Shown: positions 1 to 64,000, counted from the stretch's first letter. The stretch is 64,000 nucleotides of DNA from Luteitalea sp. (GCA_009377605.1 WHTT01000001.1:62001-126000), one strand, 5' to 3'. The notes: generated from the letters alone by a model not told the origin. Numbers and translations: made by a program.

Positions 1-2
1 CG

Positions 3-1109
3 GCCAATCCCGAGAAGCGCGTACAAGGAGACGACGCGGTATTGTTCGACGGCGATGGCCGCGCGTTGCATAGCTACATCTCGTTCGAGGGCATTCGCGC
101 GCCGCGCCCCAGCCGCGCCGTCAACGGGATCTTCGTACGACGATCAGACGACGATGGCCGGACGTGGGGACGACCGGTGGCGGTCGTCGATCATCGCAAC
201 ACGGTCACGCCATTCGAAGACAAGCCGTGGCCCGGCATTGATCGCGTCAGCGGGTCTCCGCATCGGGGCAACGTCTACGTCGCGTGGACGCGCTTCGACG
301 AGTACGGCAGCAAGGATCCGGAGTGCCGGACGGAGATCCATTTCAGCCGTTCGACCGACGAGGGCAAGACGTTTGCGATGCCCTTTCGTATCTCCGACGA
401 TTCCGGAGACTGTCTCGACAGCGACAACACGGTCGAAGGCGCTGTGCCGGCGGTCGGACCGCACGGTGAGGTGTATGTCGCATGGAATGGCCCCAAGGGG
501 CTCATGTTCGACCAATCGGAAGACGGGGGCCTGACGTTTGGACGAGATCGCCAGGTCGCGATCACGCCCGGTGGGTGGGACATCGACATCCGCGGGATTG
601 CCCGGAGCAACGGCATGCCTGTCACGGCCGCGGATGTCAGCGATGGCCCGCGGCGCGGGACGATCTATGTGAACTGGATCGATGAACGAAACAGTGATCC
701 GGATGTGTTCGTCGTCTCGTCCACCGATGGCGGTCACACGTGGAGCGCGCCCGTCAGAGTCAACGATGACCCTGCGAAGAACGGCGCCGCGCAGTTCTTC
801 ACGTGGATGGCGGTCGATCCAATCGACGGCTCGGTCAACGTCGTGTTTCACGATCGGCGCGGGTTGAAGGGCACTCAGACACGCGTGACGCTCGCCCGCA
901 GCGTCGATGGTGGCAGAACGTTCGTCAACCACGCCCTGGATCTGGCGCCGTTCGAGTGCAACGAGAACGTGTCGTTTGGCGACTACAACGGCATCGACGC
1001 GTACAATGGCCGTGTGGTGGCCGTGTTTCCTCACTTCATCGAAGAGGAGGCGCTCGCCGTGTCGGCCGCTGTCTTCGACTTCGCGCTCGGCACGCAGGAG
1101 ACGCGCTGA
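3..1109 (+). CDS. BNR/Asp-box sialidase-like protein, 5' truncated by window edge
   Basis: The frame is open from the first bases of the window with no stop, so the start lies outside; a TTG at 42 is in frame but is not a convincing start. The visible 368 residues hold at least five Asp-box motifs of the form S-x-D-x-G-x-T-(W/F), for example SDDDGRTW, STDEGKTF, SEDGGLTF, STDGGHTW and SVDGGRTF. They are spaced as in the blades of a six-bladed sialidase/BNR beta-propeller. Asp-boxes are structural and do not prove sialidase activity; many acidobacterial members are secreted proteins of unknown substrate. No catalytic Arg triad can be assigned with confidence. The stop TGA is followed within 20 bases by a palindromic repeat cluster. 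The next gene is convergent. Confidence 0.8.
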   Translation, partial: ANPEKRVQGDDAVLFDGDGRALHSYISFEGIRAPRPSRAVNGIFVRRSDDDGRTWGRPVAVVDHRNTVTPFEDKPWPGIDRVSGSPHRGNVYVAWTRFDEYGSKDPECRTEIHFSRSTDEGKTFAMPFRISDDSGDCLDSDNTVEGAVPAVGPHGEVYVAWNGPKGLMFDQSEDGGLTFGRDRQVAITPGGWDIDIRGIARSNGMPVTAADVSDGPRRGTIYVNWIDERNSDPDVFVVSSTDGGHTWSAPVRVNDDPAKNGAAQFFTWMAVDPIDGSVNVVFHDRRGLKGTQTRVTLARSVDGGRTFVNHALDLAPFECNENVSFGDYNGIDAYNGRVVAVFPHFIEEEALAVSAAVFDFALGTQETR

Positions 1110-1125
1110 GGATAATCGCTGTCGA

Positions 1126-1228
1126 GCCCGACCTAAAGGTCGGGCCTACACCTTGGCTGTTCCGTGCGCCAGACCTAAAGGTCGGGTTTGCGCTTCCGTA
1201 TTCTGTAGGCCCGACCTTTAGGTCGGGC
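1126..1228. repeat. Cluster of three GCCCGACCT-AA-AGGTCGGGC palindromes
   Basis: Three near-identical 15-20-nt palindromes lie at 1126-1145, 1172-1186 and 1209-1228. Copies 1 and 3 share the asymmetric extension cctaca and are in opposite orientation, so together they form an inverted pair of the REP/BIME type. The third copy supplies the last three codons and the stop of the convergent ligase-domain gene. A diverged copy lies at 9888-9907. Confidence 0.85.
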
Positions 1229-2015
1229 GTGACCCCTTTCGCGCCTTGCGTCGAGTGGTGGACGTTCGAGACTTCGGCGTGGTACGGGGCTGTTCGTCCG
1301 GCTTCTCCGATTCTGTCGGCGGTTCCAGCTTTTCGACGCGCTCGACCAGGCGCCGTAGGGTCTGGACCGATGCGGTGCTCGTGCCACCCCGGTTCGACAG
1401 CCAGAAATCCGGGGCCTGCTGTGTGAGGATGTCGCGGAAACCGCCGCCGCTCTTGACGCTGTTGGGTGCGAAGGTCGCGATGTCGAGCGGCCCAGACCAG
1501 TCGTCCCGATGCTTGATCAGCAACCATGAGCGGCCGTCGGGCGAGGCACCGGCGGCCCGACTTCCAGGGACCCCCCGCGTCCGCACGAGCACCCAGGATC
1601 CTTTCAGCTTGTAGCCATTCAGCGTGAACTTGAGGTCGCCCTTTTGGAGGGCCGCGTCGATGTCGTCCACCTCTGGCTCCCACGTGCCCTGATCCCAGAG
1701 CATGACGACGCCGGCACCGTAGCCCTCGGGAATAACCCCTTCGAAATCGCCGTAGTCGATGGGATGATCCTCGACGTGCATCGCGAGTCGCTTCACGCTT
1801 GGATCGAGCGAGGGACCTTTGGGGACGGCCCAGGAGAGCAGCACCCCGTTGTGCTCGAGCCGGAAGTCGTAGTGGAGCTGTGTCGCGAGGTGCTTCTGAA
1901 CGCAAAAGAAGCCGCCACGCGGTGTGACCCGACGCTGCGCCGACGGCTTCTCATCGCCGCGTGGCTCTGGCGACTTCGTGAAGTCGCGCTTCTCTCGGTA
2001 CTCCTTGAGGGACAT
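1218..2015 (-). CDS. Stand-alone LigD-type 3'-phosphoesterase (DNA-end processing)
   Basis: The 265-residue product is the 3'-phosphoesterase domain of bacterial LigD without the ligase or polymerase domains. In characterised LigD this domain trims 3'-phosphates and 3'-ribonucleotides at broken DNA ends during non-homologous end joining. The metal/active-site signature is complete: H42, H48, D50 and R52 in the block KHLATQLHYDFRLE, and H84 and Y88 in HPIDY. This is the same spacing as the Pseudomonas LigD domain as I recall it. The ATG at 2015 is chosen because GGAGG lies 6-7 nt upstream; an in-frame ATG at 2033 lacks this. The C-terminal ~65 residues are low-complexity and basic. The last residues (RPT) and the TAA come from the palindromic repeat. 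No Ku or ligase partner is in the window. Confidence 0.88.
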   Translation of the reverse strand: MSLKEYREKRDFTKSPEPRGDEKPSAQRRVTPRGGFFCVQKHLATQLHYDFRLEHNGVLLSWAVPKGPSLDPSVKRLAMHVEDHPIDYGDFEGVIPEGYGAGVVMLWDQGTWEPEVDDIDAALQKGDLKFTLNGYKLKGSWVLVRTRGVPGSRAAGASPDGRSWLLIKHRDDWSGPLDIATFAPNSVKSGGGFRDILTQQAPDFWLSNRGGTSTASVQTLRRLVERVEKLEPPTESEKPDEQPRTTPKSRTSTTRRKARKGSRPT

Positions 2016-2182
2016 CGATGGCCTCCAGGACACAAGTTTACCGGTTCGGCGGACGCCTCGGCGAGGCGCTGGGGTGGCCCGTTCCGACCACCACGATGGT
2101 AGGGCGCGTTCGCCGAACGCGCCGTGCTCGATGCTAGACTGTCCGCTGTTGTCCGAGAATCGTCTTTGAGTCGCACACCATC

Positions 2183-3895
2183 ATGTTGAACGCGCAAGAT
2201 TGGCAGCTCCCGACCTCGCTGGCGGCGGCAGTGCAGGAGGAGCTGGAACGTTGGGTGACCGACGAGAAGATCGCGCGTTTGTGGGCGCGCGACGCCAGCC
2301 TGTGGACCGGCGGCGACGAAGCACGTTGGTTGGGTTGGCTCGGCGCCATCGAGCATCAGCGCGGCCAGATTGACGCGCACACCGCGCTCGCCGCCGCCTT
2401 TCGTGACGAGCAAGTGACGGACCTGCTGCTGCTCGGTATGGGTGGCTCCAGCCTCGGGCCGGAGGTCATCGGCCGCGTCCTTGGAGCATCAGTGGGGTGG
2501 CCGCGCTTGCACGTGCTCGACTCTACCGATCCAAGTCAAGTCCGCAGTGTGGAGGCGCGTGTCGACCTGGCAATGAGCACAGTGATTGTCGCCAGCAAGT
2601 CTGGCACGACGCTCGAGCCGAACATCTTCCACCGCTACTTCTTTGGGCGGATACAGGAGCGGCTTGGCGCTCATCGAGCCGGTCGTCGCTTCGTGGCGAT
2701 TACGGATCCAGGCTCGCAACTCGAAGACGTGGCTCGGCGCGACGGCTTCCGTGCCACGATACACGGTGATCCCTCGATCGGCGGCCGCTACTCCGTGCTG
2801 TCGCCGTTTGGGATCGTGCCTGCCGCCCTGATCGGCGTCGATGTAGCGGAGCTCCTGAAGCGTGCCGGTGCCATGGCGGATGCGTGCCGAAACGGCGGGA
2901 CGACCAACCCCGGGCTCCGCCTCGGTGTCGTGCTGGGAATTGCTGCGCTGCAGGGCCGCGACAAGCTCACCATTGTCGCGTCGCCCACTGTCGCGCCGCT
3001 GGGAGCGTGGCTCGAGCAGTTGATCGCAGAATCGACAGGGAAGAACGGTCGTGGAATCATCCCGGTGGACCTCGAGCAGCTCGGATCGCCGGATGAGTAC
3101 GGTGACGATCGAGTGTTCGTCTATGTCAGGTTTCGGCCGGCGCCAGATAGTCAGCAGGATCAGCGCATCGACGCCTTGATGCAGCGCGGTCAGCCCGTCG
3201 TGCGTATCGACATCGCTGAACCGTATGATCTGGCGCAGGAGTTCTTTCGCTGGGAGGTGGCCACGGCTGTCGCGGGCGCAGTCGTGGGCATCAATCCATT
3301 CGATCAACCGGACGTCGAGGCGAGCAAGGTCGAGACGCGCGCCTTGACTGACGCGTTCGACGCCACCGGTAAGCTGCCGGCGGAGCGCCCGCTCTGCGAC
3401 GACGGGCTGCTGCAGGTGTTTACCGACGGCGCCAATGCGAGCGCGCTTGCCGTTGGCCAGGGAGGCGGCGTGCGCGACTGGCTGCGCGCTCATCTCTCTC
3501 AATTGCGGCCAGACGACTATTTCGCGTTGCTCGCATACCTGCAGATGAGCGACGGCAACATCGACGAGCTACAAGCGATCAGACACGCCGTGCGGCAGCG
3601 ATTTCGCGTGGCGACCTGCCTGGGCTTCGGCCCGCGCTTCCTGCACTCCACGGGCCAAGCGTACAAGGGCGGCCCGAACAGCGGCGTCTTTCTCCAGGTC
3701 ACGTGCGATGAAGCGGGGGATCTTCCCGTGCCAGGCCGTCGTTACACGTTCGGGGTCGTCAAGGCAGCGCAAGCACGAGGCGACTTCGACGTGCTGGCGG
3801 CGCGCGGGAGACGTGCGCTCCGTGTGCACCTGCCTGCCGACGTCCCGCGCGGGCTCAGGGCGCTTGGTGAGATGATCAGGGCTGCTCTCGAGTGA
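2183..3895 (+). CDS. pgi: Glucose-6-phosphate isomerase (Tal-Pgi type isomerase domain)
   Basis: This 570-residue protein interconverts glucose-6-phosphate and fructose-6-phosphate. Sugar-phosphate isomerase motifs are visible in order: GMGGSSLGPEV, SKSGTTLEPN, ESTGKNGRGIIPV and, near the C-terminus, HSTGQAYKGGPNSG. The sequence resembles the isomerase half of bifunctional transaldolase/glucose-6-phosphate isomerase proteins (about 950 residues) more than the classical E. coli enzyme, but no transaldolase domain precedes it. It heads a co-directional cassette with gnd and zwf, so it probably balances hexose-phosphate flow with the oxidative pentose-phosphate branch. A long hairpin-forming inverted repeat separates it from gnd. 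Confidence 0.9.
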   Translation: MLNAQDWQLPTSLAAAVQEELERWVTDEKIARLWARDASLWTGGDEARWLGWLGAIEHQRGQIDAHTALAAAFRDEQVTDLLLLGMGGSSLGPEVIGRVLGASVGWPRLHVLDSTDPSQVRSVEARVDLAMSTVIVASKSGTTLEPNIFHRYFFGRIQERLGAHRAGRRFVAITDPGSQLEDVARRDGFRATIHGDPSIGGRYSVLSPFGIVPAALIGVDVAELLKRAGAMADACRNGGTTNPGLRLGVVLGIAALQGRDKLTIVASPTVAPLGAWLEQLIAESTGKNGRGIIPVDLEQLGSPDEYGDDRVFVYVRFRPAPDSQQDQRIDALMQRGQPVVRIDIAEPYDLAQEFFRWEVATAVAGAVVGINPFDQPDVEASKVETRALTDAFDATGKLPAERPLCDDGLLQVFTDGANASALAVGQGGGVRDWLRAHLSQLRPDDYFALLAYLQMSDGNIDELQAIRHAVRQRFRVATCLGFGPRFLHSTGQAYKGGPNSGVFLQVTCDEAGDLPVPGRRYTFGVVKAAQARGDFDVLAARGRRALRVHLPADVPRGLRALGEMIRAALE

Positions 3896-3902
3896 GATGA
3901 GA

Positions 3903-3983
3903 GGAAACGGGGAAACGGGGACTGCCCTCGTTTTCTCAGCGTAAGGAAGTGAAAACGAGGGCTGTCCCCGTTTCCCCGTCTCC
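3903..3983. repeat. Long inverted repeat (32-nt arms, 17-nt loop) between pgi and gnd
   Basis: The left arm 3903-3934 and right arm 3952-3983 are inverted copies matching at about 30 of 32 positions. Each arm contains two AAACGGGG units followed by a GGGGACwGCCCTCGTTTT core. The core belongs to the same GGGGACAG family as the repeats at 41641-41783 and 26221-26268. The pgi stop codon lies 8 bases upstream. The gnd reading frame stays open through the right arm, but its real start is beyond it. The hairpin could attenuate pgi-gnd read-through; I cannot test this here. Confidence 0.88.
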
Positions 3984-4005
3984 TCCAATACTAGGTGTTG
4001 AAGCG

Positions 4006-4983
4006 ATGCAAATTGGGATGATTGGTTTGGGCCGCATGGGCGGCAATATGGTTCGGCGATTGATGGGCGCCGGACATACCGCGTCCGTGTACGACCGCAG
4101 CGCGGACGCAGTCGACGCGCTCGTGTCAGAAGGCGCATCGGGCACGACGTCGCTCGAGGATCTCGTGACCGGGCTCGAGACACCGCGGGTAGTCTGGATT
4201 ATGGTGCCCGCCGGCAACCCAACCGAGCAGACAGTCGACGCGCTCGCTCCGCTGCTCACCGGGGGCGACATCATCATCGACGGTGGCAACTCGTACTTCA
4301 AGGACGATGTGCGACGGGCGGAGGCGCTGAAGCCACGCGGCATTCAGTACGTGGATGTGGGAACCAGTGGCGGGGTGTGGGGGCTCGAGCGGGGCTACTG
4401 CCTGATGATCGGTGGTCCGGCCGAAGCCGTCAGCCATCTCGACCCGATCTTCCGGGCGCTTGCGCCGGGAGACGGCGGCGTGTCGCGCACACCAGGACGC
4501 AGCGGCGAGCCGGTTGCCGCCGAGCTCGGGTACTTGCACTGCGGCCCGGTTGGTGCCGGGCACTTTGTCAAGATGGTCCACAACGGCATCGAGTACGGTC
4601 TCATGCAGGCGTTTGCGGAAGGGTTCGACATCCTGCGCAGCGCGCGCCTCGAGCAGGTGCCAGAAGCGCACCGCTACGAGCTCGATCTCCGCGACATCGC
4701 CGAGCTGTGGCGACGGGGGAGCGTCGTCTCCTCCTGGCTGCTCGACCTCACGGCGCAAGCGCTCGTGGAGCAGCCAGACCTCGAGCGCTACTCTGGATTC
4801 GTTCAGGACTCGGGCGAAGGACGCTGGACGATCTTTGCCGCCATCGAGGAGGCGGTGCCGGCCGACGTGCTCGCCGCCTCACTGTTCGCGCGCTTCCGTT
4901 CGCGGCAGGAACGTACCTTCGCGAACCAAGTGTTGTCCGCGATGCGCGAGAAGTTCGGCGGGCATCAGGAGCCAAGGGGATAG
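4006..4983 (+). CDS. gnd: 6-phosphogluconate dehydrogenase, decarboxylating, short form
   Basis: A 325-residue NAD(P)-dependent enzyme of the oxidative pentose-phosphate pathway, converting 6-phosphogluconate to ribulose-5-phosphate. It starts with the Rossmann motif [15 protein letters not shown], continues with [12 protein letters not shown], the substrate loop [21 protein letters not shown], and the catalytic region [17 protein letters not shown]. The length fits the short YqeC/GndA-like class rather than the 470-residue E. coli form. An upstream in-frame codon (3949) would add 19 residues encoded by the hairpin repeat, so the ATG at 4006, where homology begins, is preferred. The last codons and TAG merge into the downstream gggatcaag array. 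Confidence 0.93.
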
Positions 4984-5095
4984 AGGGATCAAGGGGCCAA
5001 GGGATCAAGGGATCAAGGGATCAAGGGATCAAGGGATCAAGGGGCAGGCTCAAGGTCTCGAGGTTCGAGGTTCACGCTTCGAGGTTGCGGAGCGA
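4984..5095 (+). repeat. gggatcaag 9-mer array followed by ttcgagg units
   Basis: About six tandem gggatcaag-type nonamers (one variant ggggccaag) run from the gnd stop to about 5045. They are followed by three degenerate tcgaggttc units up to about 5093. The spacer between gnd and zwf consists almost entirely of these repeats. The same nonamer recurs at 49654-49700, 53045-53205 and 58725-58780; the ttcgagg unit recurs at 12935-12966. Confidence 0.9.
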
Positions 5096-5110
5096 ATAAG
5101 CGAAGGTCAT

Positions 5111-6664
5111 ATGGCCGATCAGGAGCTGGACACGACCGTCGTCGAGGAGACGCGCGCGCTGGAGCCGACAGCGAAGCCGGCGGGGGCGTGCGTCATGGTG
5201 ATCTTTGGGGCAACGGGCGACCTCACCAAGCGTAAGCTGCTGCCTGCGCTGGTCAATCTTCATCAGGAGCACTTGCTCGACGAACCCTTTGCCATTGTCG
5301 GTGTCGGTCGCCAGGCCATGAGCGATGACGCGTTTCGCGACCGGATGCTTCAGGAGCTCGCGCAATTCGCCACGCGCCCGCTCTCGGCGAGCGAGAAGAC
5401 CTGGCTGTGCAAACGGCTGACGTATGTGAGCGGCGATACGCAGGATCCCGACCTCTACCAGCGCTTGGCCGAACACCTTGCGGAAGTCGACCGGCGCAAT
5501 CAGACGGAGGGGAGTTACCTCTTCTATCTCGCGATGCCACCGGCACTCTTCCTGCCGATATCCAAGCACCTGGCTCGCGCCGGGCTGGTGAGACAAGCGA
5601 ATACCCACTGGCGCCGCGTCGTGATCGAGAAGCCGTTTGGCCACGATCTCGCTTCCGCGCGAGACCTGAATCGCCAGGTCGCCACGTGTCTGGGCGAATC
5701 GCAGGTCTATCGCATCGATCACTACCTCGGGAAGGAGACGGTGCAGAACCTGATGATCTTCAGGTTCGCCAACGGCATCTTCGAGCCGGTGTGGAATCGT
5801 CGGTACATCGACCACGTGCAGATTAGCGTGGCGGAGACGGTCGGCGTGGAGCAGCGCGGCGGCTACTACGAGGAGGCGGGCGCGCTTCGTGACATGGTGC
5901 AAAACCACCTCTTCATGTTGCTCGCGCTCACCGCGATGGAGCCGCCGAGCTCTTTCGAGGCGGAGGCAGTACGCAGCGAGCGCGTCAAAGTGCTCGAAGC
6001 CATCGCGCCGTTCACGCCGGACGAGGTGCGCCGGTATGCGGTGCGCGGTCAGTACGGGGACGGGACAACAGCCGATGGTGAGCCCCTCTCCGCCTATCGC
6101 AGCGAGAGCCACGTGGCCCGCGACTCGAAGGTGGAGACGTACGCGGCGCTGCGGCTCATCGTGGAGAACTGGCGGTGGGCCGGCGTGCCCTTCTATCTCA
6201 GAACCGGCAAGCGGCTCCCGAAGCGCGTGTCCGAGGTCGCCATCCATTTCAAGAGCCCGCCATTCGTCATGTTCCGTAAGACGAAGGTCGACAGCCTTCG
6301 TCCAAACCTTCTCGTCGTCCGGATTCAGCCGGACGAAGGCATCTCGCTGCGGTTCCAGGCCAAGGTTCCGGATCAAAAGCTGCGACTGGGCACCGTCAAG
6401 ATGGACTTCCACTACCAGGACTACTTCGGCGCGAGCCCTTCGACCGGTTACGAAACACTGCTCTACGATGCCATGATGGGAGATGCGACGCTGTTCCACC
6501 GCGCCGACATCGTCGAGGAGGGCTGGGAGAAGGTCACGCCCCTGCTCGACGTGTGGCGCGAGGAGCCAGCCGCGGAGTTTCCGAATTATGCGGCGCACAC
6601 GTGGGGCCCAGAGGCCGCCGATGCCCTGCTGGAGCGCGACGGACGGAGCTGGCGCCGGCAGTGA
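5111..6664 (+). CDS. zwf: Glucose-6-phosphate 1-dehydrogenase
   Basis: A 517-residue cytoplasmic enzyme that oxidises glucose-6-phosphate to 6-phosphogluconolactone, giving NADPH. The coenzyme motif IFGATGDLTKRK is at residues 31-42, and the catalytic-site motif RIDHYLGKE at 201-209 contains the base H204. Length and motif order are normal for the family. The frame is open far upstream, through gnd, but ATG 5111 is where family homology begins. Upstream pgi and gnd with zwf make a complete set for the oxidative branch except 6-phosphogluconolactonase, which is not in the window. The stop TGA is the first TGA of a gtgacgggg/gtgacaagg array. Confidence 0.95.
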   Translation: MADQELDTTVVEETRALEPTAKPAGACVMVIFGATGDLTKRKLLPALVNLHQEHLLDEPFAIVGVGRQAMSDDAFRDRMLQELAQFATRPLSASEKTWLCKRLTYVSGDTQDPDLYQRLAEHLAEVDRRNQTEGSYLFYLAMPPALFLPISKHLARAGLVRQANTHWRRVVIEKPFGHDLASARDLNRQVATCLGESQVYRIDHYLGKETVQNLMIFRFANGIFEPVWNRRYIDHVQISVAETVGVEQRGGYYEEAGALRDMVQNHLFMLLALTAMEPPSSFEAEAVRSERVKVLEAIAPFTPDEVRRYAVRGQYGDGTTADGEPLSAYRSESHVARDSKVETYAALRLIVENWRWAGVPFYLRTGKRLPKRVSEVAIHFKSPPFVMFRKTKVDSLRPNLLVVRIQPDEGISLRFQAKVPDQKLRLGTVKMDFHYQDYFGASPSTGYETLLYDAMMGDATLFHRADIVEEGWEKVTPLLDVWREEPAAEFPNYAAHTWGPEAADALLERDGRSWRRQ

Positions 6665-6840
6665 CGGGGTGACAAGGTGACGGGGTGATGGGAGCGACAA
6701 CGTGATGGCGTGGCGCCAGGGCCGGCGTGCAGATCGGTCGACGTGCCCTGATCTTTTGACGCGGGGCCTGAAGGCCCCGCGCTACTACAGCTCGAACGAA
6801 CTCCCTCACCTGGTCACCTGGTCACCCGGTCACCTGGTCG
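6662..6840. repeat. Inverted gtgac(a/g)gg arms flanking a palindrome-containing core
   Basis: The left arm (6662-6690) holds gtgacgggg and gtgacaagg units on the + strand. The right arm (about 6805-6840) holds cacctggtcac units in the opposite sense. Between them is a gcggggcctgaaggccccgc palindrome (about 6771-6790) of a type also seen at 8366 and 34303. The zwf stop codon is part of the left arm. Apart from the start region of the next gene, nothing else is seen between 6665 and 6871. Confidence 0.8.
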
Positions 6841-6871
6841 CCTCTCGCGCCTTTTACCCCCGGAGGAGTTC

Positions 6872-8365
6872 GTGAGCCCTCTGGCCGTGGTCGTCTTCGC
6901 GTATCCGCTGGCGATGGTTGCCGTTAGCCTCTGGCGCTCTCGCAGGATCAAGAGCCACGAGGACTTCATGGTGGCCGGCCGCTCCGTTTCCGTACCGCTG
7001 CTGGTTGGGACGTTGGTCTGCACCTGGATCGGTTCCGGCTCCCTATTCGGCGGTGCCGGGTTGGCCTATCGTAGCGGTCTCGCCGAGCTGTGGTTCTCGT
7101 TTGGCGGCTGGGTGGGGCTCGTCGTCGCCTTCTTCATTGCGGGCCGCGTACGGCGGATCGCCCAGTACACGGTCCCTGATCTTCTCGAGCAGCGCTACAA
7201 CGCGACGGCTCGTGTGCTGGGAACGGTCGCGATCATCCTCGCTTACGTCACGATTGCTGCCTATCAGTTCCGCGGCGGCGGCTGGGTGCTGTCGATCGTG
7301 ACCGACGGCGCAATCGACGCGACGACCGGCCTCTACATCACCGCGGCAGTCATCGTGCTGTTCACGGCGCTGGCCGGCATGGTCTCGATCGTCACCGTTG
7401 ATATCCTCAACGGTGTCATCATCACGCTTGGCGTGCTCTTCGCACTCCCTTACATGGTGGTCCAGCTTGGGGGCGTCGCCAGCGTAGTGTCCCTGTTGCC
7501 AGCCGAGCACGTGACGCCCCTCGGCGGGCACAACGCACTGTGGGCCGTGGGCGTCGCCCTGCCCACGTTCCTCTTGCTGTTGGGCGAAAGCGGGATGTAT
7601 CAGAAGTTCTTCTCGGCCAAAGATGAGCGGTCGGCACGCCTTGCCGTCCTCGGGATGGTGGTCGGGATCGTGGTCATCGAAGTAGCGTTGGCGCTTCTCG
7701 CCATCACCGGGCGTGCCGCCTACCCGCGGTTGATGGAGGAGACGTCGATTGTTGGTCGTGCGGCGTCCGAGACGGTCATTCTCTACGTGGCGCGGCACGG
7801 CTTGCCGATGATCGGCGGAGCGATGCTGCTGAGCGCGGCGGTGGCCATCGTGTTGTCGACGGGCAACACGTTCCTCCTCGTGCCCTCGACCAACGCCAGC
7901 CGCGATATCTTCCAGCGGTTCATCAAGCCGGACGCCAAGGAAAAGCAGCTGATCAACCTGCAGCGGGCGTTCATTGTCATCTTTGGCGCGCTGGGGCTCG
8001 TGCTGCTGACGCAGTTCCAAACCGTGCTGTCCATGGCGCTCTATGCCTACTCGTTGGTCGGCGCGAGCCTCACGCCGGCGCTCTTGGCTGCCTTCCTGTG
8101 GAAGCGGGTGACGCCCCAAGGCGGGGTCGCCTGCATCGCCGGGGGACTGGGAGCGATCATCGGCATCGGGCTGCTCGGCCGGAGTGGCCTCGACTTCAGC
8201 ATGAACATTGGCGGCACGGACTTCGACTTCGCCAGCAGCGACTACATCGTCATCCCGGGCGTGATCGTCTCCTGTCTGCTCTTGATTGTGGTGAGCTTGT
8301 TGACCAAGCCGTCACCGCGCGAGAAGTGGGAGCCGTTCTTCTCGACGCCGGCGCGAGGAGCCTGA
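6872..8365 (+). CDS. Sodium:solute symporter family protein (SSS)
   Basis: A 497-residue integral membrane protein with about 13 hydrophobic segments, beginning with an N-terminal helix and the typical SSS block VCTWIGSGSLFGGAGLAYRSG near residue 50. A later GESGMYQKFFSAKDER segment is typical of the family. Members couple Na+ entry to uptake of sugars, amino acids, pantothenate or choline; the substrate cannot be read from the sequence. The GTG start at 6872 is chosen because a strong GGAGGAG lies 5 nt upstream. It lies downstream of zwf on the same strand but is separated by a repeat, so co-transcription is uncertain. Confidence 0.88.
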   Translation: MSPLAVVVFAYPLAMVAVSLWRSRRIKSHEDFMVAGRSVSVPLLVGTLVCTWIGSGSLFGGAGLAYRSGLAELWFSFGGWVGLVVAFFIAGRVRRIAQYTVPDLLEQRYNATARVLGTVAIILAYVTIAAYQFRGGGWVLSIVTDGAIDATTGLYITAAVIVLFTALAGMVSIVTVDILNGVIITLGVLFALPYMVVQLGGVASVVSLLPAEHVTPLGGHNALWAVGVALPTFLLLLGESGMYQKFFSAKDERSARLAVLGMVVGIVVIEVALALLAITGRAAYPRLMEETSIVGRAASETVILYVARHGLPMIGGAMLLSAAVAIVLSTGNTFLLVPSTNASRDIFQRFIKPDAKEKQLINLQRAFIVIFGALGLVLLTQFQTVLSMALYAYSLVGASLTPALLAAFLWKRVTPQGGVACIAGGLGAIIGIGLLGRSGLDFSMNIGGTDFDFASSDYIVIPGVIVSCLLLIVVSLLTKPSPREKWEPFFSTPARGA

Positions 8366-8490
8366 AGGCGCCTCGCGCCCGCGGCCGCCTCGGCGAGGCC
8401 GCCGTACTTTTGTCCGCCGAAGCGCGGAGCGCGAAGGCGGAGCAGACAAGATCTTGTCCACGCCGGCCAACATCTTGACTGCGCGACCCG
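8366..8490. repeat. GC-rich palindromic intergenic repeat
   Basis: The convergent gap between the symporter and the epimerase gene contains a gcctgaaggcgcc start, a ggccgcctcggcgaggccgcc palindrome and a tccgcc...ggcgga inverted pair around a ctccgcg/cgcggag stem. The sub-motifs recur at 6771-6790, 34303-34335 and 34921-35023, so this is one of a dispersed REP-like family. No gene is seen here. Confidence 0.7.
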
Positions 8491-9555
8491 CTAGAAGAAC
8501 TTCTTGATCAGCCCTAGCGCGCCTTGACGCCAGGGCAAACGATGTGAGACACCGGAGGCCTCCGCAAACTCGTGGCGGTGAGCGATGTACCACTGGAAGT
8601 TGCGGATGAGAGCCTCCCGATTGGAGTACTTCGGCGTAAAGCCCAGAACGTGCGTCGCTTTCTCGATACCGACGAACGAGTCGTGACACGCCGTTTCGTA
8701 GACCCACTTGTAAAGCGGTGAAAGGCCTAGCTTCTCGAGCGCCCGAAGACTCCACACGGCCGGCGCAGCGGGGAAGCCGATGATTCGCTTGCCTTTACCC
8801 GCGTAGGTCAGCACCGCTTGATAGTCCTCGCGCATCGTCGCAAATTCCTTGGCGCCGATGTTGAACGTGTCGTTCACGCGCTCGCGTGGCAGCGTGAGGC
8901 ACAGATGGATCACCTCACAGAGATCTTCGACATCGAGGAGCTGGTAGCGGTTGTGCCCGCGGCCGATCATGGGAAAGTGACGACCGTCGAGCGCCCAATC
9001 GTAGAGCAGCGCAAACACGCCGAGGCGCTCGGGTCCGACAAACGACTTCGGCCTGAGAATCGGCACGCAGAGGCCCTTGGCGCGCTGCTCCAGTGCCACC
9101 ATTTCGGCCTGCACCTTGGCCTGGCCGTACGGACCAACCCCCTCGAGGCGATCGTCTTCGACGACCGGATGATGGTCCGGGATGCCGTAGACCGCGGTCG
9201 AGGAAATGTGGACCGCACGTTCGACGTCCGACCGCCGTGCGACCTCCAACACCAGGCGCGTGCCCTCGACGTCCGTCGTGTAGATGTCCCTGGAGCTGTA
9301 GAGCGGCAGCGCTGCCGCGCAGTGCACGACGTGTGCGCATCCCGCGATGGCGCGTTCCACGTCGGCCCGGACGCGAATGTCCCCCTGGATGATGCTGATC
9401 TCGCTGGCGATATCTGGATAGGTGAAGTCAGTGATGTCGAGGGAAACGAGATCGTACCCGCGCGCGTGGAGATAACGAATGAGATTGATGCCGAGAAACC
9501 CCGCTCCGCCGGTCACGAGGACGCGCGGACGGTCCTGTCCGTTGAGATCCGTCAT
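8491..9555 (-). CDS. NAD-dependent epimerase/dehydratase (extended SDR)
   Basis: A 354-residue extended short-chain dehydrogenase/reductase. The N-terminal Rossmann glycine motif is TGGAGFLG; the catalytic Ser/Tyr/Lys elements are SSTAVYG and YGQAK. Such enzymes act on nucleotide sugars or on sterol/isoprenoid-like substrates; the exact substrate is not identifiable. ATG 9555 is preferred over the upstream in-frame GTG at 9624, because GAGGG precedes it and homology starts there. It lies 16 nt downstream of the YggX-like gene on the same strand, so the two probably form a small operon. The C-terminus ends in a basic/aromatic tail LIKKFF. Confidence 0.88.
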   Translation of the reverse strand: MTDLNGQDRPRVLVTGGAGFLGINLIRYLHARGYDLVSLDITDFTYPDIASEISIIQGDIRVRADVERAIAGCAHVVHCAAALPLYSSRDIYTTDVEGTRLVLEVARRSDVERAVHISSTAVYGIPDHHPVVEDDRLEGVGPYGQAKVQAEMVALEQRAKGLCVPILRPKSFVGPERLGVFALLYDWALDGRHFPMIGRGHNRYQLLDVEDLCEVIHLCLTLPRERVNDTFNIGAKEFATMREDYQAVLTYAGKGKRIIGFPAAPAVWSLRALEKLGLSPLYKWVYETACHDSFVGIEKATHVLGFTPKYSNREALIRNFQWYIAHRHEFAEASGVSHRLPWRQGALGLIKKFF

Positions 9556-9571
9556 GCATTCCCTCGTCCGT

Positions 9572-9874
9572 TCAGCGCTGACCTTCGGGCACATAGCCGG
9601 GTGGTGGCGCGGCGCTCTCACCAAAGAAAAACTCCTCCATGTAGCGCGCCATGAGATCTTGTGCCTCCTTCTGCCAGGGCATTAGGCGGTACTCATTGAG
9701 GATCATGCGCATGCGCTCCTCCCACATCTGCCACGCCTCGGCCGACACGTTCTCGTAAATGCGCCGGCCGAGCTCGCCGGGCCACGGTGGCTCGTCCAGA
9801 CCCGGCAGCTCGCGCCCGAGCTTCACGCACTTCACGAGGCGCGGGTTGGCGGGTTCCGGTGTGTCTGCGCTCAT
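9572..9874 (-). CDS. YggX-like Fe(2+)-trafficking / oxidative damage protection protein
   Basis: A 100-residue cytoplasmic protein of the YggX family, linked in enterobacteria to Fe(II) handling and protection of Fe-S enzymes from oxidants. It carries the family features RLVKCVKLGRELPGLD near the N-terminus (with the conserved Cys) and NVSAEAWQMWEERMRMILNE followed by a LMPWQKEAQDLM segment. The start at 9874 is chosen by homology; the frame is open to 9910. The Shine-Dalgarno is weak. The SDR gene follows after 16 nt. A YggX partner for an SDR is not an obvious functional pair. Confidence 0.88.
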   Translation of the reverse strand: MSADTPEPANPRLVKCVKLGRELPGLDEPPWPGELGRRIYENVSAEAWQMWEERMRMILNEYRLMPWQKEAQDLMARYMEEFFFGESAAPPPGYVPEGQR

Positions 9875-9887
9875 AAGGACTACTCCC

Positions 9888-9907
9888 GCCCGACTTGAAG
9901 GTCGGGC
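9888..9907. repeat. Diverged GCCCGACyT..AGGTCGGGC palindrome
   Basis: The 20-nt palindrome gcccgacttgaaggtcgggc is a single copy of the same element found three times at 1126-1228. It lies just upstream of the YggX-like gene. Confidence 0.75.
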
Positions 9908-10388
9908 CAATCAGGTGACATGGATCGGAAGGCGAAAGAGGCCGTTCTCAAGGGTTCTGGTGAGCAGACCGCTCTCATCTGCTTCAGCGCGCTTCCGGTA
10001 CTCATTCTCACCTATTCTGGGCAGTCGGTGAAAAGGATCGAGGCTCCGGATGTGCGCATGGCGGGCATGTATGTCGTCTCGGCATGCCATTCTTACGCGG
10101 TCGTGTAGGGAAACCCTTCGGCGCGGGCGACGAGCATGCCCGGCAAGTGAAATCGAGGCAGGCTCTTCACCGGGCCTGACGCCGTCGGACGCTGTGCTCG
10201 AGGTGGCACGGAAGTTGTAGCACTTACGGGCACGAGTCGCCTGGGGCCGGTGTGCGCGGCATGCGAGTGCCCTGGGTCGGTCAGACCTTAGCTAGGCCTC
10301 CGACACGGCTTCTCCGTGGCGATGGCAGGTCGACGATCGGGCGCGCACGACGAGCGCGCTCGCAGTTCTGGTTCATGGAGGTGCGGAC
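9908..10388. other. Intergenic region without a supported gene
   Basis: About 480 bases between divergent genes. A 62-codon open frame at 9920-10108 has no good ribosome site and no recognisable composition, so I do not call it. A sequence TGGCACG-N4-TTGTA at 10204-10219 resembles a sigma-54 -24/-12 promoter (consensus TGGCACG-N4-TTGCW) about 170 bases upstream of the KGG-protein gene, but one key base deviates. Confidence 0.5.
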
Positions 10389-10673
10389 GTGAACGACGAG
10401 CTCAAGACGCTGAGTCCGACAATGCCGGGTGAGCCGGCGCGGCGCAAGGAGCGTCGAGGCTTTGCTTCGATGTCTCGCGAAAAGCAACGGGAGATTGCCA
10501 GTAAGGGCGGGCGCATGGCGCATCTGAAGGGCACGGCCCATGAGTGGACGCCCGAGGAAGCACGCGTGGCCGGACGCAAGGGTGGCATGGTGAGCCGCGG
10601 AGGCCGCGGCCGGCTCACGGGGCCGGGTGAGGCCGAAGAGGGGACAGAGAGCTCGGCCGGCCCAAGCGTTTAA
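10389..10673 (+). CDS. KGG-motif (con-10/YciG-like) stress-associated small protein
   Basis: A 94-residue hydrophilic, basic protein with two copies of the KGG-type repeat: RGFASMSREKQREIASKGG and EWTPEEARVAGRKGG. The repeats match the short motif of general-stress proteins related to fungal con-10 and bacterial YciG/GsiB. Such proteins are small and probably unstructured; their role is tied to stress or desiccation, and the mechanism is unknown. The GTG start at 10389 has GGAGG 7 nt upstream. The stop TAA abuts a hairpin repeat beginning at 10678. Confidence 0.82.
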   Translation: MNDELKTLSPTMPGEPARRKERRGFASMSREKQREIASKGGRMAHLKGTAHEWTPEEARVAGRKGGMVSRGGRGRLTGPGEAEEGTESSAGPSV

Positions 10674-10677
10674 GGCT

Positions 10678-10864
10678 CGAAACTTGACATAGCTCGTTAG
10701 CTGGTCGGTCAAGTTTCCTCCCCAGCGCCCTCATGTGGTGGAAGGGCGCTGGGGACCCGATTCGAGGTGTGGGATCGCGCCCTGGCGGATGCGGTGGCTG
10801 GCACGTTGCTGCCGTACGGCAGCTGTTCTCGTGTGGCGTCGCATACCCTCCCCCGCCAGGGCGC
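10678..10864. repeat. Hairpin cluster with aaacttgac stem and flanking inverted repeats
   Basis: Stem AAACTTGAC (10680-10688) pairs with GTCAAGTTT (10708-10716). A second stem of 11 bp pairs 10720-10730 with 10744-10754 (CCCCAGCGCCC). A 12-nt inverted pair, gcgccctggcgg and its complement, lies at 10777-10788 and 10853-10864. The aaacttgac hairpin is shared with the dispersed elements at 21037-21134 and 59793-59891. Beyond this, 10865-10978 contains a ttcgacgagctcaggc-type intergenic motif and leads into tamA with no clear ribosome site. Confidence 0.75.
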
Positions 10865-10978
10865 GCTCCCGCGCCCTTCGACGAGCTCAGGCCGAGCCCT
10901 GACAAAAGGGGCCTGTTCCCCTCTGCCGTGGTCGTTCGCTCTCTTGTGCAGACCGCAATCCCAGGGCAACATTGACGC

Positions 10979-12934
10979 GTGGCGCACGAGGGCATCCCTC
11001 CTCCGCGACGTCTGGCCACACCGGCCTGCCGATCGGCTGGCCAGGTGCTTGCCTACCTCATTGCGGCATGGCTTTGTGCCTTGCCCGCCTCGGCGCAGGA
11101 GGAAACACTCCACGTCGAGCGCCTTAGTTTCACCGGTGTTCAGCACGTCGATGTCGACGACCTCGAGTCGGTCCTGGCCACCCGAGAGAGCAGTTGGCTA
11201 CCGTGGGGGCGTAAGCACCGGTTGGTGTCCGACCAGCTCCAAGCCGACCTTGGACGCATTGCCGCGTACTATGCTGACCGCGGTTACCCACAGGCGCGCG
11301 TCACCCGCTACGACGTTCGCCGCGAGGAAGGGGCTGGCAACGGCGTTTCGATCACGATCCATGTAGACGAGGGTGAGCCGGTCCTCCTGGAGGAGGTGCA
11401 ATTCTACGGCTTCGAGTCCTTATCGCCGGATGACATGGCACGCCTGAAGGCGGCGGTCCCGCTTCGCGTCGGTCAGCCTCGCCGCGTCACTGACCTGCAG
11501 GCGAGTCGCAGCCGCGCGCTCGCGTTGCTGCGCGAGCGCGGATACGCGTACGCGACGGTCGATACGCTCGAAGCGCAGGGCTCGGCTCCCGCGCGCATCT
11601 ACGTCATCCTGGCCGCCACAGCGGGACCACAGGCGCGGTTCGGTCCGATCACCATCGCGGGCAACCACACACTGCGCGGTCGCAACGTCCTCGAGCAGCT
11701 CGTCTTCAAAGAAGGTGAGCCTTACCAATGGAGCAAGCTACAGGACAGCCAACGCCGCCTGTACCAACTCGAGCTCCTGCAGTTTGCCAACATCGAAACG
11801 ACGCGCGGAGGCGAGGGTCAGCCGGTGGACGTGCCGGTCCAGATCACCGTCAGCGAAGGGAAGCCCAGGCGTCTCAGCCTCGGGTTGGGATTTGGCAGTG
11901 AAGAGAAGGCACGCGCGACGCTGAACTGGCGGCATGTCAACTTCTATGGCGGCGCCCGGAAAGCGGGCATCGAGACGAAATTTTCGTCGCTCGACCGTGG
12001 CGTGCGTGTGAGCTTCGAGGAACCCTCGTGGGGACGGTATGGTCTTGTGCTGTCGACGAGCGTTCAGTCGTGGTTCTCAGACGAAACGGCTTATGACCTG
12101 GCGACCAGCGGCGGCCGCGTGACGCTCACCAAGGAGCTCGGTTGGCGGGATCCGGTGCGTCAGCGCCAGGCCACGACGACGGCGTCGCTGAGCCTGGTGA
12201 ACGAGTACGAGGACTACCAGATCAGCAACGAAGCGCTGTTGGATCCCGAGTTCCGCGACACGCTCATCGCGCTCGGTCTCGATCCGACGACCGGAGAAGG
12301 GGAGGGCGTGCTCCGCGCGATCGCGCTCGATTTCCAACACAACACCACCGCGAACCTCCTCAACGCCAATAGCGGGTACATCGCTGCGGTTCATCTCGAG
12401 CAGGCAGGACGATGGGTCTCCGGTGACTGGGACTACTTCGAGCTCACGGCCGAAGGGCGCTTTTACAGGCCGCTCGCGGGCCGGGCCGTTCTGGCGGTGC
12501 GTGGCCGTGCCGGGAGCTTCTTCGGCGCCGATGACATCGAGCTGCACGTCCCATTTTTCAAGCGCTATTTTCTGGGCGGCTCCGGTAGTCTGCGTGGGTG
12601 GAACCGATTCCAGGTTGCGCCGCTCAGCAGGGACGGCTTTCCGTTGGGCGGCCATGCGGTGTTCGAGAGCGCGGTCGAGCTGCGCATGCCGGTCATGGGG
12701 AACTTTTCGATGGTCGCGTTTCTCGATGCAGGCAACGTCTGGGCGAATTCGTGGGACTTCCGGCTGAACGACCTTCGCTACGCGGCTGGCCCAGGCCTTC
12801 GCTATCAAACACCCATAGGGCCCGTCCGTGCCGATGTCGGTTTCCAACTGAATCCAATACTAGGTCTGAAGGTGGATGGCGAACCGGAAACACGGAACTG
12901 GCGGCTGCATTTCAGCATTGGGCAAGCATTCTAA
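10979..12934 (+). CDS. tamA: TamA-like Omp85 outer-membrane assembly protein
   Basis: A 651-residue outer-membrane protein that, with TamB, forms the translocation and assembly module. An N-terminal hydrophobic stretch ending in ALPASA (residues about 24-39) looks like a signal peptide. About three POTRA-like segments follow (roughly 42-320) and then an Omp85 beta-barrel. The barrel contains the conserved loop-6 signature GSGSLRGWNRFQ, and the chain ends with a terminal aromatic (GQAF*), as expected for BAM substrates. The GTG at 10979 is the first start of the frame; an internal start nearer the signal peptide is possible. The gene directly upstream of tamB supports the assignment. The stop TAA runs straight into a ttcgagg array. 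Confidence 0.88.
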   Translation: MAHEGIPPPRRLATPACRSAGQVLAYLIAAWLCALPASAQEETLHVERLSFTGVQHVDVDDLESVLATRESSWLPWGRKHRLVSDQLQADLGRIAAYYADRGYPQARVTRYDVRREEGAGNGVSITIHVDEGEPVLLEEVQFYGFESLSPDDMARLKAAVPLRVGQPRRVTDLQASRSRALALLRERGYAYATVDTLEAQGSAPARIYVILAATAGPQARFGPITIAGNHTLRGRNVLEQLVFKEGEPYQWSKLQDSQRRLYQLELLQFANIETTRGGEGQPVDVPVQITVSEGKPRRLSLGLGFGSEEKARATLNWRHVNFYGGARKAGIETKFSSLDRGVRVSFEEPSWGRYGLVLSTSVQSWFSDETAYDLATSGGRVTLTKELGWRDPVRQRQATTTASLSLVNEYEDYQISNEALLDPEFRDTLIALGLDPTTGEGEGVLRAIALDFQHNTTANLLNANSGYIAAVHLEQAGRWVSGDWDYFELTAEGRFYRPLAGRAVLAVRGRAGSFFGADDIELHVPFFKRYFLGGSGSLRGWNRFQVAPLSRDGFPLGGHAVFESAVELRMPVMGNFSMVAFLDAGNVWANSWDFRLNDLRYAAGPGLRYQTPIGPVRADVGFQLNPILGLKVDGEPETRNWRLHFSIGQAF

Positions 12935-12966
12935 GGTTCGAGGTTCGAGGTTCGAGGTTCGAGGGG
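12935..12966 (+). repeat. ggttcgagg 7-mer array after tamA
   Basis: Four tandem ttcgagg heptamers begin directly after the tamA stop codon. A looser continuation (gcgaagttcgaaggcgag) runs to about 12985. The tamA-tamB spacer is 97 bases and mostly made of this. Confidence 0.88.
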
Positions 12967-13031
12967 CGAAGTTCGAAGGCGAGTGGTTCCGACGTTCCGA
13001 CGATTTCCTAACGGATTGAGTCTCATCTGAA

Positions 13032-16000
13032 GTGCGGTTGCTTCGACGTACCCTGCGCGTTCTCGTCATCCTCGCGGCACTCGTGGTCGGGCTCGTGGCG
13101 CTCGCCCTGGTGGCGACCCAGACGCCATGGTTCAAGGAGCGCGTCCGCCGCCTCGCGGTCGGCCAGGCCAACCGGGTGCTCAACGGCGAGCTCTCCATCG
13201 GCCGCCTCGAGGGCAACCTCTTCACCCGCGTGACCCTCTCCGACGTTGTCTTGCGTCAGGAAGGACGCCCGTCGATCACAATCGCGCAGGTGGAGGCGAC
13301 CTACGATGTGACGAGGGTCGCTTCCAATGGTGTGACGCTCGATGGCTTGGCGTTGGAGCGTCCGGTGATCGTGCTGCGTCGAATGGGCGACGGTTGGAAC
13401 CTTGGACGACTGCTCGCGCCGCGGCCTTCTGCAGGTCCACGCCGCGGCCCGCGGCTCACCTTCAACCGGATTTCCCTCACCGGCGGACAGTTCGTTGTCG
13501 AACCCGAGCACGATCCACGACCGCCCCGCCGCTTCGATGAGATCGATACCGATCTCGCCCTGAGCAACAGCCCGGACGGTCTTCGCATTGCCGTCAACCG
13601 CCTGAGCTTCGTGACCGATCAAGCGGACCTCGCGATGCGCAGCTTCACGGGCACGATGGTCTTTGACCAAGGGACGGTCACGCTCGATCGGATCCATGTC
13701 GTCACCGCGCAGAGTGATTTCGAGGTGCACGGCTCGATCGCAGACTTCGCCGACAGGGCGCGCTACGGTTTGGACGTCGAGGCAGCGCGCGTGTGGCTGC
13801 CGGAGTGGGCAGGGCTCCTCCCGGCGCTCCGCAACATGCGGTTGAATCCAGTGTTTGGCGCCAGAGTCGATGGTCCTGCTTCTGCCATGCAGATCCGGGT
13901 CCGTGACTTGCGCTCGGAGGCGGGCCAGGCCGATGGTAGCCTCCTCGCGGATTTCGTGGGCCCCGATCGAGCGCTCAGCGGCACGCTTGCCGTACAGGAC
14001 GTGGACCTCGCACCGATTTTCGATGACGCCGAGCGGCAGACGCACATCACGGGTGATGTGACGTTCGATCTCCACTTCCCTCCGCGGAGCGGCGAGGGCA
14101 TGGCGGACGGCACGTACCGATTTCAGGGCCCAGTCGCGCGAGCGTTCGGCTACGAGGCCCAAAACCTCACCGCACAGGGGCGAGTCGACGGGCGGCGGGT
14201 GACGATTGCGAGCGCGGTGGGCAGGGCGTACGGTGCGCGGGTGAGGTCGAGCGGCACGCTCGATGTGCCGGTGGACGGGAAACCGTTGGCGCTGGATCTC
14301 CGCGGGCGCGTGCAGCAGGTGGATATGCGCCGTGTGCCGCGTGTGCTCGACCTCCCACGGCTCGCGACCAGTCTCGACCTCGACTACTACGTTCACGGGC
14401 CCGAGGGCGCGATCGGGGGGGACGCGACGTTTCATGCGCCGTCGGTCGTCGAAGGCACGACCGTTGGTGAAGGCAGCGTGGCGCGCTTTGCCTTCCGGCC
14501 GCGCCGGTTCGACTATCAAGCCAGCGGCACCGTCACCGGGCTGGATCTTCAGCGACTGGGTCGTGCGCTGGATGTCGAGGCGCTAGCCGCAGACCGATTC
14601 AGGAGCCAGTTAGGCGGCCAGTTCGACGCGCGCGGTACCGTGGCGCCAGACACGCCGGCGATCGTTTCCGGATCTGGCAGGTTGGTCGATTCGACAATCA
14701 TGGGCGGCGAGCTTCCAGAGCTTCGCTTCAAGGCCAACATGGCCGACAACTCACTCGACGTCACGGCTGATGGTCGCTTCGTGGACTACGACCTCGAGAC
14801 ACTGTTTGACGTCGAGCGCGTCACCAGTCGACTCACCGGTTCGGCCGACGTGCGGCTCTGGTTTCCAGATGTCCGCGCACCATTGACACCCGAGTATCTC
14901 GACGTGAGCGGGCTCGTTGCGCTGCAGGATTCGGAGGTTGCCGGTGTGACCGTCAATGCGATGGAAGCAAAGGGTGACTACGAGAAAGGGGTCGCAACGT
15001 TTGACACGCTGAGCGCCAATGGGCCGGGATACTCACTGACTGGCGCGGGCACGGCCTCGCTCGATGAGGAGACGCCCTGGTCAGTCACCTATCGGATCGT
15101 GTCGGACGACGTCGAACCTCTGGCGCGCCGCATCGGCCAACCGGTCAAGGGAGCGGCAACCGTCGAGGGGCGGATTACGGGCCGGCGTTCGGAGCTCACC
15201 ACTACCGGAACGCTCGAGGCGCAGACAGCCGCGTACGGCGCACGGTTCTCGATCGCACAGCTCGACTCGACGTTTCAGCTGGTGCTGCCAGAGCTCGACG
15301 TTGCTCGGCTCAGAGGCGAGGCCAAGACGCGTGCGAGTCGTGTTGGAGCGCCCGGCGTCGAGTTGCAGACGCTGACCGCCGACGCCACGTATGCAGACCG
15401 CACGCTGGACTTTCGAGCGAGTGCTCTGGAATCGCGCGGCTCGATCGAGACACGCGGCCGTGCATCCCTCCTCGATGGTCGCCAGGAGGTCCAACTGGAG
15501 GAGTTTTCGATCGAGCGCAGGGACGTGGTTTGGCGTCTCCCTCCGGACCGAGAAGCGCGCATCGTTTACGACAAAACGACGGTGACCGTCGCTGGAGTCG
15601 AGTTGGTGAACCGCGCGCAGCGGCTGGCGGTCGATGGGCTGCTCGCCATCGGCGACACCAGCAAGTCCGAGTTGGAGGTCACAGCGGAGCGGGTCGACCT
15701 CTCGCAGATGGACGACCTCACGATTGGCGACCGCGGGATGGCAGGCATGCTCGACGGCCGCGCGACCATTCGCGGCACGCCTGCGGCGCCGTTGGTGAAC
15801 GCAACCCTCGACGTCAGGGACGGCGCGTACGGCGACTACGAGTTCCAGTCGCTCGCGGGCACCGTCAGGTACGACGGCGCGCTGGCGGACGTCGATCTTC
15901 AGTTGCAGCAAGATGCGAACGCTCGCCTCACGGCGCGCGGTGTCGTGCCGAAGACGCTGTTCCAGCCCCGCGCCGAGGCGCCCGCTGGCCACGTGGCCGC

Positions 16001-17561
16001 ATCCGCACGTGACCGGCTCGACGTGACGATCCAGGCACAACAATTCAGTCTTGCCCTGATCGACGAGCTGGTGCCACAGATTCAGCAGATGCAGGGCACA
16101 GCATCGGCCGACCTTCGGCTCACCAATGCCGGCCTGGATCCGCACATCGTTGGGTCGGCGGATCTCGCCAACGTTCGATTCACGCTGCCGGCCACGGGGC
16201 TTCGCTATCAGGGTGGACACGCGCGTCTCCGATTCCAGCCGGAGCGGCTGCGGATCGAGGAGTTCCAATTGCTGGATCCCCAAAAGCAGCCGCTGGCAGT
16301 GACGGGGCAGATGGCGCTGCACGGCGGCGACATCGGCGAGTTCGTCGTGAGAGTCAAGGCGCAGCAGTTCGCCCTCGTGAACAACGAGTACGCGAATCTC
16401 GACGCCGATCTCAACCTCCGTATCGACGGAGAGCTGCTTCGGCCGCGCGTGCAGGGGGACGTCACGGTGAGGACATCGGAAGTGGAAGTGGATCGACTGC
16501 TCGAGCGTTTTGGAGCAGGCACCTACGCCGCCGAGCCGATACGAGAGCTGCCCGAGCTGACGATCCGACCCGGGGAAGAGATCAGCGTGACCGTGCCGCC
16601 GCCCCGGCCTTCTGACCTGCCCGCCGACAGCGAGACGCCTCCCGGCGATCGCACGGAGCCTTCCCCCGAGCCTTCCCCTGGGCCAGGAGGCGTGGCGCGG
16701 CTGCCGTCGGCCGACGCCGAAGACCAGACGACCGAGCGGCCGAGCGCGTTTGCCTCGAGCGCACTGAACGTCAGGGTCAGGATTCCCGACAACATGATCC
16801 TCCGTGGTCAGAGCCTCCGGCCGGGCGCCCGCGGGCTCTCGCTCGGCGACATCAACGCGACGGTCGGCGGTGACTTCCGCGTTGCGAAATCCCCGGGAGA
16901 GCCGGTTGTGCTGATTGGGAGCGTCAACATGGTGCGTGGCCAGTACACATTCCAGGGCCGGCGCTTCGAGATTCAGCGCGACGGACGTATCACGTTCCGA
17001 GGTGGCGGGCCCATCGACCCCGGCCTGGACATTTGGGCGGAACGTGTCATCCAGGGCATCCAGGCGCAGGTCCATCTTCATGGGACTGCGCGGCAGCCCG
17101 AGCTCTCGCTCTCCAGCAAGCCGCCGCTCGATGAAGGAGATGTCCTCGCGCTCATCATCTTCAACCAACCGGCGAGCCAGCTCGGTCAGGGACAGGCCCA
17201 GACGCTCGCAGAGAGCGCGGGAGGCCTTGCTGCCGGAATCGTCGTCTCACCGCTGGCACAGACCCTCGGCAGCGCGCTGAACATCGACCTCCTCGAGGTC
17301 CAGACGACCGACGAGGCAGGCCGCATCAGTCCGTCCATCGTTTTGGGTGAACAGGTCGGCGAGGCGCTCTTCGTCAAGTTTCGCCAGCAGTTCGGCGCCC
17401 AGCAGGTGAGCGAGTTCCTCTTGGAGTACCAGCTCGCGCACTACCTGCGGTGGCGCTCGTCGGTGGCGGAGGGCGAGGGCGTGGGCCGCGGTGCGAACCG
17501 ATCACTCATCCAACGCGTCGAGCGCTACGGCATGGATCTCATCTTTTATTTCGCATACTAG
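13032..17561 (+). CDS. tamB: TamB-like translocation/assembly module protein (DUF490)
   Basis: A 1509-residue envelope protein with an N-terminal signal-anchor helix (VLVILAALVVGLVALALVA), a very long repetitive beta-rich middle and a C-terminal DUF490/TamB domain. The final part includes the family-typical block SSKPPLDEGDVLALIIFN and a terminal aromatic ending (IFYFAY*). TamB-type proteins bridge the inner membrane to TamA in the outer membrane and are implicated in outer-membrane protein assembly and phospholipid transport. A Pro/Glu/Ser-rich linker near residues 1190-1240 separates the repeats from the DUF490 domain. The GTG start at 13032 begins exactly at the membrane anchor. The gene is followed immediately by an inverted ccttggt/ccaagga repeat. 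Confidence 0.9.
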   Translation: MRLLRRTLRVLVILAALVVGLVALALVATQTPWFKERVRRLAVGQANRVLNGELSIGRLEGNLFTRVTLSDVVLRQEGRPSITIAQVEATYDVTRVASNGVTLDGLALERPVIVLRRMGDGWNLGRLLAPRPSAGPRRGPRLTFNRISLTGGQFVVEPEHDPRPPRRFDEIDTDLALSNSPDGLRIAVNRLSFVTDQADLAMRSFTGTMVFDQGTVTLDRIHVVTAQSDFEVHGSIADFADRARYGLDVEAARVWLPEWAGLLPALRNMRLNPVFGARVDGPASAMQIRVRDLRSEAGQADGSLLADFVGPDRALSGTLAVQDVDLAPIFDDAERQTHITGDVTFDLHFPPRSGEGMADGTYRFQGPVARAFGYEAQNLTAQGRVDGRRVTIASAVGRAYGARVRSSGTLDVPVDGKPLALDLRGRVQQVDMRRVPRVLDLPRLATSLDLDYYVHGPEGAIGGDATFHAPSVVEGTTVGEGSVARFAFRPRRFDYQASGTVTGLDLQRLGRALDVEALAADRFRSQLGGQFDARGTVAPDTPAIVSGSGRLVDSTIMGGELPELRFKANMADNSLDVTADGRFVDYDLETLFDVERVTSRLTGSADVRLWFPDVRAPLTPEYLDVSGLVALQDSEVAGVTVNAMEAKGDYEKGVATFDTLSANGPGYSLTGAGTASLDEETPWSVTYRIVSDDVEPLARRIGQPVKGAATVEGRITGRRSELTTTGTLEAQTAAYGARFSIAQLDSTFQLVLPELDVARLRGEAKTRASRVGAPGVELQTLTADATYADRTLDFRASALESRGSIETRGRASLLDGRQEVQLEEFSIERRDVVWRLPPDREARIVYDKTTVTVAGVELVNRAQRLAVDGLLAIGDTSKSELEVTAERVDLSQMDDLTIGDRGMAGMLDGRATIRGTPAAPLVNATLDVRDGAYGDYEFQSLAGTVRYDGALADVDLQLQQDANARLTARGVVPKTLFQPRAEAPAGHVAASARDRLDVTIQAQQFSLALIDELVPQIQQMQGTASADLRLTNAGLDPHIVGSADLANVRFTLPATGLRYQGGHARLRFQPERLRIEEFQLLDPQKQPLAVTGQMALHGGDIGEFVVRVKAQQFALVNNEYANLDADLNLRIDGELLRPRVQGDVTVRTSEVEVDRLLERFGAGTYAAEPIRELPELTIRPGEEISVTVPPPRPSDLPADSETPPGDRTEPSPEPSPGPGGVARLPSADAEDQTTERPSAFASSALNVRVRIPDNMILRGQSLRPGARGLSLGDINATVGGDFRVAKSPGEPVVLIGSVNMVRGQYTFQGRRFEIQRDGRITFRGGGPIDPGLDIWAERVIQGIQAQVHLHGTARQPELSLSSKPPLDEGDVLALIIFNQPASQLGQGQAQTLAESAGGLAAGIVVSPLAQTLGSALNIDLLEVQTTDEAGRISPSIVLGEQVGEALFVKFRQQFGAQQVSEFLLEYQLAHYLRWRSSVAEGEGVGRGANRSLIQRVERYGMDLIFYFAY

Positions 17562-17650
17562 GTCCTTAGGCCTCAGTCCTTGGTCCCTGGTGCGCCTATG
17601 ACCCCGATGCCAAGGCGAACCAAGAACCAAGAGCCAAGGACCAAGGACCG
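17562..17650. repeat. Inverted ccttggt / accaagg arms in the tamB-phoX convergent gap
   Basis: The left arm holds gtccttagg, cagtccttgg and tccctgg; the right arm (about 17616-17649) holds aaccaag, aaccaag, agccaag, gaccaag and gaccg units. The arms surround about 40 bases of non-repetitive core. The tamB stop is directly at the left edge and the phoX stop is 7 bases beyond the right edge, so the unit could act as a shared bidirectional 3' element. Confidence 0.85.
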
Positions 17651-17656
17651 TTATTA

Positions 17657-19615
17657 CTACGCGCCGATGTGGAACGGCGGTCGCTCGCGCCACACGGCGA
17701 CGACGCTCGGGCGCGGTGGCCCCGCGCCGAAGTCGGGCCAGCGCGTGCTCGGCCCAGTGGGATCCGAGAGCGTGGATCCTTCACCCGGATGCTGGATGCT
17801 GACAAAGAGCGTGCGCTGGTCCGGTGCCAGCACGAGGCTCGCGACCTCGGCGCCCATCACGCCACTGAGGAACTGCCGGAGGAATCCGCGGCCCCGACCA
17901 TCGGTCGGTACCGCGTAGATGCCGTCGTTCGCCCCGAACGTGCTGGCCTGACCGTCGGTGGCGATCCAGAGGTTGCCGCGCCGGTCGAACGTGATGTTGT
18001 CCGGCGAGGAAATGGCGCTCACGTTGCTCTGATCGAAGCCCGCGAAGTAGGTGCCGTCGGCGGGCTCGTCGGGGTCCCCGCAGAGAATGAAGACCTCCCA
18101 CGTAAACGACGTCGCTGCGTGGTCGTCGTCTTGCTCGGTAATTTCCAGGATGTGGCCGTGCGGATTCGGCTGTCGCGGGTTGGCGGCATCCTCGCCGGCG
18201 TCTCCGGAGGGCGTCGTCCGCGCGGTGTTGTTGGTGAGGGCGAAGTACACCTTGCCACTGCGGGGATTCGTCTCACCATCTTCCGGACGATCCATCCTGG
18301 TCGCGCCGGATACCAGGGCAGCCTCTCGCGTGTTGATGCACACTTCGGCTTGCGTCCAATCGGCCAGCGCGCCCTGCCCGGCGATCAGGGGAATCCACGC
18401 CCCCGTCCCGTCATCGTTGAACTTCGCCGCGTATAGGATGCCTTCGTCCAACAGGTCACGATTGTGTCCACGAACGTGGCTGACGGGCTTGGCGCTGACG
18501 AACTTGTAGATGTGCTCGAATCGCTCATCGTCTCCCGAGTAGACGACGGCGCGTCGACTTCTCGACAGCGCCACGGTCGCCGCCTCGTGTTTCATGCGAC
18601 CCAGGGCGGTCCGTTTTGTCGGAAACGAGTGCGGATCGAACGGATCGATCTCGACGATGTAGCCGAACCGAAACGGCTCGTTCGGCTCTTTGGAGACGTC
18701 GAAGCGGTCGTGGAACAGCTCCCACCTGCGTGCGCTGGCGTCGCCCGGGATCCCGTAGCGCTCGTGGAAGGCTCTTCGTGGATCGCTCTCTGGAAGGGCG
18801 TTGTTGTTCGCGAAGTATTGGTTGAAGTTCTCTTCGGCCGTCAGCAGCGTCTGCCACGGCGTGATGCCGCCCCCGCAGTTGTTGAGCGTGCCGAACGCCA
18901 GGCGCCCGTTCGGATCGCCCGACGTCTTGACCATGGCGTCCCCCGCCACCGGTCCGCCCAGGAGAATGGGCGTAGCCGCCGTGATCCGACGGTTGAATGG
19001 GGATCCCCGGCGAACCTCCCATCCTGTCTCCCGCGACTCGATGACCTCCAGCACCGACAGGCCATGTGCCATCAGCTCGATGTTCACCTGTTCTTCGAGT
19101 GGACTCTCAGGGTTGTAGCCCTCGAACATCAGCTCAGGGTTGGTGTACTCGTGATTGACCGTGAGCAGACCGCGCCTGCGCCATCCAACCCCGAATCGCC
19201 CGCGCCTGCCGCGGTGCTCAGGTGGGAGCGGAAAGAACATCAGGAAGTCACAGTTGTACCCGACCTGTTGGGCCTGTTGTATGGGTGTCTGGCCAAGCGG
19301 ATCGAACGTGGGAACGCCATCGTGGAGCGGGTCACCCCATCGGGCTACGACCGCCGCGCGGTAGCCCGGCGGCACGACCACCTGCTCGCCAGACTGCAAC
19401 GGGATCGTCTTGAAGGTCAAACCGTTCGATCCGCCGAGCGGTCGTGTTGCCGTATCGGCGCCAGACGGCTCGGCCAGCGCCGTTGGTGCAACGACGAGCA
19501 GAGGCGCGGCTGCAGCTGCGCCCTTGATGAAGCTCCGGCGACCCACGCGCCTGGCCATCACTTCTTCGAATGTTTCCCCGAGCCGCAGGAGCGGCTCATG
19601 AACGCCTGTCGACAT
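17657..19615 (-). CDS. phoX: PhoX family alkaline phosphatase (DUF839), Tat-exported
   Basis: A 652-residue secreted phosphatase that would release phosphate from organic phosphoesters; characterised PhoX enzymes use Ca2+ and Fe3+. The N-terminus carries a Tat signal, RRVGRRSFIKGAA followed by a hydrophobic run ending in ALA. Family blocks are visible: LLTVNHEYTNPE, the asparagine/glycine-rich GTLNNCGGGITPWQTLLTAEEN, the DERFEHIYKFVSA stretch, and near the end SSPDNITFDRRGNLWIATDG. The start at 19615 is fixed by AAGGAGG 7 nt upstream; the open frame continues upstream through the neighbouring gene and should be ignored. A candidate Pho box lies 55 bases upstream. Confidence 0.92.
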   Translation of the reverse strand: MSTGVHEPLLRLGETFEEVMARRVGRRSFIKGAAAAAPLLVVAPTALAEPSGADTATRPLGGSNGLTFKTIPLQSGEQVVVPPGYRAAVVARWGDPLHDGVPTFDPLGQTPIQQAQQVGYNCDFLMFFPLPPEHRGRRGRFGVGWRRRGLLTVNHEYTNPELMFEGYNPESPLEEQVNIELMAHGLSVLEVIESRETGWEVRRGSPFNRRITAATPILLGGPVAGDAMVKTSGDPNGRLAFGTLNNCGGGITPWQTLLTAEENFNQYFANNNALPESDPRRAFHERYGIPGDASARRWELFHDRFDVSKEPNEPFRFGYIVEIDPFDPHSFPTKRTALGRMKHEAATVALSRSRRAVVYSGDDERFEHIYKFVSAKPVSHVRGHNRDLLDEGILYAAKFNDDGTGAWIPLIAGQGALADWTQAEVCINTREAALVSGATRMDRPEDGETNPRSGKVYFALTNNTARTTPSGDAGEDAANPRQPNPHGHILEITEQDDDHAATSFTWEVFILCGDPDEPADGTYFAGFDQSNVSAISSPDNITFDRRGNLWIATDGQASTFGANDGIYAVPTDGRGRGFLRQFLSGVMGAEVASLVLAPDQRTLFVSIQHPGEGSTLSDPTGPSTRWPDFGAGPPRPSVVAVWRERPPFHIGA

Positions 19616-19669
19616 CCTGCATCCTCCTTCCCACGTGGTGGGAGCTGCCGCTGAGCGTAACGGCGGGTG

Positions 19670-19687
19670 ATGACAGACGTATGACGC
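19670..19687 (-). promoter_or_regulatory. Candidate Pho box upstream of phoX
   Basis: On the minus strand the sequence is GCGTCAT-ACGT-CTGTCAT: two 7-bp direct repeats separated by 4 bases. This matches the PhoB-site architecture known from proteobacteria (CTGTCAT repeats, 11-bp period). The second repeat is exact and the first has one to two mismatches. It lies 55 bases upstream of the phoX start. The position and the function of the gene both support phosphate control; binding is inferred. Confidence 0.6.
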
Positions 19688-19814
19688 GACGTCCGCGCAC
19701 CGGTAAATTCCAAGTAACGGTGAATCTTCTGAAGGAGCGCGGATGGATGTTCGTGAGCGTGAAAGGAGGCCGTAGCCAAGACGAGAGTACGGCGGTCTCG
19801 TCGCAGCACCTGCA

Positions 19815-20921
19815 CTATCTGAAGAGCTGCGCAATCGGCTTGCCCGCGCCCGGATACTCGGCGCGATACTCGAACCCGAGCAACTGCGCAATCGTGGCGG
19901 CAATCTGATTGGCATAGACCGTTTCGGCCTGCGACCACTCGCCGCGCAGCGGGACGCCCGGAACGACATACGCTTGCCAGACGTCCTGTGCGCCATCGAT
20001 CTTGCCGTGCTCCGACCAGTCCTTGACCGTGTGGCCCCGGCCGTGGTCCGTGGTGATGAGCAGTGCTGTTTGCCCCCGGTACTGCGGATCGGACTCGAGG
20101 AACGTCCAGAGCTCACGCAGATATCCGTCCAGCCGCGCCAGCGTGTCGAGCAGGCGGTTGTATCGACCCTGGTGTGCATCCACATCCGTTTCGCTGAACG
20201 CTAGGTAGAGCACCCGCGGTCGGTGCCGGCGGAGGTGCGCCATCGCGAAGCGAAACGTGAACGCGTCTAACCGATCATCGTCTGCATCTCCTCTTGCTTC
20301 GTGCTGCAGCGTGTTCAGCGCGTCGATAACGGCACCGGGCGCGTCGTAGTCCTCGTACCCCGCGTTGACGAAGATCTGCCGCTCCTTGCGCTGGACGATC
20401 CAATTGAATGTTTCCCAGGAGCCAAACATGGCAACGCTTCTGTCAGTGCGACCCAGGCGTTGCCTGAGGAACTCCAACACGGTCGGATACGGATAGAACG
20501 TCTTATCGTTGCTGTCGATCTCATCGTGCGCCTCGCCCACGAGGATCTCCGAGTATCCCGGATAGGAAAACCCGTGACGATTGGTGATCCAGACACGGCT
20601 GCCGCGTGCCCTGTTCCCAGCAATCGAGCCATGCTGCCGCATGAGCGTCTGCCAGAAGAACGGCATCAGCTTGACTCGCCGTTCCTCCGGTGTTGCAGCC
20701 CAATACTTCTCGTAGGCAGGCTGCTCCTCGAGCTCGACTCCCTTCTCGAGTGTCGACTCGAGGACAGCCAGATCCAGGCCACCGAAGATCTCCTCGACGC
20801 GCACGCCGTCCATCGTGATGAGAATCACGTTTCGGACGGTCGGCTGAGCGAAGGCCCCGTGGGCGCACGTGACGACACCGACCAGCACACCGGATATCAC
20901 GCCGCGAGCCAGATCATGCAT
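19815..20921 (-). CDS. Secreted alkaline-phosphatase-superfamily hydrolase
   Basis: A 368-residue protein with an N-terminal signal peptide ending about residue 26 (HGAFAQ). The core belongs to the alkaline phosphatase/sulfatase/phosphopentomutase-like metal-hydrolase superfamily. ILITMDGVRVEEIFGG carries the first metal-binding Asp, the segment SETDVDAHQGRYNRLLDTLARLDG carries more metal ligands, and TTDHGRGHTVKDWSEHG carries the terminal Asp-His and His. The substrate is not determinable. It lies 199 bases upstream of phoX on the same strand, so both may serve phosphate scavenging. Confidence 0.82.
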   Translation of the reverse strand: MHDLARGVISGVLVGVVTCAHGAFAQPTVRNVILITMDGVRVEEIFGGLDLAVLESTLEKGVELEEQPAYEKYWAATPEERRVKLMPFFWQTLMRQHGSIAGNRARGSRVWITNRHGFSYPGYSEILVGEAHDEIDSNDKTFYPYPTVLEFLRQRLGRTDRSVAMFGSWETFNWIVQRKERQIFVNAGYEDYDAPGAVIDALNTLQHEARGDADDDRLDAFTFRFAMAHLRRHRPRVLYLAFSETDVDAHQGRYNRLLDTLARLDGYLRELWTFLESDPQYRGQTALLITTDHGRGHTVKDWSEHGKIDGAQDVWQAYVVPGVPLRGEWSQAETVYANQIAATIAQLLGFEYRAEYPGAGKPIAQLFR

Positions 20922-20974
20922 GATGGCTTCCCAACCAGAGCAATCGGATGCGAGGGCGCTTTCGGTGAAGCTGC

Positions 20975-21005
20975 CTCAGAAAGCATAGCGCTCAGAAAGC
21001 ATAGC
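20975..21005. repeat. 15-bp direct duplication (ctcagaaagcatagc) with 1-bp spacer
   Basis: The 15-mer ctcagaaagcatagc occurs at 20975-20989 and again at 20991-21005. Read on the minus strand, each copy holds the codons for a terminal Tyr-Ala-Phe and a TGA, so the duplication looks like a repeat of the last codons of the adjacent gene remnant. It lies 54 bases upstream of the hydrolase gene. Confidence 0.8.
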
Positions 21006-21040
21006 CCAGTGAGAACTGCACGCTCCGCGGATGCACTTCT
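20992..21040 (-). pseudogene. C-terminal remnant of an outer-membrane beta-barrel (TonB-receptor-like)
   Basis: On the minus strand, the last codons before TGA at 20992 read HPRSVQFSLGYAF*. A PR-x-x-Q-F-x-L-x-Y-x-F terminus is the usual ending of acidobacterial Oar-like TonB-dependent receptors. Reading upstream, coding sense stops where the dispersed repeat element begins (about 21037-21041). Only about 16 codons remain, so this is a fragment left after deletion or insertion. Confidence 0.45.
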
Positions 21041-21134
21041 AGCGGGCCGCGTCCTCCGGCCGCGCTCCGAGACGCTCACTTGCGAGCCCCGAAACTTGAC
21101 TCAATGCGTCAAGTTTCGCGTTCTCAAGAGTTCG
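21037..21134. repeat. Dispersed ~98-bp double-hairpin element, copy 1
   Basis: This segment is nearly identical to 59793-59891. It contains a gcgggccgcg...cggccgcgc palindrome, a gacgctcacttg connector, then an 11-bp stem CGAAACTTGAC / GTCAAGTTTCG (21090-21100 and 21108-21118) and a terminal ttctcaag. Copy 1 separates the outer-membrane remnant from the TPR gene. Confidence 0.88.
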
Positions 21135-21161
21135 TGCCCGCTTTTATTGATATGCTCGAGC

Positions 21162-22388
21162 ATGAACATGACGGTTCTGAGATTTGCGAGACGCCTCCGT
21201 GTCTCTGAAGGAATCATCACGGGCGTCTTGGTCGCTGGCCACATGCCTGTTCACGCGGCCCCCGGACAGGCTCGCTCGTCAACGGCTTCCGGCTTTGCAA
21301 CCATTGCTGTCCGCGCCGACGCCGCGCGTGACGCAGGCCGCCTGGACGAAGCATCGGGTCTCTATCGCCAGGCGTTGGCCCTGCAGCCCGACTGGACGGA
21401 GGGTTGGTGGTCACTCGGCACCATCCTCTACGACCGGGACCTGCACGCGGACGCGGCGCGGGCCTTCCAGCGCGTGGTCTCCCAGAATCCGAAGAACGGC
21501 ACCGCACACCTAATGCTGGCGCTCTGCGAGTACCAGCTCGATCGCAATGCAAGCGCGACGCAGCACATCCAGGCCGCTAAGACGCTGGGCGTCCAGAAGG
21601 ACGACCAGCTGCTTCACGTGCTCGTCTATCACGAGGCGATGCTCTTGCTTCGTGCGGGCCGCTACGAGCGCGCCATCGAAGCCGCGCGGCCTCTGGTGGC
21701 CGCCGACGTCGAGGATGACAACCTCGATGTCGCGCTTGGCTTGGCCGTTCTGTTAATCCGTCCAAACGACGCGCCGCCGGAGGGCTCGCCGCGCCGTCAG
21801 ATTTTGCTGCGCGCAGGTCGCGCCGAGCGCCACAGCCTGTCCAAGCAGTTCGCCGAGGCGAGGGAGCACTACAGCGCCCTGGTGCAGGAGGCACCGAGCT
21901 TCCCGAACGTTCACTACGCGTACGGTCGTTTCCTGCTCGCGACGGAGGATCGCGAGCGTGCGGTCGCCGAGTTCCGGGAGGAGATCAAGCGCGATCCCTC
22001 TCACGTCCGCGCACGCATGCAGATTGCCGCCGCACGCTACCGTGTGGATTCCGCCGCCGGCATCCCGTTCGCCCAGGAAGTCGTGAAGCTCCAGCCAGAC
22101 TATCCGTTCGGCCACTACTTGCTGGGATTGCTGTACTTCGACACCGGCGACATCACGCGCGCGATTCCAGCGCTCGAAGCGGCGGCTCGCATGGTGCCCG
22201 ACGAGCCGCAGTTTCAATTCACGCTGGGCAACGCCTACGCGAGGGTCGGGCGAAAGGAGGATGCCGCGCGAGCGCGGGCCGCTTTCCAGCGGCTGCGTGG
22301 AAACGACACGGCAACGTCGTCGCCACGTCTCGACCTGGACGAGGCCGAGCCGACACCGCGCGCTGGGAAGAGCCGGCGACCCCGATAG
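21162..22388 (+). CDS. Secreted TPR-repeat protein
   Basis: A 408-residue protein with an N-terminal hydrophobic leader ending in MPVHAA and then about eight tetratricopeptide-like repeats. Clear units include ARDAGRLDEASGLYRQALALQPD and the following TEGWWSLGTILYDRDLHADAARAF; later units begin FPNVHYAYGRFLLATED, YPFGHYLLGLLYFDTGD and PQFQFTLGNAYARVGRK. TPR proteins are scaffolds, here probably periplasmic; the partner is unknown. The start ATG 21162 is chosen because the frame upstream overlaps the opposite-strand hydrolase gene and homology begins here. A downstream ATG at 21168 is equally possible. The C-terminus is basic and disordered. Confidence 0.82.
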   Translation: MNMTVLRFARRLRVSEGIITGVLVAGHMPVHAAPGQARSSTASGFATIAVRADAARDAGRLDEASGLYRQALALQPDWTEGWWSLGTILYDRDLHADAARAFQRVVSQNPKNGTAHLMLALCEYQLDRNASATQHIQAAKTLGVQKDDQLLHVLVYHEAMLLLRAGRYERAIEAARPLVAADVEDDNLDVALGLAVLLIRPNDAPPEGSPRRQILLRAGRAERHSLSKQFAEAREHYSALVQEAPSFPNVHYAYGRFLLATEDRERAVAEFREEIKRDPSHVRARMQIAAARYRVDSAAGIPFAQEVVKLQPDYPFGHYLLGLLYFDTGDITRAIPALEAAARMVPDEPQFQFTLGNAYARVGRKEDAARARAAFQRLRGNDTATSSPRLDLDEAEPTPRAGKSRRPR

Positions 22389-22500
22389 CCGGCCAAGGAC
22401 GCTGCCCCTTGATATTCCCGGCCGGTCGCACAACGAAAACAAGATGTGCGCGACGGCCGCATAGCGGTCCGAGGCACCGTACCGGGGTCGCCGGGCACGT

Positions 22501-25500
22501 TCAGAAGCTGAACCTCGCCTGCACCTCCACCGTCCGCCCCCCAAGCGCATCCTGGGCTTCGCTGAAATGCGAGTCGAAAATGTTGGTCTGGAGGTTGAAG
22601 AGGTTCACGGCGTTGAACACGTTGTAGATGTTTGCGCGGATCTCCAGCCGCGCCGCGTTCCCGAGCCCGGGCATTGCCGGCAGGCCGAACGCCTTGCTGA
22701 TGGTCGCGTCCACGTTGAAGTAGCGGGGCCCGCGGAACGAGTTGCGCGCGACGCCGGGCCGCTCCGGGATCGGCCCCGGAGGATTCTCCCCCTCGACGAT
22801 CGACACGAACGACGGACCCTGCTCGCGCACTGGCTCGGTGAAGTACGCCGGCCCGCCGTCCGGGAAGTTCCCGCCCGGCCGGCGGAACGCGTCGTCGCCG
22901 TAGTCGCTCAGCGCGCCGCCGAGGTAGGCCGCCGGGCGCAGATCGCAGTTGCCTGAGCTCTCCGCGTACACCACGCCGCAGCCGAGCCCCGCGTAGATCG
23001 GCGTCCACGGGAACGCGGAGTGCGCGTTGACGATGCCGCTGAGCGTCCAGCCACCGGCGATCTTCTCGAGCAAGCTGTCAGGATTGTCCGAGAGCTGGGG
23101 CGACCACACGCCCCAGAACTTGAACGTGTGAGTGGCGTCGTAGTCCGACGGTCCCCAGGCTGCCTCGGGGTCGTACACGTAGTGGTCCTGCGCGAAGTTG
23201 TTGGAGCCGTGGTCGTAGCTCCGGCTCAGCCGGTACTGCGCGTCCAGCTGGAATGAGTTGCTGAACCGGTGGCGAATACCGGCGAGGAGCGCGTTGAAGC
23301 TCGCCTCGCCATCGTTCGCGTACCAGGTGAGTTGGTTCACGACCGGGTTGAACGGGATGCCCTGGACGGCGGAGACGAGGTTCAGGTTGTATAGCCGCGT
23401 CAGGTGGTCCGTGGTGCTGCCCTGGTAGCCGAGGCTCGCCACCCAGCTGCTGCCGAGGTCGTACTCGGCGTCGACCGAGTAGCGGAGCATGCGCGTCGTC
23501 GGCCATTCCGCCGGGAAGCCGGTGAGCCCGATCCGCGCGAAGTTGGGGCCCGGCACCGGCAGGTTGGTCTCGGGATCGAAGCTGGCGATTGTCGCCGGGT
23601 TGGAGGCGTAGCCTGAGAACGAGTTGACCTCGGCCGGGAAGCTGTCCACGCCGTACACGATCTGGCCGCCGGTCAGGTTGCCCGCAGCCGAAAGGAACGG
23701 CGCGTTGTTGCGGCCGTTCAGCGAGATCGCCTGGTCCAAGCCGTTGTAGGCGAGGCCGACGCCGCCGCGGACCACCATCTTCCCGTTGAAGCGGGTCGGC
23801 GTCCAGGCGAAGCCCGCCTGCGGGCCGAAGTCCGTCTTGTTGGACTCGTAGAGCGTCCCCCCGAGGCGCAGGCGGAGATCGGTGAGCGCGGCGTCGCCCG
23901 ACCCGAGCACGACGGCGCTCAGGTCGTCGGTGTCCTCCGAGATGGAGCCGAAGTACTCCCAGCGGAGGCCGAGGGTCAGCGTCAGGTTGTCACGGACCTT
24001 CCAGTCGTCCTGGACGAACAGGGCATAGAGCGTCTGCTGCGTGTCCTTCCGGAAGTCGGTCGGCACGCCGGTGAGCGGATCGAAGGTGGCGTTCTCCTCC
24101 GACGGCGCGTCGTTCAGGAAGTCCCACATGTTGTTGAAGTAGTACGACGGCCTGGCCGACCACGGCGCGGTGTCGACAAACGTCATGTAGGTCACTTCGC
24201 CGCCCATCTTCAGCAGATGGCTCTTGTGGACCTTGGTTAGCACGTTCTTGAAGCCGTAGGTGTCCTGGTTGAACAGGCCGGGTGCGCCGATCCCGAAGTC
24301 CAGGTGGTTGTCCTCGATGGTCCCGAGCGTGGCGCTCCCGTCGACGTTCTGGATGAACGTGGACGGCAGGCCCCACGGGCCGTCCGGATTGTTCCCCAGA
24401 TCGTCCCAGCTCCAGCCCGCGTGGTTGACCCGGACCTCGTTCAGCAGCGTCGAGGAGAAGGTGCGGTTCCAGAGCACGGTCTCCGCGCCGTTGTTCTGCG
24501 TGTGGTGGAACTGGTTCATCTCGCGGAGCGAGCCGTTGATGGAGTCGTTGCTGACAGGCACCTGGTACATGCTGAACGCGATGAGGTCTCTGGCGGTCGC
24601 GTTGAAGTCCACGCGCATGTTGTACTGCGAGTTCGTGCTCTCGTTGGGGTTGGCGTTCGCCACGAACACCATGTCGGGCACGCCGTCCAGGTTCGACGGG
24701 CGGCCGGTCCCATCGCCGCCCAGGCCGGGGCTGAAGGGGTCGATGAACGACGGATCCCGCGTCCCCACAGGGAACCGATCCCGGGACAGCGGACGGCCGA
24801 GGTCGAGGCCCTGCCCCTGGATGAACCGGCAGTTGACGCCCTCGCCGAGCCCGATGTCGCTGCAGGAGTGGCCGTCGTTGGCGCCCATGAGGACGGTGCC
24901 GGCGAGCGGCGAGGATCCCGGGAACGACAGGAAGCGCTCGGCGGCGCTGGCGGACGGGGCGGCGGTCCCCATGTACTGCGGCGTCATGTACCACCCCTGG
25001 GTGATGTTGGAAGCCGAGTCGCGGATCGTCTCGTAGGAGAAGAACCCGAACAGCCGGTTGCGGAGGATCGGGCCGCCGAGCGTGGCGCCGATGTCGTTCA
25101 GCAACGCCTGGTTGCGTTCCACGGCCTTGCCGGACCCGTTGTACTCCTGGAAGGCGCTCATTCCCGGGGTGATCCGTCGCAAGAAGGCGCTGCCGTGGAA
25201 ATCGTTGGTGCCGTTCTGCGAGATGATCTGCACCTGCGCGCCGCGGTACCGGCCGAACTCGGCATCGTAGTTGTTCGTGACGATCTTGATCTCCTTGATC
25301 GAGTCCTCGTTCGGGGTGATGACCGACGTCCCGCCCCACGACACGCTCGTCAGGCCGACGCCGTCGATTTGGTAGTTGTTCTCGCCCGTGCGCGCGCCGT
25401 TCGCCACGATCTGGCCGCCGTTCTCGGTGGCGAAGACGCCCGACGCGTTGCCGGTGCCGCCGATCGTCGTCGCGGGCAGGTTCTGCGTGCCGCCGCCCGC

Positions 25501-26022
25501 GCTACGCGCCCCGTCGCCGAACGCGCCCGGGGCGAACTGGAGGAGCTGGAACGGATCGCGCCCGTAGGAGGGGAGCGACTGAATCTGCTCGGCGGTCACG
25601 GTGCCGCTGATGTTGCCCGTGGCGGTGTCGAGCAGCGGCGCGGCATCGCTGACCGTGACCGTTTCGGCGGTCCCGCCAAGCTCCAACGCGACGTCGAGCG
25701 CGTTCGACTGCTCAGCGATGATCCGGACATCGTCCAGGACCTTCCGCTTGAAGCCTTGCAGCTCCACAGCCAGCGAATAGGTCCGGGCTGCGAGCGCGGT
25801 GAAGACGTAGACGCCCTGCTCGTTGCTCGTGGTGGTAAGAGTCCGGTTCGTCTCCTTGTCGCGGAGCGTGACCGTAGCGCCTGGAACGACAGCGCCCTGG
25901 GGATCCTTGACGGTGCCCGAAAGGCTGGCTCGATATTGCGCGTATACCGCCGTGCCGGCCAGGCTCACGGCCACGCACACAAGTGATGCCGACAACCTTT
26001 GCATGCGGGATCTCAGCCTCAT
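22501..26022 (-). CDS. Oar-like TonB-dependent receptor with carboxypeptidase-regulatory domain
   Basis: A receptor of about 1173 residues in the outer membrane. After a signal peptide ending in TAVYAQ comes a carboxypeptidase-regulatory-like beta domain (LSGTVKDPQGAVVPGATVTL to about residue 100), a plug domain with TENGGQIVANGARTGENNYQIDGV and NYDAEFGRYRGAQVQIISQ, then a long beta-barrel ending in RFSF*. In Acidobacteria and Bacteroidota such proteins import oligosaccharides, peptides or siderophores; the ligand is unknown. The ATG at 26022 has GAGG 9 nt upstream, whereas the ATG at 26031 abuts the same GAGG, so 26022 is preferred. Base composition at third codon positions looks more GC-biased than in neighbours, suggesting high expression. 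Confidence 0.92.
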   Translation of the reverse strand: MRLRSRMQRLSASLVCVAVSLAGTAVYAQYRASLSGTVKDPQGAVVPGATVTLRDKETNRTLTTTSNEQGVYVFTALAARTYSLAVELQGFKRKVLDDVRIIAEQSNALDVALELGGTAETVTVSDAAPLLDTATGNISGTVTAEQIQSLPSYGRDPFQLLQFAPGAFGDGARSAGGGTQNLPATTIGGTGNASGVFATENGGQIVANGARTGENNYQIDGVGLTSVSWGGTSVITPNEDSIKEIKIVTNNYDAEFGRYRGAQVQIISQNGTNDFHGSAFLRRITPGMSAFQEYNGSGKAVERNQALLNDIGATLGGPILRNRLFGFFSYETIRDSASNITQGWYMTPQYMGTAAPSASAAERFLSFPGSSPLAGTVLMGANDGHSCSDIGLGEGVNCRFIQGQGLDLGRPLSRDRFPVGTRDPSFIDPFSPGLGGDGTGRPSNLDGVPDMVFVANANPNESTNSQYNMRVDFNATARDLIAFSMYQVPVSNDSINGSLREMNQFHHTQNNGAETVLWNRTFSSTLLNEVRVNHAGWSWDDLGNNPDGPWGLPSTFIQNVDGSATLGTIEDNHLDFGIGAPGLFNQDTYGFKNVLTKVHKSHLLKMGGEVTYMTFVDTAPWSARPSYYFNNMWDFLNDAPSEENATFDPLTGVPTDFRKDTQQTLYALFVQDDWKVRDNLTLTLGLRWEYFGSISEDTDDLSAVVLGSGDAALTDLRLRLGGTLYESNKTDFGPQAGFAWTPTRFNGKMVVRGGVGLAYNGLDQAISLNGRNNAPFLSAAGNLTGGQIVYGVDSFPAEVNSFSGYASNPATIASFDPETNLPVPGPNFARIGLTGFPAEWPTTRMLRYSVDAEYDLGSSWVASLGYQGSTTDHLTRLYNLNLVSAVQGIPFNPVVNQLTWYANDGEASFNALLAGIRHRFSNSFQLDAQYRLSRSYDHGSNNFAQDHYVYDPEAAWGPSDYDATHTFKFWGVWSPQLSDNPDSLLEKIAGGWTLSGIVNAHSAFPWTPIYAGLGCGVVYAESSGNCDLRPAAYLGGALSDYGDDAFRRPGGNFPDGGPAYFTEPVREQGPSFVSIVEGENPPGPIPERPGVARNSFRGPRYFNVDATISKAFGLPAMPGLGNAARLEIRANIYNVFNAVNLFNLQTNIFDSHFSEAQDALGGRTVEVQARFSF

Positions 26023-26131
26023 GATGCCCATCCTCGTAGGCCCGTGGTTCGTGGCACGGGCGACAACACCCCTGAGTACACAGGTGAACGCACCAAGCGC
26101 GACGCTCTGCGACGGATGAACCTACTGCGTG

Positions 26132-26144
26132 TTCAAACGATTTA
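26132..26144. promoter_or_regulatory. Possible LacI-type operator upstream of the TonB receptor
   Basis: TTCAAACGATTTA is an imperfect palindrome around a central CG, resembling LacI-family sites. It sits about 110 bases upstream of the receptor start in an unusually AT-rich stretch. Many carbohydrate-linked TonB receptors are LacI-controlled, but no LacI gene is in the window. Confidence 0.3.
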
Positions 26145-26220
26145 GTATAGGCGGGCGAGCGTTGGGTGTCAACGACCGAGATCGGGATCACACCAAGGAA
26201 GAAGAGGACGGGCCTTTTAT

Positions 26221-26268
26221 GTGAGGAGTAAGGCAGCAGACGAGAAAAGGTCTGTCCCCATTCCTCAC
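26221..26268. repeat. GGGGACAG-family REP-like element at the Gfo gene 3' end
   Basis: A gtgagga...tcctcac inverted pair (26221-26227 and 26262-26268) brackets a segment that reads on the minus strand ggaatggggacagacctttt. The GGGGACAG core is shared with 3903-3983 and 41641-41783. The stop TGA of the minus-strand oxidoreductase gene (26265-26267) is inside the element. Confidence 0.75.
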
Positions 26269-27428
26269 ACCATCGGCCACTTGAAGCCCGAACGTAACCC
26301 GATCTTCTTTCCGCTGTTCGCCGATGCGCGCGCAGCTTCGATGATCTCGAGCACGTGGAGCGCGTGCTCGACGGCAATCGACGGCTCGCGTCCCGTGAGC
26401 AAGGCTTCGGCGACGACTGTCGCACCTTGCTGCCACACGTACGAGCCGGGATCGGGCGCGAAGCGTTGTGGCTTTTCGTGATCGATCGTGGCGAGATCCA
26501 CGCCAAATGGCGCCCAGTCGTAGCCGACGAGGCCCATGTTCCCACGGGTGCCCCATACGGTAATGGTGTGGCCCTCTTGTCCCTGGCCGCCGTGACCGTA
26601 CGGATCGAAGTAATTGAAACCACACTGCACGTGGGAGATGAGGCCATCACCATGATCCATCAGCAGCATCGCATTGTCTTCGGCTTCGACGCGTATCTTT
26701 CCCTTGTTGTCGACCGTTCGCTCGGGGGTGACGATGGCGGTCATCGCCATCACAGCACGGGCAGGGCCCAGTAAGCCTGTCAGCGTGGCGAGATTGTAGA
26801 CGCCGAGATCGGGCAAGCTGCCGCCGCCCTTTTCATAGAAGAATGCCGACCACGTGGGCCCCAGATGACCATAGTGCGCATGCGCGCTGGAAACTCTCCC
26901 TAGCTTGCCCTCGCGGATGGTCGCCGCCATGAAGGCAAACTGCGGGCTGTTGACCACGGCGGGCGCGCCCCAGATGCGAAGCTTCCGGCTATGCGCGAGG
27001 TCCAACAGATCCTTGCCTTCCTCGTAGCTGTTGGCCAGTGGCTTTTCGCTCCAGACATGTTTGCTCGCAAGCAAGGCCAGCCTGTTGAGGCTGCCGTGTT
27101 CCTGCATATCGGTCAGGTTCACGAACAGATCGAACGGCGCGCCGGCCAACATTTCATCCACATGGGGATAGTGATTCGGAACGCGATACTCGGCGGCGCG
27201 ATGTTGCGCTCGCTCGTAGATGATGTCGCACGTGCTCACGAGCTCGACATGAGGCGACTTGGACAGATGTGGCAAATATTGTGATGAGACGCTCCCACAG
27301 CCGATGACCCCGACGCGTATGGCCCGGCGCTGAGCCGTGGCCACATCACTTATCGACGCGACCAAGAGGCTCACGCCGGCCATCGCGGTTCGCTGAAGAA
27401 ATTCCTGACGTGAGATGGGATCCACCAC
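26265..27428 (-). CDS. Gfo/Idh/MocA family oxidoreductase, exported
   Basis: A 387-residue NAD(P)-dependent oxidoreductase with an N-terminal leader (SRQEFLQRTAMAGVSLLVASI) that resembles a Tat signal with the second Arg replaced by Gln. The Rossmann motif VGVIGCGSVSSQYLPHL follows. The family EKP motif is present as WSEKPLA, and C-terminal substrate-binding residues lie in the block GGGSLPDLGVYNLATLTG. Substrates are usually sugars, inositols or their derivatives. The GTG start at 27428 has GGAGG 5 nt upstream. It lies 52 bases downstream of the GntP transporter on the same strand, suggesting a small uptake and catabolic unit for a sugar acid or polyol. Confidence 0.88.
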   Translation of the reverse strand: MVDPISRQEFLQRTAMAGVSLLVASISDVATAQRRAIRVGVIGCGSVSSQYLPHLSKSPHVELVSTCDIIYERAQHRAAEYRVPNHYPHVDEMLAGAPFDLFVNLTDMQEHGSLNRLALLASKHVWSEKPLANSYEEGKDLLDLAHSRKLRIWGAPAVVNSPQFAFMAATIREGKLGRVSSAHAHYGHLGPTWSAFFYEKGGGSLPDLGVYNLATLTGLLGPARAVMAMTAIVTPERTVDNKGKIRVEAEDNAMLLMDHGDGLISHVQCGFNYFDPYGHGGQGQEGHTITVWGTRGNMGLVGYDWAPFGVDLATIDHEKPQRFAPDPGSYVWQQGATVVAEALLTGREPSIAVEHALHVLEIIEAARASANSGKKIGLRSGFKWPMV

Positions 27429-27480
27429 GATGACCTCCGCTACCGTTGCTGCGACGCTTTTGCCGAGACTGGAGCAGGCG

Positions 27481-28833
27481 CTACGGTCGCAGCGGCACGA
27501 GCCAGCTCAGGACGACCACAATCAGAAAACCGACGGTGCCCGTAATCGCCGCCACCGGTGTCCACAGCCTGAAGGTATCGCGCTCCGAGAGACGCGCCAT
27601 GCGCGAGATCACCCAGAAGCCGCTGTCGTTCATCCACGACACCACCAGCGAGCCACCCGAGATGGCCAACGTGGCGTACACGGGATGTGGCAGGCCGCTC
27701 ATCCCTGACGCGTAAATACCCTGCAGTACGGAAGCGGTCGTGATCATGGCCACCGTGCTCGAGCCCTGCGCCACCTTGAGGAGGGCTGCCATCAGATACG
27801 CTAGCAGCAAGAGCGGCAAGTGCATCGCATCGGCGACATCCGCCAGGCTGGCGCCCGCGCCCGCCCGGGTGAGCATGGCCCCGTAGGCGCCGCCCGCCGC
27901 GGTGATCAGAATAATGGTGCCGGCGGTTGCCAGCGCGCCCTCTGAAAACGTGCCGAGGTCGCTCATCGTCATTCCACGCGTCCGCCGCGCCATGTCGAGC
28001 GCCAGGACAGCCGACAACAGCAGCGCCGTATTTGGATCACCGAGAAAGGCCACGAGCTCGGCGCCGGGGAATTGCAGCTCGAGCGTCGTGAGGATGGTGC
28101 GCGACGCGATCAGGACGACGGGCAAGACGACCGGGAGAAAGGCGTAGCCGGTCGAGGGCGCGCGGCTCAGGTCGGCCGCCGGCTCCGCGTCGACGGTGGC
28201 GTCGACCGTGGCGAGCGGATTCCCACCATCCCAGCGCCGATTGATCCAGTGGCCGTACGCCACGCCGGCCATCGATCCGCCCAGGGCGACCACTGATCCC
28301 ATGATGATGAGCAGGCCAAGGTCGACGCCCAATGTGGCGCCCATGGCGAGTGGCCCTGGCGTCGGCGGCACGAAGACATGTGTGGCGGCGCCGCCCGCCA
28401 GCGTTGCACAGAGATAGAGCGGATAGTTGTGGCCGGTGCGCCGGTACATCGCCCGGATGATGGGCGCCATGAGGAAGAACACGGTATCGAAGAAAACGGG
28501 CACCGACAGGACGTAGCCAGAGGCCCAGAGCGACATATGCGCCCGTCGCTCACCGGTCAGGCTCAGAAAGGCTTGGCTGATGCGCGCGGCGCCACCGCTG
28601 TGCTGGAGAGCAAAGCCGATGACAGACGCGAGAGCGATGACGATCCCGATGCGGCCGCACACGACACCGAACTCGGTCGCGGTGGCCGACGCCGCGTCGG
28701 CCAAGGGTACGCCGGGACTGAACAACGCAACGAACAGCGCGCCGAGGAACAAAGCGAGGACCGCATGCACCCGGAGGCGTGCGATCAGCAGGATGACGGC
28801 CAGCATCGAGCTGACCAAGACGACGAGTGGCAT
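27481..28833 (-). CDS. GntP-family gluconate:H+ symporter-like permease
   Basis: A 450-residue membrane protein with about 12 hydrophobic helices. Family-typical features are the N-terminal RLRVHAVLALFLGALFVAL, the motif VFVPPTPGPLAMGATLGVDLG in the middle and SWMNDSGFWVISRM near the C-terminus. GntP members import gluconate and related sugar acids with protons. With the Gfo/Idh/MocA gene directly downstream, uptake of an aldonate or lactone followed by oxidation is a reasonable inference. Confidence 0.9.
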   Translation of the reverse strand: MPLVVLVSSMLAVILLIARLRVHAVLALFLGALFVALFSPGVPLADAASATATEFGVVCGRIGIVIALASVIGFALQHSGGAARISQAFLSLTGERRAHMSLWASGYVLSVPVFFDTVFFLMAPIIRAMYRRTGHNYPLYLCATLAGGAATHVFVPPTPGPLAMGATLGVDLGLLIIMGSVVALGGSMAGVAYGHWINRRWDGGNPLATVDATVDAEPAADLSRAPSTGYAFLPVVLPVVLIASRTILTTLELQFPGAELVAFLGDPNTALLLSAVLALDMARRTRGMTMSDLGTFSEGALATAGTIILITAAGGAYGAMLTRAGAGASLADVADAMHLPLLLLAYLMAALLKVAQGSSTVAMITTASVLQGIYASGMSGLPHPVYATLAISGGSLVVSWMNDSGFWVISRMARLSERDTFRLWTPVAAITGTVGFLIVVVLSWLVPLRP

Positions 28834-28894
28834 GGACGAGCGTGATTGTAACTGACGTGAGGTCCCTGACGCTTATCGTTCTGAGCTCTGAATC

Positions 28895-30190
28895 CTACTC
28901 GTAACGCAGCGCTTCGACGGGGTCGAGGTGCGCCGCTGTCCGCGCAGGGTAGACGCCAAAAACCAAGCCGACGACGAGCGACACGAAGAAGGCGAGCAGC
29001 ACGGAGGTTGGCGTGATGATGGTGGTCCAGCCCGCGAAATAGGCGACGAGCTCCGAGAGGCCAAAACCGACGAGGACGCCGATCAGGCCGCCGGCGCAGG
29101 AGATGATCGTCGCCTCCATGAGGAACTGCCGGACAATCTCGCTGCGGCGTGCGCCCACGGCGCGCCGGACGCCAATCTCACGGGTGCGCTCGAGCACACT
29201 GGCGAGCATGATGTTCATGATGCCGATGCCGCCCACGAGCAACGAGATCGAGGCAATGGCCACCATGACCATCTCGAAGATGCGGCGGGTGCGCTGCTGC
29301 TCGGCCAGGAGCTGTGCCGGCACGTAGACGGAGAAGTCGCCTGCGCCTTTGTGCGAGTCGTTCAGGAGGCCACGCACGATGCCGGCCGCCCGCGGGCTCT
29401 GTTCTGGCGATTGGAGCTGCACGTAGATGGCGTCAATCTCGTCGCGAATCCGGGTCTTGTTGTCCTCGAGGCGGAGCATAGCTCCTGCAAGCGGCACGTA
29501 AATGAGGTTGTTTCTATCCTCTGACGGTAAGCCCGCGACCTCGCCTGGAGCGCTGAGCTGCGGTCCGGCGACCCCGATCACGCGGAACCACTGTTCGTGG
29601 ATCTTCACGAATTGGCCAAGCGCAGAGCGGCTGCCGAAGAGGTCGCTCGCAACCGCCTCGCCGAGCACGCAGACTGGCGAGGCGCGCGTCGCTTCATCCT
29701 CGTCGAAGAAGCGCCCCGATGCCATGCGGAGGTTGCTGATACGCCGATACACGGGAAGCACGCCATACACGGTAGGTGTCTCGCGCCCTGGCCTGGGCAA
29801 CACGGTGGATGGCGTGAACCGTTTGCGTGGCGAGATTGCCGTAACCCCTGCGAGGTTTGCGTCGATCAGTCTCACATCGCGAAATGTGAGCCCGGGCGAG
29901 ATCTGACGCACTTGGATGAACTCTTCCTGGTCGGCGGCCTCCCGCGCCTCGACGATGAGGTTGCGTACGCCGAGGTTCTCGATGAACTCGAGGACATGCT
30001 GCTGCGCACCGGCACCGATCGAGAGCATCGACACGACGGCGGCGACGCCGCAGATCATGCCGAGCATCGTGAGCAGCGAGCGCAGCTTGTGGAGACGCAG
30101 GTTCTCGAGACCAAGACGCAAATCGGGCACGAGGCGCGTGAGCCCTGTGGTGCGCGATTTATCGACCGGTGTGGCTCGGTCGCTCATCAT
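28895..30190 (-). CDS. FtsX/MacB-type ABC transporter permease without ATPase domain
   Basis: A 431-residue permease with one transmembrane helix near the N-terminus (about residues 36-62), a periplasmic MacB core domain, and three C-terminal helices (near 290-315, 340-365 and 385-410) ending in VYPARTAAHLDPVEALRYE. This is the MacB/FtsX fold that extrudes substrates from the periplasm through an adaptor and TolC in related systems. No N-terminal or adjacent ATP-binding domain is present. The start overlaps the upstream adaptor stop by 4 nt (ATGA), so it is translationally coupled as the last gene of a four-gene operon. Confidence 0.9.
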   Translation of the reverse strand: MMSDRATPVDKSRTTGLTRLVPDLRLGLENLRLHKLRSLLTMLGMICGVAAVVSMLSIGAGAQQHVLEFIENLGVRNLIVEAREAADQEEFIQVRQISPGLTFRDVRLIDANLAGVTAISPRKRFTPSTVLPRPGRETPTVYGVLPVYRRISNLRMASGRFFDEDEATRASPVCVLGEAVASDLFGSRSALGQFVKIHEQWFRVIGVAGPQLSAPGEVAGLPSEDRNNLIYVPLAGAMLRLEDNKTRIRDEIDAIYVQLQSPEQSPRAAGIVRGLLNDSHKGAGDFSVYVPAQLLAEQQRTRRIFEMVMVAIASISLLVGGIGIMNIMLASVLERTREIGVRRAVGARRSEIVRQFLMEATIISCAGGLIGVLVGFGLSELVAYFAGWTTIITPTSVLLAFFVSLVVGLVFGVYPARTAAHLDPVEALRYE

Positions 30191-31503
30191 GTCCCCAGGG
30201 GCGCGGTGGGAGTGGATGGGGTGGGACTGTTTCGCGATGCGGGGGCCTCCTCGGGATTGACCAACGCGACCTCCAGGCCCTCCTCTAGCCCCTCCAGCAC
30301 AGCCCGCGTCTCCGTACGGCGCACGACCTTCACCTCATGCGCCTCGAAGCCACGAGCGTTGCGTACGTAGACCACAGAAGCACCTCGTTGATCGAAGACT
30401 GCCTGGCGCGGGACGTGTACCACGTCTTCGAGCGGCGCAGCCGCGACCTCCACACGGAGCGTTTGCCCGGGCTTCAGCGCGGTGTGCTCTCCTTCGAGCT
30501 CGAGCGTGACGTCGAACTCACGCGCGGTGCCGGCGTTCCACCACTTACCGCGGCTTGCGACCGCGCCAACGGTCTTCACGTGCGCCCGATACGCCCGTCC
30601 GCCGCGGCTGTCGATGGAGACCTTGGCGCGCTGCTTGGGCGCCAAGGTCGCGCCAACCGACTCTGGCGCCTTGGCGAGAACCTCGAGCTGCGTCACATCG
30701 AGCAGCTCCGCGATCGGACGGCCCGGCGAGGCCATGTCGCCCTCCGCGTACTCAGGCAGGACAATGCCCGGGTAGAAAATGCCACCGGCGGCGTCCCGAT
30801 TCGCGAGCACCGACAGGACCCCATCGAACGGGGCGACGATCGTCATTTGCGCGATGTTGCGCTCAGCCTCCTTGATGGCGATGAGCGCTTTGTTGCGCTT
30901 CTCACGTGCGACATCGAGCGCCGCGCGGCTCGTAGTCGAGCGCTCACGGACATTCCGTTCGAGCTCTTCCAGCTTGCGGCCCGCCTCTTCGAGAGTGAGC
31001 TCGTTCTTGCGCGCCTCGACCTTGCCAACGAGCTCGTTCCCGCGGATATCCAGCTCCGCCGCCCGGACGTCGTAGCGCGCGCTCAACAAATCGACCTCGT
31101 CCTTTGCCGCTTGCACGGCGTTGTCCGCCTCCAGCTTGTCGATTTCATACTCCGCTTCACGCAGCTGCGATTGCGCCTGCCCCAACTGATACTCCTGGTC
31201 GGCGGTATCGAAGCTCAGTACGAGGTCTCCCTTCTGCACTGCAGTGCCCGTTGGCAGCAGCGATAGGATCCGCATCGTTCCCGGAACGGGAGGCGCCTGG
31301 ATCATCGTCGACTTGGTCGTACGGAGCTCGCCCTTCAGGTGCACGGTTTGATCGAGCGAGCTTCGCTCGGCAGGCGCGAACGGGATCTCGGTGCTGCGCG
31401 AGCGGAGCTTCCCAAGCCCGGCGGTGACGGCGCTCGCGACGACGACCAAGCCTGCGGTTCCCGCCAGCAGCCACACGAGGCGTTGTCGCCGTCTCGGGCT
31501 CAT
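30187..31503 (-). CDS. Periplasmic adaptor (membrane fusion) protein, third in operon
   Basis: A 438-residue HlyD/MacA-type adaptor with an N-terminal transmembrane anchor (LVWLLAGTAGLVVVASAVTAG) and a first barrel-sandwich half around GTMRILSLLPTGTAVQKGDLVLSFD. A long coiled-coil hairpin covers roughly residues 105-215. The second half follows at MTIVAPFDGVLSVLANRD, then a beta-barrel and membrane-proximal domain. Such proteins link an inner-membrane pump to an outer-membrane duct. It overlaps both neighbours by 4 nt. A single chain of this family normally suffices as a hexamer; here three different paralogues are co-encoded. Confidence 0.88.
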   Translation of the reverse strand: MSPRRRQRLVWLLAGTAGLVVVASAVTAGLGKLRSRSTEIPFAPAERSSLDQTVHLKGELRTTKSTMIQAPPVPGTMRILSLLPTGTAVQKGDLVLSFDTADQEYQLGQAQSQLREAEYEIDKLEADNAVQAAKDEVDLLSARYDVRAAELDIRGNELVGKVEARKNELTLEEAGRKLEELERNVRERSTTSRAALDVAREKRNKALIAIKEAERNIAQMTIVAPFDGVLSVLANRDAAGGIFYPGIVLPEYAEGDMASPGRPIAELLDVTQLEVLAKAPESVGATLAPKQRAKVSIDSRGGRAYRAHVKTVGAVASRGKWWNAGTAREFDVTLELEGEHTALKPGQTLRVEVAAAPLEDVVHVPRQAVFDQRGASVVYVRNARGFEAHEVKVVRRTETRAVLEGLEEGLEVALVNPEEAPASRNSPTPSTPTAPLGT

Positions 31504-32771
31504 TGGCCCCCTCCTGTTCCGCTGTTCTGGTCAGGTGCTCGTAGCGCGACGCGTTCTCCTGCCGATACGCCGGAGGCGATCGCGACGATTTCCTGGCCGC
31601 GCCGTGCGACGCGTACGTGACGCCTGACGAATCCGTCGGACGTTTGCACGTAGACCGTCGGTTGGCCGTCGCGCTGGAAGAGCGCGTCGGTCGGGATGAT
31701 CAGCGCCTTGGGCGCGCGGTCGATGATCAGGCGCGCGGTCGCCGACATGCCGGGCCGCAACCGAGGGTCCACCTTCTCGAGCAGGATCGTGACGTCGAAC
31801 CGTCGCGGCGGCGGCCAGGTGCCCGTGATCTCCGGCTTCGCAAGCGTGCTGAGCTGGCTAATGCGTCCCGGAAGCTCTACGCCGGGCAATGCCTCGACCC
31901 GGACCATCGCCCGCAGGCCCTCGGAGAGACGGCTGCGATCACTCTCGTCGATGCGCGCCAACACCGTGACCTCGGAGAGATCCGGCAAGGTGACGATGGC
32001 CGCGCCTGACCAGGCACTGTCACCAGGACGGAACTCGCGCGCACCACCGCTGCCGGGGCTGGAAGCGCGATAGTTCGGCTGGATGGAGACGATGCCATCG
32101 GTCGGCGCACGCAGCGTCAGGGCAGAGAGATTGTGCTCCGCCAGGGAGACATCCGCTTCGACCTTCGTTTGCTTTTGCTGCAGCGCCTTGACGTCGGCCT
32201 CGGTTGTCGCGTGATCGGATTCGACGCTCACCGTGGCCTCATCTAACAGCTGTTCGGCGTCCGCCAGCTTCAGCTTGTTCTGCTCGCTCTCGATCCGTGA
32301 CAGGACGTCGCTCGTCTCGACGTCGAGGCGCGACCGCTCGACGTTGTAGTTGGCGCCGAGCTGCGTGGTCAAGCTCTCCTCCTCGGCGATGCTACCCTGC
32401 GCGCGGGCCCTCTCGATCTCCGCACGCGCTTGCTTCAGCTCCGAGCGTTTTTCATCGAGCGTACGCCGGACGGTGCTGACGTCGAACTCCACGACAACAT
32501 CGCCTTTCTTGACCGGACTGCCGTTGGGCGCAAGCTTGATGATTTGGAGCTCGCCGGCTCGGGATGGCGCGTTCAGCACGAGAGACCGGATCGGCGAAAT
32601 CTCGCCCCTGAGTGTCATGCGATCCGCGAACTCACCCCGCTTCACTTCCGCGGTCGGGACAGTGGCGCGAATGACGTCGGCAGACGAGCTGCTGCATCGC
32701 GCTGAAGCAACCGCGATCAGACTCCCGACCGCGAGGATGCCTAGACATCTGCGTGGCCAACGCCGCCTCAC
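31500..32771 (-). CDS. Periplasmic adaptor (membrane fusion) protein, second in operon
   Basis: A 423-residue HlyD/MacA-type adaptor with an N-terminal hydrophobic leader (CLGILAVGSLIAVASA) and lipoyl-like halves around AGELQIIKLAPNGSPVKKGDVVVEFD and LTLRAPTDGIVSIQPN. A coiled coil of about 100 residues separates them, followed by barrel and membrane-proximal domains. A Cys after ASAR could be a weak lipobox, but the -1 Arg makes lipidation doubtful. It overlaps the upstream and downstream adaptors by 4 nt each. It is a distant paralogue of the neighbouring adaptors, not a recent copy. Confidence 0.88.
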   Translation of the reverse strand: MRRRWPRRCLGILAVGSLIAVASARCSSSSADVIRATVPTAEVKRGEFADRMTLRGEISPIRSLVLNAPSRAGELQIIKLAPNGSPVKKGDVVVEFDVSTVRRTLDEKRSELKQARAEIERARAQGSIAEEESLTTQLGANYNVERSRLDVETSDVLSRIESEQNKLKLADAEQLLDEATVSVESDHATTEADVKALQQKQTKVEADVSLAEHNLSALTLRAPTDGIVSIQPNYRASSPGSGGAREFRPGDSAWSGAAIVTLPDLSEVTVLARIDESDRSRLSEGLRAMVRVEALPGVELPGRISQLSTLAKPEITGTWPPPRRFDVTILLEKVDPRLRPGMSATARLIIDRAPKALIIPTDALFQRDGQPTVYVQTSDGFVRRHVRVARRGQEIVAIASGVSAGERVALRAPDQNSGTGGGQ

Positions 32772-34033
32772 TCCGATGCTCCTTCGCTGGGCGGCGTCAT
32801 CACCACCCTATCGTCGGCCGTGACACCCTCGCCAATCACGGCTTCCATGTCAGTCAATGCCGTCACCTCGACCGGACGCCAGTCGATGGCCCCCTCGCCG
32901 GTTGCCACCGCGATCTCGTAGCCCGCCGATCCTGCTCGCCGAATCGCGCTGCGCGGGACGCTCAGGGCTTGCCGCCAGCGTGCAACCTCGACATCGACCG
33001 CTGCAGAGAGATCTGGAGCCACGCGCCGATCTGGCTGATCGAGTGCGAACACGGCCACGTACGATCGCACGGCTGTCGAGAGCGTGCTGGTCAGGCCGAC
33101 CGGTGCGAGGCGCTCCAGCCGTCCCGGATATGTATGGCCTGGGAACGCATCGAGCTCGATCCGGGCCGCGAGCCCCCTGCGCAAGCCCGGGAGGTCGCCC
33201 TGATTCACCCTCACGCGGACACGCATCTGCTTGGGATTGACGACCTGCATCACCGGTCGTCCGGGCCACATCTCGTCACCCTCCTGGATGTCGCTCATTC
33301 CACCGCCTCGCCAGTTGGTCTTGAGCACCACGAGGCCGTCCATCGGGGACGCCACAATCATGCGCTCGGCGTTCTCTTCGGCCTGGCGAAACTCCGCCGT
33401 GGCCCGATCGCGCTGGACCTCCAGCATCTTCAGCTCCGCCTGCGCCGCTTGGCGCTTCAAGGCAAGGCTTTCCTGCAGCTGCTCATGGCGCGCTTGGGCG
33501 GCTTCGAACGCGTTCGTATTCTTCTCGATCTCGATGACCGGCAGCATCTCGTTCTTGAGCGTCTCGAGCCGAGCCGTCTCCGCCGCGTTCTTGGCGTTTT
33601 CCAGCTCGGTCAGGTCCTTCGCTCGCAGCTCCGCCTGCTCCGCCTTCTTCTTCTCGATTTGCGCGACCAGATCCTGCCATTCCGCCCGCTTCTCGAGCGC
33701 CGCATTGATCTGCTCCTGACGATCGAACTCGACGAGAATGTCCCCAGGCTCGACACGCGCGCCATTGGCCATCAGACGTGTGATGACGAGGCCACCGCTT
33801 TGCGCACCCGAGAGCCGTGGTGTTGCGATGGGCGTGGACTCCACCGCTTCGACGAGCCCGTGCAGGCGAACCGTCTGGACGACATCTTTGCGTGTCACGA
33901 CACTGGTCCTGCCGCCATGCCCGCCAGCGGCCGGCTCCACGGCGCGCGCGCCGGAACATCCAGCCGCGAGGGCGGTAATAACTGCAGAGCTAAGAAACGA
34001 TCTGGCTGTGCGAAAGCGGACAGTCATAGCCAC
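32768..34033 (-). CDS. Periplasmic adaptor lipoprotein, first in operon
   Basis: A 421-residue HlyD/MacA-type adaptor. The N-terminus has a lipoprotein signal with lipobox ALAAGC near residue 25, so the mature protein is probably lipid-anchored. The barrel-sandwich halves are at GGLVITRLMANGARVEPGDILVEFD and MIVASPMDGLVVLKTN, with a predicted coiled-coil hairpin of about 120 residues between, rich in Lys/Glu/Ala/Gln. As the first gene it has the whole 34034-34291 gap for its promoter. The 3' end overlaps the next adaptor by 4 nt. In ADOP and MacAB systems a single adaptor is usual. Confidence 0.88.
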   Translation of the reverse strand: MAMTVRFRTARSFLSSAVITALAAGCSGARAVEPAAGGHGGRTSVVTRKDVVQTVRLHGLVEAVESTPIATPRLSGAQSGGLVITRLMANGARVEPGDILVEFDRQEQINAALEKRAEWQDLVAQIEKKKAEQAELRAKDLTELENAKNAAETARLETLKNEMLPVIEIEKNTNAFEAAQARHEQLQESLALKRQAAQAELKMLEVQRDRATAEFRQAEENAERMIVASPMDGLVVLKTNWRGGGMSDIQEGDEMWPGRPVMQVVNPKQMRVRVRVNQGDLPGLRRGLAARIELDAFPGHTYPGRLERLAPVGLTSTLSTAVRSYVAVFALDQPDRRVAPDLSAAVDVEVARWRQALSVPRSAIRRAGSAGYEIAVATGEGAIDWRPVEVTALTDMEAVIGEGVTADDRVVMTPPSEGASE

Positions 34034-34291
34034 CTACTGCGTTCCAACGCCATAACAACGAGACATGGCGTCGAGCAGATACACCCACTCATCCGAGGGG
34101 TTCTGTTCCCCCCGGGGGGATCCGCGCGAACTGAGGGAGAACAAGGGGCAAGCCCTTGGCTGATTAGACACCGGAGCTTGCGTCTTAGACGACCGAAGGC
34201 AGGTGATGGTTGGGTTTGCTCGGGAGCCGCTCCGCCCTCTTTGGCGGCAGTTTTCCTGGCTGTTACGACGCGGTCTCCACTGTGCCGTCCG
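34034..34291. other. Intergenic region upstream of the adaptor operon
   Basis: This 258-bp divergent/convergent gap contains a ccccccgggggg-centred palindrome (about 34108-34121), a small caagggg...cccttg stem (about 34141-34162) and a gccgctccgccc...gggcggc-like stretch. It must hold the promoter of the four-gene operon. No gene is seen and no clear -35/-10 pair can be assigned. Confidence 0.45.
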
Positions 34292-34900
34292 TTACAAGCC
34301 CTGAAGGCTTCCGGCGCGGCCTCGAGGCGGCCGTAGCGCGCTGTGCCGGAAGCAGGTGATCACATGGTCATTGACCAGACCGACCGCCTGCATGAACGCA
34401 TAGCAGATCGTCGAGCCCACGAACGAGCACCCTCGCTGCCGGAGGTCACGACTGAGTGCATCTGATTCCGACGTTTGCGCCGGAATGTCCGCCAGCGAGC
34501 GCCAGCGGTTGACGCGCGGCCGACCGTCCACGAAGCGCCACAGATACGCATCGAAGCTACCGAGCTCCTCGATAATTGTCAAAACGACGCCCGCGTTCTT
34601 GATGGCGGCTTCGATCTTGAGGCGGTTCCGCACGATACCCGCGTCGCGCAGCAAGGCGGCCTGTTTACGCCGCTTGTACGACGCCACCGTCGCAATATCG
34701 AAGTTGTCGAACGCAGCCTTGTAGGCCTGGCGCTTGCGCAGAATCGTGATCCAGCTCAGGCCGGCCTGCGCACCTTCTAGCACCAGCATCTCGAACAGGT
34801 GGCGGTCGTCGTGTTGAGGCACACCCCACTCGGTGTCGTGATAGGCGATGTAGAGGGGGTCGGTGCCCGCCCAAGGGCAGCGCGCGACAGACTTCATCAT
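34292..34900 (-). CDS. tag: DNA-3-methyladenine glycosylase I
   Basis: A 202-residue base-excision repair enzyme that removes 3-methyladenine. Tag motifs are clear: the N-terminal zinc Cys in RCPWAG, the block YHDTEWGVPQHDDRHLFEML, then EGAQAGLSWITILRKR, and the C-terminal SFVGSTICYAFMQAVGLVNDHVITCFRH with the remaining zinc ligands (C and H). Start codons at 34900 and 34897 are adjacent; either is possible. The last 15 residues (after CFRHS) are not family-like and are encoded by a GC-rich palindromic repeat that also provides the TAA. Confidence 0.92.
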   Translation of the reverse strand: MMKSVARCPWAGTDPLYIAYHDTEWGVPQHDDRHLFEMLVLEGAQAGLSWITILRKRQAYKAAFDNFDIATVASYKRRKQAALLRDAGIVRNRLKIEAAIKNAGVVLTIIEELGSFDAYLWRFVDGRPRVNRWRSLADIPAQTSESDALSRDLRQRGCSFVGSTICYAFMQAVGLVNDHVITCFRHSALRPPRGRAGSLQGL

Positions 34901-34920
34901 CTCAGAGGATAGCCCAATAC

Positions 34921-35023
34921 GTAGGTAGGGCCGCCTCGCCGAGGCGGCCGTGACGGCGCGTTCACGCCTTCGCGCTTCGCGCTACGGCGGACGAGTCGGC
35001 GAACGCGCCCTACCATCCGACCC
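34921..35023. repeat. GC-rich REP-like palindromes upstream of the GH13 gene
   Basis: The segment holds gtagggccgcctcgccgaggcggcc, a cttcgcgcttcgcgc stem and a tcggcgaacgcgccctacc end. The ends are inverted relative to one another (GGTAGGG...CCCTACC). The sub-motif gtagggcgcgttcgccga also occurs at about 2098-2118, upstream of pgi. It is a dispersed palindromic family. Confidence 0.7.
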
Positions 35024-35063
35024 TGACCCCTGCCCCTGAGCCCTGATTCTTGTGTTACCCTAA

Positions 35064-36980
35064 ATGTTGATGGCTGTCGCGGTCTCTGATGCCGTGGAGG
35101 CCGATCAACGGCCTCCACTCCATCTGCTGCCTTATCTTTCAGGACCTGACTACGCCCGCCCGCTGCTGCAGCTCACGGTCGAGCAACGTGCTCGTCTTGT
35201 CGATGTCCTGACGTTTCTCTACGGTCGCCAACGCGCCGAGGAATGCTTCGTCGAGCTGGACCGCTTGATGAAGGTCCATTACGCGCACAAGACGCCCGAG
35301 ATGATCGAGGCGGAGCGCGAGTTCGATCCCCGGGAGCGCTTCAACGAGCGCGACATCGTGTTGATCACCTACGGGGATCTGCTGACGAGCCCAGGCCGCC
35401 CGCCGCTCCAAGTCCTCTCCGACTTCCTCCTGCGGTTCATGCGCGGCACCATCAACATGGTGCACATCTTGCCGTTCTTTCCTTACTCGTCGGACCGTGG
35501 CTTTTCCATCATCGACTACGAGGAGGTGGATCCGAGGCTCGGCAAGTGGGACGATATCAACCGCCTCTCGCGCAATTTCCGCCTCATGTTCGACGGTGTG
35601 TTCAACCATGCATCGAGCAAGAGCCGCTGGTTCCAGCGATATCTCAACGGACGTCCCGGGTACGAAGAGTTCTTCGTCGCATTCACCACGAAGGACGCCA
35701 TCAGCGACGACCATCTCGGCCTGATCCTCAGACCGCGGACCTCCAGCCTGCTCACACCGTACCGCACCATCAACGGTCAGCGCTTCGTCTGGACGACGTT
35801 CAGCCCCGACCAGGTCGATCTGAACTTCAAGAATCCGCGCGTGCTGCAGCGCGTCGTCGAGGTGCTACTGCACTACGTGATGCGGGGCGCCGACGCCATT
35901 CGGCTCGACGCGGTGACCTACATCTGGCGCGAGCTCGGCACGAGCTGTGCCCATTTGCAGCAAGGGCATGCGCTCGTGCAACTGTTTCGGGCAATCCTCG
36001 ATATCGTCGCACCGCACGTCGCGCTCATCAGCGAGACCAACGTGCCGCATGCGGATAATGTGACGTACTTCGGAGATGGCGCCAACGAAGCGCAGATGGT
36101 GTACAACTTCGCGCTACCACCGCTGCTCTTGCACACCCTGCACGCGGGTAATACCAAGACGCTGAACGCATGGGCGAAGACGCTGGCACCGCCCTCCGAT
36201 ACCACGGCATTCTTCAACTTCCTCTCGTCGCACGATGGCATCGGCTTGCTCGGTGCGCAAGGCTTGCTGACTGCCGACCAGATCAACGCGCTCGTGGAAA
36301 AGACGACGGAGCATGGGGGACTTGTCTCTTACAAGGACGATGGCGACGGCACCAAGAGCGCCTATGAGCTGAACATCAGCTACTACAGCGCCCTGAATCG
36401 TGACGATGTGGACGAATCGGTGGACTTGCAAGTCGATCGCTACATCTGTGCGCGCGCCATTGCACTCGCCATTCGAGGCGTTGCTGGTGTGTACTTGCCG
36501 GCGCTCTTCGGAGCGAAGAACGATGCGGAGGCCATTCTTGCCGGACGGGAGGCCCGCAGCATCAACAGGAAGACGATAGACGAGGCCAGCCTCTACGCGA
36601 TGCTGCTCGACCGCAAGAGCTCCGCCCACAAAACGGCGACCAGGTTTCGCCGTCTCATCAAGCGCCGAATCGCGCACGCGGCGTTCCATCCCAACTCGCC
36701 GCAGGAGGTCCTCGACGTCGACGAGCGTGCGTTCCTGTTAGTGCGCGGTGGGCGCGGGGGTCGCCCTCGGCTCGTGGCCGTCCACAATGTCACAGCGCAA
36801 CCGTTCACCCTCCACCTGCCGCTGGCGCTCGTCGGTGGCGGACCATCCGTGTGGGTGGACATCATCAAGCGCCGCGAGGTCACCGCGGCCGGGGGAGCGC
36901 TCGTGATGCCGCTGGGACCCTACGGGGTATTGTGGCTCGAGCCCGAGCATGCCTCCGACATACCGACCTACGACACCTGA
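35064..36980 (+). CDS. GH13 sugar phosphorylase (sucrose/glucosylglycerate phosphorylase-like)
   Basis: A 638-residue alpha-amylase-superfamily enzyme of the GH13_18 type, which cleaves alpha-glucosides with phosphate to alpha-glucose-1-phosphate. The catalytic residues can be placed: nucleophile D282 in ADAIRLDAVTYIW, acid/base E324 in LISETNVPH, and the transition-state-stabilising D391 in FLSSHDGIG. The N-terminal MVHILPFFPYSSDRGFSIIDYEEVDPRLG block is diagnostic for the phosphorylase subfamily. At 638 residues it is longer than classical sucrose phosphorylase (about 490-500), closer to glucosylglycerate or sucrose-6-phosphate phosphorylases with an extended N-terminus. The substrate is unresolved. 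It is cytoplasmic with no signal peptide. Its 3' end overlaps the convergent molybdopterin gene by 13 nt. Confidence 0.88.
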   Translation: MLMAVAVSDAVEADQRPPLHLLPYLSGPDYARPLLQLTVEQRARLVDVLTFLYGRQRAEECFVELDRLMKVHYAHKTPEMIEAEREFDPRERFNERDIVLITYGDLLTSPGRPPLQVLSDFLLRFMRGTINMVHILPFFPYSSDRGFSIIDYEEVDPRLGKWDDINRLSRNFRLMFDGVFNHASSKSRWFQRYLNGRPGYEEFFVAFTTKDAISDDHLGLILRPRTSSLLTPYRTINGQRFVWTTFSPDQVDLNFKNPRVLQRVVEVLLHYVMRGADAIRLDAVTYIWRELGTSCAHLQQGHALVQLFRAILDIVAPHVALISETNVPHADNVTYFGDGANEAQMVYNFALPPLLLHTLHAGNTKTLNAWAKTLAPPSDTTAFFNFLSSHDGIGLLGAQGLLTADQINALVEKTTEHGGLVSYKDDGDGTKSAYELNISYYSALNRDDVDESVDLQVDRYICARAIALAIRGVAGVYLPALFGAKNDAEAILAGREARSINRKTIDEASLYAMLLDRKSSAHKTATRFRRLIKRRIAHAAFHPNSPQEVLDVDERAFLLVRGGRGGRPRLVAVHNVTAQPFTLHLPLALVGGGPSVWVDIIKRREVTAAGGALVMPLGPYGVLWLEPEHASDIPTYDT

Positions 36981-39142
36981 CGCGTACCCTGCGAGGCCAC
37001 CCAGACTGCGAGCCGTTCGTCTCCAAGCGCCACGCTCGCCAGCTTCGCGATCTCGACGCGTGCGTCGTTGAAGCAGGCGCCGCCGCCGAGATCCGACAAC
37101 TGGTCGGGCACCAGCGCGTTGGCCGTGGAGTGATTCAGGACGTGGTGCCGCCAGAGCCCTTTCGGCAGGCTGACTGTACCCGGCGTGATCTCGTCGGTGA
37201 CCTTGGCGAGGCAGTGCACCTCTCCAAGCCCGTTGAACACGCGAATCGGGTCGTCGGTCGCGATGCCGCGAGGATCCGCATCCGCGGGATGAATCAGCAG
37301 ACGCGAGACGTCTTGCTGCAGCTCACCCAAAGTCGAGCTGATCGTTTTTTCGGTGGCTGGCGAGATGAGTGCGAGGGGGAACTCGCGCGTGCCGGGATCC
37401 GGCTGATAGGCATACAGGCCGTCGGGTGCGGCACTTCGGAGATCTCGGGGAAAGAGGTTCACCTTGCCGTCCGCGGTTGCCGGAAAGAGGTCGACGAACT
37501 GTACCGGGTTCAGGCCGCAAGGCGGGCTCACGACCTCGTCGGCAAGCAACGCGTCTCTGACGCCCTCCGGCAGGCCCGCGGCCACGCGGAGCAACGTCTC
37601 CGCCTCCGACTCTTCGGCGTGAAAGCCGAGACACTCGGCTAGCTGACCGAACACTTCCGGGTTCGTCCGCGCCTCGCCCGCCGCCTCGACGATGGGGCGC
37701 ACCAACTGAAGACTGTAGGAGCCGTACCCGGGCACGATGTCGTAGTGCTCGAGAAACGTCGTCGCCGGCAGCAGCATGTCGGCATAGTCCGCGGTATCCG
37801 TGCGCACTTGGTCGAAGACAATCGTGAAGAGGTCCTCGCGCAGCAGTCCCTCGAGCACGCGGTTCTGGTCTGGCATCGTCGCCAGCGGATTGCAGTTGTA
37901 GACGAACAGCAGCTTGATGGGCGGGTCCCGATACTCGGTCAACGCACGACCGAGCTTGTTCATGTTGACGATGCGCGTGTCGGTCTCCGGTTGGTGCGCC
38001 CAGCGCTGGCGGTCCACCGCCCAGGCTGAAGAGTTCGACATCGTGAACCCGCCGCCGCGCACGCCGAACTTCCCGGCCACCGCAGGCAGGGTCAGTACAG
38101 CGAGCACGGCGTGCCCGCCATTGCGATTTCGCTCCAGCCCCCAACCACAACGGATCACGGCAGGAGACATCGTGGCGTACAGCTCCGCGAATGCAGCCAC
38201 CTGGTCGGCTGCGACACTACACTCGCGTGCCGCCTGCTCGAAGGTCCATGCACGAGCAGCGGCACGAAGCGAGTCGGCGCCGATCGCATTCGCCTGGAGG
38301 AAGGCGTCGTCTGCGCGGCCGGTCTCGAACAGATAGCGGATGAGCGCGAGCGCGAGCGGGAGATCCGTGCCTGGCCGAACGGCGAGGTGCAGATCAGCGT
38401 GCCGCGCGAGCTGCGTGCGGCGCGGATCCACGACGACGAGCTTCGCGCCGCGGCGCTGCGCCTCGCGAATGAACGGCACGAGGTGAATGCTCGAGATGGA
38501 GGGGTTCGCGCCCCAGACCACGATGAGCCGTGCGTGCATGTAGTCGTCGTACGCGACACCAGGCATCTTGCCGTACATCGCTTCGTGAGCGGCGCCGGTA
38601 GGCGCAGCACAGACCGTCCGCGCGAGTCGCGATGCGCCGAGGCGGCCGAACAGGTCGCCGTCGATCGTGTCTTGCGTGAGGAGGCCGTTCGAGCCGCCGT
38701 AGGAGAAGGGGAGAATGGCTTCGCCGCCCCACTCGCGACGGACCTCCTCGATCCGCGCCGCGATTGTCGAGAGGGCCTCACGCCAATCCAAGCGCTCGAA
38801 TCCTCCTCGGCCCTTCGGGCCCTTTCGCCGCGCCGGATGGGTCAGACGTCGAGCGTGAGAGACGCGTTCTGCAAAGCGACGCACTTTGGCGCAGATGAAG
38901 CCGCGCGTCACCCTGTTGCGCGAGGAGCCGTCGATCTTGGCCAGCCGGCCGCCCTCGACCGAGACGGCCAGGCTGCAAGCATCGGGGCAGTCCAGTGGAC
39001 ACGCGGTGTCGATGGTGCTGCGGCCCCGACGCGTCTCCGTGGATTGGCTGGTCGGGCGGGGCTTTCTTGGCCCGAGCGGAGTCGAAGACAGCCCCGCCGA
39101 CTGATTGCCGCGCCTCATGCGAGACTCATCGCCCGGTTCCAT
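36968..39142 (-). CDS. Cytoplasmic molybdopterin-dependent oxidoreductase with [4Fe-4S] motif
   Basis: A 724-residue member of the DMSO-reductase/formate-dehydrogenase superfamily. An N-terminal [4Fe-4S] motif is present (CPLDCPDACSL with a fourth Cys in FICAK), followed by the pyranopterin-binding alpha-beta domains. The segment ARTVCAAPTGAAHEAMYG contains a candidate Mo-ligand Cys. The block LIVVWGANPSISSIHLVPFIREAQRRGAKLVVVDPRRTQLA is typical, and a C-terminal dinucleotide-binding domain (LLIHPADADPRGIATDD) follows. No Tat signal is seen, so it should act in the cytoplasm. The N-terminal 40 residues are low-complexity; a start at 39118 is also possible. No electron-transfer subunit is adjacent, but NDH-2 is divergent 61 bases away. 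Confidence 0.86.
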   Translation of the reverse strand: MEPGDESRMRRGNQSAGLSSTPLGPRKPRPTSQSTETRRGRSTIDTACPLDCPDACSLAVSVEGGRLAKIDGSSRNRVTRGFICAKVRRFAERVSHARRLTHPARRKGPKGRGGFERLDWREALSTIAARIEEVRREWGGEAILPFSYGGSNGLLTQDTIDGDLFGRLGASRLARTVCAAPTGAAHEAMYGKMPGVAYDDYMHARLIVVWGANPSISSIHLVPFIREAQRRGAKLVVVDPRRTQLARHADLHLAVRPGTDLPLALALIRYLFETGRADDAFLQANAIGADSLRAAARAWTFEQAARECSVAADQVAAFAELYATMSPAVIRCGWGLERNRNGGHAVLAVLTLPAVAGKFGVRGGGFTMSNSSAWAVDRQRWAHQPETDTRIVNMNKLGRALTEYRDPPIKLLFVYNCNPLATMPDQNRVLEGLLREDLFTIVFDQVRTDTADYADMLLPATTFLEHYDIVPGYGSYSLQLVRPIVEAAGEARTNPEVFGQLAECLGFHAEESEAETLLRVAAGLPEGVRDALLADEVVSPPCGLNPVQFVDLFPATADGKVNLFPRDLRSAAPDGLYAYQPDPGTREFPLALISPATEKTISSTLGELQQDVSRLLIHPADADPRGIATDDPIRVFNGLGEVHCLAKVTDEITPGTVSLPKGLWRHHVLNHSTANALVPDQLSDLGGGACFNDARVEIAKLASVALGDERLAVWVASQGTRQVS

Positions 39143-39203
39143 CGAGCCAGTCTATCAGTATCCATCTGGCGTGCCATAATCGCTCGAGGCAGGAGCTTTC
39201 ATC

Positions 39204-40565
39204 ATGCCCGAGCAGAACGGCTCCGACCAGTCGCGTGTAGATGTTCTCGAATCACCGGCGAGCGCGGCCCGAGCCGAACGGCCCGGCGCGCGGCGCATTG
39301 TCATCTCCTCCCATCCGGGCCGACCGCGTGTCGTGATCATCGGCGGCGGATTCGGTGGCTTGAACGCCGCGCGCTTGATGAGGCGCGCCCCGGTCGACGT
39401 CGTGGTCGTCGATCGGTACAACCACCATGTCTTCCAGCCGTTGCTCTACCAGGTCGCCACAGCTGGGCTCTCACCTGGCGAGATCGCCTCACCTATCCGT
39501 TGGATTCTCAGGCGTCAACGCAATGTGCAGGTCCTGCTCGCGGAGGCACAGGCGGTCGATCGCGCCCGGCGCGTTGTGTCGCTCGATATCGGCGAGCTGT
39601 CCTATGACTACCTGATCGTCGCGAGCGGTGCCGCGCACGCGTACTTCGGTCATGACGAGTGGGCGCAGACCGCGCCAGGTCTCAAGACGCTCGACGATGC
39701 GCTCGTGATTCGCCGGCGTTTGCTGATGGCCTTTGAACGGGCGGAAGTCACCACGGATGCCGAGACCCGACGCCGACTGTTGACGTTCGTGATCGTGGGC
39801 GGCGGTCCAACCGGTGTCGAAATGGCCGGTGCCATCGCGGAGCTCGCCCGGCACACGCTCGCAAAGGACTTTCGCGCGATCAACCCTCGCGAGACGCGCA
39901 TCATCCTGCTCGAAGGCGCGCCGAGCGTCCTCACGGCATTTTCGCCTCCGTTGCGAGCGCATGCGGAGAAGTCACTGGCACGGCTCGGTGTCGAGCTTCG
40001 CAAGAGCACACTGGTGACTGGTGTCACATGCGGCGCGGTCCAGATCGGAGAGGAGCGCATCGAGGCGGGGACGGTGGTCTGGGCTGCCGGGGTCGCCGCG
40101 TCGCCACTGGGACGGACGCTTGGCGCGCCGCTCGACCGGGCCGGTCGTGTCCAGGTCGAGCCGGATCTCTCTGTTCCTGGTAGTCCCGAGGTGTTCGTGA
40201 TTGGCGACCTGGCGAAGCTCGAGCAAGATGGCAAGCCGCTCCCGGGTGTTGCCCAGGTCGCGATCCAGGGGGGCCGCCATGCCGCACAGAGCATCGTCCG
40301 GCTGATCGAGCGACAGCCCACGCAGGAGTTTCGCTACAAGGATCTCGGCAACATGGCCACCATCGGCCGCGCCGCAGCCATTGCCGAGATCGGGGGCAGG
40401 CGGTTCTGGGGTTGGCTCGCCTGGTTGGTTTGGCTCTTCGTGCATATCATGCTCCTCACGGGATTCCGAAATCGTGTCATCGTGCTCGTTCAGTGGGCAT
40501 GGGCGTACTTCACCTACCAGCGAGGAATTCGGCTGATCACCGGACAGGGCGCTCGGTCGGGATAG
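39204..40565 (+). CDS. ndh: Type II NADH dehydrogenase-like FAD/NAD(P) oxidoreductase
   Basis: A 453-residue flavoprotein that would oxidise NADH and reduce quinone without pumping protons. The FAD-binding Rossmann motif RVVIIGGGFGGLNAARL lies at about residues 42-58, a second nucleotide-binding motif TFVIVGGGPTGVEMAGAIAEL near 195, and the FAD-binding VFVIGDLAKLEQ near 332. The C-terminal 60 residues contain hydrophobic and Trp-rich helices (FWGWLAWLVWLFVHIMLL) typical of membrane-anchored NDH-2. A GGAG lies 9 nt upstream of ATG 39204. The first 40 residues precede homology. It is followed by the DUF3810 gene after a short gap. Confidence 0.9.
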   Translation: MPEQNGSDQSRVDVLESPASAARAERPGARRIVISSHPGRPRVVIIGGGFGGLNAARLMRRAPVDVVVVDRYNHHVFQPLLYQVATAGLSPGEIASPIRWILRRQRNVQVLLAEAQAVDRARRVVSLDIGELSYDYLIVASGAAHAYFGHDEWAQTAPGLKTLDDALVIRRRLLMAFERAEVTTDAETRRRLLTFVIVGGGPTGVEMAGAIAELARHTLAKDFRAINPRETRIILLEGAPSVLTAFSPPLRAHAEKSLARLGVELRKSTLVTGVTCGAVQIGEERIEAGTVVWAAGVAASPLGRTLGAPLDRAGRVQVEPDLSVPGSPEVFVIGDLAKLEQDGKPLPGVAQVAIQGGRHAAQSIVRLIERQPTQEFRYKDLGNMATIGRAAAIAEIGGRRFWGWLAWLVWLFVHIMLLTGFRNRVIVLVQWAWAYFTYQRGIRLITGQGARSG

Positions 40566-40591
40566 CCGCGCCACACGTGAGAGGCCAGCTC

Positions 40592-41683
40592 TTGAAGCTC
40601 GCGGTGATCGCCGCGGCGCTGTTGCTGGCAGTGGCGCCGTTGCCCGCGACGCTCGTCGAGCGGATGTACTCGGGCGGCGCGTATCTCCTCTTCCAGCCGG
40701 TCGTGACGACGATCACGAATCGAGTGCCGTTCTTACTGCTGGACGCGGGCGTCGCTGGTGCGTTGGCGGCGCTCCTCGTCTTCGTTGGGCGCCAGATCCA
40801 TCGCTGGAGACGCCGACGCGTGTCGAGCGAAGCTCGCGCAGCGAGCGGCGGTTGGTCGGGCGGAGTGGCGACGGTGTCGAACATCCTGCTCGTTGCCGCG
40901 GTCGTTTACCTCGCGTTCGAAGCGTGTTGGGGCCTGAACTACCGTCGCACGCCACTTACGGCCCGCCTCGACTTCGACCGTGGCCGTGTGACCCGGACGG
41001 CGGCCATCGACTGGCTCGACAGGGCCGTGGAGAATCTCAATGACGGCTATGCGCCGGCCTACCGCGCACCATGGCCGCAGGCGCGGGATCTGCCGGAACA
41101 CCTTGGTCCCGCCTTCGCACGGGCTCAGCGATTCTTGGGCGCACGCCGCACGGCCACTCCAGGTCTGCCCAAGCGAACATTGCTGACTCCTTACTTCCGC
41201 TGGGCTGGCATCGACGGCGTCACCAATCCATTTGGCCTCGACATCACCATCAATCCTCAGGTCCTGCCAGCCGAGCGCCCCTTCGTGGTCGCGCACGAGT
41301 GGGGCCACCTCGCCGGCTTGGCGAACGAAGCAGAGGCGAGCTTTCTGGCGTGGCTGACCTGCATGCAGGGGGATGCGCAAGCGCAATACAGTGCCTGGCT
41401 CTCGGTACTGGGACATCTCGTGGGAGCGGTGCCGCGAGATGAGCGGCGCTCGATCGTTGGTGCGCTCGAGGAGGGACCGCGACGCGATCTCGCCGGCATG
41501 GCCGCGCGCAGCCGCCAGACCCTTCCAGCCGTTCGTGTCGTGGCGTGGCAAGCCTACGACCGGTTCCTCCGTGCGAACCGTGTGCCGGAAGGGATCGCGA
41601 GCTATGATCTGGTCGCGGAGCTGCTGCTGGGCACGCGCTTCGATGAAAAAACGGGGACAGCCCCCGTTTTACGAAAAAGGTAA
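40592..41683 (+). CDS. DUF3810 membrane protein with HExxH metallopeptidase motif
   Basis: A 363-residue protein with N-terminal hydrophobic segments (near 2-20, 35-60 and 90-112), then a soluble domain containing VVAHEWGHLAG (H235-E236-H239), a gluzincin-like zinc motif. This architecture fits DUF3810. The function is unknown; a membrane-bound protease acting on the outer side is likely. TTG 40592 is chosen because GAGAGG sits 7 nt upstream; GTG 40577 is an alternative, and both start after the ndh stop. The last 12 residues (EKTGTAPVLRKR) and the TAA are encoded by the left arm of a perfect 46-nt inverted repeat, so the original C-terminus was altered by that element. Confidence 0.8.
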   Translation: MKLAVIAAALLLAVAPLPATLVERMYSGGAYLLFQPVVTTITNRVPFLLLDAGVAGALAALLVFVGRQIHRWRRRRVSSEARAASGGWSGGVATVSNILLVAAVVYLAFEACWGLNYRRTPLTARLDFDRGRVTRTAAIDWLDRAVENLNDGYAPAYRAPWPQARDLPEHLGPAFARAQRFLGARRTATPGLPKRTLLTPYFRWAGIDGVTNPFGLDITINPQVLPAERPFVVAHEWGHLAGLANEAEASFLAWLTCMQGDAQAQYSAWLSVLGHLVGAVPRDERRSIVGALEEGPRRDLAGMAARSRQTLPAVRVVAWQAYDRFLRANRVPEGIASYDLVAELLLGTRFDEKTGTAPVLRKR

Positions 41684-41783
41684 GAACGTATGAAGTCCTG
41701 ACGAGAACAGGGGAGAGGGGATCGCCTAACCAGTTTTTTCTTACCTTTTTCGTAAAACGGGGGCTGTCCCCGTTTTTTCATCG
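41641..41783. repeat. Perfect 46-nt inverted repeat with terminator-like arms (REPIN-like)
   Basis: Arms 41641-41686 and 41738-41783 are exact inverted copies separated by 51 bases. Each arm contains a self-complementary stem AAAACGGGG / CCCCGTTTT with loop acagc, preceded by A's and, on the other strand, followed by T's. Each arm is therefore also a possible intrinsic terminator. The left arm encodes the C-terminus and stop of the DUF3810 gene, and the right arm encodes the stop of the convergent lipoprotein gene at the equivalent boundary. Confidence 0.93.
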
Positions 41784-41972
41784 TCCGGTCACATCGATGC
41801 CGCCGTTGACCGTCTCGAGTGAGAGCGGCGGACCACCGCCGCCAAGGCGACCATCGACCCGCTGGTCTGACGCCTGCGACGAAAAAGCGCCAGTGGCCAG
41901 GTCGCAACCTCCGGCCACGACGCCGAGGAGCACGATCAGGACCGGTGGGTCCCATGGTCTCGTCGCTCGCAT
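41778..41972 (-). CDS. Small lipoprotein
   Basis: A 64-residue predicted lipoprotein: MRATRPWDPP, a hydrophobic run LIVLLGVVAGGC with a good lipobox (VAGG-C, Cys23), then a Gly/Ser-rich mature tail of about 40 residues. A GGAGAGG ribosome site lies 5 nt upstream of ATG 41972, which makes the small gene credible. No family is recognised. The TGA stop is the first part of the inverted-repeat arm. It is convergent to the DUF3810 gene. Confidence 0.6.
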   Translation of the reverse strand: MRATRPWDPPVLIVLLGVVAGGCDLATGAFSSQASDQRVDGRLGGGGPPLSLETVNGGIDVTGR

Positions 41973-42208
41973 GGCTTCCTCTCCTGTAACCCTGACTCGC
42001 CGCTAGTGCCTGACGGCTAGCTGATGCGTGGTCGCCGGCTCCACTAGATGCATAGCTGGGGTGCAGTACAAAATTGCGCTTCGCTTACAAGGCCGTTAGA
42101 ACATACACATATTGTCTGTTGGAGTACTACGTCATAACCTATTGCTCTCACAGCGTTAACGAACGAAGTACGCAAGCGGCATGGCGGTTGCCTTCAAGCG
42201 AGTCTGCC
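41973..42208. other. AT-richer promoter region between lipoprotein and FN3 gene
   Basis: About 236 bases with lower GC than the rest of the window and several CTAG tetramers, for example ctagtg, ctagct and ctagat at 42003-42055. Divergent transcription is expected here. No gene, hairpin terminator or clear operator could be defined. The frame of the downstream gene is open to 42074, but that extension is not protein-like. Confidence 0.45.
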
Positions 42209-43996
42209 ATGTATATCCCCTACGTTGACCGCCACAGCTTGGTTCGCTCGAGTGGGCTCGCCGTGCTCGGGCTCGTCCTGATCGCCCGAACCGCCGCGGC
42301 GGGCTCCATCAGCCTGGCGTGGGATGCCAACACCGAGGACGACCTTGTCGGCTACCGCGTCGTGTACGGCACCTCGCCCGGCAGCTACACGGAGCGGATC
42401 GACGTCGGGGATCGCACGACCGTGACTGTCAGCGATCTGACAGAGGGCCGCATCTATTACTTCGCGGTGAAAGCTTACAACAGCGCTGGCCTTGCCAGTG
42501 GGCCGTCGAACGAGGTCTGGGCGTGGCTGTCGGGGCTTCCGGACCTGCCACCCCTGCCACCCCTTCCTCCGCTGCCGCCGTTCCCATCGATTCCGCCGCT
42601 GCCGACACTGCCCGACCCGACGGCGCCGCCGGCCTCCACACCGACGTCACCTCCCCCCTCATCGTCGACGACCCACCTCGGCTACTTTGCCGAAGGTATC
42701 CAAGCCGATCTGTTCGAGACGCGCTTCGCGCTCTTGAATCCAAACGACGAGGCAGCGGCCGTGGCGATGGTGTTCGAAGACGAGGGTGGCGAGCAGCACA
42801 CGCGCGCAATGACGCTCGGGCCGCACACGCGGGCAACCGTAACGAGCCGTGACATCCCCGAGCTCGCCGGACGAGGCTTCTCCACCCGCGTGGAGGCGAA
42901 CGCCGAGGTGATCGTGGATCGCACGGTTGCCTGGGGCGCCGGCCGCTACGGCGCACACCTCGAGACGAGCTTGCCGACGCCGTCAACCAGGTGGTACCTG
43001 ACGGAGGGTATTGCGTGGAACGGCTTGTTCGACCTGTTCTACCTCGTGCAGAACCCGCATGCCTCACCAGCAGAGATAGCCGTCACGTACCTGCTCACTG
43101 ATGGTCAAGAGCCGGAAGTGCGTCGATACACGGCGCCGCCTCACAGCCGGCTCACGATTTGGGTGAACGGCGAGGGAGACCCGCTGAGTCACGCCGAGCT
43201 GTCCGCCGTGATCGAGTCAATCAACGGTGTTCCCGTGATTGCCGAGCGTGCGCTGTATCTGTCGGGCCAGGGGCAAGCGTTTCTCTCGGGCAGTGCGAGC
43301 GCCGGCGTAACCGCGGCTGCGACGCGCTGGTTCTTCGGTGAGGGGGCGACAGGGAGCTACTTCGACATGTTCCTGTCGCTGGCAAATCCCAACGACAGCG
43401 TTGCTGAGGTTCGCGCCACTTATCTGCTGCCCACTGGTCGAACCGTGCACCGCACCTATGCGCTGCAGCCGCGGTCGCGCAAGACCGTGTATGTCGATCA
43501 GGAGGGTGGCGGACTGGAGCAGACCTCGGTTTCGACGATACTCGAATCGACCAACGGCGTATCGTTCCTGGCCGAGCGTTCCATGTGGTGGCCAGGACCG
43601 ACGGCCGCGAACTGGTATGAATCGCACAGCACCGTTGGCGCCACCGAGACCAGTACGCGCTGGGCCGTGGCGGAGGGCGAAGTCGGCGGCGCGGCGAATA
43701 CCCAGACGTACCTGCTGGTCGCGAACACGTCGCCAACGAAGGGCAAAGCTCGAGTGACACTGCTCTTCGAAGATGGCAGCCGCATCAGTCGGACCTACGA
43801 CCTTCCAGCGCAGAGCCGAACGGACATTCCTGTTGCGCGCGACTTTCCCGACAGCGAAGGGCGACGCTTCGGCGCGCTGGTCGAGAGTGTTGGTGCCGAG
43901 CCTGCTCAGCTTGTCGTCGAGCACGCCCTTTACTGGAACGCCAACGGAAGATTCCTGGCGGCGGGCGGCGCCGCACTTGGATCGCCGCTACCGTGA
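42209..43996 (+). CDS. Secreted FN3 protein with Pro-rich linker and four ~105-residue modules, paralogue A
   Basis: A 595-residue secreted protein with a signal peptide ending in RTAAAG. A fibronectin type III-like domain (SISLAWDANTEDDLVGYRVVYG to SGPSNEV) is followed by a Pro-rich linker of about 50 residues (LPPLPPLPPLPP pattern). Four tandem beta-sandwich-like modules then follow, each starting with a (Y/W)-x-x-x-EG motif: YFAEGIQ, RWYLTEGI, RWFFGEGA and RWAVAEGE. Each module contains an ANP/ALNPN-type turn and ends with VxAER/VVEHALYW. They resemble DUF5719-like surface modules. Start 42209 is chosen at the signal peptide. It is followed 305 bases later by a paralogue with the same architecture. 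Surface or matrix adhesion is possible; I cannot assign a function. Confidence 0.78.
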   Translation: MYIPYVDRHSLVRSSGLAVLGLVLIARTAAAGSISLAWDANTEDDLVGYRVVYGTSPGSYTERIDVGDRTTVTVSDLTEGRIYYFAVKAYNSAGLASGPSNEVWAWLSGLPDLPPLPPLPPLPPFPSIPPLPTLPDPTAPPASTPTSPPPSSSTTHLGYFAEGIQADLFETRFALLNPNDEAAAVAMVFEDEGGEQHTRAMTLGPHTRATVTSRDIPELAGRGFSTRVEANAEVIVDRTVAWGAGRYGAHLETSLPTPSTRWYLTEGIAWNGLFDLFYLVQNPHASPAEIAVTYLLTDGQEPEVRRYTAPPHSRLTIWVNGEGDPLSHAELSAVIESINGVPVIAERALYLSGQGQAFLSGSASAGVTAAATRWFFGEGATGSYFDMFLSLANPNDSVAEVRATYLLPTGRTVHRTYALQPRSRKTVYVDQEGGGLEQTSVSTILESTNGVSFLAERSMWWPGPTAANWYESHSTVGATETSTRWAVAEGEVGGAANTQTYLLVANTSPTKGKARVTLLFEDGSRISRTYDLPAQSRTDIPVARDFPDSEGRRFGALVESVGAEPAQLVVEHALYWNANGRFLAAGGAALGSPLP

Positions 43997-44301
43997 GGAG
44001 TTGTTGCTGTCCGGCTAGCGCCAGACCTTGACATCGGCGCTAGCTGGGCCGCTATCTATGTCTAGCTGCTCTATCTCACAAGCTCGTCTATCTTACTAGC
44101 CCTTCTATCTCTGCCGAATCTTCTCGCGAATCTCTCCCGGGGGCACACCTCTGCCACAGAAGTCGAATCCGCTTACGGAAGTGTGATCCCGCGAGCTCTG
44201 ACGAGCTTGCCAGTAAGCGATTCAATTATCTTGCTATGTGTTAATAAGCGTCGGTTCAAAAAAATGCAGTCCAGGCACGTGGGTTGCCTTGTTCGCAGCC
44301 C
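43997..44301. other. AT-richer spacer between the two paralogues with tctatct repeats
   Basis: The 305-base gap contains several ctatct/tctatct hexamers-heptamers between 44050 and 44115 and repeated CTAG. Toward the end lie AT-rich stretches (caattatcttgctatgtg and ggttcaaaaaaatg) that could hold a promoter for the second paralogue. No gene is seen. Confidence 0.4.
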
Positions 44302-46077
44302 ATGTCAGCTCCGCTTTCGCAGAAAGGATCGTGGCGCGCCTTCGCGCTCATGCTGCTCTTCATGGCTTCTGCACTCCCGGCCGAAGCCGGCTCCGTGTGG
44401 CTCATGTGGGATTCCAACAGCGAGCAGGATCTCAAGGGATATGTGGTTCTCTGGGGTACTGCAAGTGGTTCGTACACTGGATTGATCGATGTCGGCGCAC
44501 GGACGAGCGCAAGCGTGCCAAACCTCAAGGAGGGGGCCCGCTATTACTTCGCGGTCCGTGCCTACAATGAATCGGGTCTCATCAGCGCGCCGTCCGGAGA
44601 AGTCTCGGCCGTGGTGAGCGATGATGCCAACAACAACGGCCTACCGGACAGCTGGGAGAGGCAGTACGGGCTCGACAGCCTCGAGACGACGAGCACGTCG
44701 ATGCGCAATGCTGATCCCGATCGAGACGGTGTGCCCAACCACCTGGAATATCAGCGAGGCACACACCCGCGTGGAACCGAGGTCCAGTACTTGCCCGAGG
44801 GGGTGCAGTCTCGGACCTTCTGGAATACCAGGCTTGCGCTCTTGAATCCAGGAACGCTGCCGGCGAAGGTCGTCGTGGTGTTCGAGCGCGCCGACGGTCA
44901 GCTCGTGACGAAGCCATTGGACCTGGCCGCGCGGGAGCGCACGACGGTATCTGCGGCAACGTTCGACCAGCTCGACGGCGTCGACTTTGCGACCCGTGTC
45001 GAGTCCGACGTCCCGCTCGTGGTCGATCGTACCGTGAGCTGGGACAGCACGGCGTACGGTGCGCACGCCGAGACAGGTATGGCGGAGCCAGCGCGTCGTT
45101 GGTACATCACTGAAGGCGCGACGAGCCCTTTCTGGCTCTTCTATCTCATTCAGAACCCGGACGAGCGCGCCGCGCAGGTGCGAGTAACCTATCTCCTGGA
45201 GAGTGGTGAGCCGGAGCGACGCACTTACGATCTTGCTCCCCACAGCCGCAAGACGATCTTCGTCAACAGCGAGAGTCAGCGGCTGGCCGCGACACCGGTA
45301 TCTGGCGTGATCGAGTCGGTCAACGGTGTCCCGGTCATTGCCGAGCATGCGATGTACTACGATGCGCCCCGGAAGCCCTGGGCGGCCGGCAGCGCCAGCG
45401 CGGGCGTCACCGACGCCTCCTCTCGTTGGTACTTTGCCGAAGGGGTCGCCAATGGCTGGTTCGACCTGTTCTATCTGTTGGCCAACCCGGGCAACGAGGC
45501 CATCACCGTCCGCGCGACCTATTCACTCCCGGATGGGGGCCGCGTTCAGCGGTCGTACGAGGTGCCGCCGCGTCGGCGACGGACCATCCACGTCAATGCC
45601 GATCGCCAGCTTCGCAACACCACCTCCTCGGTGAGGCTCGCGTCGCGCGATGGGCAGCCGTTTCTGGCAGAGCGCAGCCTGTGGTGGCCGCGCGGCAACT
45701 GGTACGAGTCGAACTCGAGCAACGGCATCAAGGCGCCAGGCACACGCTGGGCCATAGCCGACGGTGAATCCGGTGGGCCGCGTAGCACGTCCACCTTCGT
45801 GCTCGCCGCGAACACTGCGGCGGCGGACACCTCGGTCGAGATCACGCTCATGTTCGAAGGAGGTGGTGAGGTCTCTCGACAGAAAAGGCTGCCGGCGAAT
45901 AGCCGGACGAGCTGGGATATCGGTGAGGAGTTCCCGGGCGCCATGGGACGTCGGTACGGCATCCTTGTCGAAACCAGTGGCGCTCCCATCGTCGTGGAAC
46001 GGTCGACGTACTGGAATTCCGGCGGGCTCGCCCTTGGCGCCGGCACGAGCGCTGCCGCGGTGCGGCTCACTCCCTGA
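44302..46077 (+). CDS. Secreted FN3 protein with Ca-binding-like segment and four modules, paralogue B
   Basis: A 591-residue paralogue of the preceding gene. A signal peptide ends in LPAEAG, then an FN3-like domain (SVWLMWDSNSEQDLKGYVVLWG to SAPSGEV). In place of the Pro-rich linker there is a thrombospondin-type-3-like Asp-rich stretch (DANNNGLPDSWE and DPDRDGVPNHLE), which suggests Ca2+ binding. Four (Y/W)-x-x-x-EG modules follow: YLPEGVQ, RWYITEGA, RWYFAEGV and RWAIADGE. The ATG at 44302 is preferred over TTG 44284. Same strand, same order and the shared modules indicate gene duplication with a swapped linker. The terminator-like hairpin at 46101 follows. Confidence 0.78.
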   Translation: MSAPLSQKGSWRAFALMLLFMASALPAEAGSVWLMWDSNSEQDLKGYVVLWGTASGSYTGLIDVGARTSASVPNLKEGARYYFAVRAYNESGLISAPSGEVSAVVSDDANNNGLPDSWERQYGLDSLETTSTSMRNADPDRDGVPNHLEYQRGTHPRGTEVQYLPEGVQSRTFWNTRLALLNPGTLPAKVVVVFERADGQLVTKPLDLAARERTTVSAATFDQLDGVDFATRVESDVPLVVDRTVSWDSTAYGAHAETGMAEPARRWYITEGATSPFWLFYLIQNPDERAAQVRVTYLLESGEPERRTYDLAPHSRKTIFVNSESQRLAATPVSGVIESVNGVPVIAEHAMYYDAPRKPWAAGSASAGVTDASSRWYFAEGVANGWFDLFYLLANPGNEAITVRATYSLPDGGRVQRSYEVPPRRRRTIHVNADRQLRNTTSSVRLASRDGQPFLAERSLWWPRGNWYESNSSNGIKAPGTRWAIADGESGGPRSTSTFVLAANTAAADTSVEITLMFEGGGEVSRQKRLPANSRTSWDIGEEFPGAMGRRYGILVETSGAPIVVERSTYWNSGGLALGAGTSAAAVRLTP

Positions 46078-46100
46078 ACGCCTCCCTCTGTCGCATAATG

Positions 46101-46127
46101 AAGGCGGACCTGGCAAGGGTCCGCCTT
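46101..46127 (+). terminator. Hairpin after paralogue B
   Basis: A perfect 10-bp stem AAGGCGGACC / GGTCCGCCTT with a 7-base loop lies 23 bases after the stop codon. No T-tract follows, so it may act as a mRNA 3' end stabiliser or Rho-related structure rather than an intrinsic terminator. Confidence 0.5.
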
Positions 46128-46147
46128 CAGGAGCGGGGAGGTGCATA

Positions 46148-46513
46148 GTGGTTGCAACGGCGCGCATCGTGGGCGTGCTGCTCGTGTTGCTCGGGGTCTT
46201 GGGGTATTCGGCTACGCAGGGGGCGAGCGTCACCGCGCTCATCCCCGCGGCGTTCGGCATCGTTTTGTGGGTGCTCGCGGTCGTCGCGCGCAATGAGCGC
46301 TGGCGGCGTCACGCGATGCACGCCGCGGTCCTCGTGGGACTAGTGGGCTTTCTCGCGACCGTCCGGGCAGTTGGGCGTCTGCCGGCCCTCCTGCAGGGCG
46401 AGACCATCGCGCGGCCCAGCGCGGTCATCGCGCAGTCGATCATGGCCGTCCTCACGGGCGTCTTCGTGGCGCTGTGCGTGAAGTCGTTTGTCGACACACG
46501 TCGGCGGCGGTAG
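46148..46513 (+). CDS. Small four-helix membrane protein
   Basis: A 121-residue, strongly hydrophobic protein with four predicted membrane helices (about 5-25, 28-47, 58-76 and 92-112) and a basic end VDTRRRR. GTG 46148 is preceded by GGGGAGG at a 6-nt distance; an upstream open frame overlapping the previous gene should be ignored. I do not recognise the family with certainty. The stop codon runs into a tccttgg array. Confidence 0.7.
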   Translation: MVATARIVGVLLVLLGVLGYSATQGASVTALIPAAFGIVLWVLAVVARNERWRRHAMHAAVLVGLVGFLATVRAVGRLPALLQGETIARPSAVIAQSIMAVLTGVFVALCVKSFVDTRRRR

Positions 46514-46730
46514 AGACGGTCCTTGGTCCTTGGTCCTTGGTCCCTGGTCCTTGGTTCGGCGAGCCACAGCGCGTTGAACGTCGACGCGCTCGGGCGCCAT
46601 CGGAACGGACGTGCGACTTACTAGCTAGACGCTGGCGTTGCCGCGATCCGGCCTGGGCGCCACCAACCGTCGCCACGGCAAGGACCAAGGACCAAGAACC
46701 AAGGACCAAGGACTAAGGACCAAGGACGGC
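46514..46730. repeat. Inverted tccttgg / ccaagga arrays around a ~125-bp core
   Basis: The left arm 46519-46555 holds about five (g)tccttgg heptamers; the right arm 46680-46729 holds about six aaggacc heptamers in opposite orientation. The core between them is non-repetitive and has no gene. The left arm abuts the stop of the membrane protein. The right arm encodes the last four residues (VLGP) and TAG stop of ispG. Confidence 0.9.
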
Positions 46731-47963
46731 GCCGCGCGAGCGGCGCGGGTACTTGGAGGCGATGTAATCGTCGATGATCTTCCCGAAGGCCGGTGCGAGC
46801 TCGTCGTATGTACCGCGTAGCGTCACAGCGTGCTGGCCGTCGATGAAGACGGGGCAGTTCGGTGCTTCGCCCGTGCCCGGCAAGCTGATACCAATGTTTG
46901 CGGCCTTCGACTCCCCGGGGCCATTGACCACGCACCCCATCACGGCGAGCGTCAGATTCTCGACGCCCTCGAATTCCTGCTTCCACGACGGCATCTGCTC
47001 ACGAATGTGGGACTGAATGCGCTCGGCAAGCTCCTGGAACGTGGTACTCGTGGTTCGGCCGCAGCCTGGGCAGGCGGTCACACTGGGTGCGAACGATCGC
47101 AAACCGAGCGCCTGCAGCAGCTCGCATGCGGCATAGACCTCTTCGCGGCGATCACCGCCGGGCCGCGGCGTGAGTGACACTCGAATGGTGTCGCCGATAC
47201 CATCGTTGAGCAGAACACCAATGGCGGACGCAGACCACACGAGTCCCCTGATGCCCATTCCGGCTTCGGTGAGGCCAAGGTGGAGCGGTTGTCTCGTCTC
47301 GCGTGCCAGACGACGGTACACCTCGATCAGATGGACGGGGCGCGACACCTTGCAGGAGATGATGATCTGATCGTCGCGGAGCCCAGCGTCGATGGCCAGC
47401 TCGGTCGACCGTAGCGCCGACTCGATCATGCAGTCGTTGATGATTTCGTCTGAAGACTTGCCGAGCCCGCGGTCCGTGTTCTCTTGCATGCGCTGGACCA
47501 CGAGCTCCTGATTCAGGGAGCCGCCGTTGACGCCAATGCGAACCGGCTTCTCGTTGTCGCGTGCGACCTCGCAGATGGTGGTGAAGTTGTCGTCGCGGCG
47601 GCGGCCACTGCCGACGTTCCCTGGGTTGATGCGGTACTTGTCGAGCGTTCTCGCACAGTCGGGATAGCGTCTGAGCAGCAAGTGGCCGTTGAAGTGGAAG
47701 TCGCCAATGAGCGGCACGCCACAACCGGCGTCACGCAGTCGACGCGTGATCTCGGGAACCGCAACTGCTGCCTCGGGGTGGTTCACCGTGACGCGTACCA
47801 GCTCTGATCCTGCCTCCGCCAGGGCCAGGCACTGCTGTGCCGTGGCCTCGATGTCGGCCGTTTCCGTACTGGTCATGGACTGCACGACGACGGGGGCGCC
47901 ACCGCCCACCTGCACATCCCCAACTTTGACGCCGATAGTCCGGTGAAGCCTGACTCCCACCAT
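46713..47963 (-). CDS. ispG: 4-hydroxy-3-methylbut-2-enyl diphosphate synthase
   Basis: A 416-residue Fe-S enzyme of the MEP isoprenoid pathway, converting MEcPP to HMBPP. It starts with the TIM-barrel part (VGVRLHRTIGVKVGDVQVGGGAPVVVQSMTSTET). The C-terminal domain carries the [4Fe-4S] ligands in CPGCGRT and MGCVVNGPGE with the conserved Glu. The length is normal for the short, bacterial form. The last residues (VLGP) and TAG come from the ccaagga repeat arm. Upstream lies a gtgacaagg array; no other MEP-pathway gene is in the window. Confidence 0.95.
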   Translation of the reverse strand: MVGVRLHRTIGVKVGDVQVGGGAPVVVQSMTSTETADIEATAQQCLALAEAGSELVRVTVNHPEAAVAVPEITRRLRDAGCGVPLIGDFHFNGHLLLRRYPDCARTLDKYRINPGNVGSGRRRDDNFTTICEVARDNEKPVRIGVNGGSLNQELVVQRMQENTDRGLGKSSDEIINDCMIESALRSTELAIDAGLRDDQIIISCKVSRPVHLIEVYRRLARETRQPLHLGLTEAGMGIRGLVWSASAIGVLLNDGIGDTIRVSLTPRPGGDRREEVYAACELLQALGLRSFAPSVTACPGCGRTTSTTFQELAERIQSHIREQMPSWKQEFEGVENLTLAVMGCVVNGPGESKAANIGISLPGTGEAPNCPVFIDGQHAVTLRGTYDELAPAFGKIIDDYIASKYPRRSRGAVLGP

Positions 47964-48013
47964 ATGATCCCATCAATTTTAGCACTTTGGGAAGGCGGGG
48001 AGGGCAGAGACGG

Positions 48014-48200
48014 GGTGACAAGGTGACAAGGTGACAAGGTGACAAGGTGACAAGGTGACAAGGTGACAAGGTGATGGGCAGTTTCAGCGTGTGTGGCTAA
48101 ACGTCGAACGCCGCGGCAACGTCAACCACCGTCACCCCCTTCACCCCTTCACCCTGTCACCCCTTCACCCTGTCACCCCCTCATCCCGTCACCCCCCTCA
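48014..48200. repeat. Inverted gacaaggtg / caccctgtc arrays around a ~60-bp core
   Basis: The left arm 48014-48075 has about seven perfect gacaaggtg nonamers. The right arm (about 48128-48200) has caccccttcaccctgtcacccc units in the opposite sense. The core is about 50 non-repetitive bases. The block fills the divergent gap between ispG and the GH109-like gene, so here it lies at 5' ends rather than 3' ends. Confidence 0.9.
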
Positions 48201-48242
48201 CCGTGATACATTCCGCCGTCGGGACAATCGAGGAGCAGCACC

Positions 48243-49650
48243 ATGGGCAGCAAGAGACAACGAAGGAGCATGCGGCCTTCACGGCGCGACATGTTGAAGT
48301 CCGTGACGATGGCGGGCGCCGGACTGGCGGTAGCGAGGCCAGTCGGCGTGACCGCGCAGGCCAATGGTGGCCCTGCAGCGCTTCAGGAAGCGCCGGCGCG
48401 CCAGGCTGGCCAGACCAGCATGATTGGTGTGCCATTCGAGCGCCGGTCCACCGTACGTCTCGGCCTGATCGGCCTTGGCGCACGTGGTGGTGGCATGCTC
48501 GACAATTGGCTCGCGCTCGACGGCGTGGCGATCACCGCCATCTGCGACGTTGTACCGGAGAAAGCGCAGAAGGCAAGCGGTCGAATCGAGAAGAAAGGCT
48601 TCACGGCTCCCGCCCTCTACACCAACGGCGAGCGGGACTTCGAGCGTATGTGCACGCGCGACGATCTCGATGCTGTGTACATTGCGACGCCATGGGACTG
48701 GCACGTACCGATGGCGGTTGCCGCCATGAAGAACGGCATCCACGCCGCGTCCGAGGTGCCCGCGGCAGAGACGCTCGAGGAGTGTTGGACGCTGGTCGAT
48801 GCATCGGAACAGAGCCGCCGCCATTGCATCATGCTCGAGAACTGCTGCTATGGCCGCAGCGAGCTGCTGGTGTTGAACATGGTCAAGGCTGGCCTGTTCG
48901 GCGATCTGCTCCATGGTGGCGCCGGCTATGTCCACGATCTGCGGGCGTTGCTTTTCAGGGACGAGAGTGAAGGCCTGTGGCGGCGTGCCGAGCACATCGG
49001 ACGCAATGGCAATCTGTATCCGACGCACGGCCTGGGGCCGGTTGCCAACTACATGGATATCAACCGCGGTGACCGCTTCGAGACCCTGGTGTCCATGAGC
49101 TCGCCATCGTTGGGCCTCCAGGCCTATCGGGAGGCGCATGTTCCTAGAGGCAACGCGAAGTGGCAGGAGCAGTACGCCTGTGGCGATCGCAACATCAGTC
49201 TGCTGAAGACGGCCAAGGGGCGCCTCGTCCGCCTGGAGCACGACGTCTCGTCGCCGCACCCCTATGACCGTATCAATCTCATTGCAGGCACGAAGGGAAT
49301 CTTCACGGACTACCCGCCTCGCTTTTACTTCGACGGCCAGGAGCCCGAGGAGTTCAAGCCCATCGAGGAGTACGCGCAGTACGAGCACGATCTCTGGAAG
49401 CGCGTGGGGGGAGCTCGCGCGCAAGCTGGGTGGGCACGGCGGCATGGATTTCATCACGTGCTACCGCCTGATCGAGTGTATACAGCAGGGACTGGCGCCG
49501 GACATGGACGTCTATGATGCAGCGACCTGGAGCGTGCCGGCCGCGCTCAGCGAGGCGTCGGTCGCGCGAGGAAGCGCGCCGGTCGCCTTCCCGGACTTCA
49601 CGCGCGGCCAGTGGCAGGAGGCGAGGGAGTTCGTCTCCGCAACAGGGTAG
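48243..49650 (+). pseudogene. GH109-like Gfo/Idh/MocA oxidoreductase, frameshifted near 49403
   Basis: The N-terminal ~390 residues read in one frame: a Tat signal (SRRDMLKSVTMAGAGLAVA), the Rossmann motif RLGLIGLGARGGGMLDNW, YIATPWDWHVPMAVAAM, MLENCCYGRSELLVLNM and YPTHGLGPVANYM. These match NAD-dependent GH109 glycosidases (alpha-N-acetylgalactosaminidase type). After the G6 run at about 49403-49408 the correct C-terminus continues in another frame: ELARKLGGHGGMDFITCYRL, then DVYDAATWSVP, to stop 49650. Removing one G restores a single gene of about 468 residues. The first frame instead stops at 49517. Either a sequencing or assembly error in the homopolymer or a genuine mutation. GAGGAG precedes ATG 48243. 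Confidence 0.85.
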
Positions 49651-49653
49651 CAG

Positions 49654-49700
49654 GGATCCCTTGATCCCTTGATCCCTTGATCCCTTGATCCCTTATCCCT
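49654..49700 (-). repeat. gggatcaag nonamer array (minus orientation)
   Basis: About four tandem gggatcaag units read on the minus strand, between the frameshifted gene and the RRM gene. The TAA stop of the RRM gene is inside the array (GGATAAGGGATC), so the array supplies its last codons (QG) and the stop. It also abuts the TAG stop of the convergent gene. Confidence 0.9.
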
Positions 49701-50298
49701 GCTCTTCCCCCTCTTCCCCCTCTTCGTCCTCCGGCCGGTTGGTGGCGGGCCCCTCTTCGTCCTCCGGCCGGCTGGTGGCGGGATCGTCGAAGTCCTCCAG
49801 ACGCTCGTCCACCGAGACATCCTCGTCGTCGTCGTACAGACGACCGGCGGTGCGCACCTTGATGGGACCACGTGGACCCTTGTCATTGCCCCACTGCGTT
49901 CTCGACCGGCCACCACCGGCGCCGCCGCCGGCTCGCTCACGACGCGGCGGACCGGAGCGCTCGCGCGGCGGTGGCGGTCCGCTGGGGCGTGGTAGACCAC
50001 CGGCGAAGCCAGGGCCGGCCGGCCCTGGCCGTGGACCGCTCGGCCGGTCCTCACGGGCGCGCGCCTCGCTCACGGCGATGGGCCGCCCGCTGAGGTTCTG
50101 GCCGTTGAATCGGCGGATGATTTCCTCTGCTGTCTCGCGATCGGCGAAGTCCACGAAGGCAAAGCCTCGTGGACGGCCGGTGTCGCGATCGACAGGCAGC
50201 AGCACGTGCGTGGGCTCGTTCACCGCAGCAAAGAGCTCGCGAAGATCGGCCTCTGACGTGCTGTAGGGCAAGTTTCCAATGAAGAGACGAACTGTCAC
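49693..50298 (-). CDS. RRM-domain RNA-binding protein with Pro/Gly-rich and acidic tail
   Basis: A 201-residue protein. Residues 1-80 form a single RNA-recognition motif with RNP2 LFIGNL and RNP1 RGFAFVDF, as in bacterial cold-inducible RNA-binding proteins. Residues 85-140 are Pro/Gly/Arg-rich (RGG-like), and the last ~60 are Asp/Glu-rich. The acidic tail includes a tandem duplication RPEDEEGPATN / RPEDEEG encoded by a 33-bp direct repeat (about 49721-49787). The GTG start has GAGG about 5-6 nt upstream. A role in RNA chaperoning under stress is typical of the family. The long tails are unusual compared with the ~90-residue standard bacterial RRM proteins. Confidence 0.9.
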   Translation of the reverse strand: MTVRLFIGNLPYSTSEADLRELFAAVNEPTHVLLPVDRDTGRPRGFAFVDFADRETAEEIIRRFNGQNLSGRPIAVSEARAREDRPSGPRPGPAGPGFAGGLPRPSGPPPPRERSGPPRRERAGGGAGGGRSRTQWGNDKGPRGPIKVRTAGRLYDDDEDVSVDERLEDFDDPATSRPEDEEGPATNRPEDEEGEEGEEQG

Positions 50299-50705
50299 AG
50301 GTTCCTCGACGGTTGGGCGATCTTCAATCCGGCGCGTGAGCCTCCGTCGGTAGCTTCACTCCCGGAAGGAAACGGCACATCGAACATGGCAGGATCGTAA
50401 CTTGGGCAGGTAGGACATGTGCGAGGACAAAGTGCGACGACGAACCCCACCCCCGACGAGAGGTTCGGGGCGGCTGTGGCCCGTCGCTTGTTCGGCGGCA
50501 CGGCCGGAACGCGGAGACTGCCAATTGAACGTGTCCAGCATGACACAGCACGGTGCACCGTGCCAACGCGGCTATCAGGGTGGCACAGTTTCCCGTATGC
50601 TGCAACCAGAACCCTTGAGAAGCCAAACTTGACCGTATCGGGAGAGAATATATCAGAGGTGCTCCAAGGACCAAAATCGGTGCTTCGAGACCAGGAGACA
50701 TCACG
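50299..50705. other. 407-bp intergenic region without a supported gene
   Basis: This divergent gap must contain the promoters of the RRM gene and of the downstream hypothetical gene. Several short open frames cross it on both strands but none has a ribosome site or protein-like composition. The sequence near 50560-50600 has a cacggtgcaccgtg palindrome (about 50550-50563). An RNA-thermometer or cold-shock leader for the RRM gene is possible but cannot be shown. Confidence 0.4.
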
Positions 50706-51197
50706 ATGCCAAGAGTGCCATTCGAGAATTTGCCGGAGGATGCGCGGGCCTGGGTGTTCGCCGCGGACCGGCTGATGGACGAGCCGGAGCAGGCGCGTCT
50801 TCTTGCAGAGGTAGACGGATTTCTGGCCGACTGGACCGCGCACGGCGTGCCACTCAGTGCGGCGCGCGAGGTCCGGTACGACCGCTTCCTGCTGATCGCG
50901 GTGGACGAGCATGCTGCCGGAGCGTCCGGCTGCTCGATCGATGCGCTCGTCCGCCGGATCAAGCACGTGGGCGACATGCTCGGCGTGACGCTGCTCGATC
51001 ATGCCCCCGTCTATTATCGTGCCGGGAGCTCGGTCGTTCGCGTGTCGCGGGAGGAGTTCGCTGACCGCGCCACGCGTGGTGACGTCACCCCCAACACGCT
51101 CGTCTTCAACAACGCGGTCACATCCGTCGGCGAGATCCGCACTGGGCGGTGGGAGACACCTGCGTCAGGGTCCTGGCACGGGCAGGTGTTCTTCTAG
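50706..51197 (+). CDS. Conserved hypothetical protein (often mislabelled ABC transporter ATPase)
   Basis: A 163-residue soluble protein beginning MPRVPFENLPEDARAWVFAADR, with WTAHGVPLSAAREVRYDRFLLIAVDE in the middle and TPNTLVFNNAVTSVGEIRTGRW and SWHGQVFF at the end. I recognise this pattern from a conserved family found in Bacteroidota and others that databases often call 'ABC transporter ATPase', although no Walker motifs are present. The function is unknown. GGAG lies 8 nt upstream of ATG 50706. A CDF transporter starts only 4 nt after the stop, so the pair is probably one operon. Confidence 0.72.
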   Translation: MPRVPFENLPEDARAWVFAADRLMDEPEQARLLAEVDGFLADWTAHGVPLSAAREVRYDRFLLIAVDEHAAGASGCSIDALVRRIKHVGDMLGVTLLDHAPVYYRAGSSVVRVSREEFADRATRGDVTPNTLVFNNAVTSVGEIRTGRWETPASGSWHGQVFF

Positions 51198-51201
51198 GGT
51201 C

Positions 51202-52077
51202 GTGTTGCCTGTCGACGCTCTTCGGGGCGCGCGCCGCGTCGCGATTTATAGCGTCGTGGCAAATGCGGTTCTGGCGGCGGCAAACCTCGCGGCCGGCGCA
51301 AGCGCCGGCTCCACCGCCGCACGGGCGGCTGGCGTCGAGTTCGTAGCCGATGTCATCGCTGCGCTCTTCCTCTATTTCGGCCTCTGGTATGCCTCTCGTC
51401 CCGCTGACTCCGAGCACCCGTATGGGCACGGCCGCGCTGAAACGGTCACCGGCCTCATCCTTGGCGTGATCCTCGCGCTGACTGGCGTGGCGATCGCCGC
51501 GACCTCCTTATGGGGGCTGGCCTCCGTGCGGACACCGCCCGGCGTAGCCGCCCTTTGGACGCTGAGTGCGGCCCTCATCGTGAAGGGTGTGCTCATGACG
51601 GTGAAGATCCGGCTAGGCCGGAGCCTTGGGAGCAGAGCGTTGGAGGCAGATGGGTGGAACGACAGCGTGGATGTGCTCTCCGCGCTCGCCGCAACCGTTG
51701 CCCTGGCGCTCACACGCCTCGATCCAGACGAATTTCTCATGGCTGACCAATTCGGCGGGTTCGTCGTCGGGCTCTTCGTCGTGTCGGCCGGCGTGGGTAC
51801 CGTTGCGCAAGCGTCGCGCGAGCTGATCGACACGATGCCACCGCCACCGCTGATGGCCGAGATCCGGCGCGTTGCGCTCACCCTGCCGGGCGTACGGGGC
51901 GTCGAGAAGTGCTTCGGCCGCAAGACGGGGCTGCACTATCACGTCGACCTGCATCTGGAGGTGGACGCAACGATGAGCGTTCGCCAGGCGCACGACATTG
52001 CCACGGATGTCCGCTTTGCCATCGTGCGTGAAGTGCCACAGGTCACGGACGTGCTCGTCCACGTCGAGCCGGCATGA
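51202..52077 (+). CDS. Cation diffusion facilitator (CDF) family transporter
   Basis: A 291-residue inner-membrane protein with six predicted helices and a C-terminal cytoplasmic domain, exporting divalent metal ions in exchange for protons. The cytoplasmic loop has HPYGHGRAETV, and the C-terminal domain has the usual GVRGVEKCFGRKTGLHYHVDLHLEVD. The metal-site residues are non-canonical: TM2 reads EFVAD, an Asp-to-Glu change, and TM5 reads NDSVD with Asn where His or Asp is usual. GTG 51202 follows the preceding stop by 4 nt. The stop TGA merges with the gtgacagg array. Confidence 0.86.
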   Translation: MLPVDALRGARRVAIYSVVANAVLAAANLAAGASAGSTAARAAGVEFVADVIAALFLYFGLWYASRPADSEHPYGHGRAETVTGLILGVILALTGVAIAATSLWGLASVRTPPGVAALWTLSAALIVKGVLMTVKIRLGRSLGSRALEADGWNDSVDVLSALAATVALALTRLDPDEFLMADQFGGFVVGLFVVSAGVGTVAQASRELIDTMPPPPLMAEIRRVALTLPGVRGVEKCFGRKTGLHYHVDLHLEVDATMSVRQAHDIATDVRFAIVREVPQVTDVLVHVEPA

Positions 52078-52302
52078 CGCGGGTGACAGGGTGACAGGGT
52101 GACAAGGTGACAGGGTGACAAGGTGACAGGGTGACAGGGTGACAAGGTGACAAGGTGACAAGGTGACAGGGTGACAGGGTGATTTCGAGCGTCCTGGGTG
52201 AAATCTGGTGACGCTTTTGGGCGTCCGACGCACTCTCCCGAGTGCGCGAACCACCCGTTTCACCTTCTCACCCTGTCACCCTCTCACCCCGTCACCTTGT
52301 CA
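52075..52302. repeat. Inverted gacaggtg / caccctgtc arrays between CDF and PEGA genes
   Basis: The left arm (52075-52176) has about eleven gtgacaggg/gtgacaagg nonamers beginning at the CDF stop codon. The right arm (about 52258-52302) has caccctgtc units in the opposite sense and includes the stop codon of the convergent PEGA gene. The ~80-bp core carries a gcactctcccgagtgc hairpin. Confidence 0.9.
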
Positions 52303-53013
52303 TAAACCTTTCGGTGACGAGCGGCGTGGCGGGACTGTCAGGTCGAGCACTGCTGTGCGCCCGGCGCGCACTGTGGCTCGCTGAATGCGACTTCCGAACC
52401 AGCCGCCGACTTCGATATCGTGAATGCCGGGAGCTACATCAGGAATCGTGAGCGGCGTGACGCCGCGGCGCCGACCCTGAAACACCACCGTCGCACCGGG
52501 TGGCGTCGTGCGCACCTCAATCGTGCCCCTGGTTGGTACCGCGGGAGGTGCGCTCTCCGCCAGCGGCGGACCAACCTTCGCCGCGGAGTCGCCACCTGAC
52601 GGCGCCGTACGACGAGCCTCGGTCGACCGATCCGTCGGTGGTGCGGATTGCGAGCGCGGCGCGGCAGGGACGTCGGCCGAGCGAGTGCTCCAAACGATGT
52701 ACGCTCCCTCGGCCGCCGCCACGACAACCGTGGCTGCGAGCGCGATCTTGATCCATGCAGGCGCGCTCCTCGGCGCGCCGGTCCCCAGACCGCGCCCGTC
52801 CGGCGCTGTCTCATTGGCCTGCTGTGCGACGCCTTCGTCGTTACCCGTAGATGGGAGACCTTCGTCTCTGCTGCTAAAATTCTCTGGGCGTGCCTCTGCG
52901 CCGGTTTGTGACTGCTGTCGGTTCTTGAGGTAAGCCTCGAGACGCTCGCTCGCCGCTTCGATGGCGCTGGTCGAGACAGCGGGATCCGGAGAGGGGCCTC
53001 CGTCTGTTGCCAC
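52300..53013 (-). CDS. PEGA-domain membrane-anchored protein
   Basis: A 237-residue protein with a disordered polar N-terminus, a transmembrane helix at about 87-110 (IKIALAATVVVAAAEGAYIVW), a Pro/Ser/Ala-rich linker and a C-terminal PEGA domain (GTIEVRTTPPGATVVFQGRRRG to LDLTVPP). PEGA domains are beta-sandwich modules of surface or cell-wall-associated proteins. The arrangement suggests an N-in, C-out single-pass protein. The GTG start has only a weak ribosome site. The TGA stop lies in the gtgacaagg repeat arm. Confidence 0.82.
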   Translation of the reverse strand: MATDGGPSPDPAVSTSAIEAASERLEAYLKNRQQSQTGAEARPENFSSRDEGLPSTGNDEGVAQQANETAPDGRGLGTGAPRSAPAWIKIALAATVVVAAAEGAYIVWSTRSADVPAAPRSQSAPPTDRSTEARRTAPSGGDSAAKVGPPLAESAPPAVPTRGTIEVRTTPPGATVVFQGRRRGVTPLTIPDVAPGIHDIEVGGWFGSRIQRATVRAGRTAVLDLTVPPRRSSPKGL

Positions 53014-53032
53014 GCGCCAAGGATAGGGGTAA

Positions 53033-53205
53033 AAGGGGCAAGGGGTAAAGGGATGAAGGGATCAAGGGATGGAGGGAATGGGGGCTAAAGATACGCAGAG
53101 GCACGACGGCGAAAAGGCTACGAACCACCTGTCCACCTCGCGACCTCCCTTTGCCCTTGATCCCTTGACCCCTTGACCCCTTGATCCCTTGACCCCTCCA
53201 ATTGG
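53033..53205. repeat. Inverted gggatcaag/ggggtaaag and cccttga arrays
   Basis: The left arm (53030-53085) holds ggggtaaag, ggatgaag, ggatcaag and ggatggag variants. The right arm (53150-53205) holds cccttgatc and ccccttgac units in the opposite orientation. A ~65-bp core lies between. The block fills the gap between the PEGA gene and the M48 peptidase, at their 5' ends. Confidence 0.85.
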
Positions 53206-53230
53206 CAGGTCCCTTGCAAGGGAGGCAGGT

Positions 53231-54076
53231 ATGACGGCTCGATCAATCGTCCCGCATCGCACACGGCGGATGCCTTTCGCGCTCGCGTTCCTCGTGATGA
53301 TGTCGTCGGGCGCCGCGGCGTTCTCGCTGGTCTCCGTGAAGGACGAGATCAGCATCGGCGAATCGGCACAAAAGGAGGTGCGCGCCAAAACTCCCGAACT
53401 GACAGACCGCGCTATCACGTCGTATATTCAATCGCTCGGACGACGACTGGTTGCCCATGCCGACGGACCGGAGTACCCCTACAGCTTCTCGGTTGCCAAC
53501 TACCGCGACATCAACGCGTTTGCGCTGCCGGGCGGCCCGGTGTGGGTGAACCGTGGCGCGATTCAAGCGGCAAAGAACGAAGCACAGCTCGCCGGCGTCA
53601 TCGGCCACGAGATTGCGCACGTCGCCAATCGCCATGCCGCGGGGCAACTAACGAAGGCGATGGGGGCGCAGCTGGGACTCGGCCTGCTTGGCGCCGTGTT
53701 GGGCAGTGATCGGAGCGTCGGTGCGCAGGCGGTCCGCGTCGGCTCGTCGCTCGCTGCAAACGTCACGATGATGAAGTTCAGCCGCGACGATGAGCGGGAA
53801 GCTGATGAAAAAGGCATGCTCTACATGAGCCGCGCGGGCTACGACGTGCGCGGGATGGCGGAGTTCATGAAGATCCTCCGCGATCAGCAAGGACGCGATC
53901 CCAGCTCCGTCGAGGCCTTCTTTGCCTCGCACCCAGCTCCAGCCGAGCGCGTCGACCGGCTGGAACGGGAGGCCGCCCAATTCAAACGCGGCGGGCGCCG
54001 CGACTCACCCGATTTTCAAGGTGTCAAGCGCCGGCTCGCGCAATTGCCTCCTGCAGCCCAGATGCCCCGAGGATAG
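53231..54076 (+). CDS. M48 family metallopeptidase (LoiP/BepA-like), secreted
   Basis: A 281-residue zinc protease. A signal peptide (RRMPFALAFLVMMSSGAAAF) is followed by the M48 domain: the HEIAH zinc motif (H126-E127-H130) in GVIGHEIAHVANRH, and the third zinc ligand Glu in DDEREADEKGMLYM. The C-terminal part (FFASHPAPAERVDRLE) is typical. Periplasmic enzymes of this type handle misfolded envelope proteins. GGAGG lies 5 nt upstream of ATG 53231. It carries no TPR domain, so LoiP-like rather than full-length BepA. Confidence 0.9.
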   Translation: MTARSIVPHRTRRMPFALAFLVMMSSGAAAFSLVSVKDEISIGESAQKEVRAKTPELTDRAITSYIQSLGRRLVAHADGPEYPYSFSVANYRDINAFALPGGPVWVNRGAIQAAKNEAQLAGVIGHEIAHVANRHAAGQLTKAMGAQLGLGLLGAVLGSDRSVGAQAVRVGSSLAANVTMMKFSRDDEREADEKGMLYMSRAGYDVRGMAEFMKILRDQQGRDPSSVEAFFASHPAPAERVDRLEREAAQFKRGGRRDSPDFQGVKRRLAQLPPAAQMPRG

Positions 54077-54089
54077 CGCTGCAACCACG

Positions 54090-54250
54090 AAGGGACGAAG
54101 AAAGGCAAACGACGAAGGACACGAAGGTCAAAAGAATCAACCACGAAGAACACGAAGAGCACGAAGAATAATCAATGGTCTTCTTCGTGATCTTCGTGTC
54201 CTTCGTGGTGAAAGATCTTCGTGTCCTTCGTGGTTATCGCTTCGTGTTCT
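54090..54250. repeat. Inverted cacgaagga arrays, part translated
   Basis: The left arm (about 54094-54165) carries ccacgaaggg, cgaaggacacgaagg and ccacgaagaacacgaagagcacgaag units. The right arm (about 54180-54250) carries cttcgtgatcttcgtgtccttcgtgg units in the opposite sense. The right arm is translated in the minus-strand transporter, adding a His/Glu/Asp-rich tail of about 28 residues. The left arm lies directly after the M48 stop. Confidence 0.92.
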
Positions 54251-55506
54251 CCGTGGTCGACGCGGCCCTCGAACCGATCGACGATCGTCGCCGTCACCAT
54301 GTCACCCGTGACATTCACCATCGTCCGGGCCATGTCCAGAATCCGGTCGACGCCCAAGACAATGGCGATGCCTTCCATCGGCACGCCAACCATTCCCAAG
54401 ACCATCATCAACAAGGGAATCGATCCGCCAGGAATCCCCGCCACGCCAATTGCCGTGACGACCGACATGATGATCACCATGAGCTGTTGACCGAGCCCCA
54501 GTGATACCCCGAACACTTGGGCAATGAACAGCACCGTGATGCCCTCGAAGAGTGCCGTGCCGTTCATGTTCATCGTCGCCCCAAGCGGAACGACAAAGCC
54601 TGCGATCTGACGCGGGACGCCCAACTCTTCCTCGGTGACGCGGAGCGTCGTGGGCAGCGTGGCGCTGCTCGACGAGGTCGAGAAGGCCGTCAGCATGACG
54701 ATGCGAGCCTTGCGGAGGAAGTCGCGTGGGTCGCGACGCGCCACGAGCTTGAGAATGATCGGGTAGCCCACCAAGAGGAACACGCCCAAGCAGCCGAGGA
54801 CGGTGATCACGTACTTCAGCAGGTTGAGCAAGATGTCGAAGCCAAATCGCGCCGTCACGCTGAAGATCAGCGCGAACACGCCGATCGGCGCGACCTTCAT
54901 CACGAGCGAGATGATTGCGACGGTCACGTGCGCCAGACTATCGAGGAACTTCACCATCGGCGCCGCCTGCTCCTTGGTCAGCATGGTCAGCGCGATGCCC
55001 ACCATCAGCGCAAAGAAGATGACGGCGAGCATCTCTCCATTGGCAGCGGCTTGCACGGGGTTGCGAGGAACGATCTGCACGAACAGGTCCACGCCGAAAG
55101 CCCCTTTGGCGAGCCCCATCGCGCCTTCCGCCTGGCCCTTGTACGCGTCCATCAACCGGGCCGTGGTGTCCGGATCGAGTCCTGCACCCGGACGAATCAG
55201 GTTGACCGCCAGCAGACCGAGGATCGTTGCCAATGAGGTCAGCCCGAGAAACGACAGGAGCGTCGCGAGGCCGATCCGCCCCAGCTTGGCCACGCTCCCG
55301 AGCCCGGCGACCCCCAGCGCCAGCGTCGAGACAATCAACGGGATCACGACCATGATGAGGGCGTTCAGCCACACGCGTCCGACAGGCTCCGTCACGAGTG
55401 CCACGAAGCGCTGCGTCGCGCCGTCGCCGCCCGTGATCACGTTCACGGCGACGCCTGTTGCGGCACCGGCGATGAGCGCCAGAAGGATCTTGGTGTGAAG
55501 AGGCAT
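54172..55506 (-). CDS. Dicarboxylate/amino acid:cation symporter (DAACS) with repeat-encoded tail
   Basis: A 444-residue member of the glutamate/dicarboxylate symporter family, which brings in C4-dicarboxylates or glutamate/aspartate with Na+ or H+. Family signatures are clear: the serine-rich re-entrant loop TAFSTSSSSATLPTTLRV, VPLGATMNMNGTALFEG, and SVVTAIGVAGIPGGS in the second re-entrant loop. The final ~28 residues (after ATIVDRFEG) are His/Glu/Asp-rich (EHEAITTKDTKIFHH) and come from the cacgaagga repeat. They are unlike the family and may not be functional. Confidence 0.93.
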   Translation of the reverse strand: MPLHTKILLALIAGAATGVAVNVITGGDGATQRFVALVTEPVGRVWLNALIMVVIPLIVSTLALGVAGLGSVAKLGRIGLATLLSFLGLTSLATILGLLAVNLIRPGAGLDPDTTARLMDAYKGQAEGAMGLAKGAFGVDLFVQIVPRNPVQAAANGEMLAVIFFALMVGIALTMLTKEQAAPMVKFLDSLAHVTVAIISLVMKVAPIGVFALIFSVTARFGFDILLNLLKYVITVLGCLGVFLLVGYPIILKLVARRDPRDFLRKARIVMLTAFSTSSSSATLPTTLRVTEEELGVPRQIAGFVVPLGATMNMNGTALFEGITVLFIAQVFGVSLGLGQQLMVIIMSVVTAIGVAGIPGGSIPLLMMVLGMVGVPMEGIAIVLGVDRILDMARTMVNVTGDMVTATIVDRFEGRVDHGEHEAITTKDTKIFHHEGHEDHEEDH

Positions 55507-55564
55507 GGAGGCGGACAGTACCCTGCGATCTGCGTGATGTCAATCGGCGGTAAGCTACCTATCA

Positions 55565-57037
55565 ATGTCGACCGTGCGCGGGCGACGGACGCCTCGTGCT
55601 CGTAGCCAGCCGCGACGTTACCGGCAGCGAAACGTCCCGCGCCGTTGGCGTCGGCGTCTGCTCCCGGACCCTCGTCACCAGCGGCCGCGATGGCACGACA
55701 GCATGTGGCGTCGTGTTCGGCGCGTGCTGTGGGCCTGGTGGCTGTGGGCAGGAGGCGCGCTCCTCGCCGCGGCGAACGGCTTCTACTGGCTGGCTCTCGC
55801 GTGCGCGCTCCTGGCCGTTCTCCTGCACTTGGCGAGCCCTCCCGAGCGACGACCACCCGTCTTTGGGCTCGATCACATCTTCGATGTGGCCTCGCCGGAA
55901 TTCTTGCAAAGCCTCGAAGGCGCCACCGGCGTTCCTTTCGTCGGGGGGAACAGCGTCCAGCTGCTCGACAACGGCGACGCGTTCTACCCGGCGATGCTCC
56001 AGGCCATTCGCTCTGCCACGCGCTCGGTCACGATGGAGATGTACATCTTCTGGCCTGGCGACTGCGGAACGGCGTTCGCGCAGGCGCTTGCCGAGCGGGC
56101 GCACCACGGCGTTCCCGTCAAGATCCTCCTCGATGCGATCGGATCCGCGACGCTTGGGGACCGGATCTTGAAGATGTTGGAAGACGGTGGCTGTCACGTG
56201 GGCTGGTACAATCCCATCCACTGGTATACGCTCGGTCGCTTCAACAATCGGACGCACCGCAAGACGCTCGTCGTCGATGGACGCGTGGCGTTCACCGGCG
56301 GTGCAGGCATCGCTGATCAGTGGCGTGGGAACGCGCAGGATCCGGATCGGTGGCGGGACTTGCAGGTGTCGATCGAGGGTCCGGCCGCGGCGCAGCTGCA
56401 GACCGGCTTCGCCCAAAGCTGGCTGAAGTCGACGGGGGAGCTCTTGAGCGGCGAGGAGTTCTTTCCGCGACTGACGTCGCGCGGACCCGTGAGCGTCCAA
56501 GCGCTGCTCGGGTCGCCGGGAGGGGGCGCATCGACGATTCGCATGCTCTACTACCTGGCGATTGTCTGCGCGCGGCGGACAATTGAGATCGCCAACCCGT
56601 ACTTCGTCCCAGACGAGGCGGCGAGGACATTATTGGCGGAGGCAAAGCGACGCGGGGTCCGTGTACGGATTCTCGTCTCGGGCCTCCGCACCGACATTTG
56701 GTTGGCGCGTCATAATAGCGTGCGACTCTTTGGCCGATTGTTGGGCGAAGGAATTGAAATCTATGAGTACCATCGCACGATGCTCCACCATAAGATCATG
56801 ATCGTGGACCGGCGCTGGGCCACGGTCGGAACTGCGAACTTCGACAGTCGATCGTTTGCCCACAACGAGGAGAGCATGGTGTCATTCTTCGAGCACGATC
56901 CCATCGAGCAGCTTGCTGCCACGTTCGAGGAGGATGTGGCGCAAGCGGAGCGTGTGACCCTCGCCGCCTGGCGGAACCGTGGCGTCGCCGCGCGTCTGCA
57001 GGAAGTGGTGGCCTCCATGTTGCAGGATCAAGTGTAG
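55565..57037 (+). CDS. Cardiolipin synthase (phospholipase D superfamily)
   Basis: A 490-residue PLD-superfamily enzyme that joins phosphatidylglycerol molecules to form cardiolipin. Two transmembrane segments lie near the N-terminus (VLWAWWLWAGGALLAAANGFYWLALACALLAVL). Two HxKx4D motifs follow: HRKTLVVDGRVAFTGG and HHKIMIVDRRWATVGTANFDSRS. The first 46 residues are Arg-rich and lack protein-like character; a start at 55703 (MWRRVRR), just before the membrane helices, is as likely. The stop is 2 nt before the YgjP-like gene, so the three genes 55565-58667 appear to be an operon. Confidence 0.9.
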   Translation: MSTVRGRRTPRARSQPRRYRQRNVPRRWRRRLLPDPRHQRPRWHDSMWRRVRRVLWAWWLWAGGALLAAANGFYWLALACALLAVLLHLASPPERRPPVFGLDHIFDVASPEFLQSLEGATGVPFVGGNSVQLLDNGDAFYPAMLQAIRSATRSVTMEMYIFWPGDCGTAFAQALAERAHHGVPVKILLDAIGSATLGDRILKMLEDGGCHVGWYNPIHWYTLGRFNNRTHRKTLVVDGRVAFTGGAGIADQWRGNAQDPDRWRDLQVSIEGPAAAQLQTGFAQSWLKSTGELLSGEEFFPRLTSRGPVSVQALLGSPGGGASTIRMLYYLAIVCARRTIEIANPYFVPDEAARTLLAEAKRRGVRVRILVSGLRTDIWLARHNSVRLFGRLLGEGIEIYEYHRTMLHHKIMIVDRRWATVGTANFDSRSFAHNEESMVSFFEHDPIEQLAATFEEDVAQAERVTLAAWRNRGVAARLQEVVASMLQDQV

Positions 57038-57039
57038 TC

Positions 57040-57726
57040 ATGGCGCAGCTGCGTCTGCCGTTCGCCGAGCGGATCGTGCTGGTCCGTAACCGGCGCGCGC
57101 GGCGATACATCTTACGTGTCGACCCGGATGGCACGGCCCGTGTGACCATTCCGCGCTGGGGCTCGAAGCGCGAAGCGCTTCAGTTCGCCGAGCGGCACGC
57201 GGCATGGATCGCCCACGAACGACGGGCCTGCCTGGAGCGCGCGTCCGCGAATCGTGTCTCGCCCGCTGGAGGGTACGTGCTGCTGCACGGTGTGCGCGTG
57301 CCGGTGGCCTGCCGGTCCTGCGATACCGGGATTCACGTGCGACTCGGCGTGGTCGAGCTCGAGGTGGCGGGCGATACGGAACTGTCCGAGGCGGTTCGTC
57401 GAGGCTTGCGCGCGCTGGCCCTTGCCGAGTTGCCGGACCGGCTTCAGGAGCTTGCGGCGGTGCACGGGCTGTCCGTGGAGCGCGTCAGCATCCGTGACCA
57501 ACGCACACGCTGGGGATCGTGTGGCGCCAACGGGCACATCACGCTCAACTGGCGGTTGATCCAAATGCCGCCGTTCGTTCGCGACTACGTGCTCCTCCAC
57601 GAGCTGATGCACTTGATCGAGCCGAATCACTCGCGACGTTTCTGGCGACACGTGGCCTCGGCGTGCCCGAGCCTTCACGAAGCGCGAGCCTGGCTCCGTC
57701 GCGAGGGACGTCGCTTGTGGTCATGA
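57040..57726 (+). CDS. YgjP-like (DUF45) metallopeptidase
   Basis: A 228-residue cytoplasmic zinc peptidase-like protein of the YgjP/DUF45 family. The C-terminal half carries the hallmark: SIRDQRTRWGSCGANGHITLNWRLIQMP, then VLLHELMHLIEPNHSRRFW with HELxH (H187-E188-H191). The N-terminal half is a conserved beta domain, and the start is 2 nt after the cardiolipin synthase stop. The role is unknown; YgjP-like genes often sit near housekeeping or phosphohydrolase genes. Its stop overlaps the next start by 4 nt. Confidence 0.88.
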   Translation: MAQLRLPFAERIVLVRNRRARRYILRVDPDGTARVTIPRWGSKREALQFAERHAAWIAHERRACLERASANRVSPAGGYVLLHGVRVPVACRSCDTGIHVRLGVVELEVAGDTELSEAVRRGLRALALAELPDRLQELAAVHGLSVERVSIRDQRTRWGSCGANGHITLNWRLIQMPPFVRDYVLLHELMHLIEPNHSRRFWRHVASACPSLHEARAWLRREGRRLWS

Positions 57727-58667
57727 CGCGCGAGCTCGTGGACGTGAGCGCGGAGGTGGATCACCTCTATCAAGTGCCGCTCGCCGAGTTCGTCGCGGCC
57801 CGCAACGCCCTCGCGAGCCGCCTGGCGCGCGGTGGCAACAAGGCTGCGGCGCTGCAAGTGAAGCAGCTGGCGAAGCCGAGCCTCGCCGCGTGGATCGTCA
57901 ATCAGCTCTATTGGCAGGCTCGACCCGAGTTCGACGGATTGATCGCCGCTGGGGATCGGTTGCGTGAGGCGCAGCAGCAGCGGCTTGCAGGAAGCAAGAC
58001 GGCCGACCTACACGAGGCGATGCGCGCTCGACAGCAGGCGGTCGATGCGCTGCTCGCGCGCGCGGATGCGCTCGCCCAGAGCTCGCGCGCGGCGATCACG
58101 CCCGCCATACGGCAGCGTGCGGCAACGACACTGGATGCCCTGGCCGTGCACGGCGGCGAGGGTGAGCGCCCGCCAGCCGGCCGTCTGACCACCGAGCTCC
58201 AGCCTTCTGGATTCGCCGCGTTGGCGTCATTGACGTTTGGGGCGCCGTTTCAGGTCGCGACGGAGCAGGGAGCCCCGCCGAAAGCTGGCCGGACGCGACC
58301 GCCATCGCGCGCGCAGAATGGCGGCAAGCGGCAAGCTGCCCTGCGCGCCGAGGCACGCGCTACCGTGAAGGCGGCGGAAGCGGACATGGCCAGCCGTCGC
58401 CGGGCCGTCAGTGACGCCGAGCGTGCCGAGACGCGGGCACGACAGCGCGCCGCAGCGGCCGACCAGAAGGTTCGAGACTGCCACACCGCCATCGCGGAGG
58501 CGCGTCGTACGCTGGACGCCGCCCTGGAACAGGCGTCCGAGGCCACCGATGCGCTGGGGGCGGCGCGGACCACGGCTGCGGAGGCGACCAAGACGTTCCG
58601 TGAAGCGGAGTGGCGCCTGCGTCAAGCGCGCGCGGCGCTCGACAGGGTCGGCAAGTCCACGACGTGA
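57723..58667 (+). CDS. Alanine-rich coiled-coil protein, unknown function
   Basis: A 314-residue hydrophilic, Ala/Arg/Glu-rich protein. The N-terminal half has FVAARNALASRLARGGNKAAALQVKQLAKPSLAAWIVNQLYW, a motif I have seen in actinobacterial and acidobacterial hypothetical proteins. The C-terminal third (residues 225-305) is a predicted long coiled coil. No catalytic motif is visible. ATG 57723 overlaps the ygjP-like stop (ATGA), so it is coupled to it. A repeat array follows the stop. Confidence 0.72.
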   Translation: MTRELVDVSAEVDHLYQVPLAEFVAARNALASRLARGGNKAAALQVKQLAKPSLAAWIVNQLYWQARPEFDGLIAAGDRLREAQQQRLAGSKTADLHEAMRARQQAVDALLARADALAQSSRAAITPAIRQRAATTLDALAVHGGEGERPPAGRLTTELQPSGFAALASLTFGAPFQVATEQGAPPKAGRTRPPSRAQNGGKRQAALRAEARATVKAAEADMASRRRAVSDAERAETRARQRAAAADQKVRDCHTAIAEARRTLDAALEQASEATDALGAARTTAAEATKTFREAEWRLRQARAALDRVGKSTT

Positions 58668-58724
58668 CCCGGTGAGAGATCAGGAAATAGGAATCGGGAA
58701 ACGCCTTGGCGTCTTGCCACCTTC

Positions 58725-58780
58725 TCACCCTTGATCCCTTGATCCCTTGATCCCTTGATCCCTTGATCCCTTGATCCCTA
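58725..58780 (-). repeat. cccttgatc nonamer array upstream of the SPFH gene
   Basis: Six perfect cttgatccc nonamers run in the minus orientation of the gggatcaag unit, directly before the operator-like repeats at 58798. No clear inverted partner is seen between 58668 and 58724. Confidence 0.9.
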
Positions 58781-58797
58781 GTCCATACTTGCCTCTA

Positions 58798-58827
58798 TGA
58801 TGTCAAAGTGATATCATTTCGATATCT
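58798..58827 (+). promoter_or_regulatory. Three 8-mers at 11-bp intervals: candidate RHH operator
   Basis: TGATGTCA (58798-58805), TGATATCA (58809-58816) and CGATATCT (58820-58827) are palindrome-like 8-mers separated by exactly 3 bases. The 11-bp period places them on one face of DNA, as in operators of ribbon-helix-helix regulators. They overlap the promoter and lie directly upstream of the GGAGG of the SPFH gene. An RHH protein is encoded just downstream, so autoregulation is a natural hypothesis. Confidence 0.6.
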
Positions 58828-58838
58828 GGAGGTTCACC

Positions 58839-59708
58839 ATGATTCGCGAACGTGCACATCACGCTCCTACCGGCTGGTTGATGTTGGCGCTGTTCCTACC
58901 CGCCGTGGCCCTCGCCATCTGGCTCATCATCCATGGCAACGTCGCGGGCGTCGTGCTTCCGAGATGGGTAGGTATCTTGTTGTTGCTGGCCGCGATGGCG
59001 ATTCCACCTGGCCTGTTCACCGTCGCGCCCAAAGAATCACGCGTGCTTCAGCTGTTTGGGCGCTATGTCGGCACGACGACTGAGACGGGACTGCGATGGG
59101 CGAACCCTCTGTACACGAAGAAGCGGATCTCCGTCCGGGTGCGAAACTTCGAGAGCTCGAAGCTCAAGGTGAACGACCTCGAGGGGAATCCCATTGAAAT
59201 CGCTGCAGTGATTGTGTGGAGGGTCGTGGACACCGCCGAGGCGATGTTCGAGGTCGACGACTACACCAACTATGTCCACGTGCAGAGCGAGGCTGCATTG
59301 CGCAATCTTGCGACGAGTTATCCGTACGACACGCACGAGGATGAACAGATGTCGCTGCGCGGTCGCATCGGCGACATCGCGGAGCATCTCAAGCGTGAGA
59401 TCCAGGAGCGGCTGGCGAAGGCGGGCGTCGAGGTGATCGAGGCTCGCATCAGCCATCTCGCCTACGCTCCTGAGATCGCCGCCGCCATGCTGCAACGCCA
59501 ACAGGCCGGCGCCATCATCGCCGCCCGACAGCGCATCGTCGAAGGCGCCGTCACCATGGTGGAGTCGGCCCTGACGCTGCTGTCGTCCAAGCAGATCGTC
59601 CAGCTGGACGAGGAACGCAAGGCGGCGATGGTCAGCAATCTCCTGGTCGTGCTGTGCGGGGACAAGGCCACGCAGCCGGTCGTGAACACCGGGACGATCT
59701 ATCAGTAA
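58839..59708 (+). CDS. SPFH/band 7 domain membrane protein
   Basis: A 289-residue protein with two N-terminal transmembrane segments (about 14-33 and 43-61). An SPFH (stomatin/prohibitin/flotillin) domain begins with [21 protein letters not shown] and runs to the [31 protein letters not shown] helix. SPFH proteins form ring-like membrane scaffolds or microdomains. The ATG has GGAGG 6 nt upstream and three operator-like repeats just before. The partner RHH regulator is next. A frequent SPFH-RHH pairing is known in other phyla, as I recall. Confidence 0.88.
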
Positions 59709-59792
59709 CAAGCCACCGAACGGACGAGGACCGCGTGCCGCGCCACCGGCCTTGTCCGTTCCTCGGTTCCTCCGTCTTCGTGACGATTGCTG

Positions 59793-59891
59793 TTCTAGCG
59801 GGCCGCGGCCTACGGCCGCGCCCCCCGACGCTCACTTGAGAGCCCCGAAACTTGACTCAAATGCGTCAAGTTTCGGGTTCTCAAGGGTTGT
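59793..59891. repeat. Dispersed ~98-bp double-hairpin element, copy 2
   Basis: Nearly identical to 21037-21134 in the same orientation. It has a gcgggccgcggcctacggccgcgc palindrome, then the CCCGAAACTTGAC / GTCAAGTTTCGGG stem (13 bp, 59844-59856 and 59865-59877). It sits between the SPFH gene and the RHH gene and probably inserted into that operon. It ends within 10 bases of the RHH start. Confidence 0.9.
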
Positions 59892-59900
59892 GGATGACCA

Positions 59901-60092
59901 ATGGCCGAGCGGCGCTCGTTCTTGCTACGGATGGATCCGGACCTGCTCGATGCGCTGCAGCGTTGGGCAAGCGATGATCTGCGTAGTCTCAACGGTCAGA
60001 TCGAGTTCCTGCTTCGGAAGGCGCTGCGCGACGGTGGCCGTCTCGGCCGCGGAGAGCAGGGGCCCAAAGGCCCGCGCAAGCCGAAGACATGA
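59901..60092 (+). CDS. Arc-like ribbon-helix-helix DNA-binding protein
   Basis: A 63-residue protein. The N-terminal beta-strand and helices MAERRSFLLRMDPDLLDALQRWASDDLRSLNGQIEFLLRKAL match the Arc/MetJ fold, including the polar-residue strand and the conserved SLNxQIEFLLR helix; a basic tail follows. It likely binds the 8-mer repeats upstream of the SPFH gene. It has no nuclease toxin partner, so it is not an obvious toxin-antitoxin gene. A repeat element separates it from the SPFH gene, which may have altered their co-transcription. Confidence 0.8.
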   Translation: MAERRSFLLRMDPDLLDALQRWASDDLRSLNGQIEFLLRKALRDGGRLGRGEQGPKGPRKPKT

Positions 60093-60175
60093 CCGGCACC
60101 AACGCGCCTTTGTGGCGACCTTGAGCCTCACGCGCAAGCCTCGCCCGAACTTCGCTGATAATAGTTGGGCACGGC

Positions 60176-61705
60176 TCACGTCTTGCGAGGAGGACCTATG
60201 TTTGGTCCCGCAGATTTCACCAGTTTCTGGTTGGGGTTGCTGATCGGCTGGTTGACACACCGCAGGCTACCGCAACGCAGTCCGCTTGGCGGCATCGCCC
60301 TCCTCATCACGGGAGCAGCAGCGGGCGGCATCATGTTTCCAGCGCTCGCGAGTCCGCCGCGTCTGGGAATATACGGACTCGGACTTGCCGTCGGCTTCTT
60401 TGCCTCTCTCGTTTTCGCGTCGTTCACCACTCGGGACCAAACCATGACGTGGTGGTGGTGACCATCGCCTGCGGTACGTATGGCACTTCGTGAGCGCGGT
60501 GACGCATCTGCGGCGCCGGCGCGCGCGGTCTCACCGTAGTCGCGCGTGCTGACGCCGTGTTCGGTGTCGACGGCGGATTGGCACAAGACCAGTGCCGGAG
60601 TCGTTTCGAAACGAGTTGATTGGTGCGATGCGCCGAAGACGGGCGCAATTTCTCGTACGCGTGTTGCTTGCCGCAGTCCGAACTCGCGCTCCGCTTCGTA
60701 GAGATTGTGCGAACGGCAGCGTAACTCAGTATTTTCAACTGACGCCTCTCCTCCCTTTGCATATGGCACGACGTGATGAAACTGCAGAAAGCTGCGCTCC
60801 GCACAGCGCCTCCCGCTTGAGCTCACGAAGGCACACTGACCGCCGTCGCGCTGCCAGACGGTCCGCTTGACTGCTGCCGGAATGTGCCGCGACCCAGCCG
60901 TCGGCCGGCCACTTGGATTCGGTCGATCCGTCGCCGCGCGGGTCGTCCGGGCGCACTCGGTCACGAGGAGGGTCAGCGCGCGATCAAAGATCAGCGCGGG
61001 GTCCCCGGTCGGGACGACGTGTCGGAGGAGCGCCTGTGCCTCCTGGAGCTTCGCGTACGTCTCGGCACTGATCGTGAAGGACACCTTGTAACGCGAGGGC
61101 GCTAGCGGTGCGACCACTGCGGGGCGTGTCGGGGCCGGCGCTGGTGGCTTGGGAACTGGAGAGAACCTCGACGCAGCCATCCCTGTCGTCCCCTCGGCGT
61201 CAGCGCGGTCTTGGTCGACCGACGCGCCACTGGCGATAGGCGAGTCTGGCTTTGGCGGCGTCGGCAGCTTTCGCACTGTGCTCGGCACGTCGGACCGTGG
61301 GTGCAGGCGGGCGACGATTTGTTCGACCTTGCGTCGACTCCGATGCCGGGCTTCGGCCAACAGCGCGGCGTGGTTCTCGTTGGTCAGGTGCGGCGCGAGC
61401 AGCCGAATCGTGGTCAGCGTGACCGCGCCCGCGGCGAGCTGCCCGAGAATGACCGGAAATCGGCGCACGGCGCGGGCGACCTCGATCCGGTCGTAAGCGG
61501 CGTGCTCCGACAAGCGCAGTACTTGGACGCAGTACGTGAAGAGCGAGGCACAACCTTCGCCTAGGTAGAGGCGTCGGCCATCGACCTCGGCGAGGCCGGC
61601 GATGAGGCACGCCGTGGCCTCTCGTTCACAGGCGGCGAGGCGGGTGACCTCGCGGAGCAGATCTCGATCGGAGAGGTGATGAAACGAGGAATGTGGCGTC
61701 GTCAT
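60176..61705 (-). CDS. DUF222/HNH endonuclease, with abnormal C-terminal extension
   Basis: A 509-residue frame. Residues 1-140 form a DUF222 region (LLREVTRLAACEREATACLIAGLAEVDGRRLYLGEG). Residues about 200-345 contain a Pro-rich linker and a C-terminal HNH domain: CAFVSSSGRRCAERSFLQFHHVVPYAKGGEASVENTELRCRSHN with the HH, N and H residues. After EAEREFG (residue 343, coordinate 60677) the chain continues for 166 residues with no family-like features, ending antisense to the small membrane gene at 60198-60461. I infer that a stop or frameshift was lost and the tail is read-through. DUF222/HNH genes are frequent, often mobile-associated, in Vicinamibacteria and actinobacteria. Confidence 0.7.
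   Translation of the reverse strand: MTTPHSSFHHLSDRDLLREVTRLAACEREATACLIAGLAEVDGRRLYLGEGCASLFTYCVQVLRLSEHAAYDRIEVARAVRRFPVILGQLAAGAVTLTTIRLLAPHLTNENHAALLAEARHRSRRKVEQIVARLHPRSDVPSTVRKLPTPPKPDSPIASGASVDQDRADAEGTTGMAASRFSPVPKPPAPAPTRPAVVAPLAPSRYKVSFTISAETYAKLQEAQALLRHVVPTGDPALIFDRALTLLVTECARTTRAATDRPNPSGRPTAGSRHIPAAVKRTVWQRDGGQCAFVSSSGRRCAERSFLQFHHVVPYAKGGEASVENTELRCRSHNLYEAEREFGLRQATRVREIAPVFGASHQSTRFETTPALVLCQSAVDTEHGVSTRDYGETARAGAADASPRSRSAIRTAGDGHHHHVMVWSRVVNDAKTREAKKPTASPSPYIPRRGGLASAGNMMPPAAAPVMRRAMPPSGLRCGSLRCVNQPISNPNQKLVKSAGPNIGPPRKT
60198..60461 (+). CDS. Small membrane protein, unknown function
   Basis: An 87-residue protein with three predicted membrane segments (about 8-21, 31-50 and 56-76) and a Trp-rich end TMTWWW. 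ATG 60198 has a clean GAGGAGGA site 4-5 nt upstream, which supports its being a real gene. The family is not recognised. It is entirely covered on the opposite strand by the extended tail of the HNH frame; I consider this gene the real one there. Confidence 0.7.
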   Translation: MFGPADFTSFWLGLLIGWLTHRRLPQRSPLGGIALLITGAAAGGIMFPALASPPRLGIYGLGLAVGFFASLVFASFTTRDQTMTWWW

Positions 61706-62024
61706 GCCCCATTATACGGACGCGATTTTCGCGGCTCAGGAAGCGCCCACAGCGCACGATCGTGGCAGGATCCACCTCGTTCGCCGTCCACACATCGAAA
61801 CGCGGCCTGTTGACCAACGTGAGGCCTACAGGAGCTAATTCTCACGGACTCCCAGACAAAAACGCGCGTGCTCCGAGAATCTTGTCAAGCACAATTGTTG
61901 GTCCGCACGGTCCCAGACCAAAAGAATTCTGTAGACGGGTTCCACCAGTCGCCTGAAGACCGCGTGCCTTCTTCTATTGCTTTCAAACATGTGATTGTGG
62001 CATTCTTCTATGGAACTGCAATAG
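61706..62024. other. Intergenic region with degraded open frames
   Basis: About 320 bases between the HNH gene and the ADOP fragment. It is lower in GC, carries no ribosome site and no sustained protein-like frame. The sequence from about 61990 to 62024 ends with an in-frame TAG just before ADOP homology starts, consistent with decay of a larger gene. Confidence 0.45.
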
Positions 62025-62141
62025 CTGCTTACGTTCAGCGTGGGAGCCGGCGTCATACTCGTGGCAGCGCTCATCGCCTGTCTGAAGCCTGCACTCTCAG
62101 CCATGCGGATCGATCCAGTCTCGGCACTTCGCGGCGAGTGA
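62025..62141 (+). pseudogene. ADOP/FtsX permease C-terminal fragment
   Basis: A 38-codon frame reading LLTFSVGAGVILVAALIAC and ending PVSALRGE*. This is the final transmembrane helix and the A-x-x-(R/M)xxPxxALR terminus of MacB/ADOP-family permeases, and nothing upstream in frame resembles the family. It is a remnant of a gene that was ~800 residues in intact members. It is convergent to the other ADOP fragment at 62176. Confidence 0.7.
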
Positions 62142-62175
62142 GCTCGCGGAGACTCCTCTCTCTGCTTATCGTTGT

Positions 62176-62787
62176 TCAGTCCTGGCGCAACGTCTCCAGC
62201 AGATCGATTCGCGAGGCACACCGCGCCGGGACGTAGCCTGCCGCTACGGCGAGAAGTGCGAGTGACACCACTACGACGAGCACCGTCGGCGGATCGCTGG
62301 CGGTGATACCAAAGAGAAGGCTCTTGAAGACCTGCATGCCAATGAGCGCTGTCGGGAGCCCCATCAGGATTCCGGCCAGCGCGATGAGGAGTGTCCGCCG
62401 CATCACGGCGAGTACAACGCTCGCGGGTGGCGCGCCGAGCGCCATGCGCACGGCCAGCTCACGCGCCCGTCGCCTTACGCCGTAGTTGACGACCGCATAC
62501 AGGCCGACGATGGCCAGGAGCGTGCCGAGCACGCTCAAGCCCGCTGCAAGCGTCGCTACCAGACGTTCCTGACGGAGTGACTCATCGATTCGGCTGCGCA
62601 TAGTCCGGATGTGAAACAGTGGAATGGCGGGATCCAACGCGCCGACCTCGCGCCGAATCGTCGAGAGCATGCCGGTCGGCTCGGCGGCTGCGTTGACGTG
62701 GAGCGTCATGAGACTCCGCGTTTCTTGGGCCAACGGGCGATACACAATGCGCCGCGGTTCTTCACGAAGGTTCAGGTTGGGTGGCAA
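62176..62787 (-). pseudogene. ADOP/FtsX permease, C-terminal quarter only
   Basis: A frame of 204 residues that covers only the end of an ADOP-type permease: the periplasmic segment HVNAAAEPTGMLSTIRREVGALDPAIPLF and DESLRQERLVATLAAGLSVLG, then transmembrane helices and the ending PARCASRIDLLETLRQD*. Intact ADOPs have about 800-900 residues and a second copy of the FtsX core. The 5' part is absent; upstream sequence (62788-62959) is unrelated. Start codons shown by the frame are not meaningful. It lies tail-to-tail with the plus-strand remnant, 35 bases apart. Confidence 0.8.
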
Positions 62788-62959
62788 TATTTATGGACCG
62801 GACCACCTAGACGGAAGGCCGGCACTTCGCGTTGCCACAGCCGTGTGCTCCACGTCGATCTCGATGGCGGGTTGGTCGATAATCAGTCAGCACCCGTAAG
62901 GCATATTGAGACGCTGCCTCTTGCGTCGAGGAATCGAACAAAACGAGAGAAGGTACCTC

Positions 62960-63403
62960 ATGTCAAGGCTTCTGTTGTTCTTCGTGTTGTCCATGTGTGG
63001 AGCAGCCGCGGCTCACGCGCAGACCGCCGCTGAGTCGGCGGCGATCCGACAAACGGCGCTGGACTATATCGAAGGCTGGTACACCGGCGACGCTGAGCGT
63101 ATGGAACAGGCGCTGCACCCCGAGCTCGCCAAGCGCATGGTGTCCAAAGATCCCCAGAGCGGCCAATCTCGCCTCGACCAGCAAAGCGCCATGACGCTCG
63201 TGCGGGGAACCCGCGCGCGCAGCGCCAAGAAAACCCCTGAGGACAGGCAGCTGAAGGAGGTGACAATCCTCGACGCCTACGAAAACGCGGCGAGTGTGAA
63301 GATCGTCGCCTCCGACTGGATCGACTACCTCCACTTAGCCCGGTGGAACGGCACGAGGAAGATCGTGAACGTGCTTTGGGAGCTCAAACCACAGGACAAA
63401 TAG
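62960..63403 (+). CDS. Secreted NTF2/lumazine-binding-like protein
   Basis: A 147-residue protein with a signal peptide (LLLFFVLSMCGAAAAHAQ) followed by an NTF2-like alpha+beta domain: SAAIRQTALDYIEGWYTGDAERMEQALHPELAKR then a C-terminal beta-sheet (VTILDAYENAASVKIVASDWIDYLHLARWNGTRKIVNVLWEL). Such domains bind small ligands or act as enzymes; the function is unknown here. The ATG 62960 with AGAAGG 7 nt upstream and the signal peptide set the start. The gap upstream (62788-62959) has no supported gene. Confidence 0.82.
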   Translation: MSRLLLFFVLSMCGAAAAHAQTAAESAAIRQTALDYIEGWYTGDAERMEQALHPELAKRMVSKDPQSGQSRLDQQSAMTLVRGTRARSAKKTPEDRQLKEVTILDAYENAASVKIVASDWIDYLHLARWNGTRKIVNVLWELKPQDK

Positions 63404-63482
63404 GTATAGTGAACGCCGTGTCGCTGTCGTGCAGTTCTTTGTAAGACCGATACGAGTGGAATAGCAATTGGAGGATCCGCCG

Positions 63483-63692
63483 ATGAGCATTCTGACCTTT
63501 GAGGGCCTCGTCGAGAATGGTCAAATCCGGCTCCCTGGTGGAACGGTTCTGCCAGACAAGACTCGGGTGTACGTGGTGGTGCCTGACGGTGCGCCTCAAG
63601 GCTTCCGGCTGTGGAGCCCCCGCCTGGCGAACCTCGAGCAAGCCGGCGAGTTCCGCATGCAGATGACAGCGCCACCTCAGAAGCGATCCTGA
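63483..63692 (+). CDS. AF2212-like antitoxin-family protein
   Basis: A 69-residue protein starting MSILTFEGLVENGQIRLPGGTVLPDKTRVYVVVP, the small beta-rich AF2212/DUF104-like fold that is an antitoxin component in some VapBC-like pairs. GGAGG lies 8 nt upstream of ATG 63483. The stop TGA overlaps the ATG of the next open frame (TGATG), so they are coupled. The partner frame is truncated, so the pair may not be functional. Confidence 0.75.
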   Translation: MSILTFEGLVENGQIRLPGGTVLPDKTRVYVVVPDGAPQGFRLWSPRLANLEQAGEFRMQMTAPPQKRS

Positions 63693-63862
63693 TGCCCAGC
63701 TATGATGGCACCCGCTTCGCACCTCCGGCTCTGCTGGCGCGTGTCAGGCTTCGCAGCTCAGACCAGCTCTGGGCCACTAGGCCCCTGGCCAGTGGCGAGG
63801 CCGGCCGCGCTCGTCGACCACGCGGAATGGCGTACCGGGCGGCAGCACCTGCAGGGTCTTGA
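63692..63862 (+). pseudogene. Truncated retropepsin-like partner of the AF2212-like gene
   Basis: The frame starts MPSYDGTRFAPPALLARVRLRSSDQ, matching the N-terminus of clan-AA aspartic-protease-like proteins often paired with this antitoxin-like family (typical form: PYD..F.PPAP.A.V.LR, then a later DTGAD). After about 25 residues the sequence becomes low-complexity and runs antisense to the next gene. The D-T/S-G-A motif is absent. I call it a 3'-truncated remnant; the assignment rests on a short match. Confidence 0.45.
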
Positions 63863-64000
63863 GGAACTCGATGAGCGCGTCCTGCTCGTGCGGCGGGAGC
63901 GCCTTGAAGAGCGCCCGCGTGCCGGCTGCCTCGCCGCCGTGCGCGAGCACCGCTTCGCGGAGCGTGGTGTATTGGCCGTGATGGACGTAGGGCGGCTCAT
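63777..64000 (-). CDS. Di-haem oxidoreductase-like (thiol oxidoreductase) C-terminus, 5' truncated
   Basis: Read on the minus strand, in a frame different from the longest open frame here, the residues are EPPYVHHGQYTTLREAVLAH, then GTRALFKALPPHEQDALIEFLKTLQVLPPGT, ending GRPRHWPGA*. This is the C-terminus of di-haem oxidoreductase/putative peroxidase (DUF1111-type) proteins: (Y)xHHGxxTTLxEAIxxHGGE followed by EQdxlieFLkTLqv. The gene continues beyond the window edge. The CxxCH haem motifs would lie outside. Stop TAG is at 63777. Confidence 0.72.
   Translation of the reverse strand, partial: EPPYVHHGQYTTLREAVLAHGGEAAGTRALFKALPPHEQDALIEFLKTLQVLPPGTPFRVVDERGRPRHWPGA

Follow-up and report, generated by a model that had tools for sequence, protein, structure and literature searches.

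Four minus-strand open reading frames in a 64-kb stretch of DNA (the window) from Luteitalea sp., a soil acidobacterium, encode three different MacA-like adaptors (A1, A2 and A3) and one MacB-type permease (PERM). They raise the question of how such a set works as a pump: whether the three adaptors act together in a single assembly, and from where a permease that lacks a nucleotide-binding domain (NBD) draws its power. To our knowledge, the known ABC tripartite pumps have one adaptor type.

The gene set and its conservation

The first-pass annotation placed at 28895–34033 an operon coding for a MacB-like permease and for three adaptors that differ from one another, and the reading frames A1-A2-A3-PERM, running from 34033 to 28895, occupy exactly that span (Table 1). 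It also described adjacent genes as sharing ATGA overlaps; each of the three junctions does overlap by 4 nt, with ATGA at two of them and GTGA at the third. The fixed stoichiometry read from this arrangement has not fared as well. Among relatives the 4-nt overlap is near-universal at the A3/PERM junction only, while the A1/A2 and A2/A3 junctions differ, and because the overlap is not conserved at all junctions it is weak evidence for stoichiometry. An alternative in-frame ATG for A1 lies at 34027.

Table 1. Positions of the genes, junctions and structural elements of the locus, counted from the first nucleotide of the window
Feature	Position	Strand	Description
A1	32768..34033	-	MacA-like adaptor, position 1, probable lipoprotein (Cys26); 421 aa, GTG start; ORF, Pfam, AF2 model
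A2	31500..32771	-	MacA-like adaptor, position 2, hydrophobic N-terminal anchor; 423 aa, GTG start; ORF, Pfam
A3	30187..31503	-	MacA-like adaptor, position 3, N-terminal TM anchor; 438 aa, ATG start; ORF, Pfam, AF2 model
PERM	28895..30190	-	MacB-type permease (MacB_PCD + FtsX) without nucleotide-binding domain; 431 aa, ATG start
A1/A2 4-nt overlap	32768..32771	-	GTGA
A2/A3 4-nt overlap	31500..31503	-	ATGA
A3/PERM 4-nt overlap	30187..30190	-	ATGA; near-universal in orthologues
A1 alpha-hairpin	33362..33718	-	aa 106-224, arms 58+59 residues; AF2 model
A3 alpha-hairpin	30847..31203	-	aa 101-219, arms 58+59 residues, length as A1; AF2 model
PERM residues 334-347	29150..29191	-	ERTREIGVRRAVGA; nearly invariant, in the region of the MacB major coupling helix that contacts the NBD

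The Acidobacteriota possess duplicated FtsX-type permeases, the ADOPs (TIGR03434), which are classed as orphans. PERM is of another kind: it reaches 134.9 bits against TIGR03434, for which the cut-off is 622.3, is single rather than a duplicated protein of ~800 aa, and is accompanied by three dedicated adaptors. Nor does it belong to LolCDE, since the lolCE equivalog TIGR02212 gives 37.8 bits for a cut-off of 362. Pfam detects MacB_PCD (1.9e-40) and FtsX (9.5e-22) and no NBD, and the protein aligns to MacB residues 271–669, that is, to MacB minus its NBD. The MacB region that corresponds to the nearly invariant stretch listed in Table 1 is the major coupling helix that touches the NBD (PMC8277102).

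Scanning genome contigs with the permease gave 15 loci from acidobacteria with the order A1-A2-A3-PERM, one of them in a Luteitalea MAG and two of them cut by contig ends, and in all of these each gene is closest to its own positional counterpart. The neighbouring genes are shared by the window with the two relatives nearest to it but no further, and give no clue to the substrate; nothing spoke for or against a two-component or a lipid-export function. Applied to 396 Acidobacteriota, a PERM profile separates an orthologue class in 17 genomes (~668–799 bits, with the match split in G274) and a sister class (408–497 bits) from other MacB permeases, which score below ~360 bits; the two classes together are found in 90 genomes. 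The conserved synteny across Acidobacteriota for which the first pass proposed to look is present: exactly three same-strand adaptors precede the permease in 53/53 non-redundant loci with complete upstream regions, in both classes. Loci with fewer than three are those cut by contig or locus ends, with the exception of L106, which has a partial adaptor match only. Such recurrence of the gene order in every complete relative is far beyond chance.

ATPases inside and outside the operon

The 64-kb window holds no match to PF00005 (ABC ATPase), the nearest one on the contig starting at C1:43326, ~47 kb away, and no ABC ATPase was found in the fetched flanks (up to 10 kb) of the 15 loci from the first search. 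A linked ATPase is likewise absent from every member of the closest orthologue class. In seven sister-class genomes (G382, G168, G400, G067, G338, G349 and G041) a MacB-type ATPase lies directly 3′ of the permease. Outside the Acidobacteriota, a chromid of Pseudoalteromonas piscicida 2515 carries five overlapping genes in the order ATPase-adaptor-adaptor-adaptor-permease, and Pseudoalteromonas sp. NC201 has the same set of genes; by comparison, in the two MacB-like operons of the ordinary kind that were examined on plasmids of proteobacteria, a single adaptor accompanies a linked ATPase. The description of the operon as devoid of an ATPase therefore stands for the window and for the closest orthologue group but not as a property of the system, as the adjacent macB-type ATPase that had been named as evidence to the contrary occurs in the sister class and in Pseudoalteromonas.

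A profile built from four linked sister-class ATPases finds one clear best match in the window's genome and in four others (374–384 bits, runner-up at most 341). In the window's genome this is the gene at 15352–16044 of contig C23 (382 bits), and no FtsX permease or adaptor was found within ~8 kb of it or of its equivalents in G001, G004, G076 and G350. Linked and unlinked genes, that on C23 included, share one clade of the ATPase tree (SH-aLRT 94), within which the linked ones fall in two places. The Pseudoalteromonas ATPase has its best BLAST matches all in this linked/orphan class (54–59% identity), and its placement in the tree is unsure because of its long branch. Each genome checked has a single clear best ATPase of the C23 class, whether linked or not, and in the linked-ATPase genomes that were checked no separate unlinked copy was found. 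In some genomes a C23-type ATPase is instead found beside a different adaptor, in some cases together with its own permease.

On this phylogenetic evidence the C23 ATPase is orthologous to the operon-borne ATPase of other lineages. An ATPase belongs to the system and here probably comes from elsewhere in the genome, which was one of the two options originally put forward and is the best reading, with C23 15352–16044 as the candidate partner of PERM. Co-occurrence of this ATPase with the operon carries little weight because the C23 type is near-universal in the phylum: it is present in 323/396 Acidobacteriota, comprising 81/90 operon-bearing genomes and 242/306 others, and in 17/17 orthologue-class genomes. 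Nine operon-bearing genomes fall below 1e-100 for this ATPase (best matches 262–336 bits). ADOPs above the cut-off were found in 6/13 genomes with the ATPase and 2/13 without, a weak difference.

PERM could also be energised by a different ATPase, for example among the ~10 other MacB-class ATPases such as that on contig C26, or by several of them interchangeably. A member of the same genus, the 90%-complete MAG G006, possesses the quartet and yielded no clear C23-type ATPase (best 295 bits), and C26 pairs an adaptor with an ATPase beside genes for an NtrC-type regulator and kinase; no FtsX permease was found there. Sharing is known among ABC transporters, where the ATPase MsmK drives several permeases encoded elsewhere (PMC4519317), these being sugar importers as against an exporter family in which the pairing of PERM and ATPase is itself inferred. 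The C26 ATPase, however, lies in a different clade (99%), and operon-linked ATPases occur in the C23-type clade only, and we regard such a supplier of energy as unlikely while still worth keeping in mind.

Three adaptors in three positions

All three adaptors contain HlyD_D23 and HlyD_3 domains, with pairwise identities of 26% (A1/A2) and 30% (A2/A3). The suggestion that the first is probably a lipoprotein agrees with the lipobox AAGC at Cys26 of A1, a feature absent from some orthologues. AlphaFold2 models of A1 and A3 (pLDDT 83.4 and 82.5) have the MacA of MacAB-TolC (9qgy/5nik) as their best PDB match, and the hairpin regions of A1, A2 and A3 align without gaps. An RLS motif near the hairpin turn was found in 0/41 orthologous adaptors and is also missing from the tip of A1, which makes classical TolC docking of these adaptors doubtful; ~10 OEP-type outer-membrane proteins are encoded elsewhere in the Luteitalea genome.

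A tree built from 108 adaptors resolves each of the three positions as a clade of its own in each class (SH-aLRT 99–100%), and the three adaptor genes are therefore not interchangeable copies. The adaptors of Pseudoalteromonas each fall with the sister-class clade of the matching position, 1, 2 or 3 (99%). Orthologue-class adaptors group apart from sister-class adaptors (98%), and an AU test gave p = 0.09 against joining the two classes, for first positions only; one triplication and two are for these reasons not distinguished.

Adaptors 1 and 2 are fused within one reading frame of ~780–840 aa at L113 (G025), L118 (G338) and L142 (G067), where the second adaptor begins without a signal peptide, and L138 (G192) likewise has two adaptor domains in one frame. 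The fusion is found in three or more families. L127 also looked like a fusion but was discounted, its open frame being an overlapping one. No other sequence evidence speaks as strongly as these fusions for adaptors 1 and 2 working as neighbours, in equal (1:1) numbers. Together with the rule of exactly three adaptors and the position-specific clades, the fusions favour an obligate hetero-oligomeric adaptor, and the tube of three different subunits envisaged in the first-pass annotation is the best reading of the gene set.

Were the adaptors not to mix, they would form three homo-hexamers that alternate on PERM, or on other transporters, to provide a choice of substrate or outer-membrane channel. 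Sequences merely 26–30% identical would suit that arrangement, as would the many FtsX-type permeases and the OEP-type proteins of the genome, which could serve as partners. It fits poorly with the retention of exactly three adaptors, each in its position, across the phylum and in Pseudoalteromonas, with the several lineages that encode adaptors 1 and 2 as a single chain and with the equal hairpin lengths, and we consider it improbable.

A probable exporter energised in trans

The locus is best explained, with a probability that we put at about 0.64, as encoding a MacAB-like exporter whose adaptor ring is mixed and obligate and which is energised in trans by the unlinked MacB-type ATPase on C23. 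Of this type VII ABC exporter, presumably working in the export direction, the operon would supply the components in the membrane and the periplasm. Its three obligate, non-interchangeable adaptors would join into one mixed ring or tube on a PERM dimer, perhaps with A1, A2 and A3 present twice each (2:2:2), and ATP hydrolysis would be contributed in trans by the putative partner ATPase at C23 15352–16044. A substrate and an outer-membrane partner enter this scheme as presumed components only.

Two further explanations do without an ATPase. PERM might operate without ATP hydrolysis as a mechanotransmitter or scaffold, similar to FtsX in its signalling role or to the unexplained ADOP orphan permeases, a thought encouraged by the lack of a linked ATPase in the closest orthologue class and by the very large number of orphan FtsX-type permeases in Acidobacteriota; the near-invariance of the MacB coupling-helix motif and the ATPase present in related operons argue against it strongly enough that we think it very unlikely, and the first-pass option of a pump powered by none is not supported. 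That the quartet is a decayed remnant which has lost its ATPase gene and is disappearing could be suspected from the patchy distribution of the orthologue class (the A2 profile detects it in 12/297 genomes, including one borderline case) and from a frame break in A2 of the MAG locus L033, but with all four reading frames open in nearly all loci and a mean column identity of 72% for PERM over 13 diverged loci it is hardly credible.

The preferred exporter, with its mixed adaptors and its ATPase in trans, shares with MacAB-TolC the MacA-type adaptor fold with a long alpha-hairpin and the permease with MacB_PCD and FtsX. It differs in having three adaptor genes where MacAB-TolC has one that forms a homo-hexamer, in a permease without a fused NBD and an operon without an ATPase, and in the absence of RLS from the adaptor tips. 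Separate permease and ATPase subunits are known from the split MacB-family systems DevBCA, YknXYZ and VarDEF (PMC8277102, PMC5595328), which combine one adaptor with a linked ATPase, as opposed to three adaptors and an unlinked ATPase in Luteitalea. More than one adaptor type per pump and natural adaptor fusion also have precedents, in the two adaptor types of TriABC-OpmH and the fused dimeric adaptor DSY0927 (PMC4446572, PMC8277102), although TriABC-OpmH is an RND and not an ABC pump and has two adaptors rather than three. The open-access literature searched gave no description of a three-adaptor ABC exporter and at most two adaptor types per described pump. We accordingly file the Luteitalea system as a variant of the MacB-type tripartite exporters with three adaptors, not described before in the literature searched.

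A broader and more tentative picture, which we offer as a possibility rather than an expectation, is that of an ancient five-component exporter with an obligate hetero-hexamer of three adaptor types and no RLS docking on TolC, whose ATPase in Acidobacteriota might have turned into a phylum-wide shared energiser for PERM and perhaps for many orphan FtsX and ADOP permeases. That three adaptors are each kept in their own position throughout a phylum, and also in a gammaproteobacterium, means that adaptor tubes may be buildable from specialised subunits whose roles are genetically separable. The unlinked, near-universal ATPase makes it possible to test directly what powers the many FtsX-type orphan permeases of Acidobacteriota, and the linked five-gene set of Pseudoalteromonas piscicida opens the question to study in a cultured host.

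Transporter loci of the Luteitalea genome

A domain search returned more than 150 FtsX-domain permease matches within the single genome that holds the window, many of them lying in long open frames of about 800-1000 amino acids that resemble the acidobacterial duplicated orphan permeases (ADOP). Two further systems of this genome have no ATPase of their own, one comprising an adaptor and a single permease (L066, contig C46) and the other an adaptor with two tandem permeases (L067, contig C64); no ABC ATPase was found over 19 kb at either locus. At L073, an adaptor is paired with a MacB-type ATPase and followed by putative genes, named by eye, for an NtrC-type regulator and a histidine kinase. 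Other Acidobacteriota carry comparable adaptor-ATPase pairs (L164 and L166-L169). The unlinked MacB-type ATPase proposed to partner the operon's permease, PERM, has two genes nearby: on its upstream side a gene that probably encodes myo-inositol-phosphate synthase, and on its downstream side one that probably encodes a methylated-DNA methyltransferase.

Coordinates of the neighbouring and related features
Feature	Locus	Position	Remark
Neighbourhood of unlinked ATPase	L081 (G000:C23)	4414-8784	genes named by eye from sequence
Adaptor and MacB-type ATPase without permease	L073 (G000:C26)	about 6226-11520	
3-methyladenine DNA glycosylase (Adenine_glyco)	window	34292-34900	upstream neighbour of three-adaptor operon
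A2 adaptor gene of Luteitalea MAG	L033	7163-8688	split by frame change

The three-adaptor operon in relatives

Sequence resembling the glycosylase neighbour is present only at the two closest loci, L033 and L034. The frame change in A2 of L033 reflects either an assembly error or recent damage. Among the sister-class loci, L106 (G275:C24) is the single case in which about 3.7 kb of upstream space is available and the permease has only a partial adaptor match before it. In the sister genus (L034, L090, L091 and L093) a second FtsX permease of about 170 bits immediately follows PERM, giving three adaptors and two permeases. Elsewhere the operon stands head-to-head with a divergent adaptor-permease-permease operon (L099 in G136, L130 in G161 and L111 in G088), which at L099 and L130 includes its own ATPase.
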